From contig DAHUYE010000017.1 in the NCBI GenBank assembly GCA_027315345.1, positions 1 through 49,008 of the forward strand: DNA of 49,008 nt, written 5' to 3'. Of this stretch, positions 1 through 49,008 are shown piece by piece; position 1 is the stretch's first letter; every line of letters begins with the position of its first letter. The notes under the pieces are model-generated. The model was not told the origin of the DNA. It searched no databases and worked only from the letters and a program-made list of their open reading frames with translations. Both the position numbers and the translations under genes were made by a program. This stretch comes from Actinomycetota bacterium. Its GTDB lineage: Bacteria > Actinomycetota > Acidimicrobiia > Acidimicrobiales > JAJPHE01.

Positions 1-1
1 C

Positions 2-94
2 CCAGCGCCCCTCCCTCTACGTCAGGCCCTTCGGGTCATCGACGGAGCCGTGGACGACTACGTGAGCCATGCCCGCATCAAGGCTGCCGCATGA
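2..94 (+). CDS. C-terminal end of an unidentified gene (partial)
   Basis: An open frame enters from the left edge and stops at a TGA at 92-94. The visible tail is about 30 residues, ending in the segment LRVIDGAVDDYVSHARIKAAA read in part, with an amphipathic helical look. Too little is visible to name a family. It points towards the permease gene that comes back on the minus strand, so the two are convergent with about 40 bases between them. Frame choice rests on protein-like composition only. Confidence 0.35.
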   Translation, partial: PAPLPLRQALRVIDGAVDDYVSHARIKAAA

Positions 95-135
95 GAACTT
101 GCTTCAAAGCTTAAGAAGGTCAGAACCAAGGAGCC

Positions 136-987
136 CTAGCCCTGGCGCTTCAGCCGCCCCGTCTTCTTGGCCCAGCGTTCGGCCAGGCTGAAGGCGAGGA
201 GCGAGGCCGGGATGAGGACGGCGCCGAAGACGGCCAGGATGACCAGGTTCTCCACCTGGCCGCCCGGGCCCTGCCCGTCGATAAGGGCGCTGCGGATGCC
301 CCGGAGGACGTAGGTGGCCGGTGAGATGTGGGCCACGGCCTGCAGCCAGGTGGGCAGGATGCCCACGCTCTAGTAGACGCCGGAGGCCAGCAGCACGGCC
401 GCCTGGACCATGAAGGACATCTGCTCACCGCGCTCGGGATAGAGCATGGGCAGGATCCCGGTCAGGATGCCGAGGCCGACCAGGCTGATGCTGCCGACGG
501 CGATGACGGCGGCGGCTCCGGCCCAGGAGGCATGGGCCCAGCTCACGTGGAAGAAGGGCAGGGCACAGGCCAGGATCAGCAGGGTCCGCAGGGTGGCGTG
601 GATGACGCCGAAGGTGGACATGCCGATCAGATGCACGGCCCTGGGCACGGGCGCCATGAGCGTGTGCTCGATGGTGCCCTCCCATCGCTCCCAGGTGATG
701 ACCAGGCTCATGTCGTCGAGGACGGCGGACAGGTAGGCCCACACCAGCGTCCCGATCAGGAGGAACAAGGTGAAGCGGGTCACCTCGGCGGCGGTGACGG
801 TCCCGGTGTGGGCGGCCTGCTTGGCGATGAAGGTGATGGCCAGGGTGTTGACCACGCCGTAGACGACCCAGACGACCTCCCACAGCCAGTACCGCTTCCA
901 CAGATTCGTCTGGCGCTCGACGAAGGCCCAACCCAGGGCCACCCGGCGGGGCGGCGGCAGGCGGAACGCTTGTTCAATCGTCGACAC
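136..987 (-). pseudogene. ABC-2 type exporter permease interrupted by an in-frame TAG
   Basis: This is the membrane subunit of an ABC-2 (DrrB/NodJ-like) exporter, partner of the ATPase at 974-1867, whose 3' end it overlaps by 14 bases. The frame reads through 283 codons with several hydrophobic segments but meets a TAG at 370-372, between LLASGVY and SVGILPTWLQ. Related permeases normally run straight through here (pattern SGVYY-x-V-x-x-LP-x-WLQ), so the stop most simply replaces a Tyr or similar codon. The downstream 76 codons (136-366) keep coding character, including the conserved HISPATYVLRGIR stretch. Seen: one stop, no frameshift. Inference: recent nonsense mutation, sequencing error, or amber readthrough. 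If translated only to the stop, the protein would lack its last membrane helices. Confidence 0.8.
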
Positions 988-1867
988 GGGCTCTCTCCTC
1001 CTCCTCGTCCTCCTCGATGTCCTGGCCGGTCAGGGCCATGAACACCGTTTCCATGGTGATCTCCTCCAGGGGCCGCCCCTCGGCCACCTGCTTGCGCAGC
1101 TGCAAAGGGGTGCCTTCGCTCACCATCCGTCCACTCACGATGAAGGTGATGCGGTCGCAGAGCAACTCGGCTTCGTCCATGTCGTGAGTGGTCAGCATGA
1201 TGGTGGTTTCTTTCTCCCGCCTCACCTCGGCCACGAAGCTCTGCACGTCGCGCTTGGATCGCGGATCGAGGCCGGTGGTTGGTTCGTCCAGCAGCAACAG
1301 CCGGGGACTGGTCAGGAAGGCCCGGGCCACGGCCACCTTCTGCTGCTGGCCTCGGGAGAGGTGCTGCATGGGCTCTTTGGCTCGGCCCTTGCCGAGCTTG
1401 AGCCGCTCGAGTATCTCGGCGCTGCGCCGTTTGATCTCGGCACCGGGCAGGCCGTAGGCCCGTCCGTAGAACAGGAGGTTCTCCTCCGGGGACATGGCCC
1501 GGAAAAAGGACGGGTCGGCCGAGACGCGGTTGAGCAGCGGGCGCACCGCCGAGGGGTGGCGCACGGCGTCGTGGCCGAAGATCCGTACCTCCCCGGCGTC
1601 GGGCAGGAGCAGGGTCGAGAGAATCCTGATCAGGGTCGACTTGCCCGACCCGTTGGCGCCCAGGACCCCGAATATCTCCCCCGTCTCCACGGCGAAGCTC
1701 ACGTCGTCCACGGCCAGGTGTTTCCGCCGATTCACCGCGCCGGTATTGCCGCCGCCGCCGCCGCGTCCGTGCTCGGCGCGTCTACGCCGGCCTGTGTTCT
1801 TGAAGGCCTTGACCAGACCGTGGGCCTCAAGGGGCCGAACCCGGTCCGGTCCCGTTGACAGGGACAT
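974..1867 (-). CDS. ABC exporter ATP-binding subunit (DrrA/CcmA-like)
   Basis: ATPase that would power the adjacent ABC-2 permease; substrate unknown (drug, lipid or polysaccharide export are all possible in this family). The 297 residues carry Walker A GANGSGKST (about 70-78), signature LSRGQQQ (about 170), Walker B LLLLDEP followed by TTGLDP (about 190-201) and the switch His in TTHDMDEAE. Residues 25-50 hold an unusual Arg/Gly-rich insert ahead of the nucleotide fold. The C-terminus is very acidic. The ATG start has a GAGGAG ribosome site about 7 bases upstream. The pair is transcribed ATPase first, then permease. Confidence 0.9.
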   Translation of the reverse strand: MSLSTGPDRVRPLEAHGLVKAFKNTGRRRRAEHGRGGGGGNTGAVNRRKHLAVDDVSFAVETGEIFGVLGANGSGKSTLIRILSTLLLPDAGEVRIFGHDAVRHPSAVRPLLNRVSADPSFFRAMSPEENLLFYGRAYGLPGAEIKRRSAEILERLKLGKGRAKEPMQHLSRGQQQKVAVARAFLTSPRLLLLDEPTTGLDPRSKRDVQSFVAEVRREKETTIMLTTHDMDEAELLCDRITFIVSGRMVSEGTPLQLRKQVAEGRPLEEITMETVFMALTGQDIEEDEEEERARVDD

Positions 1868-2039
1868 CGTTATCTCCTCGCGATTTGATCACGCCCGGCC
1901 GGCGGCCAGGCTCTGACGGCTCCTCCTCAACGCCCAGGGCGCCGGGGGGCCTCGAGCGGGGACTTAATAACGCTGTCTGTTTCTCACGGTCGGAGAAGGT
2001 AGCGGCGCGTCTTGGACGCTGCCGGGTAATAAATCCGGA

Positions 2040-3167
2040 TCACAGGTAGCTCCCGTCCGTCCCACCGGCCAGGTCCACCCGGATCTCCTTGATGGCGCCG
2101 CTGGCGGCGTACAACTCGGCCAGGGTCGCACCTTGCGGGCTGAGGTGGACCTTGGATCCGCTGCCGCCGAGCCAGGTCCTGGCCTCGGCCGGCGTCAGGG
2201 GTCCGACCTCGATCTGGGCCAGGCAGCGGCCGGGCCTGACCACGGCCGGATGAAGACGCTCCAGCGGCTCGTTGGTGGTTATGGCCATCAGCAGGTTGAC
2301 GCCCTGACCCAGGATGCCGTCGGTGAGGTTGAGCAGGCGGCCCAGCGACTGACCGGCCGACCGCTTGGCGTCCGACCTGATGAGCTCGTCACAGTCCTCA
2401 AGGATCAGGAGCCGGAACGGACGGGGGCTGTCCGGCTTTCGGGGCAGCGGGTCATCATCTCCGCCCAGCATCACCGAGAGCAGGTAGTTGGCCTCACCCA
2501 GCATGCGCTCGGGGTCGAGCACATACTCGAAGCGGCACTGGGCCTTCCAACCCTCGGCCAGGGCACGGAGGGCCGTGGTCTTACCGGTGCCGGGGGGACC
2601 GTGGAGGAGGATCAGCCGGCCGCGGGTCGTGGCCAGCTCCGTGGTGTTGACCCGATCGAGGGCCCGGGCCACGGGTTGGCTGTAGTTGCGCCGGATGTCC
2701 GCCCACCGACAGGCCGGCAGCTTGCGCTCGGTCATGCGCGCCCCCCACGGGGCGTTGTTCCAGAAACCGAAGCGGGTGACGGCGGGCTGGCCCGCTTCGG
2801 GGTCGGCTTCGACCGCCTCGGCCAGGGCGGCCTTAAGCACCGAGTTCCCCAGAGCTTCCTCCGCGGCCGTCACCATGATCCGGGCCGAGCCGTCGTGGGA
2901 GCGCTCGACCAGGAGAGTCCAGCCCGGGCCGGTGGCGAGGAGGGCCGAGCTGCGCTTGTGGACGACCCGGCGGACCGGCTCGACACCCGGGGGCACGAGG
3001 GAAGCCTCCTCCCGGACCCGGGTCATGCTCCGGGTCGCGGCCCAGGGTTGGGCCCCGGCCAGGAAGGGCCGCAGGGACAGGGCGCGCAGGGCGTCGGACA
3101 GTGGGGTGTGCGGCCCGAGGGTGGCCACGGCGTGCAGCTCATCGAAGGTCGACATCGGGTTGGTCAT
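2040..3167 (-). CDS. AAA+ ATPase with actinobacterial N-terminal domain (DUF5925-like)
   Basis: A 375-residue protein. The N-terminal half (1-150) has no recognisable motif and resembles the actinobacterial DUF5925 type. The C-terminal half is an AAA+ module with Walker A GPPGTGKTT (190-198), Walker B LLILEDCDE (about 253-261) and a sensor region ITTNEPLERLHPAVVRPGRC with an arginine-finger-like VRPGR. Such proteins remodel or unfold partners; the partner is not evident here. It runs towards the ABC ATPase gene, with 172 bases between, and is divergent from the Ada-AlkA gene across about 270 bases. Function beyond ATPase is not assigned. Confidence 0.8.
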   Translation of the reverse strand: MTNPMSTFDELHAVATLGPHTPLSDALRALSLRPFLAGAQPWAATRSMTRVREEASLVPPGVEPVRRVVHKRSSALLATGPGWTLLVERSHDGSARIMVTAAEEALGNSVLKAALAEAVEADPEAGQPAVTRFGFWNNAPWGARMTERKLPACRWADIRRNYSQPVARALDRVNTTELATTRGRLILLHGPPGTGKTTALRALAEGWKAQCRFEYVLDPERMLGEANYLLSVMLGGDDDPLPRKPDSPRPFRLLILEDCDELIRSDAKRSAGQSLGRLLNLTDGILGQGVNLLMAITTNEPLERLHPAVVRPGRCLAQIEVGPLTPAEARTWLGGSGSKVHLSPQGATLAELYAASGAIKEIRVDLAGGTDGSYL

Positions 3168-3441
3168 GGGCGGACGCCGGCATGGATCGTCCAGTGGGAA
3201 GTCGGGGCCGTTCCTCGGCCGGATCGGCCCGGGCGGAACTCGGTCCCATACGAGCGCCCAGCCCGTGAGAGACGGTCCGACCAGCCGGCGGCGTCGAACC
3301 GTGAGGCGTCAAACGGTAGCCGCCCGTTCCGGGGGCGGCGGGACATTTCCGAGCCGGCCCGCAGGCGGTGCACGGAAGGACAACTTGGAGTGGGCCGCGG
3401 GGGTGGAGGAGCGGGGACGGAAGCGCCGGGAAGCGACGGCC

Positions 3442-5019
3442 ATGTCGCAAAACCGCCAGCCCGGGCCGGCGGGATGCGTCAGGCTTGAGGTTGTGATCGA
3501 GGACTTCGACCGGTGCTACTCGGCGGTGCAGTCCAAGGATCCCCGCTTCGACGGCTGGTTCTTCACCGCGGTCACCAGCACCGGCATCTACTGCCGGCCC
3601 AGCTGCCCGGCCCAGACGCCCAAGCCGGCCAACGTCCGCTTCTATCCAACGGCGGCGGCGGCCCAGCAGGCCGGCTTCCGGGCCTGCAAGCGGTGCCGCC
3701 CGGACGCCGCTCCCGGCTCCCCGGAGTGGAACGCCCGGGCCGACATGGTGGCCCGGGCCATGCGTCTCATCGCCGACGGCGTGGTCGACCGGGAGGGTGT
3801 GCCTGGCCTGGCCGCACGGTTGGCCTACAGCCCCCGCCAGCTGGAACGCCTGCTGCGGGCCGAGGTCGGGGCCGGGCCGGTGGCCCTGGCCCGCTCCCAG
3901 CGGGCCCAGACGGCGCGGGTGCTGATCGAGACCACCGACCTGCCCATGTCGGCGCTGGCCTTCGCGGCCGGGTTCTCGAGCATCCGTCAGTTCAACGACA
4001 CCGTCCGGGAGGTCTTCGCCGGCTCCCCGTCCGAACTGCGGTTGAAGGCGGCGGGACGGTTGAAGCCACCGCCCCGGACCGAGGCCGGCCGAGGGGCCGG
4101 CGGTCCCCGCCAGCGGATCGACCTGCGCCTGCCGTTCCGTCGCCCGTTCTGGCCCGACCATCTCTTCGGTCACCTGGGCGCCACGGGCGTGCCCGGTTGC
4201 GAGGAAGTCAGGGCCGATGCCTACCGCCGGGTCCTCGACCTGCCCAGGGGGCCGGCCATCGTCAGTCTGGCCCCCCGGCCCGATCACATCGACTGCCGGC
4301 TGTGGTTGGACGACCTGCGCGACCTGACCACCGCCATCGCCCGCTGCCGCCGCCTCCTGGATCTGGATGCCGACCCCCAGGCGATAGACGCCGCTTTGGC
4401 TCGGGACGAGAGGTTGGGGCCGCTGACGGCCAAGACGCCCGGACAGCGGGTTCCACGAAGCGTCGACGAATCGGAGATGGCGCTGCGCGCCGTGCTCGGC
4501 CAGCAGGTCTCCACGGCCGCGGCCCGGACCCACGCCGGGCGCCTGGTGGCCGGACTCGGCACCCCGGTCACCGATCCGGAAGGCGGCGGCCTGACCCACA
4601 CCTTCCCGCCGGCGGGGCGGTTGGCCGAGGTCGACCCGGACGCACTGGCCATGCCCGAAGCCAGGCGGCGCAGCTTCCTGGCCCTGGCCCGGGCGCTGGC
4701 CGGCGGGACCCTGCAGCTGGGGCCGGGGGCGGATCGGACCGAGGCCCGGGCCCGGCTGGGCGAGCTGCCCGGCCTGGGTCCCTGGACCACCGAGATAATC
4801 GCCATGCGGGCCCTGGGCGACCCCGACGCCTTTCCGGTCGGGGACCTGGGAGTGCGCAAGGCGGCCGCCCAGGCCGGCCTGCCCGCCCAGGGCCCGGAAC
4901 TGGTTGTCCGGGCCGAGGCTTGGCGGCCGTGGCGGGCCTACGCCGTCCAGTACCTATGGTCGAGCCTCGACCATCCCATCAACCGCTGGCAGGCCCATAC
5001 GGATCAGGAGGTGGCATGA
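3442..5019 (+). CDS. alkA: Ada-AlkA fusion: methylphosphotriester sensor / 3-methyladenine DNA glycosylase
   Basis: Repairs alkylated DNA and probably senses the damage. Domains in order: Ada zinc domain with the methyl-acceptor region GIYCRPSC and ACKRC; AraC-type helix-turn-helix (from about ARAMRLIADGVVD to FNDTVREVFAGSP); AlkA N-terminal domain (RLPFRRPFWPDHL); HhH-GPD glycosylase with LRAVLGQQVS, the LPGLGPWTTEIIAMRALGDPDAF hairpin region and catalytic Asp in FPVGDLGVRKA. About 525 residues from the ATG at 3442; homologs usually begin near xEDFDRCY, so a GTG at 3493 is an alternative start, though its AGG lies only 2 bases away. The stop overlaps the ogt start (ATGA). Self-regulation through the HTH domain is inference. 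Confidence 0.92.
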   Translation: MSQNRQPGPAGCVRLEVVIEDFDRCYSAVQSKDPRFDGWFFTAVTSTGIYCRPSCPAQTPKPANVRFYPTAAAAQQAGFRACKRCRPDAAPGSPEWNARADMVARAMRLIADGVVDREGVPGLAARLAYSPRQLERLLRAEVGAGPVALARSQRAQTARVLIETTDLPMSALAFAAGFSSIRQFNDTVREVFAGSPSELRLKAAGRLKPPPRTEAGRGAGGPRQRIDLRLPFRRPFWPDHLFGHLGATGVPGCEEVRADAYRRVLDLPRGPAIVSLAPRPDHIDCRLWLDDLRDLTTAIARCRRLLDLDADPQAIDAALARDERLGPLTAKTPGQRVPRSVDESEMALRAVLGQQVSTAAARTHAGRLVAGLGTPVTDPEGGGLTHTFPPAGRLAEVDPDALAMPEARRRSFLALARALAGGTLQLGPGADRTEARARLGELPGLGPWTTEIIAMRALGDPDAFPVGDLGVRKAAAQAGLPAQGPELVVRAEAWRPWRAYAVQYLWSSLDHPINRWQAHTDQEVA

Positions 5020-5531
5020 CCACGCTGACGCAGGCGAGTACCTGGATGACGACCCTGGACAGCCCGATCGGGACCCTGACCCTGGCGGCCCGGGACGGCC
5101 GGATCACCGGGCTGCACATGGACGGCGCCGACCACGCCCCCACCGGGCTGGAGACGTGGCGGCGGGACGACTCCCAGTTCAAGGAGGCGGTCCGGCAGGT
5201 GCGGGCGTACTTCGCCGGGGAGTTGACCGACTTCGATCTGCCCCTCGAGTTGGAGGGCACCGACTTCCAGCGCCGGGTGTGGCAGGCCCTCCAGGGCATC
5301 CCGTACGGCCAGACCATCAGTTACGGGGAGCTCGCCCGACGGGTCGGCAACGTCAAGGCCTGCCGGGCGGTCGGGCTGGCCAACGGCCGCAACCCGGTGG
5401 CGGTGATAGTGCCCTGCCACCGCGTCATCGGGGCCAACGGCACACTCACCGGTTTCGGCGGCGGCCTCGACCGGAAGAAGTGGCTCCTCGACCACGAACG
5501 CTCCCTGCTACACCGAGAGGGCGGCCGGTGA
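5016..5531 (+). CDS. ogt: methylated-DNA--protein-cysteine methyltransferase
   Basis: Suicide repair enzyme that moves the O6-methyl group of guanine onto its own cysteine. The 171 residues end with the MGMT domain: the wing helix region FQRRVWQALQGIPYGQTISY, then the acceptor loop IVPCHRVIG with the active Cys at about 134, and TGFGGGLDRKKWLL. The ATG at 5016 overlaps the TGA of the Ada-AlkA gene and has AGGAGG just upstream, so the two are translationally coupled. Together they give an alkylation-damage operon covering N-alkyl and O-alkyl lesions. Confidence 0.95.
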   Translation: MTTLTQASTWMTTLDSPIGTLTLAARDGRITGLHMDGADHAPTGLETWRRDDSQFKEAVRQVRAYFAGELTDFDLPLELEGTDFQRRVWQALQGIPYGQTISYGELARRVGNVKACRAVGLANGRNPVAVIVPCHRVIGANGTLTGFGGGLDRKKWLLDHERSLLHREGGR

Positions 5532-5567
5532 GCCCGGCTCGGGCCCCAGGCGGCGTAGCGTCAAGCC

Positions 5568-5849
5568 GTGGAAGACGGGGCGAACGGGGGCGCGGATCCG
5601 GCCGCCGAGGGTGAGAAGGTCCGGCTCAGCCCGGCCGTGTCGCTACTGCTGGCCCTGGTGGTGGGGGCCTTCCTGGCCGCCACGGCTTACCTGAGCCATC
5701 TGCCCTGGATGCACAAGAACCTGGCTCTCGATCTGGTCGAGGGGATCGTGGTCGGGGGCGGGGTCGGCGTGGTGGCCGCTACCCGTGGCCTGACCCTCAG
5801 GGAGCGTGCCCCGCGCCCGCCGCGGCGTCAGCCGGGTCGAAGGCGCTAG
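5568..5849 (+). CDS. small membrane protein, unknown function
   Basis: A 93-residue protein from a GTG start. It has an acidic N-terminus, a clear membrane helix (about 20-43, LSPAVSLLLALVVGAFLAAT), a second Gly/Val-rich hydrophobic stretch (about 58-72) and an Arg/Pro-rich tail. No family recognised. It lies 36 bases after ogt on the same strand, and its last 53 bases overlap the 3' end of the convergent hydrolase gene. No good ribosome site is visible, so the start is uncertain. Confidence 0.5.
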   Translation: MEDGANGGADPAAEGEKVRLSPAVSLLLALVVGAFLAATAYLSHLPWMHKNLALDLVEGIVVGGGVGVVAATRGLTLRERAPRPPRRQPGRRR

Positions 5850-6705
5850 CGGCAGGGGCGGAGGCCGGGGTCGAGGGGACCGCGGCCGGGATGGCGACGG
5901 GCAGGCTGGCCAGGGTGCCCATGCCGGCCACGCCTTCGGCGGCCTGGAGCTGCTCCACCACGGCCCGGGCCACCCGGGGAGAGAGGATCAGAGAGACGTG
6001 GCCGTGGTCCTTGGCCAGGATGTTCACGGCGTTGAGGCCGGGCTGGCGGATCATGGCCGACCGGGGCGGCTGCACCAGGTAATCCACGTTGGAGTAGAAG
6101 GCCACCCACCGCACCCCGTCGACCCGCGGGTGGCGGTTGAGGCGTTGCACCACCCAGGACCCGGGCCGCAGCTCGGCGGCGGTGCGGCCCGGGGCGACCA
6201 CGGCCGCCCAGGTCCCCTCGTGCGGGGTACCCAGGGTCACGACCGTGTCGACGACGTCAGCCCCGTCCAACTCCTGCACGTACCAGCGGGCCAGCAGCCC
6301 GCCCAGGCTGTGGCCGACGATATGGACCTTGTCCGCTCCGGTCCGCCGGCGCAGACGCTCCACCGCATCGCCCAGGCGCCGGGCTGTGCTGGGGATGTCC
6401 CGGGGGATGGGTGAGTAGTCGAAAGTCTCCACCGTTCCGAACCCGGCCGCCTTCAGGTGGCTGCGCAGGACCCACCAGCCGGAGTGGTTGTGGCCGAAGC
6501 CGTGGATCAGGAGCACGGGAGTGGCATGGGCCCCGCCGCCGGCGCCGCGGGCGCTCCGAGCCCGCATGGGCACCATCCCGGAGGGGTAGCGAGAGGCGCA
6601 GCGCAGGAGGGAGGAGACTTCCTTTATCGCTCCGACATAGGTTGCGGGACGCCGCAGTGCGCCCATTACGGTCCCCGGCCACTGATCGGTCTCCAGCGCA
6701 ACCAT
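5797..6705 (-). CDS. alpha/beta hydrolase, lipase-like
   Basis: Probable serine esterase or lipase of the triacylglycerol lipase/PGAP1-like type. Seen: the oxyanion region VLLIHGFGHNHSGW, nucleophile elbow VGHSLGGLLARWYV with Ser at about 133, LGTPHEGTWAA after it, and a late His in KDHGHVSLILSP suited to complete the triad. The C-terminal 40 residues are Ala/Pro-rich and low complexity, and overlap the convergent small membrane gene. No convincing signal peptide, so location is unclear. The ATG at 6705 is chosen; a TTG codon directly before it is less likely. Confidence 0.85.
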   Translation of the reverse strand: MVALETDQWPGTVMGALRRPATYVGAIKEVSSLLRCASRYPSGMVPMRARSARGAGGGAHATPVLLIHGFGHNHSGWWVLRSHLKAAGFGTVETFDYSPIPRDIPSTARRLGDAVERLRRRTGADKVHIVGHSLGGLLARWYVQELDGADVVDTVVTLGTPHEGTWAAVVAPGRTAAELRPGSWVVQRLNRHPRVDGVRWVAFYSNVDYLVQPPRSAMIRQPGLNAVNILAKDHGHVSLILSPRVARAVVEQLQAAEGVAGMGTLASLPVAIPAAVPSTPASAPAASAFDPADAAAGAGHAP

Positions 6706-6755
6706 CAACAGCGTTATACCCGCCCATCACATATTCATGAAGGATGGTTGATCAA

Positions 6756-8318
6756 ATGGCACTTTCGGGCTGGTCAGAACGGGTCATGCTGGCCGCCGGT
6801 CGTGGAACGACCCTCGGCACCCTCATGGACCGGCTGGCCGCTGTCCATGGCGACCGTCGGATGGTGCAGGAGGCCGGCGGGGGGGAGCTCACCTTCAGGC
6901 AGTCCGCCGAGCGGGTGGGGGCGATGTCGTCGACGGTGGCCAGCCGGGTCAAGGCCGGGGACCGGGTCGTCCTGGCCCTACCCAACACCTACGACCTCTG
7001 GCTGGCCTCCCTGGCCGTCTCCCGGGCCGGCGCCATCCCGGTTCCCCTCAACTCCGAGCTGCGTCCCAAGGAGATCGAACTGGTGGCCGCCGATGCCGGC
7101 GCCGCCTGGGTGGTCCGCTCCGCCGAGGAACTCCTCGGCTCAGCCGGCGCCGACCCCGCCGACCCCGCCCCCGCCGGCGCCGGCGGCCCTCCCGCCGGCG
7201 CCGTTCCTCCCGCTGTCCAGGCCGATGCCGGCTCGGTGGCGGCCATCTTCTACACCTCGGGCACGACCGGCCGGCCCAAGGGGGCCAGGCTGACCCACAA
7301 GGCCCTCCTGGGCCAGGTGGGCGCCGCCGTCCTGCTCCCCACCGTCCTGCGCCACGACGAGGCCGTCTTCGGCCTGCCCCTGTCCCACATCATGGGATTC
7401 GTGGCCGCCCTGGGCTTCGCCACTGCCGGCATCCCCGTCTACTTCCTGCCCCGCTTCCGGCCCAACGAGGCCCTGGACGCCCTGGAGGAGCGGGAGGCCT
7501 CCCTCTTCATCGGCGTGCCGGCCATGTACCGGCTGATGGACGAGGCCGGGGCCGAGGACCGGGACCTGAGTTCGGTCCGGGTCTGGATATCCGGGGCCGA
7601 CGCCATGCCCGCCGAGCTGGCCCGGAAGTTCCAGGCCATGGGGGCGGCCGCCACGCTGCCGGGACTGGGCCGGACGGTCGGCGAAGCCGCCTTCGTGGAG
7701 GGTTACGGCATGGTGGAAACCGGGGGCGGAGTGGCCCTCAAGATGTCCCTGCCCTGGCTGCGCCTGCTTCCGGGCGACTCGGTGGGCGTCCCCATGCCGC
7801 CCAACCGGCTCCGGGTGGTGGGCGAGGACGGTAAGGACGTCCCCGCCGGCCAGGTGGGCGAACTCTGGGTGAAGGGCCCCGGCTTACTGGAGGGCTATCA
7901 CGGGGACGAGGCGACCACCCGGGAGGTGCTGACCGAGGACGGCTGGCTGAAGACCGGGGATATGGCCAGGAAGGGCGCCTTCGGGATGATCCACTTCGCC
8001 GGGCGGGAGAAGGACGTCATCAAGCGGGGCGGCTATTCCGTCTACGCCGTGGAAGTGGAGGGGGCCCTGGAGGAGCATCCGGCCGTGGCCGAGGCGGCCG
8101 TGGTGGCGCTGCCCGATCCCAGGGTGGGGGAGGTCCCCGCCGCCGCCATCCGCCTGGCCCCCCACCAGAAGGTCACGGCCGAGGAGCTGGCCGCCTGGGC
8201 CGCCGACCGGCTGGCCGCCTACAAGGTGCCGGTCCGGTTCATCTTCACCCCTGAGTTGCCCCGGACCGGGACCCGCAAGGTCAGGCGGGCCGAGGTCAAG
8301 GCCCTGTTCCAGGACTGA
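6756..8318 (+). CDS. AMP-dependent acyl-CoA synthetase/ligase
   Basis: Adenylate-forming enzyme that activates a carboxylic acid with ATP and CoA. Motifs: P-loop FYTSGTTGRPKGARL, the A5 region EGYGMVETGGG, the A7 motif WLKTGDMARKG, hinge GREKDVIKRGGYSVYAVEVE and the catalytic Lys near the end in RTGTRKVRRAEVK. About 520 residues, the usual length. Two ATG codons compete: 6744 sits directly on the GAAGG, while 6756 lies 12 bases after AAGG and is preferred. Substrate cannot be read from sequence; it lies 100 bases before a B12-mutase subunit and sucCD, so short-chain acyl-CoA metabolism is plausible inference. Confidence 0.88.
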   Translation: MALSGWSERVMLAAGRGTTLGTLMDRLAAVHGDRRMVQEAGGGELTFRQSAERVGAMSSTVASRVKAGDRVVLALPNTYDLWLASLAVSRAGAIPVPLNSELRPKEIELVAADAGAAWVVRSAEELLGSAGADPADPAPAGAGGPPAGAVPPAVQADAGSVAAIFYTSGTTGRPKGARLTHKALLGQVGAAVLLPTVLRHDEAVFGLPLSHIMGFVAALGFATAGIPVYFLPRFRPNEALDALEEREASLFIGVPAMYRLMDEAGAEDRDLSSVRVWISGADAMPAELARKFQAMGAAATLPGLGRTVGEAAFVEGYGMVETGGGVALKMSLPWLRLLPGDSVGVPMPPNRLRVVGEDGKDVPAGQVGELWVKGPGLLEGYHGDEATTREVLTEDGWLKTGDMARKGAFGMIHFAGREKDVIKRGGYSVYAVEVEGALEEHPAVAEAAVVALPDPRVGEVPAAAIRLAPHQKVTAEELAAWAADRLAAYKVPVRFIFTPELPRTGTRKVRRAEVKALFQD

Positions 8319-8418
8319 GCCGGGGAGACGTCCCGACTCGGCCCGGGTCCGTCGGCCCGGGCGTTACCACCGGCCCGGTTGGGGCGCGGCGGGGTAATTG
8401 TGGGACCATGCCGCCCCG

Positions 8419-8826
8419 ATGAGTGTCCCCTACCGAGTGGTGGTGGCCAAGCCCGGCCTGGATGGGCACGACCGTGGTGCCCGGGTGATCGCCCGGGCTC
8501 TTCGTGACGCCGGATTCGAGGTCATCTACACCGGCCTGCACCAGACCCCGGAGCAGATCGTGGCCGCCGTGGTCCAGGAGGACGCCGACGCCGTCGGCCT
8601 CTCCATCCTCTCCGGCGCCCACATGACCCTGGTGCCCCGGGTGGTCGAAGGGCTCAAGGCCGAGGGGGCCGAAGACGTGCTGGTGATGGTGGGCGGGATC
8701 ATCCCCGAGACCGACATCCCCGAACTCAAGAAGCAGGGGGTGGCCGAGGTCTTCGGGCCCGGCGCACCCCTCAACGCCATCGCGCAGTGGTTGCGCGAGG
8801 CCCTCGACTCCAGAGAGGAGCGCTGA
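8419..8826 (+). CDS. cobalamin-binding subunit of methylmalonyl-CoA mutase family
   Basis: A 135-residue stand-alone B12-binding domain. It contains the DxHxxG motif as DGHDRG, with His17 the expected lower axial ligand of cobalt, the SxL motif in LSILSGAH and the closing GG of VGGIIPE. In this family it pairs with a separate catalytic TIM-barrel subunit to interconvert methylmalonyl- and succinyl-CoA; no catalytic subunit lies in this window. The ATG at 8419 is taken because the homologous fold begins at [12 protein letters not shown]. Its TGA overlaps the sucC ATG by one base, so the product that would feed or use succinyl-CoA is coupled to succinyl-CoA synthetase. Confidence 0.88.
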
Positions 8827-10043
8827 TGGATCTCTTCGAATACCAGGGCAAGCAGTACTTCGCCCGTTGGGACATCCCGGTGAGCAAGGGGGGAGTGGCC
8901 GACACCGTCGACGAGGCGGTGACCCAGGCCGAGGCGGCCGGCTACCCGGTCGTGGTCAAGGCCCAGGTCCAGGTGGGAGGACGGGGCAAGGCGGGCGGGA
9001 TCAAGCTGGCCGCTGACGCCGACGAGGTCCGCACCCACGCCGGGAACATCCTGGGCATGGACATCAAGGGCCATGTGGTCAAGCGGCTCTGGATCGAGCA
9101 CGCCTCCGACATCGCCAAGGAGTACTACGCCAGCTTCACCCTGGACCGGGCGGCCAAGATGCACCTGGCCATGGTCTCGGCCGAGGGCGGGGTCGAGATC
9201 GAGTCGGTGGCCGAGACCAACCCCGAGGCCATCGCCAAGCTCCATATCGACCCGGTGGACGGACTCGATCTGGCCGCCGCCCGCAAGTTGGTGGAGGACG
9301 CCAATCTCGACCCCGAGGCCCGGGACGGCGCCGCCGACATCCTGGTCAAGCTGTACAAGTGCTTCGTGGAGGGTGACGCCGACCTGGTGGAGATCAACCC
9401 GCTGATCCTCACCCCGGAGGGAAAGGTCCACGCCCTCGACGCCAAGGTCACTCTGGATGACAGTGCCTCCTTCCGCCATCCCGAGTGGGACGAGTTCCGG
9501 GGCCTGGAGGTGATGGATCCCCGCGATGCCCTGGCCAAATCCAAGGGGCTGCAGTACGTCGGGCTCGACGGCTACGTGGGCATCATCGCCAACGGGGCCG
9601 GGCTGGGCATGAGCACGTGCGATGTGGTGAAGCAGGTCGGCGGGGAGCCGGCCAACTTTCTCGATATCGGTGGTGGCGCCAACGCCGAGGTCATGGCCAA
9701 CGCCCTGGAGGTCATCAACACCGATGAGAAGGTGAAGGCCATCTTCATCAACATCTTCGGCGGGATCACCCGGGGCGAGGACGTGGCCAACGGCATCGTC
9801 ACCGCCCTCGGACGGGTGGACATCAAGTCACCCATCGTCATCCGCCTGGACGGCACCAATGCCGAGCAGGGCAGAGCGATCCTGGCCGAACACGAATCGG
9901 ACCGGCTCATCTCCCTGCCCACCATGATCGAAGCGGCCCAGAAGGCCACCGAACTGGCCGGCGGCAATGTCACCGCCGCCGGAGGCGGCAAGGTCACCGC
10001 CGCCGGAGGCGGCAATGTCACCCCCGCAGGAGGCAAGAAGTGA
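8826..10043 (+). CDS. sucC: succinyl-CoA synthetase beta subunit
   Basis: ADP/GDP-forming succinate-CoA ligase, beta chain, TCA cycle. It begins [13 protein letters not shown], the classical start of SucC, followed by the ATP-grasp domain (PVVVKAQVQVGGRGKAGGIK), metal site LVEINPLILT and the C-terminal flavodoxin-like domain (ANGAGLGM, DIGGGAN, FINIFGGITRGEDVA). The 405-residue length is slightly above the usual 385-395 because of a Gly-rich tail made from a triplicated 24-base repeat (9960-10031). Start and stop overlap both neighbours. Confidence 0.95.
   Translation: MDLFEYQGKQYFARWDIPVSKGGVADTVDEAVTQAEAAGYPVVVKAQVQVGGRGKAGGIKLAADADEVRTHAGNILGMDIKGHVVKRLWIEHASDIAKEYYASFTLDRAAKMHLAMVSAEGGVEIESVAETNPEAIAKLHIDPVDGLDLAAARKLVEDANLDPEARDGAADILVKLYKCFVEGDADLVEINPLILTPEGKVHALDAKVTLDDSASFRHPEWDEFRGLEVMDPRDALAKSKGLQYVGLDGYVGIIANGAGLGMSTCDVVKQVGGEPANFLDIGGGANAEVMANALEVINTDEKVKAIFINIFGGITRGEDVANGIVTALGRVDIKSPIVIRLDGTNAEQGRAILAEHESDRLISLPTMIEAAQKATELAGGNVTAAGGGKVTAAGGGNVTPAGGKK
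9960..10031 (+). repeat. three 24-base tandem repeats in the sucC 3' end
   Basis: Three consecutive 24-base units encode GGNVTAAG, GGKVTAAG and GGNVTPAG, then GKK and the stop. Units one and two differ at a single base; the third has drifted in its 3' third. The reading frame is kept, so repeat gain or loss would only change tail length. Confidence 0.9.
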
Positions 10044-10933
10044 GCATCTTCGTCGATGAGAAGACCAAAGTCGTCATCCAGGGGCTGAGCCCCAGCGCCG
10101 GTAATCAGGCCGCCTATCACGGTCTGCGTAACAAGGCCTACGGCACCCAGGTGGTGGCCGGCACCAACCCGGGCCGGGCCGGCCAGGACGTGGAGGGGAT
10201 CCCTTTGTTTGCCTCCGTGGCCGACGCCGTCAAGGAGACCGGGGCCACCGCATCGTTCATCTCGGTGGGCCCGACGGCCGCCCCCTCTGCCATCCTGGAG
10301 GCGGCCGAGGCCGGTATCGAGTTCATCGTGTGCATCACCGAGTTCATCCCGGCCCAGGACGAGGCCCGGGTGTTCAACACCCTGCGCCGCAGCTTCCCGG
10401 CCACCCGACTGCTCGGGCCCAACTGCCCCGGCATCATCAGCCCGGGCAAGTGCAACATCGGGATAACCAGCGGGGACATCGCCAAGGCGGGCGGACCGGT
10501 CGGCCTGGTGTCCCGCTCCGGCACTGTCTTCTACCAGGCCCTCTACGAACTGACCCAGAAGGGCATCGGGCAGACCACCGGGGTGGGCATCGGCGGGGAC
10601 CCCGTCCCCGGCACCACCTTCATCGACTGCCTGGCCGCCTTCGAGGCCGACCCCGAGACCAAGGCCGTTCTCATGATTGGTGAGATCGGCGGCTCGGAGG
10701 AGGAGCGGGCAGCCGACTTCATCGCCAAGGAGATGTCCAAGCCGGTGGTGTGTTACATCGCCGGGGTGACCGCTCCCCCGGGCAAGAAGATGGGTCACGC
10801 CGGGGCCATCATCAGCGGCTCCCAGGGCACGGCCAAGGCCAAGATGGACGCCCTGTCCGCGGCCGGGGCCCAGGTGGCCCTCAACCCCACCGAGGCCGGG
10901 GAGATCATGGCCGGGCTGGTGGAAAAGCTCTAG
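10040..10933 (+). CDS. sucD: succinyl-CoA synthetase alpha subunit
   Basis: Alpha chain of succinate-CoA ligase, which carries the phosphohistidine intermediate and binds CoA. The 297 residues show the CoA-binding Rossmann fold ([19 protein letters not shown]), [47 protein letters not shown] and the active His in [12 protein letters not shown]. It starts with GTG inside the sucC stop (GTGA overlap). The usual GxTGxQG motif is replaced by GLSPSAGNQ, a variation to note but compatible with the fold. Confidence 0.95.
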
Positions 10934-10989
10934 CAACCAGGCCGGTTTCGGCCCGGTCGGCCCCCCCCGCCCTTGGTAGCCTCGGCCCA

Positions 10990-11555
<566 letters not shown>

Positions 11556-11556
<1 letters not shown>

Positions 11557-13100
11557 TGAGCCCCCGAGCACTCCTGTCCGTCTGGGACAAGACCGGCATC
11601 GAATCCCTGGCCGCCGGCCTGGCCGACCTGGGCTGGGACATCGTCGCCTCGGTCTCGACCGGGGCCGCCCTGGAGGCGGCCGGCGTGGCCCACACCAAGC
11701 TGGCCGATCTGACCGGCTTCGCGGAGATGCTCGACCACCGGGTGGTGACCCTCCACCCGGCTGTGCACGGCGGGATCCTGGCCGACCGGTCCAAGCCCCA
11801 GCACATGACCGACCTGGACGAGCACGGCATCACGCCCATCGACCTGGTGGTGGTCAACCTCTACCCTTTCCCGGAGCGGCCCGGCATCGAGACCATCGAC
11901 ATCGGGGGGCCGACCATGGTGAGGGCGGCGGCCAAGAACCACGCCTTTGTCGGCATAGTCGTCAGCCCGGCCGACTATTCGGTGGTGTTGGACGAACTGA
12001 AGGCCAAGGGCGCCCTGTCCGACGCCACCCGCCGCCGCCTGGCCCGGGACGCCTTCGCCCACACGGCCGCCTATGACGCCGCCATCGTGGGCTGGCTGGA
12101 CGAGCCGGCCGGCGCCCACGCCCCCTCGGTCCTGCCCCCCACCTTCCACCTGGCCCTGGAGAAGGCCCAGGACCTCCGCTATGGGGAGAACCCCCACCAG
12201 GTCGGGGCCCGCTACCGCGAGATCGGCCGGACGGGCTGGTGGGACACGGTGGTCCAGCACTTCGGCCTGCCCTTGTCCTATCTCAACATCTACGACGCCG
12301 ACGCCGCCTGGGCCATGGTCCATGACATCGGCGGGTACCGCGGCGACATCGGTGGCGACCGGGCCTGCGCCGTCATCGTCAAGCACGCCAATCCCTGCGG
12401 CGTGGCCGTGGCCGATGACCTGGCCACCGCCTACCAACTGGCCTACGAGTGTGATGAGCAGTCCGCCTTCGGCGGCATCGTGGCCGTCAACCGGCCCCTC
12501 GACCCCGCCACCGCCGAGCGGATGGTGGCCGCCGCCCAGGCCGATGTCGTCATTGCGCCGTCCTACGGCCCCGGGGTGCTCGACGCCCTGCGCACCCGGC
12601 GCAAGAACACCCGCGCCCTGGAGGCCGAGATCCCAGCTGCTCCCCGGCTCCAGCTGCGCCAGCTGAGCGACGGTTACCTGATCCAGGACGCCCACCGCTT
12701 CGACGCCGGCCGGGCGGACTGGAAAGTGGTCACCACCGCCGTACCCACTGAGGAGCAGTGGCGCGACGCCGAGCTGGCCTGGCGCATCTGCGGCCACGTG
12801 AAATCCAACGCCATCATCCTGGTCAAGGACGGCCAGGCCGTCGGCATCGGCGCCGGCCAGCAGAAGCGGGTCGACTCGGGCGAGATAGCCGCCCGCAAGG
12901 CCGCCGGGCGGGCCAAGGGTGGCGCCTGCGCCAGCGATGCCTTCTACCCCTTCCCCGACGGGGTCGAAGCGGCGGTGGAAGCCGGTGCCGCCGTGGTCGT
13001 CCAACCCGGCGGGGGCACCCGGGACGCCGACGTGATAGCCGCGGCGGAGAAGGCCGGCGTGGCCATGGTCCTCACCGGGGAAAGGCACTTTCTGCACTGA
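11556..13100 (+). CDS. purH: bifunctional AICAR transformylase / IMP cyclohydrolase
   Basis: Last two steps of IMP synthesis. The N-terminal MGS-like cyclohydrolase domain begins [16 protein letters not shown], with [14 protein letters not shown] and YPFPERP-type sequence. The C-terminal transformylase domain shows [32 protein letters not shown], the substrate site [22 protein letters not shown] and [11 protein letters not shown]. Full family length (514 residues). Overlaps purN at the start and folD at the end by single bases, so the three genes are one translationally coupled unit. Confidence 0.96.
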
Positions 13101-13969
13101 TGAGCGCCCACCTGATGCCCGGGGCCCCGGTGGCCGACGCCGTCTATTCAGAAGTGGCCGCCCGCGTCGAAAAGCTCACCGCCAACGGCGGGTCGACGGG
13201 GCTGGCCACCCTGCTGGTCGGTGATGACTCGGCCAGCGCCGGTTACATCCGCATGAAGCAGGAGAAGGCGGCCGAGCTCGGCATCTCCTCTCCCCACGTC
13301 CACCTCGGCCAGGACGCCACCCAGGCCGAGGTGGAGGAGGTCATCCGGGCCTTCAACGCCGATTCCGGCGTGAGCGGGCTGCTCTTCCAGTACCCGGCTC
13401 CGCCCCAGATCGACTATGGCGCCGCCCTGGCCCTCATCGACCCGGACAAGGATGTGGACGGGCTGCACCCGTTCAACATGGGCCGTCTGGCCCTGTCCAT
13501 GCCCGGACCGGTTCCCTGCACCCCGGCCGGGGTGGAGGCCCTGCTGGCTCACTACGAGATCCCCGTCTCCGGCCGCCACGTGGTCATCCTGGGCCGGGGC
13601 ATGACCCTGGGCCGGCCCCTGGCCATGCTCCTGTCCCAGAAGCGGCCGACCGCCAATGCCGCCGTCACCGTCATCCACACCGGGGTCCCGGACTGGTCCG
13701 GTCTGGCCCGCTCGGCCGACATCCTCATAGCCGCCGCCGGCGTGCCCGGGATTATCCAGCCCGAACACGTCCGCCCCGGGGCGGTGGTGGTGGGCGCCGG
13801 CGTACGCTACCAGGGCCGCAAGCTCCTGCCCGACGTGGATGAATCAGTGGCCGAGGTGGCCGGCTGGATCACCCCCCGGGTCGGGGGGGTCGGGCCGACC
13901 ACGGTGGCCATGCTCATGCGCAACACCATCGAGGCGGCCGAGCGGGCCCACCTGCGCCGGAGCAGTTAG
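13100..13969 (+). CDS. folD: methylenetetrahydrofolate dehydrogenase/cyclohydrolase
   Basis: Interconverts 5,10-methylene-THF and 10-formyl-THF, supplying the formyl donor for PurN and PurH directly upstream. Seen in 289 residues: the catalytic Tyr and Lys in [43 protein letters not shown], and nucleotide-binding [14 protein letters not shown] (most FolD read GRSxxVGxP) and [16 protein letters not shown]. The ATG overlaps the purH stop. Its own stop is 1 base from the stop of the convergent LCP gene. Confidence 0.95.
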
Positions 13970-13970
13970 C

Positions 13971-15473
13971 TCAGGTACAGGGGGTCGGGTCCCAGGGGGG
14001 AACCGTCTCCAGACCGGAGGACGATGTGCCCCCGGTGGTCGGCGCCGTGGTCGTGGTGGTGGTCGGCAACGGCACCGACCTGACACCGGCGAAGTTGGCC
14101 CCGGTGATGAGCTCCACCCCTCCCGCCGCCAGGGCCGGGCTGGGCACTGCCTTGGCCCCGCCCAGGATGTCGGCGGCCACCGCCTTGGCCTGGGCTCCGG
14201 CGCCGCTTCCGTAGTCCACCTGGCTGGAGCCGTACTGGAAGTTGGGCGCATCCCCGGTCCCGGAGACCTTGAAGCCATCGGCCTGCAGCCCCGCCGCGGC
14301 CGAGGCGGCCTGGCCGGCCTTGCCCGAGCCATTGCGCACCGCCACTGTCACGGAGGAAGGCGGGATCGTGGGCGGGGGGGAGGCAGCCTTGGCGACCGGC
14401 GCCGGCTTCGAAGATGGCGCCCGGTAGTTGAGCCACTGCTGGATGACGGACTGGTCGGCGGTGGGCTCCGGCACCAGGTAGTCACCCAGCGAGTAGGAGT
14501 AGGCCTCGGTGGTGGGCAGGGTCCAGCTCGGGATGCCGGAGGGATGGAGATTGCGCATCTCGGCCAGGAGCCTCAGGATGTCGTTGGAGGACAGGCCGCT
14601 GTCCACGGTGACGTCGTTGACGGCGTCGCTGGCCAGGCTGTTGGCCTTGAGCGGGTTGCTGACCGCCTCATGGAGGGCTTTGGAGGCCAAGGCCCGCAGG
14701 AAGGTGTGCTGGCGGATGATGCGGCCGATGTCTCCCGTGCCTTCGGGGATCCATTCACCGTTCTTGTAGTACTGGTAGTAGCGGCTGCGGATGAGAGCGA
14801 GGGCCTGGTCCCCGTTGAGGACGTGCTGTCCGGCGGTCGGGATATTGAGTCCGCTCTCAGAGCCGTAGCCGGTCGGGGATCCGTCCCGGGCCGGATAGGG
14901 GAAGTTCATGCACACGCCGCCCACAGCGTTGTCGACGTCCATCACTCCGGTGAAGGTGACCTGAGCGACGTGGTTGATCTGGATCCCGAAGGAGGCGGTC
15001 AGGGTCTGGACCAGCTGGCTGGGCCCGTTGTTGAAGGCCACGTTGATCTTCTGGACCGACTGGGTCCCGGCAATGGTCACGGCCGTGTCCCGGGGGATGG
15101 ACAGCATGGAGGCGGAATCGGTAGACGGATTGATGTGGATGAGCAGGATGACGTCGCTGCGCTGGCCGGCCACCTGGGCGGCGGAGCCGAAGTGGGCGGC
15201 GGCGCCGGCGGACTCCCCGGCCCGGCTGTCGGATCCCGCCACCAGGATGGTCAGGGGCTGGCCTCCGCCCACCTGGGTCTCCCCGGCCACCGCCACCTTC
15301 TTGATCTGGTTGAGCCGGTAGTGGATGTACGTGTAACCCAGACCGGCGGCGATGATGACCACGATCAGGCTGACGACGCTCCCAATGAGCAGCCGCCGGG
15401 GCCAGCGCCTCCGGGCCGCTCCGGCTACATCCTCCGGGCCTCCCGGACCGGGCGGGGAGCCGAACCTCTCCAT
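13971..15473 (-). CDS. LytR-CpsA-Psr (LCP) family cell-wall polymer ligase
   Basis: Membrane-anchored phosphotransferase that in Gram-positives and actinobacteria joins wall polymers (arabinogalactan, teichoic acid or similar) to peptidoglycan. From the ATG at 15473 it has a short cytoplasmic Pro/Gly-rich lead, one membrane helix (LLIGSVVSLIVVIIAAGLGY), the LCP domain (VAGSDSRAG, RSDVILLIHINP, MLSIPRDTAV, KINVAFNNG, ALALIRSR) and a C-terminal LytR_C domain (VTVAVRNGSGKAGQA to GVELITG), then a Thr/Ser-rich tail. About 500 residues. A frame continues upstream of 15473 but is not needed for the domains. Divergent from metF. Confidence 0.92.
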   Translation of the reverse strand: MERFGSPPGPGGPEDVAGAARRRWPRRLLIGSVVSLIVVIIAAGLGYTYIHYRLNQIKKVAVAGETQVGGGQPLTILVAGSDSRAGESAGAAAHFGSAAQVAGQRSDVILLIHINPSTDSASMLSIPRDTAVTIAGTQSVQKINVAFNNGPSQLVQTLTASFGIQINHVAQVTFTGVMDVDNAVGGVCMNFPYPARDGSPTGYGSESGLNIPTAGQHVLNGDQALALIRSRYYQYYKNGEWIPEGTGDIGRIIRQHTFLRALASKALHEAVSNPLKANSLASDAVNDVTVDSGLSSNDILRLLAEMRNLHPSGIPSWTLPTTEAYSYSLGDYLVPEPTADQSVIQQWLNYRAPSSKPAPVAKAASPPPTIPPSSVTVAVRNGSGKAGQAASAAAGLQADGFKVSGTGDAPNFQYGSSQVDYGSGAGAQAKAVAADILGGAKAVPSPALAAGGVELITGANFAGVRSVPLPTTTTTTAPTTGGTSSSGLETVPPWDPTPCT

Positions 15474-15555
15474 GCTCACGGCGGGACAGTACCCAGACAC
15501 CGGCCCAGCCGGGGTTTCGCCCGGGTCCGCGACCGGGCCGTAGCCTGGAGCGGTC

Positions 15556-16416
15556 ATGACCAGGATCGATGACCTCCTGCGGGCCGGGCGCACGTTCTCC
15601 TTCGAGTTCTTCCCGCCCCGGACCGATGAGGAGCGCCTGGTCCTGGTGCGGACCATGCGGGAGCTGGAGGCCCTGGAGCCGTCTTTCGTGTCCATCACTT
15701 ACCGGGGCGGCCGGTCCTCCCGCCGGCTGACCACCGACCTGGTGGCCGGCCTGCGCCAGACCACCAGCCTCACTCCCATGGCGCACCTGATCTGCACCGG
15801 CCACAGCCGGCTCGAACTGGCCGACATCCTGGTGGACCTGCGCAAGGCCGGAGTGGAGAACCTGATGGCTCTGGGCGGGGATCCCCCCACCGACCCCGAC
15901 GCCGCCCCCGGGGAGCTGGAACACGCCAGCGAGCTGGTGGAGCTGGCCCGGGCCATCGGCGGGTTCTCCATCGGGGTGGCCGCCCATCCCATCGGCCATC
16001 CCCGGTCCCCCGACCGGGCCACCGACCGGAGGTTCCTGGCCGAGAAGCTGGAGCGGGCCGACTTCGCCGTGACCCAGTTCTTCTACTCGGTGGGCGAGTA
16101 CGTGGGCCTGGTGGAGGACCTGGGCCGCCTGGGGGTGGACAAGCCGGTCATCCCCGGGATCATGCCGGTCACCAACCTGCGCTCGGTGCCGGCCATGGCG
16201 GCCATGGGGGCCCCCGTCCCCGAGGCGCTGGCGGCCCGGCTGGAGGGGGCGGGCCCGGACCGGGAAGCGGTCCGCCACGAGGGCGTGGCCATCTTCACCG
16301 AGCTGTGCGAAGCCCTCCTCGAAGCCGGGGCACCGGGGCTGCACTTCTACACGCTCAACCGCTCCACGGCCACCAGGGAGATCTACGCCGGGCTCGGTCT
16401 CGGCGCCCACGGCTGA
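15556..16416 (+). CDS. metF: methylenetetrahydrofolate reductase
   Basis: FAD enzyme that reduces 5,10-methylene-THF to 5-methyl-THF for methionine synthesis. The 286 residues show TFSFEFFPPRTDEE with the catalytic Glu, VSITYRGG, HLICTGHSRLELADIL, NLMALGGDPP, IGVAAHPIGH, the DFAVTQFFYS barrel strand, IPGIMPVTN and the closing GLHFYTLNRS. Spacing to the icd gene downstream is only 16 bases, suggesting co-transcription. Thematically linked to folD nearby. Confidence 0.95.
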   Translation: MTRIDDLLRAGRTFSFEFFPPRTDEERLVLVRTMRELEALEPSFVSITYRGGRSSRRLTTDLVAGLRQTTSLTPMAHLICTGHSRLELADILVDLRKAGVENLMALGGDPPTDPDAAPGELEHASELVELARAIGGFSIGVAAHPIGHPRSPDRATDRRFLAEKLERADFAVTQFFYSVGEYVGLVEDLGRLGVDKPVIPGIMPVTNLRSVPAMAAMGAPVPEALAARLEGAGPDREAVRHEGVAIFTELCEALLEAGAPGLHFYTLNRSTATREIYAGLGLGAHG

Positions 16417-16432
16417 CGAATAGGCTGCCGCG

Positions 16433-17647
16433 GTGGCCAAGATTTCCGTAAAAAAGCCCCTGGTCGAACTCGACGGGGACGAGATGACCCGCATCATCTG
16501 GCAGTTCATCAAGGAGCAGCTGATCCTGCCCTACCTCGACATCGAGCTTTTGTACTTCGACCTGGGGATCGAGCACCGGGACGCCACCAACGACCAGGTG
16601 ACCATCGACGCCGCCAACGCCATCAAGGAACACGGGGCCGGGGTCAAGTGCGCCACCATCACCCCGGACGAGGCCAGGGTGGAGGAGTTCGGCCTCAAGT
16701 CGATGTGGAAGTCCCCCAACGGCACCATCCGGAACATCCTCGGAGGGGTCGTCTTCCGGGAGCCCATCATCTGCACCAACATCCCCCGCCTGGTGCCCAA
16801 CTGGACCAAGCCCATCGTCATCGGCCGCCATGCCCATGGTGACCAGTACCGGGCCACCGACTTCGTCGTCCCCGGTCCGGGCACGGTCACCATCACCTAC
16901 ACCCCCGCCGACGGTGGGCACCCCATGGAGATGGAGGTGGCCCGCTTCCACGGCGGGGGGGTGGCCATGGGCATGTACAACTTCGACGACTCCATCCGGG
17001 ACTTCGCCCGGGCCAGCTTCCGCTACGGACTGGACCGCCACTACCCGGTGTACCTGTCGACCAAGAACACCATCCTCAAGGCCTACGACGGGCGCTTCAA
17101 GGATCTTTTCGCCGAGGTGTTCGAGGCCGAGTTCAAGGTCGACTTCGAGCGGGCCGGCATCACCTATGAGCACCGCCTCATCGACGACATGGTGGCGGCC
17201 GCCCTCAAGTGGGAAGGGGGCTACGTCTGGGCCTGCAAGAACTACGACGGGGACGTCCAGAGCGACACGGTGGCTCAGGGCTTCGGCTCCCTGGGGCTCA
17301 TGACCTCGGTGCTGCTGACCCCGGACGGTAAGACCTGTGAGGCCGAGGCGGCCCACGGCACCGTCACCCGCCACTACCGGGCCCACCAGCGGGGGGAGAA
17401 GACCTCCACCAACCCCATCGCCTCCATCTTCGCCTGGACCCGGGGCCTGGCCTTCCGGGGCAAGCTGGACGGGACGCCGGAGGTGGTGGACTTTGCCGAG
17501 GCCCTGGAGCGGGTCTGCGTCGACACCGTCGAGTCGGGCCAGATGACCAAGGATCTGGCCCTGCTGGTGGGCCCGGACCAGCCCTGGCTGACCACCGAGG
17601 AGTTCCTGGAGACGCTGTCCTCCAACCTGCAGGCGGCCAGCCAATAG
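16433..17647 (+). CDS. icd: NADP-dependent isocitrate dehydrogenase (eukaryote-like IDH type)
   Basis: Oxidative decarboxylation of isocitrate to 2-oxoglutarate. The 404-residue homodimeric type, related to eukaryotic IDH1/2, is recognised by [77 protein letters not shown], the metal site [12 protein letters not shown] and [18 protein letters not shown], and the cofactor region [17 protein letters not shown] start. Sits between metF and mdh on the same strand. Confidence 0.95.
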
Positions 17648-17712
17648 GGCTTGCGCCCGGCCCCAGGCCCGCCCGCCGATAGGGCCGCCGTCGGGCACTA
17701 AGGTCCCCGGCC

Positions 17713-18708
17713 ATGGCCAACCAGAAGCCCATACACGTAGCCGTCACCGGGCCGACTGGCACCGTCGGCTACGCCGCCCTGTTCCGGATCGCCTCGGGTC
17801 AGGTCTTCGGGCCGGACCAGCCGGTGGTGCTGCGGCTCTATGAGATCGAAGCGGCCATGAAGGCGCTGGACGGAGTGGTCATGGAGCTGGACGACTGCGC
17901 CTTCCCCCTGCTCGATGACGTGGTGGCGACCTCCGATGCCGCCACCGCCTTCGACGGCGCCAACTGGGCTGTTCTCTTCGGCGCCCTGCCCAGGAAGGCG
18001 GGTATGGAGCGGGGTGACCTGCTCAGCGCCAACGGGGCCATCTTCAAACCCCTGGGCCAGGCCATAGCCGCCCACGCCGCCGACGACATCCGGGTCCTGG
18101 TGGTGGGCAACCCCTGCAACACCAACTGCCTCATCGCCCGGGCCAACGCCCCCGAGGTCCCCGATGACCGCTGGTTCGCCATGACCCGCCTGGACCAGAA
18201 CCGGGCTGTGGCCCAGCTGGCCCGCAAAGCCGGCACCGCCGTCAAGGACGTGACCAACCTGGCCATCTGGGGCAACCACTCGGCCACCCAGTTCCCCGAC
18301 TTCACCAACGCCCGCATCTCGGGCCGTCCCGCCACCGAGGTCATAGGAGACCGGGCCTGGCTGGAGGGGGAGTTCATCACCACCGTCCAGAAGCGGGGGG
18401 CGGCCATCATCGAGGCCCGGGGGGCCTCCTCGGCCGCCTCGGCCGCCAGTGCTGCCATCGACTCGGTCCTCAGCGTCGTGCAGCCCACGTCAGGAGACGA
18501 CTGGAACTCCCTGGCCGTGGTCAGCCACGGCCAGTACGGCGTCCCCGAAGGACTGGTCTTCTCCTACCCGGTCCGTTCCTCCGGGAACGGCGCCTGGTCG
18601 GTGGTCGAGGGCCTGGAGCTGGACGACTTCGCCCGGGCCAAGATCGACGCCACCCGCCAGGAGCTGGAGGAGGAGCGGGCCGAGGTGACCGACCTCATCG
18701 GCGGCTAG
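17713..18708 (+). CDS. mdh: malate dehydrogenase
   Basis: NAD-dependent malate/oxaloacetate interconversion, TCA cycle. The 331-residue protein has the nucleotide fold [18 protein letters not shown] (most of this group read TGAAGQIGY), [38 protein letters not shown], the Arg of MTRLDQNRA and the catalytic His in [12 protein letters not shown]. Spacing from icd is 65 bases, and tandem hairpins follow the stop. With sucCD, icd and the sdh genes, a large share of TCA enzymes lies within 14 kb. Confidence 0.95.
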
Positions 18709-18715
18709 GAGCGCC

Positions 18716-18760
18716 GCCGGCCCCGAGGGCCGGCCCACCGCCGTACGGCCCCGAGGGCCG
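18716..18760. terminator. tandem GC hairpins after mdh
   Basis: Two near-identical inverted repeats: an 8-bp stem with a CGA loop at 18716-18734 and a 6-bp stem with the same loop at 18746-18760. They sit exactly between the convergent mdh and the small minus-strand gene at 18769. There is no U-tract, so bidirectional intrinsic termination or RNA end protection is inference. Confidence 0.55.
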
Positions 18761-18768
18761 GCCCCCGG

Positions 18769-18978
18769 CTAGCCGAGCGAGGAGATCAGGCCGAGCTGGC
18801 GCAGGTAGGAGAGCTTGCGCTCACAGGCCGCCTGCCACGTGGCCAGGTCGGCCTCGAAATGGGCCCGATCCCCATCTTCGAAAGCGTGTTCGAGCTCATC
18901 GAAAGCGCAATCCTCGGCGTCCAACAGTTCCCGGTACCGCTGCAGAACGTGGTCGTCGATCACCTCGGTTAGGGCCAC
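18769..18978 (-). CDS. small acidic protein, unknown function
   Basis: A 69-residue, strongly acidic, helical protein with no recognised family. It starts at GTG with AAGGAGAG about 9 bases upstream, a good ribosome site. It contains two cysteines (DAEDCAFDE, WQAACERK) and the pattern of a helical bundle. It lies downstream of sdhB on the same strand, 88 bases before... in transcription terms it is preceded by its own leader, so whether it belongs to the sdh transcript is open. Confidence 0.6.
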   Translation of the reverse strand: MALTEVIDDHVLQRYRELLDAEDCAFDELEHAFEDGDRAHFEADLATWQAACERKLSYLRQLGLISSLG

Positions 18979-19066
18979 TTAAGGACTCTCCTTCCGTTCG
19001 GTGCTGCTCGGTTGGTTCGGTTGTTCCCCCAATGTATCCCCGCCGCTCAGGGGTTGTCGGCCCGGG

Positions 19067-19858
19067 TCAGCGCTTGCGGCGGATGGCCCGGCCCAGGCGG
19101 GTGATGGGGTCGAAGTACCGGTCCACCACCCGCTCCTTCATGGGGATGAGGGCGTTGTCGGTGATGTGGATGTGCTCGGGGCAGACCTCGGTGCAGCACT
19201 TGGTGATGTTGCAGTAGGGCAGGCCCAACTCCTCCCGGGCCAGGGGGATGCGGTCGCCCGTGTCGTGGGGGTGCATCTCCAGCTCGGCTATCCGCATCAG
19301 GAACCGCGGCCCGGCGAAGTGCACCTTGTTCTCGTCATGGTCCCTGATCACGTGACAGACGTTCTGGCACATGAAGCACTCGATGCACTTGCGGAACTCC
19401 TGGCTGCGTTCGACGTCGCGCTGGGCCATGCGCCGCTTCCCATCGGCGTCCTTGGGCTTGGGCTGGAAGGCCGGGATCCGCTTGGCCATCTCGTAGTTGA
19501 AGGAGACGTCGGTGACCAGGTCCTTCATGACCGGGAAGGTTTTCATGGGGGCCACGGTGATGTCCTGGCCCGGCTCGAAGGTACTCATCCGGGTCATGCA
19601 CATGAGCCGGGGCAGGCCGTTGATCTCGGCGCTGCAGGATCCGCACTTGCCCGCCTTACAGTTCCAGCGCACGCCGAGATCGTTGGCCTGGGTGGCCTGG
19701 ATGCGGTGGATGACGTCGAGGACGACCTCGCCCTCCCGGTACTCGACTTCGTAGAGCTTGAAGTCGCCCCCCGAGGCGTCGCCCCGCCACACCTGCATGT
19801 TGACCATGTCCGGGCCCTTGGAGGCCGATCGGGGGCTGTCGGTGCTGACGTCGGTCAT
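19067..19858 (-). CDS. sdhB: succinate dehydrogenase iron-sulfur subunit (Sdh1 type)
   Basis: Carries electrons from the flavin subunit to the quinone site. In 263 residues the three clusters are visible: [2Fe-2S] with Cys67, 72, 75 and 87 (NCKAGKCGSCS...LMCMT), [4Fe-4S] with Cys158, 161, 164 (CIECFMCQNVC) and [3Fe-4S] with Cys in TKCCTEVCPEHI. The layout resembles mycobacterial Sdh1 rather than the enterobacterial SdhB. Its ATG overlaps the sdhA stop by 4 bases, so it is the last and translationally coupled gene of the sdhC-sdhA-sdhB transcript. Confidence 0.94.
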   Translation of the reverse strand: MTDVSTDSPRSASKGPDMVNMQVWRGDASGGDFKLYEVEYREGEVVLDVIHRIQATQANDLGVRWNCKAGKCGSCSAEINGLPRLMCMTRMSTFEPGQDITVAPMKTFPVMKDLVTDVSFNYEMAKRIPAFQPKPKDADGKRRMAQRDVERSQEFRKCIECFMCQNVCHVIRDHDENKVHFAGPRFLMRIAELEMHPHDTGDRIPLAREELGLPYCNITKCCTEVCPEHIHITDNALIPMKERVVDRYFDPITRLGRAIRRKR

Positions 19859-21657
19859 TTGGCCGGCTCCTCGAAGAGCGCCTTCAGTTCATCGGGCATC
19901 TCGGGCAGGGGCTCCTGGGTGATGGTGGTCTCACCCGTAGAGTCGCGGTGGATGGTGTTGTTGATCTTGGACCAGTAACCGGACGTGGAGGGGAAGTCGT
20001 CGCGGGTGTGCCCGCCTCGGGACTCCTCCCGGAGCAGGGCGCAGCGGGCCACCGCCTCGGACACCGTCAGCAACGACTCCAGGTCGAGGGCGAGGTGCCA
20101 GCCCGGGTTGAACTGGCGGTGTCCTTCCACGGCCACGTTCTTGGCCCGCTCCTTGAGCTGGCCGACCTTCTCGATGGCCTCCTCCAGTTCGGAGCGGACC
20201 CGGATGATGCCGACCAGCTTGTGCATGGTGTCCTGCAGCTCGTATTGGAGGCTGTAGGGGTTCTCCCCCGTGGTGCGGTTGAAGGGATCGAGGGCCTCGG
20301 CCGTGAGCCGGTCGACCTCGGAATCGGCCACCTGGGGGGCGGCGCCGAGCCCCTGGGCGTATTCTGCCGCGGCCAGGCCGGCCCGGCGCCCGAAGACCAG
20401 CAGGTCCCCCAGCGAGTTGCCACCCAGCCGGTTGGAGCCGTGCATGCCGCCGGCCACCTCACCGGCGGCGTAAAGGCCGGGGATGGTGGACTGGGCGGTG
20501 TCCGCGTCCACCTTCACCCCGCCCATCACGTAGTGGCAGGTGGGGCCGATCTCGAAGGGGGTGGCGGTGATGTCGACGTCGGCCAGCTCCTTGAACTGGT
20601 GGTACATCGACGGGAGCCGGCGGCGGATGAAGTCGGCCGACCTCCGGGAGGCGATGTCGAGGTAGACCCCGCCGTGCTCGGTGCCCCGGCCCGCTTTGAC
20701 CTCGGAGTTGATGGCCCGGGCCACCTCGTCCCGAGGAAGCAGCTCAGGGGGCCGGCGGTTGTTGATGTGGTCCTCGTACCAGCGGTCGGCCTCGGCTTCG
20801 CTGTCGGCCGTCTCAGCCGCGAAGACCTCCGGGATGTAGTCGAACATGAAGCGCTTGCCATCGGTGTTGCGCAGGACGCCACCGTCGCCTCGCACCGACT
20901 CGGTGACCAGGATGCCCCGCACCGAAGGGGGCCAGACCATCCCGGTGGGATGGAACTGCACGAACTCCATGTCGATGAGATCGGCCCCGGTGGAAAGAGC
21001 CAGGGAGTGGCCGTCACCGGTGTACTCCCAGGAGTTGGAGGTGACCTGCCAGGCCTTTCCGATCCCGCCGGTGGCCAGGATGACGGCCTTGGCCCGGAAG
21101 AGCACGAACCGTCCCGTCTCCCGCCAGTAGGCGAGGGCGCCGGCCACCCGGCCTTCATCGAGGATCAGCTTATGAACCTTGCACTCCATGAACACGGCCA
21201 TGCCCTGGGACACGGCCCGCTGCTGGAGGGTGCGGATCATCTCCAGGCCGGTGCGGTCACCGACGTGGGCCAGGCGGGCGTAGCGGTGGCCACCGAAGTC
21301 CCGCTGGGAGATGAGGCCTTCCTTGGTCCGGTCGAAGAGGGCGCCCCACTCCTCCAGTTCCAGCACCCGGTCGGGCGCCTCCTGGGCGTGGAGCTGGGCC
21401 ATGCGCCAGTTGTTGAGCATCTTGCCCCCGCGCATGGTGTCGCGGAAGTGGACCTGCCAGTTGTCCTCCGACCAGACGTTGCCCATGGAGGCGGCTATGC
21501 CGCCCTCGGCCATGACGGTGTGGGCCTTGCCCAGCAGCGACTTGCAGATGACCGCCGTCCTGGCCCCCTGGGCCTGGGCCTCGATGGCGGCCCGCAGGCC
21601 GGCCCCGCCGGCGCCCACCACGATCACATCGAAGTCGTGCGTCTCCAGATCGGCCAT
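19855..21657 (-). CDS. sdhA: succinate dehydrogenase flavoprotein subunit
   Basis: Oxidises succinate to fumarate with covalent FAD. The 600-residue protein has the Rossmann motif DVIVVGAGGAGLRAAIEA, the FAD-attachment His in KAHTVMAEGGIAAS, the dicarboxylate site elements (QFHPTG, the HYVMGGVKVD loop) and GSNRLGGNSLGDLLVFGRRAG. The C-terminal helical domain follows. It starts one base after the sdhC stop, within a tight operon. Confidence 0.96.
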   Translation of the reverse strand: MADLETHDFDVIVVGAGGAGLRAAIEAQAQGARTAVICKSLLGKAHTVMAEGGIAASMGNVWSEDNWQVHFRDTMRGGKMLNNWRMAQLHAQEAPDRVLELEEWGALFDRTKEGLISQRDFGGHRYARLAHVGDRTGLEMIRTLQQRAVSQGMAVFMECKVHKLILDEGRVAGALAYWRETGRFVLFRAKAVILATGGIGKAWQVTSNSWEYTGDGHSLALSTGADLIDMEFVQFHPTGMVWPPSVRGILVTESVRGDGGVLRNTDGKRFMFDYIPEVFAAETADSEAEADRWYEDHINNRRPPELLPRDEVARAINSEVKAGRGTEHGGVYLDIASRRSADFIRRRLPSMYHQFKELADVDITATPFEIGPTCHYVMGGVKVDADTAQSTIPGLYAAGEVAGGMHGSNRLGGNSLGDLLVFGRRAGLAAAEYAQGLGAAPQVADSEVDRLTAEALDPFNRTTGENPYSLQYELQDTMHKLVGIIRVRSELEEAIEKVGQLKERAKNVAVEGHRQFNPGWHLALDLESLLTVSEAVARCALLREESRGGHTRDDFPSTSGYWSKINNTIHRDSTGETTITQEPLPEMPDELKALFEEPAK

Positions 21658-21658
21658 G

Positions 21659-22477
21659 TCAGAAGAACCTCGGGTCGTGTATGGCTCCGCTGGCCACCAG
21701 GCGGACGTAGACGTCGGTGAGCCCGACGGCCACCAGGCTGACCCAGGCCAGTCCCATGTGGTGCTCGTTGAGGAAGCTGACCCGCTTCCAGAGCCAGTAG
21801 CGGGTGGGGCCCTTGGACAGGGCGTTGAGATGGCCTCCGCAGAGATGGCGGCACGAGTGGCACGACAGGGTGTAGGTGAGCAGCAGCAGGGCGTTGACGA
21901 ACAGGATCAGGGTGCCCAGTCCCAGGCCCCGGCTGGTCACCAGGCTCCCGGCGGCGCTCACGGTGATCATGTGGGTGCCCTTCCACGCCTCCCACAACAG
22001 AATGATCGGGAAGGGGATGACCAGGTAGAGGGCATAGCGGTGCAGGTTCTGCACCAGCAGGGGGAAGCGGCTCTCACCGGTGTACTTACCGTGGGGCTCG
22101 GGCACGGCGCAGGCCGGTGGGGAGAACCAGAAGGACCGGTAGTAGGCCTTGCGGTAGTAGTAGCAGGTGCCCCGGAACATGAGAGGGAACGGAAGCATCA
22201 GGATGGCGGCCGAGAAGGGCCACCAGTTGACCAGGTGCCAGGTGGTGCCGGCCCCGCAGCGGTTGGTGATGCAGGGGGAGAAGAAGGGGGACAGGTAGTC
22301 CCTCCCCACCGTGGCCCCGGCGAAGTAGTCATGAGGCGTGAAGGTCGACCACGTCGAGTAGATGACGAAGGCGGTCAGGCCCGCCGCCGTCAGGGCCGGC
22401 TGCAGCCACCACCGGTCCACCCTCAGGTTCTGGGCCGGTCGGGTACCCCGGCCGGCTTGGACGGTTGTGACCGCCAA
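21659..22477 (-). CDS. sdhC: succinate dehydrogenase membrane anchor (actinobacterial Sdh1 SdhC-like)
   Basis: Single fused membrane subunit of the actinobacterial Sdh1 class, 272 residues. About five hydrophobic helices are visible (near 28-45, 83-100, 150-168, 190-210 and 245-262). It carries an unusual cysteine/histidine cluster SCHSCRHLCGG on a loop after the fourth helix, a feature I recall from mycobacterial Sdh1 membrane proteins, possibly a cofactor site. First gene of the operon; a candidate promoter lies at 22573-22602. Confidence 0.85.
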   Translation of the reverse strand: MAVTTVQAGRGTRPAQNLRVDRWWLQPALTAAGLTAFVIYSTWSTFTPHDYFAGATVGRDYLSPFFSPCITNRCGAGTTWHLVNWWPFSAAILMLPFPLMFRGTCYYYRKAYYRSFWFSPPACAVPEPHGKYTGESRFPLLVQNLHRYALYLVIPFPIILLWEAWKGTHMITVSAAGSLVTSRGLGLGTLILFVNALLLLTYTLSCHSCRHLCGGHLNALSKGPTRYWLWKRVSFLNEHHMGLAWVSLVAVGLTDVYVRLVASGAIHDPRFF

Positions 22478-22572
22478 CTTGGCGCCTCCTCGGCTCTAGC
22501 GCCGGCCCTCGGTCTCTCGGGCCGTCTGTCCCTGGCGGCGGCCGGCCCACCCGGGCAGGGCCACCAGGGCGA

Positions 22573-22602
22573 ACCCTAAGCCCGGTTTTGCCGATAAGTC
22601 AA
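22573..22602 (-). promoter_or_regulatory. candidate sdh operon promoter
   Basis: Reading the minus strand, TTGACT (22597-22602) and TAGGGT (22573-22578, matching the actinobacterial TAnnnT form) are separated by 18 bases. A start near 22565 would give a leader of about 90 bases before sdhC. Position and spacing are right; activity is inference. Confidence 0.5.
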
Positions 22603-22621
22603 AGACATGTTGACACTTGCT

Positions 22622-22642
22622 TTCATAGGCAGTACCTATGAA
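22622..22642. promoter_or_regulatory. LysR-type T-N11-A dyad operator
   Basis: Perfect inverted repeat with 8-base arms TTCATAGG and CCTATGAA around CAGTA. It contains T-N11-A (T22626, A22638), the classical binding form of LysR regulators. It ends 3 bases before the regulator's GTG and lies about 20 bases beyond the sdh -35 box, well placed for autoregulation and control of sdh. A TTGACA at 22610-22615 may be the regulator's -35. Confidence 0.7.
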
Positions 22643-22644
22643 GC

Positions 22645-23565
22645 GTGGAGTTGCACCAGCTGCGCTACTTCGTGGCCGTGGCCGAGGAGCGCCACTTCAC
22701 CCGGGCCGCTGCCCGGCTGGGGGTGGCCCAGCCCTCGGTCAGCTCCCAGGTCCGCAAGATGGAGGCCGAGCTGGGAGGGCCGCTGTTCGACCGGGCCCCG
22801 GCCGGGGTGGGCCTCACCCAGGCCGGGGAGGTCCTCCTGCCTCTGGCCCGCCGGGTGCTCGACGACCTGGACGACGCCCTCTCCCAGGTGCGGGAGGTGG
22901 GAGCCCTGGGCCGGGGCCGCCTGGCTGTGGGAGCCACGCCCAGCCTGTCCACCGGCCTGCTCCCCGCCGCCCTGGCCCGCTTCCACCGGGCCCACCCCGG
23001 CGTGGCCGTCAGCCTGTTCGAGGAGGGCTCCGGGGGCCTGGTGGAGCGCCTGGAGTCCGGCGAGGTGGAGCTGGCCCTGGTCATACTCCCCCTGCACCAG
23101 TCCCGGCTGCGGACCCGGGAGCTGGCCAGCGAGGAGCTGGTCCTGGTCACGGCGGCGGACCACCCCCTGGCCGGGCGCAGCGGGGTGACGGTGGAGGATC
23201 TCCGCAACGTCGCCCTGGTCATGTTCCGGGAGGGCTATGACCTGCGGACGGCCACTTTCGCCGCTTGCAACCAGGCCGGCTTCGACCCCGTGCTGGTGAC
23301 CGAGGGCGGGGAGATGGATGGGGTCCTGGCCATGGTCGGCGCCGGCATGGGCGCGGCGGTGGTGCCCAGCATCGTGGCCGCCACCCGGCCGGAGTTGAGG
23401 ACCATCCGCTTCCGGCCGCCGAGCCTGCGCCGGACCATCGGGCTGGCCCGCCGGGAGGACCGGGCCGCCTCCCGGGCCGCCACCGCCTTCGAGGCCGAGG
23501 TGGAGACCCTGGTCAGAGGGGGGGACTGGCCCGGGGTGGCTCCGGCCGGCCTGATGGTCTTGTGA
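22645..23565 (+). CDS. LysR-family transcriptional regulator
   Basis: A 306-residue LTTR. The N-terminal winged helix (ELHQLRYFVAVAEERHFTRAAARLGVAQPSVSSQVRKME, residues 2-40 or so) is canonical, followed by the linker helix and a periplasmic-binding-protein-like effector domain (LAVGATPSLS, ELALVILPL, ELVLVTAADHPLA, GMGAAVVPSIVA). GTG start without a separate leader. Divergent from the sdh operon with a dyad at its start, so it most likely controls itself and perhaps sdh. Effector unknown. Confidence 0.93.
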   Translation: MELHQLRYFVAVAEERHFTRAAARLGVAQPSVSSQVRKMEAELGGPLFDRAPAGVGLTQAGEVLLPLARRVLDDLDDALSQVREVGALGRGRLAVGATPSLSTGLLPAALARFHRAHPGVAVSLFEEGSGGLVERLESGEVELALVILPLHQSRLRTRELASEELVLVTAADHPLAGRSGVTVEDLRNVALVMFREGYDLRTATFAACNQAGFDPVLVTEGGEMDGVLAMVGAGMGAAVVPSIVAATRPELRTIRFRPPSLRRTIGLARREDRAASRAATAFEAEVETLVRGGDWPGVAPAGLMVL

Positions 23566-23578
23566 GGAGGGGCTCCGC

Positions 23579-24412
23579 CTAGGAGGGCACAGTTTGGAGG
23601 CGGCCCTGGAGGGTGGCGCTGAGGGCGAGTTGGCCTCCCGGTCCGGGGGTGAGATCCAGGACGTACTGACCCCCGCTCAGATCGATGGAGGTGACCGTGA
23701 TCGTGCCCTGCCGGGTCCGGACCGTCATGTTCCCCTGGGCCTGCACCGCCCCGGGGCCGATGAGGTGGAGGGCCATGGGTGGGCGGTACAGGGTGGCGCC
23801 TCCCGAGGTGACCAGGACGGTGTCGGGCCCGGCGCTGAAGTCGGCCGACGGCTCGGCGCTGGCCAGGCCGCTGGTGCCGACCGCCACCGGAGTGGCTATC
23901 TCATAGGACCCTGACTCCCAGCGCCGCTCGGCCCCGTCCAGGTACCAGGTCGATCCCGAGCCGCCGACGGTGACGTTGACCCGCCCTGGGACCAGGCCTC
24001 CGTTGCCCAGGATGCTGAGCGGCTGGCCCCCGTACCAGTAGATGGTCTCGCCCGGCTGGTTCCCGATGGTGGCGTTGTAGATGTAGGCCGAGCCCTGCCC
24101 CCGGACCGGGATGGTTATGAGCATGGGCGTGATCAGGGCCGGCCCGGTGGCACCGGCAGCGCTGAGGCTGGTGACGGTGCCGCTGACCAGGGCCTGGCCG
24201 GGGGGCAGGGGAACCGTGGTGGGGGTCGAGGAGGTTGGCGCCGGGCGGGTCCGTGTCCGGACCGGGGGGCCCGCGGCGGCGGGGGAGTGGTGCCGGTTGA
24301 GGACCACCACCGCCCCGGAGGCGTCGGCGGTGAGCAGGACGACCACGGCCACGGCCGCCAGCACCATGGCCCGGTGCGCTCGGCGGGGCTGGGGGGCGGG
24401 AAGCCCGGACAC
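23579..24412 (-). CDS. membrane-anchored extracytoplasmic protein, unknown function
   Basis: A 277-residue protein from GTG. An Arg-rich N-terminus leads into one membrane helix (about 16-38, MVLAAVAVVVLLTADASGAVVV), then a Pro/Thr-rich linker (50-72) and a Gly/Ser/Thr-rich beta-type domain (75-277) with no recognised family. Convergent with lysR (13 bases apart) and divergent from the moxR gene with only 24 bases between the starts. Looks like a surface-exposed beta domain on a stalk. Confidence 0.65.
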   Translation of the reverse strand: MSGLPAPQPRRAHRAMVLAAVAVVVLLTADASGAVVVLNRHHSPAAAGPPVRTRTRPAPTSSTPTTVPLPPGQALVSGTVTSLSAAGATGPALITPMLITIPVRGQGSAYIYNATIGNQPGETIYWYGGQPLSILGNGGLVPGRVNVTVGGSGSTWYLDGAERRWESGSYEIATPVAVGTSGLASAEPSADFSAGPDTVLVTSGGATLYRPPMALHLIGPGAVQAQGNMTVRTRQGTITVTSIDLSGGQYVLDLTPGPGGQLALSATLQGRLQTVPS

Positions 24413-24436
24413 GGCCGGGAGCGTAGGCTCGCTCCG

Positions 24437-25840
24437 ATGACCTCACGACCCGCCACCCTCGGTCAGCTGCGCGAAGCCGGCTGGCAATCCGTCCCGGTCA
24501 AGGAGGAAGTTCGCCGTAACGCGGTGAAGCGGATCGCGGCCGGAGAGCCCGTCGTGAAAGGCGTGATGGGCTACGAGGACACCGTTCTGCCGCAGCTCGA
24601 GAACGCCCTCCTGGCCGGCCACGACATCATCCTCCTGGGGGAGCGGGGCCAGGCCAAGACCCGGATGATCCGATCCCTCACCGATCTGCTGGACGAATGG
24701 CTGCCGATCGTGGCCGGCTCCGAGATCAACGATGACCCCTACCACCCCGTCTCCCGCCACGCCCGGGACCTGGTGGCGGAGCGGGGCGATGACACCCCTA
24801 TCGAGTGGATCCACCGCGACACCCGCTTCGGGGAGAAGCTGGCCACCCCGGACACGTCCATCGCCGACCTGATCGGTGAGGTCGATCCCATCCGGGTGGC
24901 CGAGGGCCGCTATCTGTCCGATGAGCTGACCATCCACTACGGGCTGGTACCCCGCACCAACCGCGGCATCTTCGCCATGAACGAGTTGCCCGACCTGGCC
25001 GAGCGCATCCAGGTGGGCCTGCTCAACGTGCTGGAGGAGCGCGACGTGCAGATCCGCGGTTACAAGCTGCGCCTGCCCCTCGACGTGATGCTGGTGGCCA
25101 CCGCCAACCCGGAGGACTACACCAACCGGGGCCGGATCATCACGCCGCTCAAGGACCGCTTCGGGTCCCAGATCCGCACCCACTACCCCCTCGAGATCGA
25201 GACGGAGTTGGAGGTTGTCCGCCAGGAGTCCAACGCCCTGGAGGCGGAGGGGCTCCGGGTGCAGGTGCCCGAGTTCATGGCCGAGATCGTGGCCACTCTG
25301 AGCCACCTGGCCCGGTCCAGCTCCAAGATCAACCAGCGCTCCGGTGTGTCGGTCCGTCTCTCCATCGCCAACTACGAGACCCTGGTGGCCAACGCCGCCC
25401 GTCGGGCCCTGCGGGCGGGCGAGCCGGACGTTGTCCCCCGGGTCAGCGACCTGGAGTCACTGGTGTCCTCCACGGCCGGAAAGGTCGAGATCGAGACCCT
25501 GGACGAGGGTCGGGACGAACACGTCATCGACCAGCTGGTCAAGCAGTCGATCCTCACCGTGTTCAAGAGCCGCTGTCCGATCGAGCGGTTCAAGGACGTG
25601 GTGACGGCCTTCGAGGAGGGCGTGGTCGTGCATGCCGGGGACGACGTGGGCTCGGCTCGTTACGTCGACGCTCTGGCCTCCATGCCGGTGCTCAAGACCC
25701 CGGTCATGGACCTGGCCGGCAGCGAGACCCCGGCGGCGGTGGCCAGCGCCATGGAGTTCGTGCTCGAGGGCCTGCACCTGTCCAAGCGGCTCAACAAGGA
25801 GGCCACCGGCGGGCGGGCCACCTACCGGGGGCGCAACTGA
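24437..25840 (+). CDS. MoxR/magnesium-chelatase-like AAA+ ATPase
   Basis: A 467-residue AAA+ protein of the ChlI/MoxR group. Seen: a nucleotide loop IILLGERGQAKTRMIRS (variant of Walker A), Walker-B-like NRGIFAMNELPDLAERIQVGLLNVLEERDVQIRGYKLRLPLDVMLVATANPED read in pieces as the presensor and sensor 1, and the helical lid KDRFGSQIRTHYPLE. Partner is the VWA protein that starts at the very next base after its stop, the standard two-part MoxR-VWA chaperone arrangement used to insert metals or mature protein complexes. Client unknown. Confidence 0.88.
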   Translation: MTSRPATLGQLREAGWQSVPVKEEVRRNAVKRIAAGEPVVKGVMGYEDTVLPQLENALLAGHDIILLGERGQAKTRMIRSLTDLLDEWLPIVAGSEINDDPYHPVSRHARDLVAERGDDTPIEWIHRDTRFGEKLATPDTSIADLIGEVDPIRVAEGRYLSDELTIHYGLVPRTNRGIFAMNELPDLAERIQVGLLNVLEERDVQIRGYKLRLPLDVMLVATANPEDYTNRGRIITPLKDRFGSQIRTHYPLEIETELEVVRQESNALEAEGLRVQVPEFMAEIVATLSHLARSSSKINQRSGVSVRLSIANYETLVANAARRALRAGEPDVVPRVSDLESLVSSTAGKVEIETLDEGRDEHVIDQLVKQSILTVFKSRCPIERFKDVVTAFEEGVVVHAGDDVGSARYVDALASMPVLKTPVMDLAGSETPAAVASAMEFVLEGLHLSKRLNKEATGGRATYRGRN

Positions 25841-27850
25841 GTGAGCAGATTCCGGTACTCGCGCTGGGACGGCACCCAGGTCGGCTTCGAGCTCGACGCT
25901 GAGGACGTACTGTCCGAGATCACCGACGATCTGCTCTACCACGGGGATCTGAACGCCGCCCTCCGGCGCATGATGCAGTCCGGCTTCGAGGACCGCAACG
26001 GGGAGCGGGTGGAGGGCATGCGGCAGCTGTTGGAGAAGCTGCGCCGTCGACGCCGGGACGAACTGGAGCGCTACGACCTGGGCGGCGTCTATGACGACAT
26101 TGCCGAGCAGCTCCGCGAGGTGATGGACACCGAGCGGGCCGGCATCGAAGCGCTGGTGGAGGAGGCCCGCCAATCGGGCGACCAGCGCCGCCAGGAGGTC
26201 ACCGAAGGGGTGGCCGAGGAGCGCCGCCTTCAGTTGGACATGGTCCCCCCCGATCTGGCCGGCCAGGTCCGGGCCCTGCAGGAGTACGAGTTCACCTCCT
26301 CCGAAGCGCGCGAGCGCTTCGACGAGCTGATGGACAAGCTGCGCCAGCAGCTGATGCAGAGCTACTTCAACCAGATGGCCGGCGCCCTGCAGAACACTTC
26401 GCCCGAGCAGATGCAGGCCATGAAGGACATGTTCAATGCCCTCAACCGCATGCTCGAGCAGCGAGAGGCGGGGGAGCCGATCGACCCCAGCTTCGAGTCC
26501 TTCATGGAGCAGTTCGGCCAGTTCTTCCCGGGCAACCCCCAGAGCCTGGACGAGTTGCTGGAGCAGATGGCCCAGCAGATGGCGGCCATGCAGTCCATGC
26601 TCAACTCCATGACGCCCGAGCAGCGGGCTCAGCTCCAGGGTCTGGCCAACCAGCTGCTTGAGGACATGGACCTGCGCTGGCAGATGGACCGGCTGTCCAA
26701 CAACCTGCAGGCGGCCTTTCCCCAGGCCGGGTGGGACCGTCAGTACAACTTCAGCGGCCAGGATCCGCTCGGCTTCGCCGAGGCGGCCGGGCTCATGGAC
26801 CGCCTGGGGGACATGGACCAGCTGGAGAACCTGCTGCGCTCGGCCAACAGCCCCGGCGCCCTGGCCGACGTGGACATCGACCGGGCCCGGGAGCTCATGG
26901 GCGATGAGTCGGCCCGCTCCCTGGAGCGCCTGTCGGAGCTGGCCAAGATGCTGGAGGAGGCCGGGCTGATCGAACAGCGGGGGGGCCGCTATGAGCTCAC
27001 CCCCCGGGGGATGCGCCGGATCGGCCAGAACGCCCTCTCCGACCTGTTCTCCAAGCTGGCCCGGGACCGCCTGGGCCGCCACCAGGCCGATCCCACCGGG
27101 GTCGGCCACGAGCGGGCCTATGAGACCAAGCCCTACGAGTTCGGGGATCCGTTCAACCTCAGCATCGAACGCACCGTCCGCAATGCGCTGACCCGCTCCG
27201 GGGGCGGAACGCCCATCCGCCTGTCCCCTCAGGACTTCGAGGTGGAAAGGACCGAGACCATCACCCGGGCCGCCACCGTTCTCATGGTCGACCTGTCCCT
27301 GTCCATGCCGATGCGGGACAACTTCCTGGCCGCCAAGAAGGTGGCCATGGCCCTGCACTCGCTGATCTCCAGCCAGTTTCCCCGGGATTATCTAGGCATC
27401 GTGGGCTTCAGCGAGGTGGCCCGGGAGCTCAAGCCCGAGCAGCTACCCGAGGTGTCCTGGGACTTCGTCTACGGCACCAACATGCAGCACGGCTTCGTCC
27501 TGGCCCGCCGCATGCTGGCTCGCCAGAGCGGCACCAAGCAGATCATCATGATCACCGATGGGGAGCCGACCGCCCACATAATGAGCGGGGGAGAGGTCTT
27601 TTTCCACTACCCGCCCGTCTATGAGACGGTGGAGGCCACCCTCACCGAGGTGGCCCGCTGCACCCGTGAAGGCATCAAGATCAACACCTTCATGCTGGAC
27701 GCCACCGGCTATCTCAAGGACTTCGTGGAGAAGCTGACCAGGATGAACCAGGGTCGGGCCTTCTTCACCACCCCGGAAACACTGGGCGATTACGTCCTGG
27801 TCGACTTCATCGAGCAGCGCCGGGCCATGAGGTCGAGCCGGCCGGCCTGA
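25841..27850 (+). CDS. VWA-domain protein, partner of the MoxR ATPase
   Basis: A 669-residue protein from GTG directly adjoining the moxR stop. Residues 1-440 are helical and charged, rich in Gln/Met/Glu (coiled-coil-like, with repeated QM pairs around 240-270). Residues about 475-650 form a von Willebrand A domain with the MIDAS motif as DLSLSMP (Asp about 484), a conserved Thr region and ITDGEPT (about 571). In MoxR systems the VWA protein binds the client through a metal site while the ATPase supplies force. No membrane helix, so cytoplasmic. Confidence 0.88.
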   Translation: MSRFRYSRWDGTQVGFELDAEDVLSEITDDLLYHGDLNAALRRMMQSGFEDRNGERVEGMRQLLEKLRRRRRDELERYDLGGVYDDIAEQLREVMDTERAGIEALVEEARQSGDQRRQEVTEGVAEERRLQLDMVPPDLAGQVRALQEYEFTSSEARERFDELMDKLRQQLMQSYFNQMAGALQNTSPEQMQAMKDMFNALNRMLEQREAGEPIDPSFESFMEQFGQFFPGNPQSLDELLEQMAQQMAAMQSMLNSMTPEQRAQLQGLANQLLEDMDLRWQMDRLSNNLQAAFPQAGWDRQYNFSGQDPLGFAEAAGLMDRLGDMDQLENLLRSANSPGALADVDIDRARELMGDESARSLERLSELAKMLEEAGLIEQRGGRYELTPRGMRRIGQNALSDLFSKLARDRLGRHQADPTGVGHERAYETKPYEFGDPFNLSIERTVRNALTRSGGGTPIRLSPQDFEVERTETITRAATVLMVDLSLSMPMRDNFLAAKKVAMALHSLISSQFPRDYLGIVGFSEVARELKPEQLPEVSWDFVYGTNMQHGFVLARRMLARQSGTKQIIMITDGEPTAHIMSGGEVFFHYPPVYETVEATLTEVARCTREGIKINTFMLDATGYLKDFVEKLTRMNQGRAFFTTPETLGDYVLVDFIEQRRAMRSSRPA

Positions 27851-27865
27851 TCGGCGCAGGACTGG

Positions 27866-27898
27866 AAAACCCAGGTTTTTCGGGAAATCCGGCTTTCC
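27866..27898 (+). terminator. hairpin pair after the moxR-VWA operon
   Basis: AAAACC-CA-GGTTTT followed by another T (27866-27880), then GGAAA-N6-TTTCC (27883-27898). The first resembles a short intrinsic terminator with a T-run. They lie between the VWA stop and the whiB promoter region. Short stems make this tentative. Confidence 0.4.
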
Positions 27899-27972
27899 TC
27901 TTGCATTAATCCGCGTCCGGGGGGATGATGACAGAGTTGTAATTACATCGGTGAGAGTAGAGGGAGGCACCG

Positions 27973-28263
27973 ATGGAGATGGCTCTTAATCTGAATGGCG
28001 CAAACGAGCGGCAGGCCTGGCAGGAACAGGCCAACTGCCTGGGCGTGGACCCGGACCTTTTCTTTCCCGAGCGGGGCGCATCGACCCGGGAGGCCAAAGA
28101 GGTCTGCCGGGGTTGCGTCGTGAGGGAGGACTGCCTCGAGTTTGCGCTGGCCAATGGCGAGAAGTTCGGCATTTGGGGCGGACTGTCCGAGCGGGAGCGT
28201 CGCCGCATCCGCCGGGCCCGCGCCATGGCCCGGCGTGCCCCTGGTGCCTCGGCCACGGCCTAG
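27973..28263 (+). CDS. WhiB-family iron-sulfur transcription factor
   Basis: A 96-residue Wbl protein. Four cluster ligands Cys22, 45, 48 and 54 (C-Xn-CRGC-X5-C), the turn GIWGGLSERERR and an Arg-rich C-terminal helix RRIRRARAMARR are all present. The composition is closest to the WhiB/WhmD (WhiB2) developmental type. ATG with GGGAGG 5-6 bases upstream. Its stop overlaps the stop of the convergent ftcD in a shared CTAG. These proteins bind sigma factor region 4 and respond to NO or oxygen; targets here are unknown. Confidence 0.93.
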   Translation: MEMALNLNGANERQAWQEQANCLGVDPDLFFPERGASTREAKEVCRGCVVREDCLEFALANGEKFGIWGGLSERERRRIRRARAMARRAPGASATA

Positions 28264-29144
28264 TCCGACCGGGCCCGTCCCCCCAGGCGGGCCTCGATGG
28301 TCGCCTCGGGGCTCAGGCCGAGTTGGGCCCATCGCCCGCTCGGTGTCCGCTCCAGCAGGGCGGCCGGCACCAGGCCGACCACCTCGGCCCGCTCGATTCG
28401 GGCCCCGAGTGCGACGGCCCGGTCGTAGACCTCGGCCGGCCCGGTCCGCAGCGGAGCGATCAGGTTGAACGACAGCTGGGCCCGGCCCCCCAGGTCGAAG
28501 CCCAGCGCCCGGACGTCCGGACCCCGCAGCTCCCCCGCCAGGGCCCGGGCCGTCTGCGCCGGCTGGCCGTCCAGCCACAGGTTGTAGGCCACCATGACAC
28601 CGCGGGCACCCACTGCCACCGCCCCGGCCCGGGGATGGGGCCGGTCCGGGCCGAAGGCCGGGGCCAGGTCTTTGAAGGCCCGGAGCCGGACCTCGGGCAG
28701 GCTGCGTTCGGGTCCGTAGAGGAAACACGGCAATTCGAGCTCCGCCGCCGCCCAGGCCGCGAAGCGGTTCCGGGCCCCCAGGGCCGCCGTCAGGTCGGGG
28801 CCGGTTCCTGACACCTCTGGACCGCATCCGGTCGGTCGGGACGCCCCATTCGCCCCCTCAGATATCCCCAGGGGCACGAAGGGGACCACGTCGATGACGC
28901 CCAAGCGGGGATGGACGCCGTCGTGGGTGGAGAGGTCCAGCTCGGATACGGCCAGGCGGGCCAGCCTCCGAACTGCCTCTTCAACCTCGGGCCCGGCCAG
29001 GGTGAAGACGCTGCGGTGATGGTCGGGATCGGACTGCACGTCGAGCAGCCCGGCGCCGGCTGCCACCGCCAGCCGGCCGAGGAGAGAAGAGTCCCGCCCC
29101 TCACTGAGGTTGGGGACGCACTCGAGCAACTGGTCCTGTGACAC
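28260..29144 (-). CDS. glutamate formiminotransferase (FtcD N-terminal type)
   Basis: Moves the formimino group from formiminoglutamate to THF in histidine breakdown. The 294-residue stand-alone formiminotransferase shows LECVPNLSEGRD, SDPDHHRSVFTLAG, STHDGVHPRLGVIDVVPFVPL, LPCFLYGPER, FGPDRPHPRAGAVAVGAR and RAQLSFNLI. No cyclodeaminase domain is fused. The GTG at 29144 has GGAGG 8 bases upstream, which fixes the start although an open frame extends further. No other histidine-degradation genes are nearby. Confidence 0.88.
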   Translation of the reverse strand: MSQDQLLECVPNLSEGRDSSLLGRLAVAAGAGLLDVQSDPDHHRSVFTLAGPEVEEAVRRLARLAVSELDLSTHDGVHPRLGVIDVVPFVPLGISEGANGASRPTGCGPEVSGTGPDLTAALGARNRFAAWAAAELELPCFLYGPERSLPEVRLRAFKDLAPAFGPDRPHPRAGAVAVGARGVMVAYNLWLDGQPAQTARALAGELRGPDVRALGFDLGGRAQLSFNLIAPLRTGPAEVYDRAVALGARIERAEVVGLVPAALLERTPSGRWAQLGLSPEATIEARLGGRARSD

Positions 29145-29174
29145 GCGTGCTACCTCCGCCTTTAACGTAGAAGG

Positions 29175-29651
29175 ATGCCGGGAGGCGCCGTCAGGGACCC
29201 GCTCATGGCCGGAGACGCGGAATGGCCCGACGCGCTGTCCCGAGCCCTGCAGTGCGACGCTCCGGGCGGCCGCCTCTGGTTCAGTGACCGGGGCGGGGCA
29301 GCGGCTCTGGCGGCGGCGGTGGGCCGGCGCACCCGCTGGCTGCGCCTCGGCCTGGTCATCCGGCCGGACCGGAGGGCGCTGACCGTGCTGGCCAAGCAAC
29401 TCACCGGTCTGGACGTCCTGCTCGACGGCCGGGTGGACGCGGCCGTGGGCCAGAGTGCGGGGGAGGCCGGAGCCGCCGAGGTGGCCGACGTCCTCCAGGA
29501 GCTGTCCTCGGGCCGGCCGCTGCACCGGAGCGGGCCCCTCGTTCTCTCCGCCGGGGCGCGCTGTCTTCCGCCGTCCCGCCAGCAGCCGTTGCCCGTATAC
29601 CGGGTGACCGCATCCGGTGCCGACTGGGTAGAGGTGGCGCCGGCCGGATGA
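29175..29651 (+). CDS. short luciferase-like (LLM) oxidoreductase relative, possibly degenerate
   Basis: A 158-residue frame divergent from ftcD. The stretch TRWLRLGLVIRPDRRALTVLAKQLTGLDVLLDGR resembles the LLM barrel pattern (lRLGtgv...R.P..lAk....LD.LS.GR), and the later LQELSSGRPLHRSGPLVLS...PLPVY resembles its following segment. Family members are 280-350 residues, so this would be an internally shortened relative lacking much of the flavin barrel. The ATG at 29175 sits on its own GAAGG; an ATG at 29205 is an alternative. Assignment is by pattern only. Confidence 0.45.
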   Translation: MPGGAVRDPLMAGDAEWPDALSRALQCDAPGGRLWFSDRGGAAALAAAVGRRTRWLRLGLVIRPDRRALTVLAKQLTGLDVLLDGRVDAAVGQSAGEAGAAEVADVLQELSSGRPLHRSGPLVLSAGARCLPPSRQQPLPVYRVTASGADWVEVAPAG

Positions 29652-29691
29652 GCCCGTGGGCCCCGGCCCAGCAGACCAGAACTTCGGCGGC

Positions 29692-29937
29692 CTAGGGCCG
29701 GCGGGCCAGGAGGGCCAGCCGGCGGCTGCGGGCAATCCGGCGGCGCTCCCGCTCCGAGGCGCCCCCCCAGACACCGTGGTCGATGTGGTTGGCCAAGGCG
29801 TATTCCAGGCACGGGCTGGCGACCGGGCAACCGGCGCAGATCCGCTGGGCCACCTCCACCCCCACGCCGTCGCTGGGGAAGAAGACGGACGGATGGATAT
29901 CCCGGCACTTGCCCCTGGCCATCCAGTCCGTGTCCAT
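29692..29937 (-). CDS. second WhiB-family regulator
   Basis: An 81-residue Wbl protein with ligands Cys11, 34, 37 and 43 (KCRD...ICAGCPVASPC), the turn GVWGGASERERR and a basic tail. The ATG has GAGGAGG 5 bases upstream. It is a second whiB within 1.7 kb of the first, on the opposite strand, and shares the LEYALAN-type helix with it, suggesting an old duplication. Divergent from the small gene at 30099 across about 160 bases. Confidence 0.93.
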   Translation of the reverse strand: MDTDWMARGKCRDIHPSVFFPSDGVGVEVAQRICAGCPVASPCLEYALANHIDHGVWGGASERERRRIARSRRLALLARRP

Positions 29938-30098
29938 CGCACCTCCTCGAAATCAACTTTGCCCTAATAACGTTCGGGACACTCGCCAGGTTTCCTCCGG
30001 TCGCCCCTAAAACGGACGGATCAGACGCGACCGTTGGGAGGCGCCCACCCGGCTCGGTAGGGTTGGGGTCCGCCCAATTTCCGCCCTGGAGGATCGTG

Positions 30099-30386
30099 AT
30101 GTCGGTAGCGCCCGAGGTGCAGGCTCCCCCCGAGCCGCCGCGCGGCCACGCCCGGGTCGTCTACCTGGGTCCGGTCGCTCCCCACTGGGAGGTCCACTCC
30201 GAGTTCGGGGACCGGGCCCTCATCGAGGAGTTCCGCCAGCGGGCGCTGGCCCGCCTGGTGTTGCTGCCACCCCATGACCCTCAGTTCCGGCGCAACCGGG
30301 AGCGGGTCGTCCGGGACGCCGAGAGGGAGAACATCGCCCTCGAGTGGGACCTGGGTCTGCCCGAGGAGGACTCGGCCACCGGCTGA
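30099..30386 (+). CDS. small conserved-looking hypothetical protein
   Basis: A 95-residue protein with ATG and GGAGG 6 bases upstream. A Pro-rich N-terminus is followed by ARVVYLGPVAPHWEVHSEFGD and a helix with RFRRNRERVVRDAERENI-like charge pattern. No family recognised. The strong ribosome site and good codon use argue for a real gene. It converges on the hypothetical gene at 30412. Confidence 0.6.
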   Translation: MSVAPEVQAPPEPPRGHARVVYLGPVAPHWEVHSEFGDRALIEEFRQRALARLVLLPPHDPQFRRNRERVVRDAERENIALEWDLGLPEEDSATG

Positions 30387-30411
30387 ATCCTCGGCCGGGC
30401 CGGCAGCGGGC

Positions 30412-30798
30412 TCAGTCGGCCCGGCGCCGCAGGCGCAGGACCTGGCGCCGTTCCGTCCGGGACGGCTTGCCCGAACCGATCACATCGTCATCGCCCCGCC
30501 GCCACTGGGGCTCGGCGTGGGTGACGCCCTCCAGCCCGGCGAAGAACCCCCCGCTCGCCTCCGTCCCTTCCTCCCGATCGACGACGGTGCCGGAGGGGTC
30601 GCTACGTAGGTCGGCGTACCAGGCGGGACCGGTGGGGCTTTCCACCAGCAACCCGGCCAACTCATCAGCGGCCATCCGGTGGGCTTCGGCCTCCCCGGCG
30701 TCGGCCCGAGGCGAGAGGCTGACCGCCAGCGGATCCTCTACCGTCGCTTCGGGCGCTTCGACTAGCAGGTCCCTCAGGTCGGGATGAAGGTCGGTCAC
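30412..30798 (-). CDS. hypothetical acidic protein
   Basis: A 128-residue protein from ATG, acidic for the first 100 residues and strongly basic in its last 20 (SRTERRQVLRLRRRAD). No membrane helix or recognised motif. It lies 64 bases downstream of the DUF2342-type gene on the same strand and may share its transcript. The charge split suggests a nucleic-acid or membrane-facing tail, but this is inference. Confidence 0.5.
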   Translation of the reverse strand: MTDLHPDLRDLLVEAPEATVEDPLAVSLSPRADAGEAEAHRMAADELAGLLVESPTGPAWYADLRSDPSGTVVDREEGTEASGGFFAGLEGVTHAEPQWRRGDDDVIGSGKPSRTERRQVLRLRRRAD

Positions 30799-30862
30799 GC
30801 TTAATGATCGGCGCTTTCGATCTCGACCTTTAGGGCCGACAGCCTCCAGCCGCCAGTGAATC

Positions 30863-32062
30863 TCAGTCGTCCCGGGGCAGGTCGATGCGTTCCAGCCACA
30901 GGCCGGGGGCGTCCAGTTCGCTAGGAGTCGGCAGGGCGTGGGAGTCCGTCCACAACCGGGACAGGGCGGTGTCCCCGGCCCGCTCCAGCACCCCGGACAC
31001 GAAGCTCGTGCCCCGGTCGTACTGGCCCTGGCCCAGGGCCAGGCCGAAGAGCCGTTCGACCATCCTCTCGCCCTGGCCGCGCTCGACCCGCCGGCGGCGC
31101 AGGGCCTCGGTCAAGGGGCCATAGGAGGAGATGAGCCGGCGGCCGGCCTGGTCGACCACGTGGTCGACGTACCCCTCGATGACGGCCACCAGGGCCTCGA
31201 GGCGGGGGAGGATGGCGCGCTGGGCCTCGGTCTGCATCTCCCCCAACAGGGCGGTGGGATCGCCCAGGACCGACTGGAGGGCCTCCGGGTCGGCGGGGTC
31301 CAGATCGGCCAGCCGGCCCTCCAGGTTGACGCCCCCCGGATCGAAGCCGGACATGTAGGCCAGGAGGAGTTCCTCCAAGGAGGCCCGGACGTGGGGACGT
31401 CCCAGAACGGCGTGATGGGCGACGTCGCTGATGCAGATCCACAGGCGCACCTCATCCGGGGGGAGGCCCCAATCCGAGGTGAAGGCGGTCACGTTGTCGG
31501 TCACGACCAGCAGCTCGTCCCCGACCGGACGGGGGATGGGCAGGTCGTACTGGCCGAGGGCCCGTTGAGCCACCGATCCGACCATCGACCCGCACTGCAT
31601 CCCCATGAAGGCGGACTGCAGGCCTGGAAGCAGCGGGCCGAGCATCTGGCCCAGGCCGGCCCCCATCTCGCCGCCGAGGCCCAGGTCATCGGGGAGGGTG
31701 GGTGTGTCGGTCGTGGCGGGGGGCTGCAGGGCGGCGGCCAGCGCTCCCAGCAGGGGCTTCCACGCCTCGAGCGTCTCCACCGCGAAACCCAGCCGGGTGA
31801 CCGGCCGGACCGTCACCGACCGGCCGGTGGCGGAAGTGGACATGCCCGTCACATGCGAGACGTTGAGATCGGCCACCCGGACCAATTCCTCCAGGCGGAT
31901 CCGCTCCAGAGGATCGACGTTGCCGGGATCGTTGCCTTCGGTGGCCGTCCACTGGGCGAACTGTGCCGCCATCTCCCAGTTGACCGGACCGGCGGTGGAG
32001 AGCATCCGTCCCAGTTGGGAGAAGATCATCTCGAAGGGATTGCCCCCGGGGGGCGTCGTCAT
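30863..32062 (-). CDS. zincin_2/DUF2342-type putative metalloprotease
   Basis: A 399-residue protein of the actinobacterial zinc-dependent family (DUF2342, also annotated as F420-biosynthesis-associated). Landmarks: the Gly-rich segment LGLGGEMGAGLGQMLGP, MQCGSMVGSVAQRALGQYDLPIP, the helix pair WICISDVAHHAVLGRPHVR and the putative metal site VIEGYVDHVVDQAG, with a downstream Glu. Cytoplasmic. Activity in this family is poorly documented. It is 18 bases downstream of the HtrA-like gene, likely in one transcript. Confidence 0.82.
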   Translation of the reverse strand: MTTPPGGNPFEMIFSQLGRMLSTAGPVNWEMAAQFAQWTATEGNDPGNVDPLERIRLEELVRVADLNVSHVTGMSTSATGRSVTVRPVTRLGFAVETLEAWKPLLGALAAALQPPATTDTPTLPDDLGLGGEMGAGLGQMLGPLLPGLQSAFMGMQCGSMVGSVAQRALGQYDLPIPRPVGDELLVVTDNVTAFTSDWGLPPDEVRLWICISDVAHHAVLGRPHVRASLEELLLAYMSGFDPGGVNLEGRLADLDPADPEALQSVLGDPTALLGEMQTEAQRAILPRLEALVAVIEGYVDHVVDQAGRRLISSYGPLTEALRRRRVERGQGERMVERLFGLALGQGQYDRGTSFVSGVLERAGDTALSRLWTDSHALPTPSELDAPGLWLERIDLPRDD

Positions 32063-32080
32063 GGGCGAATGCTAGGTCTG

Positions 32081-33388
32081 TCAGTGCCCGGTCAGATCAC
32101 CGAGGGTCACCTGGACCGGCCCGCCGGCCTGATCCCCGGCCAGCCCCACCGAGATGCGGGTCCCGGGTTGGCGGAGCTGAACCGCGGCCCAGAGGTCGTC
32201 CACGGTGGAGATCCGCTGCCCGTCGATGTCGGCGATGACATCCCCGTCGTTGAGCCCGGCCTGCTGGGCGGGGGAGCCGTCCTCGAGTTGCTCGATCTGG
32301 ACTCCGTCCCGCACGGCGGTGGCCCGCTCGACCCCGATCCAGCCGTGGGGCACGGCGCCGGTGGCCAAGAGGCTGTCCACGGCCTGGCGGGCGGTGGGCC
32401 CTGACACGGCCAGCACCGGCACGCCGTTCACACCCAGGGCGCCGGCCACCCCGATGAGCCGGCCGGCCTGATCGACCAGGGGGGCGCCCACCGCCCCGGC
32501 AGGCAGAGGCACATCTGACGACAGGGCGCCCAGCATCGGATTGCGGCCGGGCACGTCCGAGTTGGCCCAGGTGGATTCGATCTGGCCCAGATAGATCCGG
32601 TCGGGGGCGGTCAGGGCGCTTACTACCTGGTCGGAGGCCGGCAGGGTCCCGGCCACCGCTATCCCGGTCCAGGTGGTGGCCTCGACCCGGAGCACGCCGA
32701 CGTCGGTCACCGGGTCGGTGCCGACCACGGTGGCCATCAGCCGGTTCCCATAGGCGTCGATGACCGAGACCTCGTCGACCCCGTCCACCAGGCTGTCGGT
32801 CGTCAGTACCACCCCGGGAGTGGTCATCTCCACCCCGTAGCCGTCGAGAGAAGCGCCGCCCTTGTCCGCCTCGACCTGGACCAGCGAGAGGCGGGCACCG
32901 CGTGCACCGGCCGTCATGGTCGGGGACACCGACGCCATCTGGCCGGTTCGTCCCGGGCCGGCCGATGACGGTGCCGCCCCGGAGGCGAGCGAGGGCCGGT
33001 CCGGCTCCAGCCCCAGGGTCACCACAGTCGGGCCCACGTTGGTCTGCGGGGCGGCCTGCACCGGCGTCGCTGCCCCCGCCGATCCACCGGTCCCACCCGG
33101 TTGAGAGGCTCCGCTGGCCAGCGATGAACGGCCGCGGTCGGTTACGACCGAACCGCTCAGGAGCATGGCCCCAGCGGTCAGGCCGGCCCCGAGCAGGAGG
33201 CCGGTGGCCACGGCCAGGACGGGCCGGCCGAGACGCTGGCGCCGGGGCTCCCGGATCGGCCCGGCTCCAGGCGCGCCGTAGCCTCCGGTCCCGAGCTCGG
33301 ACGGGTGGCGCCAGAGCCGGTCATCAGGAGGCAGCAGAGGACGGGACCGGTCCTCCGGTTCGTCTCCCTCTTCGCCCAGGAGGGACAT
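32081..33388 (-). CDS. membrane-anchored HtrA-like protein with PDZ, lacking catalytic His and Ser
   Basis: A 435-residue protein with a cytoplasmic lead, one membrane helix (about 55-78), a long Ala/Gly/Ser linker, a trypsin-fold domain and a C-terminal PDZ domain (WIGVERATAVRDGVQI to RISVGLAG). In the protease domain the His motif TNxHVV reads TTDSLVDG, the Asp motif is kept (DPVTDVGVLRV) and the GNSGGPL serine motif reads GAVGAPLV. Two of three catalytic residues are therefore missing, so it should be a pseudo-protease, perhaps an extracytoplasmic peptide sensor or scaffold. Divergent from moaE. Confidence 0.85.
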   Translation of the reverse strand: MSLLGEEGDEPEDRSRPLLPPDDRLWRHPSELGTGGYGAPGAGPIREPRRQRLGRPVLAVATGLLLGAGLTAGAMLLSGSVVTDRGRSSLASGASQPGGTGGSAGAATPVQAAPQTNVGPTVVTLGLEPDRPSLASGAAPSSAGPGRTGQMASVSPTMTAGARGARLSLVQVEADKGGASLDGYGVEMTTPGVVLTTDSLVDGVDEVSVIDAYGNRLMATVVGTDPVTDVGVLRVEATTWTGIAVAGTLPASDQVVSALTAPDRIYLGQIESTWANSDVPGRNPMLGALSSDVPLPAGAVGAPLVDQAGRLIGVAGALGVNGVPVLAVSGPTARQAVDSLLATGAVPHGWIGVERATAVRDGVQIEQLEDGSPAQQAGLNDGDVIADIDGQRISTVDDLWAAVQLRQPGTRISVGLAGDQAGGPVQVTLGDLTGH

Positions 33389-33474
33389 ATCCGGAGGATA
33401 CCGACACGATCCGTCCCGGAGGCGTCGCCCGGCGCCCGAGGCGGCCGTGCGGTGCTGTCGTAGCATTGGCGCCC

Positions 33475-33960
33475 GTGAGCCGCGGCGAAGACAGCTGGAC
33501 CGGCCTGTCGGCCGAGCCGTTGCCGGTCCAAGAGGTCACGACCTGGGCGATACGGCCGGATTGTGGGGCGGTGGTGACCTTCCTGGGCACGGTGCGGGAT
33601 CACGCCGAGGGCCGACCCGGGGTGACCGAGCTGGAGTACGAGGCCTACGAGGAGCACGTGATCGGACGCCTCGACGCCATCATCGAGGAGGCCCGGAGCC
33701 GATGGGGCCTGGGCCGGGTCGCCCTCCTGCACCGGATAGGAAGGCTGGAACCGACCGACAGCGCCGTGGTGGTGGTCGTCAGCGCCCCCCACCGCGGGGC
33801 GGCCTTCGACGCCGCCCGGTTCTGCATCGACACCCTCAAGGCCACCGTGCCCATCTGGAAGGCGGAGGCCTGGGAGGGGGGCCGGGACTGGGGCCTGCAG
33901 TCCCAACCGGTGCAGCCGGCCGCCGAGCGCCTGGAGGCCCCCTCGGGAGGGGCCGGGTGA
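33475..33960 (+). CDS. moaE: molybdopterin synthase catalytic subunit
   Basis: Makes molybdopterin by adding two sulfurs to precursor Z with MoaD as donor. The 161 residues show VVTFLGTVRDHAEGR, LEYEAYEEHVIGRLD, LLHRIGRLEPTDSAVVVVVSAPHR, FDAARFCIDTLKATVPIWKAE with the conserved lysines and RDWGLQ. GTG start at 33475. No moaD or other cofactor genes are near. Its stop overlaps the next GTG (GTGA), so it is coupled to the small membrane protein that precedes mreB. Confidence 0.93.
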   Translation: MSRGEDSWTGLSAEPLPVQEVTTWAIRPDCGAVVTFLGTVRDHAEGRPGVTELEYEAYEEHVIGRLDAIIEEARSRWGLGRVALLHRIGRLEPTDSAVVVVVSAPHRGAAFDAARFCIDTLKATVPIWKAEAWEGGRDWGLQSQPVQPAAERLEAPSGGAG

Positions 33961-34133
33961 TCAACCTTCTCTACGTAGGTCTGGCGGTGGCTGTGACCGG
34001 GTTGGGCTCCCTCATCATGGTGCTGCGCAACCGGCGGCCCCGCTCCCTGCAGTCGGGGGTGGAGGAGTTCGCCCGGGAACTGCGGGCCCTGGCCCCGGAG
34101 CCCCCGCCCTCCACCCGCAGCCGGAGGAGGTGA
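33957..34133 (+). CDS. small single-helix membrane protein upstream of mreB
   Basis: A 58-residue protein from GTG overlapping the moaE stop. It has one membrane helix (2-23, INLLYVGLAVAVTGLGSLIMVL) and a basic cytoplasmic tail ending STRSRRR. Its TGA (34131-34133) lies 4 bases before the mreB CTG codon, and the mreB ribosome site is inside its last codons. No family recognised, but tight packing with mreB suggests a linked role. Confidence 0.7.
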   Translation: MINLLYVGLAVAVTGLGSLIMVLRNRRPRSLQSGVEEFARELRALAPEPPPSTRSRRR

Positions 34134-34140
34134 CCGGCTG
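34122..34140 (+). promoter_or_regulatory. ribosome site and CTG start codon of mreB
   Basis: GGAGGAGG at 34123-34130 is followed after 7 bases by CTG at 34138. No ATG, GTG or TTG occurs in this frame between the last upstream stop and this CTG. The next in-frame GTG (34183) has no such site and would delete the first phosphate loop of the actin fold. Confidence 0.75.
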
Positions 34141-35142
34141 CCCCGGGATCTGGCCATAGACCTAGGCACGGCCAACACCCTGGTGTACTCGCGCGGCCGG
34201 GGCATAGTCCTCAACGAACCGACGGTCATCGCTCTCAACTCTCGGACCCAGGATGTACTGGCCATGGGCCAGGAGGCCTGGCAGATGATCGGGCGCACGC
34301 CTGGCTACATCGTTGCCGTCCGGCCGTTGCGCAAGGGTGCCATCACCGACTTCGACATCACCCAGCGCATGATCCGTCTCCTGCTGGAGCGCTCGGGCGT
34401 GTCGCGCTTCAACCGTCCCCGGGTGCTCATCTGTGTCCCCTCGGCCATCACCGAGGTGGAGCAGCGGGCGGTGGAGGAGGCGGCCCGCCGGGCCGGAGCC
34501 GCGGCCGCCTACCTGATCGAACAGCCCATGGCGGCGGCCATCGGCGCCGGGCTGCCCATCAACGAGCCGTTGGGGAACATGGTGGTCGACATCGGCGGCG
34601 GCACCACCGAGACCGCCGTCATCTCCCTGGGCGGCATCGTCGCCCTCCAGGCCATCCGGGTGGGCAGCTTCGACATCGACGGTTCGATCCAGTCCTATGT
34701 CCGGCGCGAGTACGGGATCGCCATAGGCGAGCGAACGGCGGAGGAGATCAAAGTCGCCATCGGCTCCGCCTATCCGGTGGACGACTCCGTCAAGGCCGAG
34801 GTCCGGGGCCGGGACCTGATGACCGGACTGCCGAAGACGGTGATCCTGACCCCCGATGAGGTCCGGGCCGCCATCGAGGACCAGGTGGGAGCCATCGTCG
34901 ACTCGGTGGTCCGTTGCCTCGGGGACGCTCCGGCCGAACTGGCCCAGGACCTCATCACCGAGGGCATCCACCTGTCCGGAGGCGGGGGGCTCCTGGCCGG
35001 CCTGGACCAGCGTCTGGCCGAGGAGACATCCCTCCCGGTGAGGCGGGTCCAGACTCCGCTGGAATGCGTGGTGCTGGGAGCCGGAAAGTGCCTGGAGGCC
35101 TTCGACTCGCTGAAGGTCATGTTCATGGGGGCGGAGCGCTAG
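34138..35142 (+). CDS. mreB: rod shape-determining protein MreB
   Basis: Bacterial actin that positions wall synthesis at the membrane. From the CTG codon it reads (M)PRDLAIDLGTANTLVYSRGRG, giving the phosphate-1 loop DLGTANT; then FNRPRVLICVPSAITEVEQRAV, IEQPMAAAIGAGLPI, phosphate-2 loop MVVDIGGGTTETAVI, and the adenosine motif LSGGGGLLAGLDQRL. Length 334, the family norm. mreC, mreD, rodA and a PBP2 gene, usually adjacent, are absent from this window. Start argued from ribosome site and homology. Confidence 0.93.
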   Translation: MPRDLAIDLGTANTLVYSRGRGIVLNEPTVIALNSRTQDVLAMGQEAWQMIGRTPGYIVAVRPLRKGAITDFDITQRMIRLLLERSGVSRFNRPRVLICVPSAITEVEQRAVEEAARRAGAAAAYLIEQPMAAAIGAGLPINEPLGNMVVDIGGGTTETAVISLGGIVALQAIRVGSFDIDGSIQSYVRREYGIAIGERTAEEIKVAIGSAYPVDDSVKAEVRGRDLMTGLPKTVILTPDEVRAAIEDQVGAIVDSVVRCLGDAPAELAQDLITEGIHLSGGGGLLAGLDQRLAEETSLPVRRVQTPLECVVLGAGKCLEAFDSLKVMFMGAER

Positions 35143-35194
35143 TAGAGCGCTACGTCGCTAAGAGCGTTGACGGGCCGGACGGTAACGGGCCGGG

Positions 35195-35770
35195 TCAGGA
35201 CTCGCTGAGGTCCTCGGCCGCCTGGCGCACCTGCCAGTCGCGGTCTTCCCGGGCCCGCTCCAGGGCGGCATCCACCTCGGGTCCTTCGAAGGGAGCCAGG
35301 GCGATCACCGCCCGGCGCCTCACGGCGGGTCGGTCGGCGGTGGCGGCCAGGATGGCGGCCAGCCCATCGGGATGACCGATGGCCCCGAGGGCGGCCACGG
35401 CCGACTCCCGGCACAGCGGATCACTGTGTCCGCTCGCCATGGCGGCCAGGGCCGGCACCGCCGATGGGTCCCCGCGCTCGCCCAGAGCCCAGGCGGCCAT
35501 CTCGGCCACGGCTGCTTCATCCTCCAGCCGGGCCAGGAGCTCCGTTTCGGGATACCCGGCGGCCAGCTCACAGGCTCTCCGGCGGACACCCGGATGAGGG
35601 TCGCCCAGGGCTGTCTCCAAATCCGCCGGGCTCAGCTGGCCCATCCGCTCCAGGGCCCCGAGGGCCACGGACCGGACCTCGGGGTCGTCGTGGGTGAGGA
35701 AGGTCCGGGCCGCGTCCGCGTCGCGGCGGTGGCCGGCCGCCGCCGCCGCCCGCAGGGCATCCCCGGTCAA
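35195..35770 (-). CDS. HEAT-repeat protein
   Basis: A 191-residue all-helical protein of about five to six 30-residue HEAT/PBS-lyase-like units, each with the pattern D-P-x-V-R-x-x-A-x-x-A-L (for example DPEVRSVALGALERMG, DPLCRESAVAALGAIG, RPAVRRRAVIALAPFEG, DWQVRQAAEDL). Such scaffolds bind proteins. The start is taken as TTG at 35770 overlapping the TGA of the upstream gene (TTGA); no ATG or GTG fits. Convergent with mreB. Confidence 0.8.
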   Translation of the reverse strand: MTGDALRAAAAAGHRRDADAARTFLTHDDPEVRSVALGALERMGQLSPADLETALGDPHPGVRRRACELAAGYPETELLARLEDEAAVAEMAAWALGERGDPSAVPALAAMASGHSDPLCRESAVAALGAIGHPDGLAAILAATADRPAVRRRAVIALAPFEGPEVDAALERAREDRDWQVRQAAEDLSES

Positions 35771-36264
35771 CTGCCGGAGTGGCCGAAGAGGGCGACCAGA
35801 ACGAGCACGGCGGCACTGATGGTCAGGGCGGCGGCCACCCCGAGGACCGCGGCCAGGATCAGCAGCTTGGCCAGAGCCCGACCCCGGGACGGCGCCTCGA
35901 TGACGAGCCGGGGCGCCTCCGGGACGGAGGCGGCTCGAGCCGGGGCGACCGGTGCCATCTCGGTGGTGGCCGGCGGAGCGACCGGTGCCATCTCGGTGGC
36001 GGCCGGCGCCACCGGCGTCTCCCCGGAGGCCACCGGCGGGGTAGGCCCGGGGGTCGGCGGGACGGTCCCGGGCCCGGTCGGAACGGTGGCGGGAGCGAAC
36101 GGGTCCAGGTCCAACATCCAGTGCCACCAGTCCCCGGAGGGCCCCGGGTCCAGCCGGGTGAAGGGAAGCTCAGCGGACCCGTCAGGTTGTCCGGCCGCCG
36201 GGGGGGGCGGGGTGCCCGCGCCTTCGGCAGGTGGCTCCCCGCCGGTCTGGTCGGGGACGCTCAT
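35767..36264 (-). CDS. Pro/Ala-rich tail-anchored membrane protein
   Basis: A 165-residue protein. Residues 1-105 are Pro/Ala/Thr-rich and cytoplasmic by charge, with a WWHWMLDLDPFAP patch near 46-58 and a duplicated TEMAPVAPPAT element. A single membrane helix (about 132-158) ends the protein after the basic stretch SRGRALAKLL. No family recognised. It is coupled to the HEAT-repeat gene, and the pair may form a membrane-tethered scaffold. Confidence 0.65.
   Translation of the reverse strand: MSVPDQTGGEPPAEGAGTPPPPAAGQPDGSAELPFTRLDPGPSGDWWHWMLDLDPFAPATVPTGPGTVPPTPGPTPPVASGETPVAPAATEMAPVAPPATTEMAPVAPARAASVPEAPRLVIEAPSRGRALAKLLILAAVLGVAAALTISAAVLVLVALFGHSGS
35945..36010. repeat. two 33-base direct repeats within the Pro-rich gene
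   Basis: Two adjacent 33-base units starting GCGACCGGTGCCATCTCGGT differ at only a few bases in their ends and encode, on the minus strand, the repeated TEMAPVAPPA-type element. The frame is preserved. Confidence 0.8.
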
Positions 36265-36426
36265 CGGCTCGGGGCGAGACGAAAGCAGCCACCCGGCATG
36301 GCAGGCTGTAGCAGCCGGGTACCGATGGGCCGGCCGACTGCCGACTCACAGGAGAACTCAACCGCGTTGGACCCGATGAAACAGATGGTACCGGGCCGGT
36401 CCCGGTCCGCATGGGCTTCAAGGACG

Positions 36427-37476
36427 ATGACCGAGCGACTGTTCCCCTGGACGCTGGGCTCCCTGATCGCCCTGGCCGTAGCGGTGTTGCTGGTGGCTGA
36501 ATTCCTCCACATCCCGTATTACGAGTTGTCCCCCGGGCCGACGGCGCCGGTGTCCGAACTCATCTCCGTACCGGCGTCCCATCGCCACCCGGTGCACGGA
36601 TCCCTGCTGCTTGTCACCGTCTATCAAACCCATCTCACCACCGCCGGCTATCTGCGGGCCCAGGTGAGCAGCAACGTGGCCGTCTACAGCGCGGCGCAGA
36701 TCCTGGGCGGTCTTCCGGCCAGCCAACTGGTGGCCCAGGACCAGGCGGAGATGTCCCAGTCGCAGCAGTCGGCCGAAGTGGCCGCTCTGCGCCGGCTCGG
36801 ATACTCCGTCCCCGAGCACGGCACCGGGGTGCTGGTGGCCTATATCCTCAGCCACACTCCGGCCGCCAAGGCCCTCCAGGTGGGTGACACCATCCTGTCC
36901 ATAGACGGCCAGGCGACCCCCACTGACAATCAACTGGTCGCCGCCCTGGCCCAGGACCACCCCGGGCAGTCGGTCAACCTCTCGGTTCAGAATGCCAAGG
37001 GTCAGGACCGCTCCGTGAAGCTCACCCTGGCCAAACGCCCGGGTTCCCCGTCGGGAGGATTCCTCGGTATCGAGCCTCTCACCCGGGATGACCGCTTCGA
37101 CTTCCCCATCAAGATCGCCATCAACGCGGCCGGAATCGGTGGGCCCTCGGCCGGGCTGGCCTTCACCCTGGGAATCATCGATGCCCTCACCGGTGGCAAC
37201 CTGACCGGCCGGCACGTGATGGCCGCCACCGGGACCATCGACGTCGACGGGAACGTAGGGGATGTGGGCGGCGTGGCGGAGAAGACCGTATCCGTGGCCC
37301 GGGCCGGCGCCACCCTCTTCCTGGTTCCGCCCCAGGAGTACGCCACCGCCCGGGCCCACGCCGGGCCCCACCTGAAGGTGGTGGCGGTCTCCACCCTGCA
37401 ACAGGCCCTTACGGCGATCGGAGCCAACGGAGGGGACTTGCGCGACATACCTCCCCCTCCTCCGGCCTTTCGGTAG
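36427..37476 (+). CDS. membrane-anchored PDZ and Lon-like (S16) serine protease, YlbL type
   Basis: A 349-residue protein with an N-terminal membrane helix (about 7-27), a PDZ domain (GVLVAYILSHTPAAKALQVGDTILSIDGQ read in part) and a C-terminal Lon protease domain. The catalytic dyad is present: Ser241 in GIGGPSAGLAFTLGIID and Lys286 in VGGVAEKTVSVARAGATLFLVP. Proteins of this type face outward and cut membrane or secreted substrates in Gram-positives. The ATG at 36427 follows AAGGACG. It leads to the histidine kinase gene 43 bases downstream, so stress sensing and proteolysis may be linked. Confidence 0.9.
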   Translation: MTERLFPWTLGSLIALAVAVLLVAEFLHIPYYELSPGPTAPVSELISVPASHRHPVHGSLLLVTVYQTHLTTAGYLRAQVSSNVAVYSAAQILGGLPASQLVAQDQAEMSQSQQSAEVAALRRLGYSVPEHGTGVLVAYILSHTPAAKALQVGDTILSIDGQATPTDNQLVAALAQDHPGQSVNLSVQNAKGQDRSVKLTLAKRPGSPSGGFLGIEPLTRDDRFDFPIKIAINAAGIGGPSAGLAFTLGIIDALTGGNLTGRHVMAATGTIDVDGNVGDVGGVAEKTVSVARAGATLFLVPPQEYATARAHAGPHLKVVAVSTLQQALTAIGANGGDLRDIPPPPPAFR

Positions 37477-37519
37477 TCTCGGCCGTCCGACGGCGCTTCG
37501 GCGCACCGATTGGTGGGAC

Positions 37520-40132
37520 ATGGGAGCATCGGCAGCCCAGTTCGAGTTCGCCGCTGAAATCGTCACCTTCCTGGTCGCCCTGGCCGGGTTCGCACTGGTT
37601 CTTCTGAGGGCCCAGCTCTACGGGGCCACGCCGCCGCGGTCGGTGACCCTGGGTACAGCCTTCGCGTCGCTGGGAACGGCGGCGTTCATCCACGGCGCCG
37701 TGAGCCCTCAGTTGAACGCGCCGCCGGCGGTCACGGGGCTCAGGCTGGGCGCGGCAGTTCTGTTCGCGGTGGCGAGTACCGGCTCCCGGGGCCGGTCAAG
37801 GCTGCCTTTACCGGCCGTGTCGGGAGGGGCCCTCCTGATCGGAGCGGCGGGGATCGGCGCCTTCTGGCTGGCTCGGGTGCCGGCCGAGAGCCTGCTATTG
37901 GCCGGGTCGCTCGTAATCGGAGCGGCATTGGCCTATGCCAGTCGCGGTTCGATCGGGGCCAAGCTGACCGCCACCGCCGGCGCCACCCTCCTCCTGATGG
38001 TCGTGGTTCTTTCCATCGCCCTTTCCACCGTGCTGTCCACCACCGTCAGGGACGACGCCATCAAGCGGCTCCAGAGTCGAGCGGACCGGGCCGCGGCCTC
38101 GGCGTCGACGGCCTGGCAGTCCGAACTCCAGGACGCCAAGCTGGTCTCCTCCTCCATTCAGGGCCTCGGCCTGGCCGCCCCGGTGGCGGCCGGGACCCCG
38201 GGGGCTCAGGCCCGCTTGGCCACCGGGTTGTCGGACCTGGCCACGCAGTTCTTCAGCAATGTGGGACTGGAGTGGGTGGGACCGAGCGGGGCGGTGGAGG
38301 CGGTCTCCCCGCAGTTCGGGAAGGACTTCGGTGCCTCGGCGGCCGCGGATCTGGCCGGCAGCAGCCTGGTCCGCCGGGCGCTGTCCATCGGCGCCTGGGC
38401 CGGCACGTCGGGGGTGGTCGGGCGCGCCGCGCTGGCGGTGGGGGCGTACCCGGACGCGGCCGGTGGATCGGTGCTCGGAGTGGCCTTGGCCGTGAGCCCG
38501 TTGGATTCGAGCTTTTTGGATTCGGAGATCGGGGACGACACCACCCTGTCCGCCGTGCTGGTCTCCAACGGGGTCGTGCTCAGTTCGTATCCGACCCGGA
38601 CGCCCCGGCCCGATCCGGCCGAGCAGGCTCTGGCCGGCGCCTACCAGTCGGGCCGCCGGGAGGCGCCGATCACCAGTGACGGGCGCTACACGGCCGGAGC
38701 CAGCGTGCTGGCCGGCAGCGGTCAACCGGTCATGGCCTTGCTGGTGGAGACGTCGACCTCGGTAGTCGACGCCACCCGACAGTCGCTCTTCCACGACCTG
38801 TTCCTCATAGCCCTGGGCGGTTCGATCATCGCCTTCCTCGTCTCGGTGCTCATAAGTGATCGCATCAACCGGGGGTTGGAGCAGCTCACCGCGGCCGCCG
38901 GGCGGATCAGCAGTGGGGAAAGCGGCGTCCGCACCGGCGTGGTGGCCAGCGATGAGATCGGCGTGCTCGCCGACGCCTTCGATTCCATGGCAGCGTCCAT
39001 CGAGGAGAAAACCTCCGCTCTGAGCCAGGCGGCGCTGGACGAGGCCGCCCTGCGGGGCCGGTTGGAGTCGGTGGTGTCGGGCATGGGTGAGGCTCTGGTG
39101 GCTCTGGATCCGCATGGGCGGATCACCGAGTTCAACACCGCCGCCGAGCGTCTGACGGGCCGGTCGCGCTCCCGTAGCCTGGACCGGCCGGCCGCGTCGG
39201 TCTTTGAGGTCAGGCTGGACGGCGGTGGTGACCTGATCGAGCGGATCCGGACCGGACTCGAACGACCCCTCACCGGTCAGGGGACCCTGGTCAGGGATGA
39301 CGGCCTCGTACCCGTGTCGGTGTCGGCGGCCGCCTACGAGGTTGAACCGGGAGAAGCACCCGGAGCGGTGGTGCTTTTGCGCGACCTACGTCCAGAGCGC
39401 GAGCTGGAGCAGATGAAGACGGAGTTCCTCTCCCGGATCGGGCACGAACTGCGTACTCCACTGACGGCCATCCTCGGCTTTGCCAGGCTGCTCGCATCCC
39501 GGCCCGTACCGCCCGCCCAGGCCGAGATGCTGCACGACCAGATTCTGCAGCAGTCCAACCGGCTGCTTCGGACCGTCCAGATGCTCGAGTTCTTCGCCTC
39601 GGCCGGAGCCAATCGACTGGGCCTGGATCTGGCCCGGGTATCGGCCCGGGATCTGGTGGACGACGCCTCGGGCCGGTGGGAGGGTCGGATCGAGGCGGAC
39701 CAGGAGTTGCGTTGGCAGGTCGGCCGCGCTCTGCCGGAGGTGGAGGCCGACCGGCGCTGGATGGGGTTGGCCCTGGATGAGCTCATCGACAACGCCGTCA
39801 AGTTCTCCCCCGACAGCGTGAAGGTCCGGGTCTCGGCCGGCCGCAGCCCGGACGGAGGGCTGTCCATAGCCGTGACCGACCGGGGACAGGGGATGTCGGA
39901 GGAGGATCTGGGGGCGGTGTTCGACGAGTTCGTGCAGGGCGACTCGTCCGACACGCGCCAGTTCGGAGGGCTGGGGCTGGGCCTGCCTCTGGCTCAGAGA
40001 GTTGTCGAGGCCCACGGGGGCCGGATCGAAGTCTCCTCCCGCCCAGGGCGGGGATCGAGCTTCACCATCCTTCTTCCCTCTGCCGACCGTCCGTCCCGCC
40101 GCCGGAGCCGGCCGGGTGGGTCACGAGTCTGA
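37520..40132 (+). CDS. membrane sensor histidine kinase with HAMP and PAS
   Basis: An 870-residue kinase. Four to five N-terminal membrane helices (1-135), then a helix at about 150-172, an extracytoplasmic sensor region (about 175-415), a helix at about 425-447, HAMP (450-500), a PAS-like domain (SGMGEALVALDPHGRITEFNTAAERLTG, about 515-620), HisKA with the phospho-His in FLSRIGHELRTPLTAILGF (about 643) and HATPase with N box ELIDNAVKFS, G1 DRGQGM and G2 GGLGLGLPLAQRVVEAHGG. No response regulator lies next to it, so it is an orphan here. Confidence 0.92.
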   Translation: MGASAAQFEFAAEIVTFLVALAGFALVLLRAQLYGATPPRSVTLGTAFASLGTAAFIHGAVSPQLNAPPAVTGLRLGAAVLFAVASTGSRGRSRLPLPAVSGGALLIGAAGIGAFWLARVPAESLLLAGSLVIGAALAYASRGSIGAKLTATAGATLLLMVVVLSIALSTVLSTTVRDDAIKRLQSRADRAAASASTAWQSELQDAKLVSSSIQGLGLAAPVAAGTPGAQARLATGLSDLATQFFSNVGLEWVGPSGAVEAVSPQFGKDFGASAAADLAGSSLVRRALSIGAWAGTSGVVGRAALAVGAYPDAAGGSVLGVALAVSPLDSSFLDSEIGDDTTLSAVLVSNGVVLSSYPTRTPRPDPAEQALAGAYQSGRREAPITSDGRYTAGASVLAGSGQPVMALLVETSTSVVDATRQSLFHDLFLIALGGSIIAFLVSVLISDRINRGLEQLTAAAGRISSGESGVRTGVVASDEIGVLADAFDSMAASIEEKTSALSQAALDEAALRGRLESVVSGMGEALVALDPHGRITEFNTAAERLTGRSRSRSLDRPAASVFEVRLDGGGDLIERIRTGLERPLTGQGTLVRDDGLVPVSVSAAAYEVEPGEAPGAVVLLRDLRPERELEQMKTEFLSRIGHELRTPLTAILGFARLLASRPVPPAQAEMLHDQILQQSNRLLRTVQMLEFFASAGANRLGLDLARVSARDLVDDASGRWEGRIEADQELRWQVGRALPEVEADRRWMGLALDELIDNAVKFSPDSVKVRVSAGRSPDGGLSIAVTDRGQGMSEEDLGAVFDEFVQGDSSDTRQFGGLGLGLPLAQRVVEAHGGRIEVSSRPGRGSSFTILLPSADRPSRRRSRPGGSRV

Positions 40133-40158
40133 GGCGTCCCACGTCGTAATCTCGTTCG

Positions 40159-42486
40159 ATGGCCGGTGACCTCCCCCGACCCTCCCATTACCCGGTTCCG
40201 CTGTCGCCGGATGAGTTGAGGCGACACTCGTTCACCAACTCCTTCCGGGGTTTCGATCCCGGTGAGGTCAGGGAGCTGCTCGACGCCGTGGCTGTCGAGC
40301 TGGAGCGCCTCATCCGCAGCGAGGAGGCGTTGAGGGCCGAGCTCCGCCAGGCCCGGCAGTCAGCCGCCAGCCCCCGGCTGGACGAGGCCACTCTCACCGC
40401 CGCCCTGGGCAATGAAGCCGCCCAGATCCTGCACTCGGCCCATGAGGCCTCGGCCGAACTGCGCCGGAAGGCGGAGGACAGCGCCGCCCGGGTCCTGCGC
40501 GAAGCCCAGATGGCGGCCGATTCCCTGCGCGCCTCTTCGGAGGGGCTCCTGTCGGAGCGCACCTCCGAGGCTGAGGCGGGGGCGGAAGCCATCCGGGCTG
40601 GGGCTCAGGCTGAGGCACAAGCCATCGTGACCCGGGCCCGGGAGCAGGCCGAAGCGGCTCTGACCGAGGCCCGGGCCCGCTTCGACGCCATGTCCGAGGA
40701 GGCCGAAGCGCTCAAGGCCAGAGTGCTGGGCGATCTGACCCGCCGGCGCCGGAATCTGGTGGCCCAGCTCGAGCAACTGGGGGCGGGTCGCGACAGCATG
40801 CTCCGGGCGGTTGGGGACGTCCGCCGTCTGATCGATCAGGTGACCGGCTCCTTGGAAGGCCTCGAGCTGGAGGCCAAGGCGGCCGCCGACAACGCCCTGG
40901 ACCGGGCCCGCCGGGCGCCTGATCCGGATGAGCCCGTGTTGGAGGAACTCGTCCAGACCGGACTCGGGGCCGCCTCCCTGGGCGCGCCACCGCCGACGCC
41001 GGCGGAGTCGGTGGCCGAGACCCCCGCACCGGCCGTTTCCATCCCGGCCCCGACTGTGTCGACGCCGGCTCCGGCCGCTTCCATCCCGGTGCTCGGCCAA
41101 CACGAACAACCGGCTCCGCCGGCTCCAGCCGTTCTTCCCCGGGGCTGGGTCCAGCGGACGGAAAGGGCTCCGGTGCCCGAATCCCCGCCGGAGCCCGAGC
41201 CGGTTCACGAACGGCGGATGTCATCCCTCCGGATTCTGCGCCGGCGGGAGGAACGAGCCCATTCTTCCGAGTCGGGCCCCCCGCCGCTTCCGGAGGAGGG
41301 GATCCGGATAATCCGCCCCGCCCCGGCGGAGGCAGAGCCGGCGGCGGAGCCGCTAAGCCCGGCTCCACCCGTCACCCCGCCGTTGTCCCCGGTGGTTCAC
41401 GCCACGACCGCCGCCTCTCCGGCTCCGCCGGCTGCCCAGTCTGAGGAATTACCGGCACCGGAGTCAGTCCGGCCCCAGGGCGCGGATGGGGTACGGGTTG
41501 AAGGGACCGAGGGCGCTGACGCCGAGCGGCCCTCGGTCGATGAACTGTTCGCCCGGCTCCGAGCCGAGCGGGAGGCGGCCCGCCGGGATGCCGATGCCAT
41601 CTTCTCCGATCTGCCCGCCCCGGGGCCCGGCCGCGCCGGGTCCGATGCGGAGCCAGGACGGGCTGAGGTCCCGGCCGTGGAGCCTGAGACGGCTGTGGCG
41701 GCCGCCTCGGGTGGCCCGGAAGGAGGCGGTGCGACCGGGGCGGGCGAGCCGGTTGGCGAGGCGGCGGGCCAGGAACTCCGAGCCGAGCCGCCGGCGGAGG
41801 AGTCTTCCGAGGACTCCCAGGAGAACTGGCTGCAGCGGCGCAACCAGATGTTGGCCCCGGTCCACGACCGCCTGGCCCGTAAGTTGAAGCGGACGCTGCA
41901 GGATGACCAGAACGATCTCCTGGACCGGGTGCGCAGCAGCACCCGCCACCCGCAGGCCGAGCCACTGCCCCCGGAGTCGGATCACCAAGCCCGCTTCGCG
42001 GCGGCGGCCGAGCCCATCCTCGGGGAGGCCTTCGAACGGGGATCCGAATTCGCCCGGTCGGCCCTGCCTGGAGTCTCGGGTGGGGATTCCGGGGCCGCGC
42101 ACACCCGGAGTGTCGCTCGGGCTCTGGCCGCTGACCTGGTCGGCGATCTCAGGGTCCGCCTAAGCCGAGCCGTGGCGGAACCGGGCTTCGATGAGGCCGG
42201 TCTGGCCGACCTGGTGGGTTCGGCCTACCGGTCCTGGAAGGGAGCTCGGATCGAGGGTCTGGCCATGGACCATCTGGTGGCCGCCTTCGAACGCGGCGTC
42301 CTCGCCTCCGTTCCCCCCGAAGCCAGGCTCGTCTGGGTGGTCGATGATGACGGCGGACCCTGCCCGGACTGCGATGACAACGGACTGGCCGGAGCCACAA
42401 CGGCCGGCTCGGAGTATCCGACCGGCCAGACCCATCCGCCCGCCCATCCCGGGTGTCGCTGCCTCCTGGTGCCTGCCCTCACCTAG
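40159..42486 (+). CDS. DivIVA-type coiled-coil protein fused to a phage head-morphogenesis-like Cys/His domain
   Basis: A 775-residue protein. Residues 14-65 resemble the DivIVA membrane-curvature domain (LSPDELRRHSFTNSFRGFDPGEVRELLDAV). A Glu/Ala/Arg coiled coil follows (about 45-245), then a Pro/Ala/Glu-rich disordered linker (250-560). Residues about 575-775 are ordered again: a helical lead (SAYRSWKGARIEGLAMDHLVAAFERGV) and the end VWVVDDDGGPCPDCDDN...YPTGQ...HPPAHPGCRC with Cys735, 738, 766, 768 and His759, 763. That ending matches the pattern of phage Mu F / SPP1 gp7 head proteins (CPxC...PP-x-HPxCRC). Likely a pole or septum scaffold; the role of the tail is unknown. UPF0182 follows 11 bases later. 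Confidence 0.8.
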   Translation: MAGDLPRPSHYPVPLSPDELRRHSFTNSFRGFDPGEVRELLDAVAVELERLIRSEEALRAELRQARQSAASPRLDEATLTAALGNEAAQILHSAHEASAELRRKAEDSAARVLREAQMAADSLRASSEGLLSERTSEAEAGAEAIRAGAQAEAQAIVTRAREQAEAALTEARARFDAMSEEAEALKARVLGDLTRRRRNLVAQLEQLGAGRDSMLRAVGDVRRLIDQVTGSLEGLELEAKAAADNALDRARRAPDPDEPVLEELVQTGLGAASLGAPPPTPAESVAETPAPAVSIPAPTVSTPAPAASIPVLGQHEQPAPPAPAVLPRGWVQRTERAPVPESPPEPEPVHERRMSSLRILRRREERAHSSESGPPPLPEEGIRIIRPAPAEAEPAAEPLSPAPPVTPPLSPVVHATTAASPAPPAAQSEELPAPESVRPQGADGVRVEGTEGADAERPSVDELFARLRAEREAARRDADAIFSDLPAPGPGRAGSDAEPGRAEVPAVEPETAVAAASGGPEGGGATGAGEPVGEAAGQELRAEPPAEESSEDSQENWLQRRNQMLAPVHDRLARKLKRTLQDDQNDLLDRVRSSTRHPQAEPLPPESDHQARFAAAAEPILGEAFERGSEFARSALPGVSGGDSGAAHTRSVARALAADLVGDLRVRLSRAVAEPGFDEAGLADLVGSAYRSWKGARIEGLAMDHLVAAFERGVLASVPPEARLVWVVDDDGGPCPDCDDNGLAGATTAGSEYPTGQTHPPAHPGCRCLLVPALT

Positions 42487-42497
42487 AGTTCCCGCCC

Positions 42498-45410
42498 GTG
42501 CGGACCATTACCGACCGCCCCGCCCGGGGCCGTCCTTCTCGCGGGCGGATCGGCCTCCTGATCCTGGCGGTCGTCATAATCATCCTGATCCTCTCCTTGA
42601 GGGGAATAGCCGGGTTCTACACCGACTACCTCTGGTTCGACTCGGTTCATTTCACTTCGGTGTTCCGGGGTGTTGTCGTGACCAAGGTGGTACTGGCCGT
42701 CATCTTCTGCGCCCTCTTCTTTATCGGGATACTGGCCAGCCTCACCGTCGCCGACCGGCTGGCGCCGGCGGCCCGGTCCATGGGACCCGAGGATGAGTTC
42801 GTCCAACGCTACCGGGACACGGTTGGCCCTCACGCCAGGAAGGTGCGCCTGGCCATATCGGTGATCTTCGCCTTGCTGGTGGGGACCGGCGCCAGCGGGC
42901 AGTGGAACACCTGGATCGAATTCCGTAACGCCGTCTCCTTCGGTGTGAAGGATCCTCTGTTTCACAAGGACGTCGGATTCTTCGTGTTCCGGCTGCCGTT
43001 CTACTCCTGGCTGCTCAGCTGGGTGTTCCTGGCCGTCGTCGTCATCACCATCGTCACCGCCGTCGCCCACTACCTGAACGGCGGCATCCGACCCCAGGCG
43101 AGCTCCAACCGGGTGACTCCACAGGTCAAAGCCCACCTGTCCGTGCTGCTGTCGATACTGGCTCTGCTCAAGGCCATCGGCTACTACCTGGCTCGGTACC
43201 GGCTCGACCTCTCCACCCACAGCGTCGTCAACGGTGCCCTGTACACCGAAGTGAAGGCTCAGCTGCCGGCGCTGACCCTGCTGGCGGTCATATCCATAGT
43301 GGCCATGATCCTGTTGGTCACGAACATATGGATGAAGGGCTGGGTGTTGCCCGCCCTGGGCGTCGGGCTGTGGGCGCTGGTGGCCGTCATCATCGGGGTC
43401 ATCTATCCGGCCTTCATCCAGAAGTTCCGGGTCCAGCCGGCAGAGAACGCCTTGGAGCGCCCTTATCTCCAGCGGAACATGTCAGCCACCACCGCGGCTT
43501 ACGGAATAGGCACCAACCAAGTGCAGGTCACGCAGTTCAACTACACGCCCGATGTCAGTGCCACCGACCTCAATCTGGACGCCGACTCCATTCGGAACAT
43601 CCGCCTCTGGGATCCGGCTTTCGCTGCGCAGACCTACCAGAAGCTGCAAGAGATCCGGTCTTATTACAACTTCCCCAACAACGACCTGAGCATCGACCGT
43701 TACATGCTCAACGGCCAGCAGACCCAGACCCTCCTGGCCGTTCGTCAGATGAACGCGGCCGATCTACCTCAACAGTCCTGGGTAAATCTCCACCTCCAGT
43801 ACACCCATGGATACGGAGCCGTCCTCTCGCCGGTCAATGCCGCGACCACCGATGGCAACCCGGTCTTTGACATCTCTGACGTCCCTCCCGTCTCCAATCC
43901 CGGCGCGCCCTCGATCACCCAGCCCGATGTCTATTTCGGCCTCGGTATCAACGGTTTTGTGATCGTCAACACCAAGACCCCCGAGATCGACTACCAAAAC
44001 GCCGACGGCTCGAACGTGACCAGCAGCTACACCGGAGACGGGGGTGTCCAGCTCAGCTCCTTCCTGCGGCGCGCCGCTTTCGCCGTCCGATTCGGTGATC
44101 TCAACACGCTCATATCCGGCCAGATCAAGCCGACATCCAGGATCATCTTCGTCCAGGACATACAGCAGGAAGTGGCCAAGGCCGCCCCATTCCTCCAGTT
44201 GGACTCTGATCCTTACGCCGCCATCATCAATGGTCGGATCGAGTGGATACAGGACGCCTACACCTCGACGGCCGCCTACCCCTACTCCCAGCTGGCCGAC
44301 ACCTCGTCTCTCCCGTCCAACAGCGGGCTCAACATCCCTCTCAACTATGTGCGGAACTCGGTCAAGGTGGAGATCGACGCCTACACAGGGCAAATGAAGT
44401 TTTACGTGATGGACCCATCCGATCCCATTATCCAGTCCTATGAGAAGGCTTTCCCTGGCCTGTTCACTTCGGGCTCAAAGATGCCCATGGCCTTGCGAAA
44501 GCACCTGCGTTATCCGGAGGATCTGTTCCGGATCCAAACGGCCATGTATGGCCGCTACCACATCACCAACATCAACGACTTCTACAACGCTGCCGATGCC
44601 TGGAACGTATCCCAGAGCGCCGGTGTGGGCTCGCCCACCGCCACCAACCAGACGGTCACCACGGATGCCGCTGGTCTGGTCGTCTCGACCGTACAGAAAC
44701 GGATGGATCCCCAGTATGTGTTGGTCCGCCTGCCCGGCCAGACCCAGCCCGGTTTCATGCTCCTGCAGACGTTCGTCCCGGCCTCCCAGGGGGACAAGCA
44801 GCAGAACCTCTCGGCCTTCATGGTCGCGGAGTCTGATCCGAGCGACTACGGACAGCTCAAGGTCTACGAGACGCCACCGGGGGCCTCCATCCTCGGTCCG
44901 GCATTGGTCGATGCCCAGGTGGCCGCCGATCCGGCCATAAGCGAACAGATCAGCCTCCTCGACCAGCACGGCTCCAACGTTGAGTTGGGCAACCTCCTGG
45001 TGATCCCCATCCAGCACTCGCTCGTCTACGTCCGCCCGCTCTACGTAGAGTCGAGCACGAACCCCCAGCCGAAACTGGAAGACGTCATTGTTGCCTCGGG
45101 GACCCAGACAGCCATGGCCTCGACCCTGCAGGCTGCCCTGACCGCGGTCTTCGGATCGGCGCCGGCCACCCTGGAGCAGAGGGCGGGGTCTTCCCCCGCC
45201 ACCCCGGCCAAGGGCTTGTCCTCAGCCGCCGCCCAGGACCTGACCGCCGCTGCCCAGGACTACCAAAAGGCCCTGAACGACCTGCAGTCGGGCAACCTGG
45301 GCGCCTACCAGCAGGACGTCAACAACATGGGCCAGGCCATTGACGCCGCCAACGGCCAGTCCTCGGCCTCCACCACCACGACCACCACCCTGGTCCCGAA
45401 CGGGACCTGA
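42498..45410 (+). CDS. UPF0182 family large membrane protein
   Basis: A 970-residue protein of the actinobacterial/cyanobacterial UPF0182 family, function unknown. The N-terminal 320 residues hold about seven membrane helices (first at about 18-37), with the typical YTDYLWFDSVHFTSVF and VGFFVFRLPFYSWLLSW. The large extracytoplasmic region carries the family hallmarks ERPYLQRNMSATTAAYGI, RLWDP, HGYGAVLSPVN, YFGL, KFYVMDPSDPIIQSYEKAFPGLF and HLRYPEDLFRIQ, then a Thr-rich tail. GTG start at 42498. Last complete gene before the tRNA; probably co-transcribed with the DivIVA-like gene. Confidence 0.93.
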   Translation: MRTITDRPARGRPSRGRIGLLILAVVIIILILSLRGIAGFYTDYLWFDSVHFTSVFRGVVVTKVVLAVIFCALFFIGILASLTVADRLAPAARSMGPEDEFVQRYRDTVGPHARKVRLAISVIFALLVGTGASGQWNTWIEFRNAVSFGVKDPLFHKDVGFFVFRLPFYSWLLSWVFLAVVVITIVTAVAHYLNGGIRPQASSNRVTPQVKAHLSVLLSILALLKAIGYYLARYRLDLSTHSVVNGALYTEVKAQLPALTLLAVISIVAMILLVTNIWMKGWVLPALGVGLWALVAVIIGVIYPAFIQKFRVQPAENALERPYLQRNMSATTAAYGIGTNQVQVTQFNYTPDVSATDLNLDADSIRNIRLWDPAFAAQTYQKLQEIRSYYNFPNNDLSIDRYMLNGQQTQTLLAVRQMNAADLPQQSWVNLHLQYTHGYGAVLSPVNAATTDGNPVFDISDVPPVSNPGAPSITQPDVYFGLGINGFVIVNTKTPEIDYQNADGSNVTSSYTGDGGVQLSSFLRRAAFAVRFGDLNTLISGQIKPTSRIIFVQDIQQEVAKAAPFLQLDSDPYAAIINGRIEWIQDAYTSTAAYPYSQLADTSSLPSNSGLNIPLNYVRNSVKVEIDAYTGQMKFYVMDPSDPIIQSYEKAFPGLFTSGSKMPMALRKHLRYPEDLFRIQTAMYGRYHITNINDFYNAADAWNVSQSAGVGSPTATNQTVTTDAAGLVVSTVQKRMDPQYVLVRLPGQTQPGFMLLQTFVPASQGDKQQNLSAFMVAESDPSDYGQLKVYETPPGASILGPALVDAQVAADPAISEQISLLDQHGSNVELGNLLVIPIQHSLVYVRPLYVESSTNPQPKLEDVIVASGTQTAMASTLQAALTAVFGSAPATLEQRAGSSPATPAKGLSSAAAQDLTAAAQDYQKALNDLQSGNLGAYQQDVNNMGQAIDAANGQSSASTTTTTTLVPNGT

Positions 45411-45458
45411 ATCGCCCGTTTGAACCCGGAGTCGAGGCTGCTAATGTTCGTGCTCCGC

Positions 45459-45535
<77 letters not shown>

Positions 45536-46235
45536 AGTATCGGCGTTTTTCGCGCCTCTTTGCATATGCACAGGCCGCTGACCAGCATGTTTGGGTCGGC
45601 GGCTTGTCGTTAATGGGGCGAGTTTGTGGGGTCCTACTCAACTCCTGCATAGGGCAAAAAGGCGGCGCGCCAGGGCAGGGGTGGGCCGACACGCTGCGCT
45701 TTCGCGCATGGAGGCAGGCGGCGTTCGAGGGCTGCGCAGGGCATGCCCAATGCAGCGCCACGCACGTGCCCTACTCATCGGTGCTCGGGGTCGCCCGCAC
45801 TTCGGGGGCGCTCGGCCGTCCCTCACCGCTGGCGCTAGGCCGTAGCCGAGAGCCAGCTAGGCATGCGGCGGCCAGGGTGTGGCGTGACCGACTCCGCGAG
45901 TCGATATTTGTTGCCCGCATCCACCGGTACGCCGCATGGGGGAGGCGACCGGGGAATGTCACCGGGTGGGTATCACGGGAACGACTGGGACGCGGGCGCA
46001 TGCGGCTTGGACGAAGGCCTCAGGGCTCGGCTGCGGGACAGGGGGGCAGGACCTGTGCTGGCGAGCGCCCGAGCCGTCAAGATCCGGTCATCAACCCGAA
46101 GGTCCGCTGTCGCGACGGCTGAGGTTGTTGATAAGTGCTGTCGGCTTCATCGTCGGCGCCCGTCACCCGTGTGGAGCGGTTGTCGTCGAGTGGCGCCCGC
46201 TTCGAGTGTCAGTCCTGCTGCTCCGACTCAAGCTC
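45536..46235. other. non-coding-looking stretch after the tRNA
   Basis: No frame in these 700 bases has a recognisable domain, good ribosome site or the codon pattern of the neighbours. Base composition is more mixed than upstream. No integrase, no second tRNA and no clear insertion-sequence ends are seen. It is the left part of the presumed accessory region. Confidence 0.6.
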
Positions 46236-46595
46236 CTACACTGAGCGTTGGAGCAGGCAGAACTCGTTCCCTTCGGGGTCGGCCAGCACTACCCAGGTCG
46301 CATCCTGCGCTTGCCTGACATCGGCCCGCCGTGCCCCGAGGGCTAGGAGCCGCTCCAGCTCTGCCGCCGTGGTCAAACCATCGGCGCGTAGGTCCAGATG
46401 CAGTCGGTTCTTCCCCTCCTTGGCTTCGGGCACCCGGAGGATGTCGAGCGCAGGCATCCGCGTCCCCGGAGCTGCCAGGCTGACCCCCGTGTCGTCTTTC
46501 TCCACCGCCACCCAGCCGAGCACTTCCTTCCAGAACCCGGCCAGAGCGGTCGGATCGGTGGAGTCGATCACCACGGTAGCGAGCTGGCTCGTCAT
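46236..46595 (-). CDS. VOC-superfamily (glyoxalase-like) protein
   Basis: A 119-residue single-module vicinal-oxygen-chelate protein. The beta-alpha-beta-beta-beta pattern is visible: QLATVVIDSTDPTALAGFWKEVLGW, LDILRVPEAKEGKNRLHLDLRA and the end WVVLADPEGNEFCLLQR. This subtype is common in actinobacteria (glyoxalase-like domain) and its substrate is unknown. ATG start with a weak ribosome site. Same strand as the CadI-like gene but separated by about 470 bases. Confidence 0.82.
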   Translation of the reverse strand: MTSQLATVVIDSTDPTALAGFWKEVLGWVAVEKDDTGVSLAAPGTRMPALDILRVPEAKEGKNRLHLDLRADGLTTAAELERLLALGARRADVRQAQDATWVVLADPEGNEFCLLQRSV

Positions 46596-46851
46596 CGCCC
46601 GATATCATCTCAAGACCACCGTCGCCCCGCACGGAAGCCCACAATGTCCCTTCAGGCCGAACCGCATCCGGGCGATTCGCACCGTCCCTCCTACCGGGCA
46701 AGAGTCCACCGGCGAGACTGCGATCATCAGCCTATCGGTCGTCCTCCGCACGGCATGTCCGGCATCGGAAGGGCTAGTCGACCGCGCTCCCCGAGTTGGC
46801 CCGTCGCAACCACCGTGCGGCGGGCACCGATGACCCGAGCCTGAACCTGCT

Positions 46852-47052
46852 TCAGCAAGCGCACCCGCAACCCCTCGACAGGCAGATCTGCCCGCAGGAA
46901 GTAGTCCCGGTCCGCACCCGTAGGTGCTCGACAAGCCTGGTCCACATGGGCGCGCGGCAGCAGCGGGTTGGTAGGCCCAGCCGCGCCATCCTGGCCTGCT
47001 GCTCCAAGTCCTTGCGGTGCTGCGATGCGACGCGCTCCAGGAGGGGGTTCAT
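46852..47052 (-). CDS. small Cys-rich ORF downstream of the CadI-like gene
   Basis: A 66-residue frame starting ATG with GGAGGG 7 bases upstream and lying 14 bases after the CadI-like stop, so probably on the same transcript. The N-terminus MNPLLERVASQHRKDLEQQA is helical; the C-terminus has clustered cysteines (TRCCRAP, TTSCGQICLSRGCGCAC). No family recognised. The last third may instead be a frameshifted continuation. Cys richness next to a metal/metalloid cassette is suggestive only. The remaining 46596-46851 shows nothing I can support. Confidence 0.4.
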   Translation of the reverse strand: MNPLLERVASQHRKDLEQQARMARLGLPTRCCRAPMWTRLVEHLRVRTGTTSCGQICLSRGCGCAC

Positions 47053-47066
47053 GGCATTCCCTCCAT

Positions 47067-47537
47067 TCAGCCGCAGCACCCACGTGACCCTGCGGTGGGC
47101 TGCGCGTCGGACTCCGAGCCGCTCTCCGCGCTAGAGCACACCGCCGGCGTGGGCTCCCCCGAGGGCGTCTCGCTATCGGCGAGCACGGTGTAGACCTCCC
47201 ACCGCTCGCCGCGGGGAGTTCCCTCCACCCAGAACTTGTCCTGCTTGGCGTAGCAGCACGTCGTCCCGCGCTCGTCTCGGGTGGCGAGACCAACCTCGGC
47301 CAGACGCGCTTGCTCGGCGTCGACCGCGTCGACCGTCTCGACTTCGACGCCTAGATGGTTGAGCGTCCCGCCCTGCCCCGGGTTCTCGAATAGGACCAGC
47401 TTGAGCGGTGGCTCGCCTACCGCGAAGTTGGCGTAACCCGGGCGGGTCTTCGCCGGGCTGACGCCGATCAGCTTTGAGTAGAACGCGGTCGCCTGCTCGA
47501 GGTCGTCGACGTTGAGTGCGAGCTGGATCCTGGACAT
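47067..47537 (-). CDS. CadI/ArsI-family metal- or arsenic-induced VOC protein
   Basis: A 156-residue protein close in layout to mycobacterial CadI and to ArsI C-As lyases. Seen: SRIQLALNVDDLEQATAFYSKL, PGYANFAVGEPPLKLVL, NPGQGGTLNHLGVEV, the vicinal Cys94-Cys95 of TTCCYAKQDKFWV typical of ArsI/CadI, and ERWEVYTVLADSE. An extra tail ends in GSRGCCG. The ATG at 47537 has GGAGGAG 6 bases upstream; a longer frame would run through the operator. Divergent from arsR with a shared operator, so expected to be induced by arsenic, cadmium or a similar ion. Cleavage of methylarsenite versus metal binding cannot be decided. Confidence 0.88.
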   Translation of the reverse strand: MSRIQLALNVDDLEQATAFYSKLIGVSPAKTRPGYANFAVGEPPLKLVLFENPGQGGTLNHLGVEVETVDAVDAEQARLAEVGLATRDERGTTCCYAKQDKFWVEGTPRGERWEVYTVLADSETPSGEPTPAVCSSAESGSESDAQPTAGSRGCCG

Positions 47538-47561
47538 GGTGACTCCTCCTTGGCTAGATGA

Positions 47562-47588
47562 ATGTCTAGGATAGACTATCCTCGACAT
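47562..47588. promoter_or_regulatory. 27-bp ArsR-type operator
   Basis: Inverted repeat with 13-base arms ATGTCTAGGATAG and CTATCCTCGACAT around a single A; 12 of 13 positions pair. It lies between the divergent cadI-like and arsR starts (25 bases from one, 29 from the other), where an ArsR dimer would block both promoters. Confidence 0.8.
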
Positions 47589-47616
47589 ACGTCAAGGAGT
47601 GTGGCATGGTGGGCGT

Positions 47617-47973
47617 ATGCCGAAGGCACTGCCGGTCATCGACCTGTCAGCGGGCTTGTGCTGCCCGCCCGTCGCGGCAGGCGTCGTCAGGGACGCGGCA
47701 GCACTGGATGTGGCGCTCCGGTTGAAAGCGCTCGCTGACCCGGTGCGGATCAGGCTGCTGTCGATTGTCCTCTCCGCCGGCGCGGATGGACTGCGCAACG
47801 TAGACCTCGCTGCCCAGCTGGGGCTCACCGATGCGACGATCAGTCACCATCTCGGCCAGCTCAGCCGAGCTGGCCTCCTCTTGGCCAGACGCCAAGGCAC
47901 GAACAACTACTACACGCCCGACCGGGATGCGCTTAGCGCGCTCGCCCAGGTAATTGATCCCCGCTGCTGTTAG
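47617..47973 (+). CDS. ArsR-family metal/metalloid-responsive repressor
   Basis: A 118-residue winged-helix repressor: ALADPVRIRLLSIV, then recognition helix DLAAQLGLTDATISHHLGQLSRAGLL and the wing ARRQGTNNYYTPD. The usual CVC motif of the alpha-3 helix is absent. Instead Cys15-Cys16 (GLCCPPV) and the last two residues Cys117-Cys118 (DPRCC) could form the metalloid site, in the manner of ArsR proteins with terminal cysteines; this is inference. The ATG at 47617 follows AAGGAG at some distance. Divergent from the CadI-like gene. Confidence 0.88.
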   Translation: MPKALPVIDLSAGLCCPPVAAGVVRDAAALDVALRLKALADPVRIRLLSIVLSAGADGLRNVDLAAQLGLTDATISHHLGQLSRAGLLLARRQGTNNYYTPDRDALSALAQVIDPRCC

Positions 47974-48656
47974 TCGCCCAACGAACGCGCATTCCGCTCA
48001 GAGGCATCGTGGCCCTCCAGTTAGGACTGGGCCGCGTCGGCCTTGCGCTGCCGGGCCGGAACTGGACCAAGTCCCGGCCGCGGTCATCGATGAGATGAGA
48101 CGGTGGATGGCGGCCAAGAATCCTTGAATATGGGGTCCATCAGCGCCGAGGAGGCGAAGGGATGGTCGCGGTGGTATTTGAATACCCGACCACCCCGCCG
48201 GGCCAAATCAGCTTGGGCTGGTAGAGATGGAGGTACATCCGGTTGATGCGCTCCAGCTCCATGGTGACGCGGTCGGCCAGGACGTCGGCCACCCTGGCGG
48301 GTAGCGCCATCCGTGGGCTCCGGTCGATCAGGCGTCCTCATGGCCACCTTCCGCTTCGAGCGCCACGTTCCTGGTTACGTGCCGCTCGGCCGGACCTACG
48401 AGCGGTTCCCGCCTGACGACGGGGTGGTTCATTCCGGGGGCCGGCTCAGGGGCCAGCCCCCTCACGTTCTACGACGTGAACGTGCCGCGAACACCGCCTA
48501 GCCGGGCTGGGGCGAAGCCCCGTTAGGCTTGGAAGTCTGGACTTCTGGCTCTGGGGATCCCATGTCTGGTGTCCGCCTGTCGCCCGCCTTGGCGAGGACG
48601 TCAGTGGCCGCGACGGAATGGAGTTGCGCCGGCTTCGGGGGTCCTGGCGAATGTGG
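47974..48656. other. degraded intergenic stretch with gene remnant and hairpins
   Basis: Holds the frameshifted remnant described separately (about 48020-48310). Also seen: inverted repeats CACGTTC/GAACGTG at 48463-48484 and GGGGC-GAA-GCCCC at 48509-48521, the latter terminator-like. No intact gene is supported. Confidence 0.5.
48020..48310 (-). pseudogene. multiply frameshifted remnant of a long actinobacterial protein
   Basis: From an ATG at 48310 the minus strand reads MALPARVADVLADRVTMELE...INRMYLHLYQPKL, then a shift gives VFKYHRDHPFASSALMDPI, a further shift LAAIHRL, and another IDDRGRDLVQF. The four pieces are in the right order for one protein that I recall as a conserved, roughly 400-500-residue actinobacterial family of unknown function often found in accessory DNA. 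At least three frame changes separate them and the rest of the gene is missing, so it is a fossil. Family recognition is from memory. Confidence 0.6.
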
Positions 48657-49007
48657 TCACGCGCGGTCTGGCTTCTCGGAGTGGCTGAATGCCCGTCGGT
48701 AGCCGGTGGGGGTGACGCCGAGGTCCGTTCTGAATCGGCTGCGCAAGTTGGCGGCGCTGCCGAGCCCGGAGTGTTCGGCTACGAGGTCGACCGATAGGCG
48801 CGTGGTCTCGAGTAGCTCGCGAGCTAATCCAAGGCGTTCCCTGTGCAGCCATTGCTGGGGCGTGAGCCCGGTCTCGGCAACGAACCACCGAGCGAGGGTG
48901 CGTTCGCTGGTTGAGGCCCGCCGGGCGAGGCCTGCGACGCTGAGGCCGTCGGCGAGGTGTTGGCGGGCCCAGTCGTAGAGGTTGCCGAGTCGAGCCGAGC
49001 GCTCGAG
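48657..49007 (-). CDS. AraC/GlxA-type regulator, C-terminal DNA-binding part (partial)
   Basis: The frame runs off the right edge and stops at 48657-48659. The visible 116 residues are the double helix-turn-helix of AraC regulators: LYDWARQHLADGLSVAGLARRA, TSERTLARWFVAETGLTPQQWL, LARELLETTRLSVDLVAEHSGLGSAANLRSRFRTDLGVTPTGYRRAF. The wording is closest to the GlxA group, whose N-terminal DJ-1/PfpI-like domain would lie outside the window. Regulated genes are not visible. Confidence 0.85.
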   Translation of the reverse strand, partial: LERSARLGNLYDWARQHLADGLSVAGLARRASTSERTLARWFVAETGLTPQQWLHRERLGLARELLETTRLSVDLVAEHSGLGSAANLRSRFRTDLGVTPTGYRRAFSHSEKPDRA

Positions 49008-49008
49008 T

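Follow-up and report, generated by a model that had tools for sequence, protein, structure and literature searches.

A DivIVA-type scaffold of Acidimicrobiia with a putative domesticated phage MuF domain at its C-terminus

Why would a protein that begins like the bacterial scaffold DivIVA end like a minor head protein of a phage? The question is raised by an open reading frame (ORF) in the window, i.e. the whole stretch of DNA analysed here, which comprises 49,008 nucleotides of an Actinomycetota bacterium of the order Acidimicrobiales (GCA_027315345.1, contig DAHUYE010000017.1). An earlier note, made from the sequence alone, had read this ORF as a DivIVA-type scaffold to which a phage-derived domain was recruited, perhaps as a zinc-binding or assembly module. 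As far as the accessible portions of the published sources go, descriptions of MuF domains have so far concerned phage heads and toxins delivered by phages. If such a domain has indeed been kept in a cell-organising scaffold across several bacterial classes, it would plainly illustrate how a viral structural part becomes cellular infrastructure.

The fusion gene, its neighbours and its distribution

The position and length of the ORF, as given before, were confirmed from the sequence (Table 1). Its N-terminus matches PF05103 with an E-value of 9.5e-18 and a score of 64.9 bits (cut-off 28), which qualifies it for the DivIVA family. TIGR03544 also matches this domain, and residues 13-64 match the solved DivIVA domain of B. 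subtilis (2wuj, 5.5e-6), so that the claimed DivIVA-type start is borne out. All four cysteines of the protein sit in the knuckle end (735, 738, 766, and 768), and they were found, together with His759 and His763, at the positions that had been claimed for them.

Table 1. Features of the fusion gene and its neighbours in the window.
Feature	Coordinates	Strand	Evidence
PDZ-LonC (S16) protease frame	35779..37476	+	PF13180, PF05362
HAMP-PAS-HisKA-HATPase sensor kinase, 26 bases upstream of the fusion	37520..40132	+	Pfam
DivIVA-MuF fusion gene, 775 aa	40159..42486	+	ORF sequence; DivIVA and tail in one frame in 66/75 loci
DivIVA domain, residues 15-133	40201..40557	+	PF05103, TIGR03544, 2wuj
Pro/Ala/Glu-rich linker, approximately residues 231-566 (about 335 residues)	40849..41856	+	disorder by composition only
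SVDELFARLRA short linker motif, residues 459-469	41533..41565	+	pattern search of homologous linkers
MuF helical body, residues ~567-720, five helices	41857..42318	+	AF2 model, body-only hhalign, conservation
MuF knuckle CPDC...HPPAHPGCRC, residues ~721-775	42319..42483	+	knuckle-only hhalign, residue counts
UPF0182 membrane protein	42498..45410	+	PF03699, E 3.4e-267

The fusion is the only match of two DivIVA models in the window genome, which is 97.7% complete, and DivIVA profiles found nothing in the 20 kb around ftsZ-sepF of this genome. A DivIVA gene usually follows sepF-yggT; in the window genome sepF is followed by a YggT-like frame (assigned by eye) and then, in the usual place of DivIVA, by a membrane protein whose long tail is rich in Lys and Ala (L226:10664-11464). 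Further PF05103 matches, some of which are split hits, were recorded in many relatives, and the fusion is thus not always the main scaffold.

The scanned neighbours of the fusion gene are cellular. Pfam confirmed the mreB, S16 protease, kinase and UPF0182 genes named in the earlier note, and the full set of Pfam names near the fusion (mreB, HtrA-like, Zincin_2, HEAT, LonC, kinase and UPF0182) contains cellular genes only. No phage gene was detected among the scanned neighbours, which did not include every ORF of the window. The UPF0182 gene probably starts with a GTG 11 bases past the stop of the fusion, its longest frame running from 42453, and a tRNA-Thr(CGT) directly follows it (45459-45535). 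The LonC protein matches SepM_fam_S16 at 1.1e-36, yet it remains below the cut-off of the model. On the minus strand lies a HEAT-repeat gene (35195-36127) that overlaps the long LonC frame at its 5' side, and the true LonC start is therefore probably located further downstream.

This arrangement is conserved. In 56 loci with flanking sequence, hand-picked for spread, UPF0182 lies downstream of the fusion on the same strand without exception, and in 55 of them its matched part begins no more than 270 bases away. PDZ-LonC is found upstream in 44 of the loci (four of the 12 misses have fewer than 100 bases of upstream sequence) and a related kinase in 14.

Concerning distribution, the tail was detected in 33 of the 41 genomes of the order, i.e. 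the window genome and 40 relatives, one per genus, and, across the class, in 131 of the 198 genomes sampled (86/104 genera). It is patchy in two other actinobacterial classes (8/24 and 16/66 genomes). The organism labels on five loci read Acidimicrobiaceae, Acidimicrobiales and, in one case, Actinomycetes. The DivIVA part shares an open frame with the tail in 66 of 75 tail-bearing loci, and eight of the nine exceptional frames are cut off by a sequence end no more than 95 bases away. The one real exception is a 115-aa frame before UPF0182 (L193:6498-6842) that carries the MuF end without DivIVA, possibly owing to splitting of the gene, a frameshift or misassembly. The joining error that could have refuted the earlier reading can thus be discounted, and both the fusion and its neighbourhood recur in Acidimicrobiia, a point on which that reading was to be checked. 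It follows that the fusion is an old, widespread gene rather than a local oddity. Prophage decay, already judged unlikely, does not fit such class-wide spread and fixed gene order. As side observations, a DivIVA frame downstream of LonC (L197:4563-6575) presents by eye only a faint MuF-like first helix (ALTRKVKRALQEVEN), its tail not having been found by the tail profile, while one genome (G052) has two tail-bearing places (C19 and C23), both matching the helical part only.

Relationship of the tail to phage MuF domains

The resemblance of the tail to phage proteins was evaluated with two alignments. The first (A2) consists of 36 homologous host tails and is restricted to knuckle-bearing members; of two knuckle-less sequences, L037 was omitted and L038 was never included. 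The second (A3) holds 40 phage MuF sequences out of 43 non-redundant ones, and 39 of the 40 match PF04233 at E<=0.01. The phage set was collected via motif-based patterns and for this reason leans to PxHxGCRC ends. Comparison of the two alignments with hhalign gave a probability of 99.6% and an E-value of 4.7e-25 over 162 columns. The knuckle alone reached 8.1e-21. For the helical body by itself, the E-value was 2.2e-6 and the score 41, with helices 2-5 aligned, as compared to control scores of at most 10.2 for 20 column shuffles, 17.4 for the reversed phage body and 14.7 for other DivIVA sequences. In addition, 34 of the 36 host tails match the portal family phrog_2662 at E<=1e-3 (best 1.7e-14), and the window tail by itself matches the C-terminal end of this family at 6.1e-5.

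Simpler searches were less informative. The profile check suggested in the earlier note had a divided outcome: the window tail obtained 17 bits with PF04233, under the gathering cut-off of 29.6, while the profile-profile comparison with phage MuF succeeded. PF04233 was matched at E<=0.01 by 14 of the 36 host tails (best 5e-6). For the window tail, MuF homology consequently rests on profile and structure comparison. A tblastn search with two single tails against 50,697 phage records returned none at E 0.01; with the limit set to 10, the matches ranged from 0.03 upwards and the best was a putative portal gene. An HMM restricted to the helical body did not match any phage ORF below 0.04 in 80 viral loci. 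Judged by sequence, only profile-profile comparison resolved the homology of the body to phage MuF.

Structure prediction points in the same direction. An AlphaFold2 model of the tail built from six host sequences and no phage sequence had a pLDDT of 76 and a pTM of 0.73. Foldseek comparison of this model with predicted viral structures gave six matches at E<=1e-3 (best 4.7e-5, TM up to 0.72), and the named top matches are mostly minor capsid, head morphogenesis and portal proteins. Phage head proteins are thus the best viral matches of the phage-free model in the very test that had been proposed for this tail. The superposition is loose, with an rmsd of at least 3.9 A among the matches listed. 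After the addition of 17 phage MuF rows, pLDDT rose to 90.5 and pTM to 0.86, and 42 viral matches at E<=1e-3 were obtained (TM up to 0.82); this second model depends in part on phage sequences, and alignment depth alone may lift its confidence. Foldseek against the PDB retrieved nothing at E<=1e-3, and the PDB searches yielded no solved MuF structure with which the tail could be compared. In the PDB, VIA-align returned generic helical bundles and the A3 profile a weak portal match (8qqn, 0.00095) and still weaker megabodies, whereas the A2 profile weakly matched ZorA (0.004). As far as predicted models can tell, the tail has the same fold as phage MuF. The MuF-type ending inferred earlier is therefore supported by both the profile-profile and the predicted-structure matches. 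Since the gene order does not place the fusion beside a portal gene, it does not qualify as a phage head protein, and the tail is better described as a MuF-derived domain.

In a quick tree, 57 host tails and 40 phage MuFs were split by one branch with an SH-aLRT of 97.5. Four mis-cut or partial sequences (L182, L012, L193 and L194) were excluded; the tree needs two changes with them and one without. Both host/phage trees are quick ones with long-branch warnings, and the phage set is limited to MuFs from the motif search. A quick midpoint-rooted tree of UPF0182, for which 55 of the 56 loci passed the length filter, placed each of the two other classes in its own supported branch, a topology that fits descent or old transfer and not recent transfer.

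Role of the body, knuckle and linker

Taken together, the hhalign comparison, the structure matches and the class-wide fusion support the recruitment of a phage-derived domain to a DivIVA-type scaffold. We consider it reasonably probable that the protein is a membrane-bound scaffold of the DivIVA type, in which a domesticated phage MuF domain serves as a C-terminal docking end that acts with UPF0182 and/or LonC; localisation, partner and zinc are all inferred. A more specific scenario, to which we would give about an even chance, is that a phage head-assembly module was captured a single time, before at least three actinobacterial classes split, and still functions in docking or assembly, now at the pole or septum with UPF0182 and LonC. 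In some lineages, the present one among them, the fusion would be the only DivIVA, and would thus belong to the core division or shape machinery.

The way such a protein might work can be outlined only by inference. The DivIVA end would bind the membrane at the pole or septum and multimerise, as other DivIVA proteins do. The linker peptide and the MuF body may then constitute two docking sites on a flexible arm, and the body, which in SPP1 would be the portal attachment part, may now grip a partner of the cell. According to the available parts of the sources, the MuF protein gp7 of SPP1 binds the portal (PMC6316719; PMC5576092). The PF04860 portal is absent from 14 of 15 tail-bearing genomes (other portal families were not covered), and the partner of MuF is hence probably cellular. 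The likeliest candidates would be encoded in the same gene cluster, i.e. UPF0182 and PDZ-LonC, or would belong to the division machinery on which these act. Large parts of UPF0182 and LonC are presumably extracellular, in which case little of either protein would be within reach of a cytoplasmic MuF end. We take YlbL to be a relative of PDZ-LonC, and Rv3193c to be a UPF0182 protein. As far as the consulted parts of the two sources go, YlbL and CtpA jointly counteract YneA, an inhibitor of division in B. subtilis (PMC6051672), and Rv3193c is an entry of a Tn-seq table alongside division genes (PMC8093794).

The linker offers a candidate for one of the docking sites. The distance between the DivIVA and tail profiles varies from 47 to 1145 aa (median 294; 63 loci, the remaining three of the 66 having no usable linker). 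The pattern [LIV]F..[LIV][RKQ] is present in 38 of these 63 linkers, whereas 500 shuffles gave 0.5 on average and never more than 4. The pattern was picked after the sequences had been seen, and the shuffles ignore relatedness, so that this contrast cannot be read as a probability. The motif recurs in the form V-D-x-L-F-A-[RK]-[LI]-R within otherwise disordered-looking linkers. The LFxxLR pattern was found in none of 14 linkers from the two other classes; it is likewise missing from all 29 distinct DivIVA frames of the class that are not fusions. The motif is also present in a fusion of 1476 aa (L218:6222-10649), with 1145-1147 aa between the profiles.

With regard to the body, host tails share the signatures LKRxLQDDQN in helix 1 and YREWK in helix 4 (YRSWK in the window protein), which are, along with K577 and R691, its most conserved residues. 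A TE pair that is nearly invariant in the phage MuF set is not kept in host tails. These differences suggest a new partner for the body. It could be argued that this partner is DNA, the MuF end having retained a gp7-type binding activity that anchors the chromosome at the pole or septum. DNA-binding activity has been reported for SPP1 gp7, to which the title of Stiege 2003, as cited elsewhere, refers as a DNA-binding protein, and basic residues of the host tails (R574, K577, R578, R592, R691 and K694) are conserved. However, the host tails are acidic (median pI 5.2, charge -8; pI 5.6 and -6 for the window tail), which is only weak evidence against DNA binding because the sampled phage MuFs are acidic too (pI 5.4, -4.5). 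DNA tethering is, in our opinion, unlikely, and ranks below docking to a protein partner of the cell.

A role of the knuckle as the working part, in metal or redox sensing or as a catalytic site with the helices as mere carrier, finds some basis in residue conservation. C766 and C768 are invariant in A2, H763 is present in 35 of its 36 tails, and D740, N741 and P754-T-G756 are invariant or nearly so among host tails. However, C735 is altered in four of the 36 and C738 in three, leaving 32 and 33 respectively, the knuckle is degenerate in five more loci (L200-L203 and L217), and H759 occurs in only 25 of the 36, so that it is not a conserved ligand. Furthermore, the knuckle is absent from 9 of 55 loci in which the body and the DivIVA part remain, corresponding to about eight changes on the UPF0182 tree, at least five of them forced by well-supported branches. 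The nine losses were called by eye, with the five degenerate knuckles counted as kept. The linker motif is retained in seven of the eight knuckle-less loci that could be assessed. A knuckle-centred function therefore seems distinctly improbable, and zinc binding as the main role, which the earlier note had entertained, is weakened by the repeated loss of the entire Cys/His end. Loss of the knuckle with retention of the body implies that the latter is probably the essential part of the tail, and suggests that the knuckle is an optional stabiliser; where present, it would stabilise the MuF end.

It is also conceivable that the MuF end acts as an anti-phage decoy, which binds portals as gp7 does and poisons the assembly of incoming heads. 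The occurrence of the tail in most sampled genomes of the class, at one locus and with envelope genes, speaks against this idea, as does PADLOC, which gave no whole-protein match and only a weak match of the tail to DpdH (0.0056), and we regard it as very improbable. Finally, a chance or convergent knuckle unrelated to MuF, a prophage remnant or an assembly join could be invoked on account of the sub-threshold PF04233 score, the weak tblastn matches and the non-significant body HMM, but can be practically ruled out by the controlled body-only profile match, the structure matches, the single frame in many genomes and the lack of any PF04233 or PF04860 match in the window genome. A docking end derived from phage MuF thus remains the reading that we prefer.

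Comparison with known systems

No publication on the DivIVA-MuF fusion, on DivIVA of Acidimicrobiia or on DivIVA in connection with phage portals was found in the open-licence literature, nor did the entries listed on domestication concern this fusion, and the available part of a structural survey of DivIVA in Actinobacteria contains no mention of phage, zinc or Acidimicrob (PMC12393619). UPF0182, uncharacterised according to Pfam, is now tied to a DivIVA scaffold and to the LonC protease, and its role thereby becomes testable.

Like members of the DivIVA/Wag31 family (PF05103), the fusion starts with a DivIVA domain, after which come a helical stretch and disordered segments. What sets it apart is a long linker in which an LFxxLR-type motif often occurs, a folded C-terminal MuF domain, and the position of its gene between LonC (or a kinase) and UPF0182. 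With the phage minor head MuF proteins (PF04233; MuF1-4 of Jamet et al., 2017; SPP1 gp7 and Mu gpF) it shares the body and the C..C...PxHxxCxC knuckle, although the sequences of SPP1 gp7 and Mu gpF themselves were outside the MuF comparison. Unlike these proteins, the host domain stands behind DivIVA, has no portal neighbour, carries its own signatures, does not keep the TE pair and may lack the knuckle. As for the portal family phrog_2662, it is the C-terminal end that the host tail matches, while the host protein is without a portal domain. Finally, the MuF polymorphic toxins and polyvalent phage proteins, as described in the available parts of two studies, also have MuF fused to another domain (PMC5576092; PMC5512222). 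No toxin domain was found in the fusion protein; MuF toxins carry a C-terminal effector in phages, according to the same partial sources, whereas in the scaffold it is MuF itself that forms the C-terminus.
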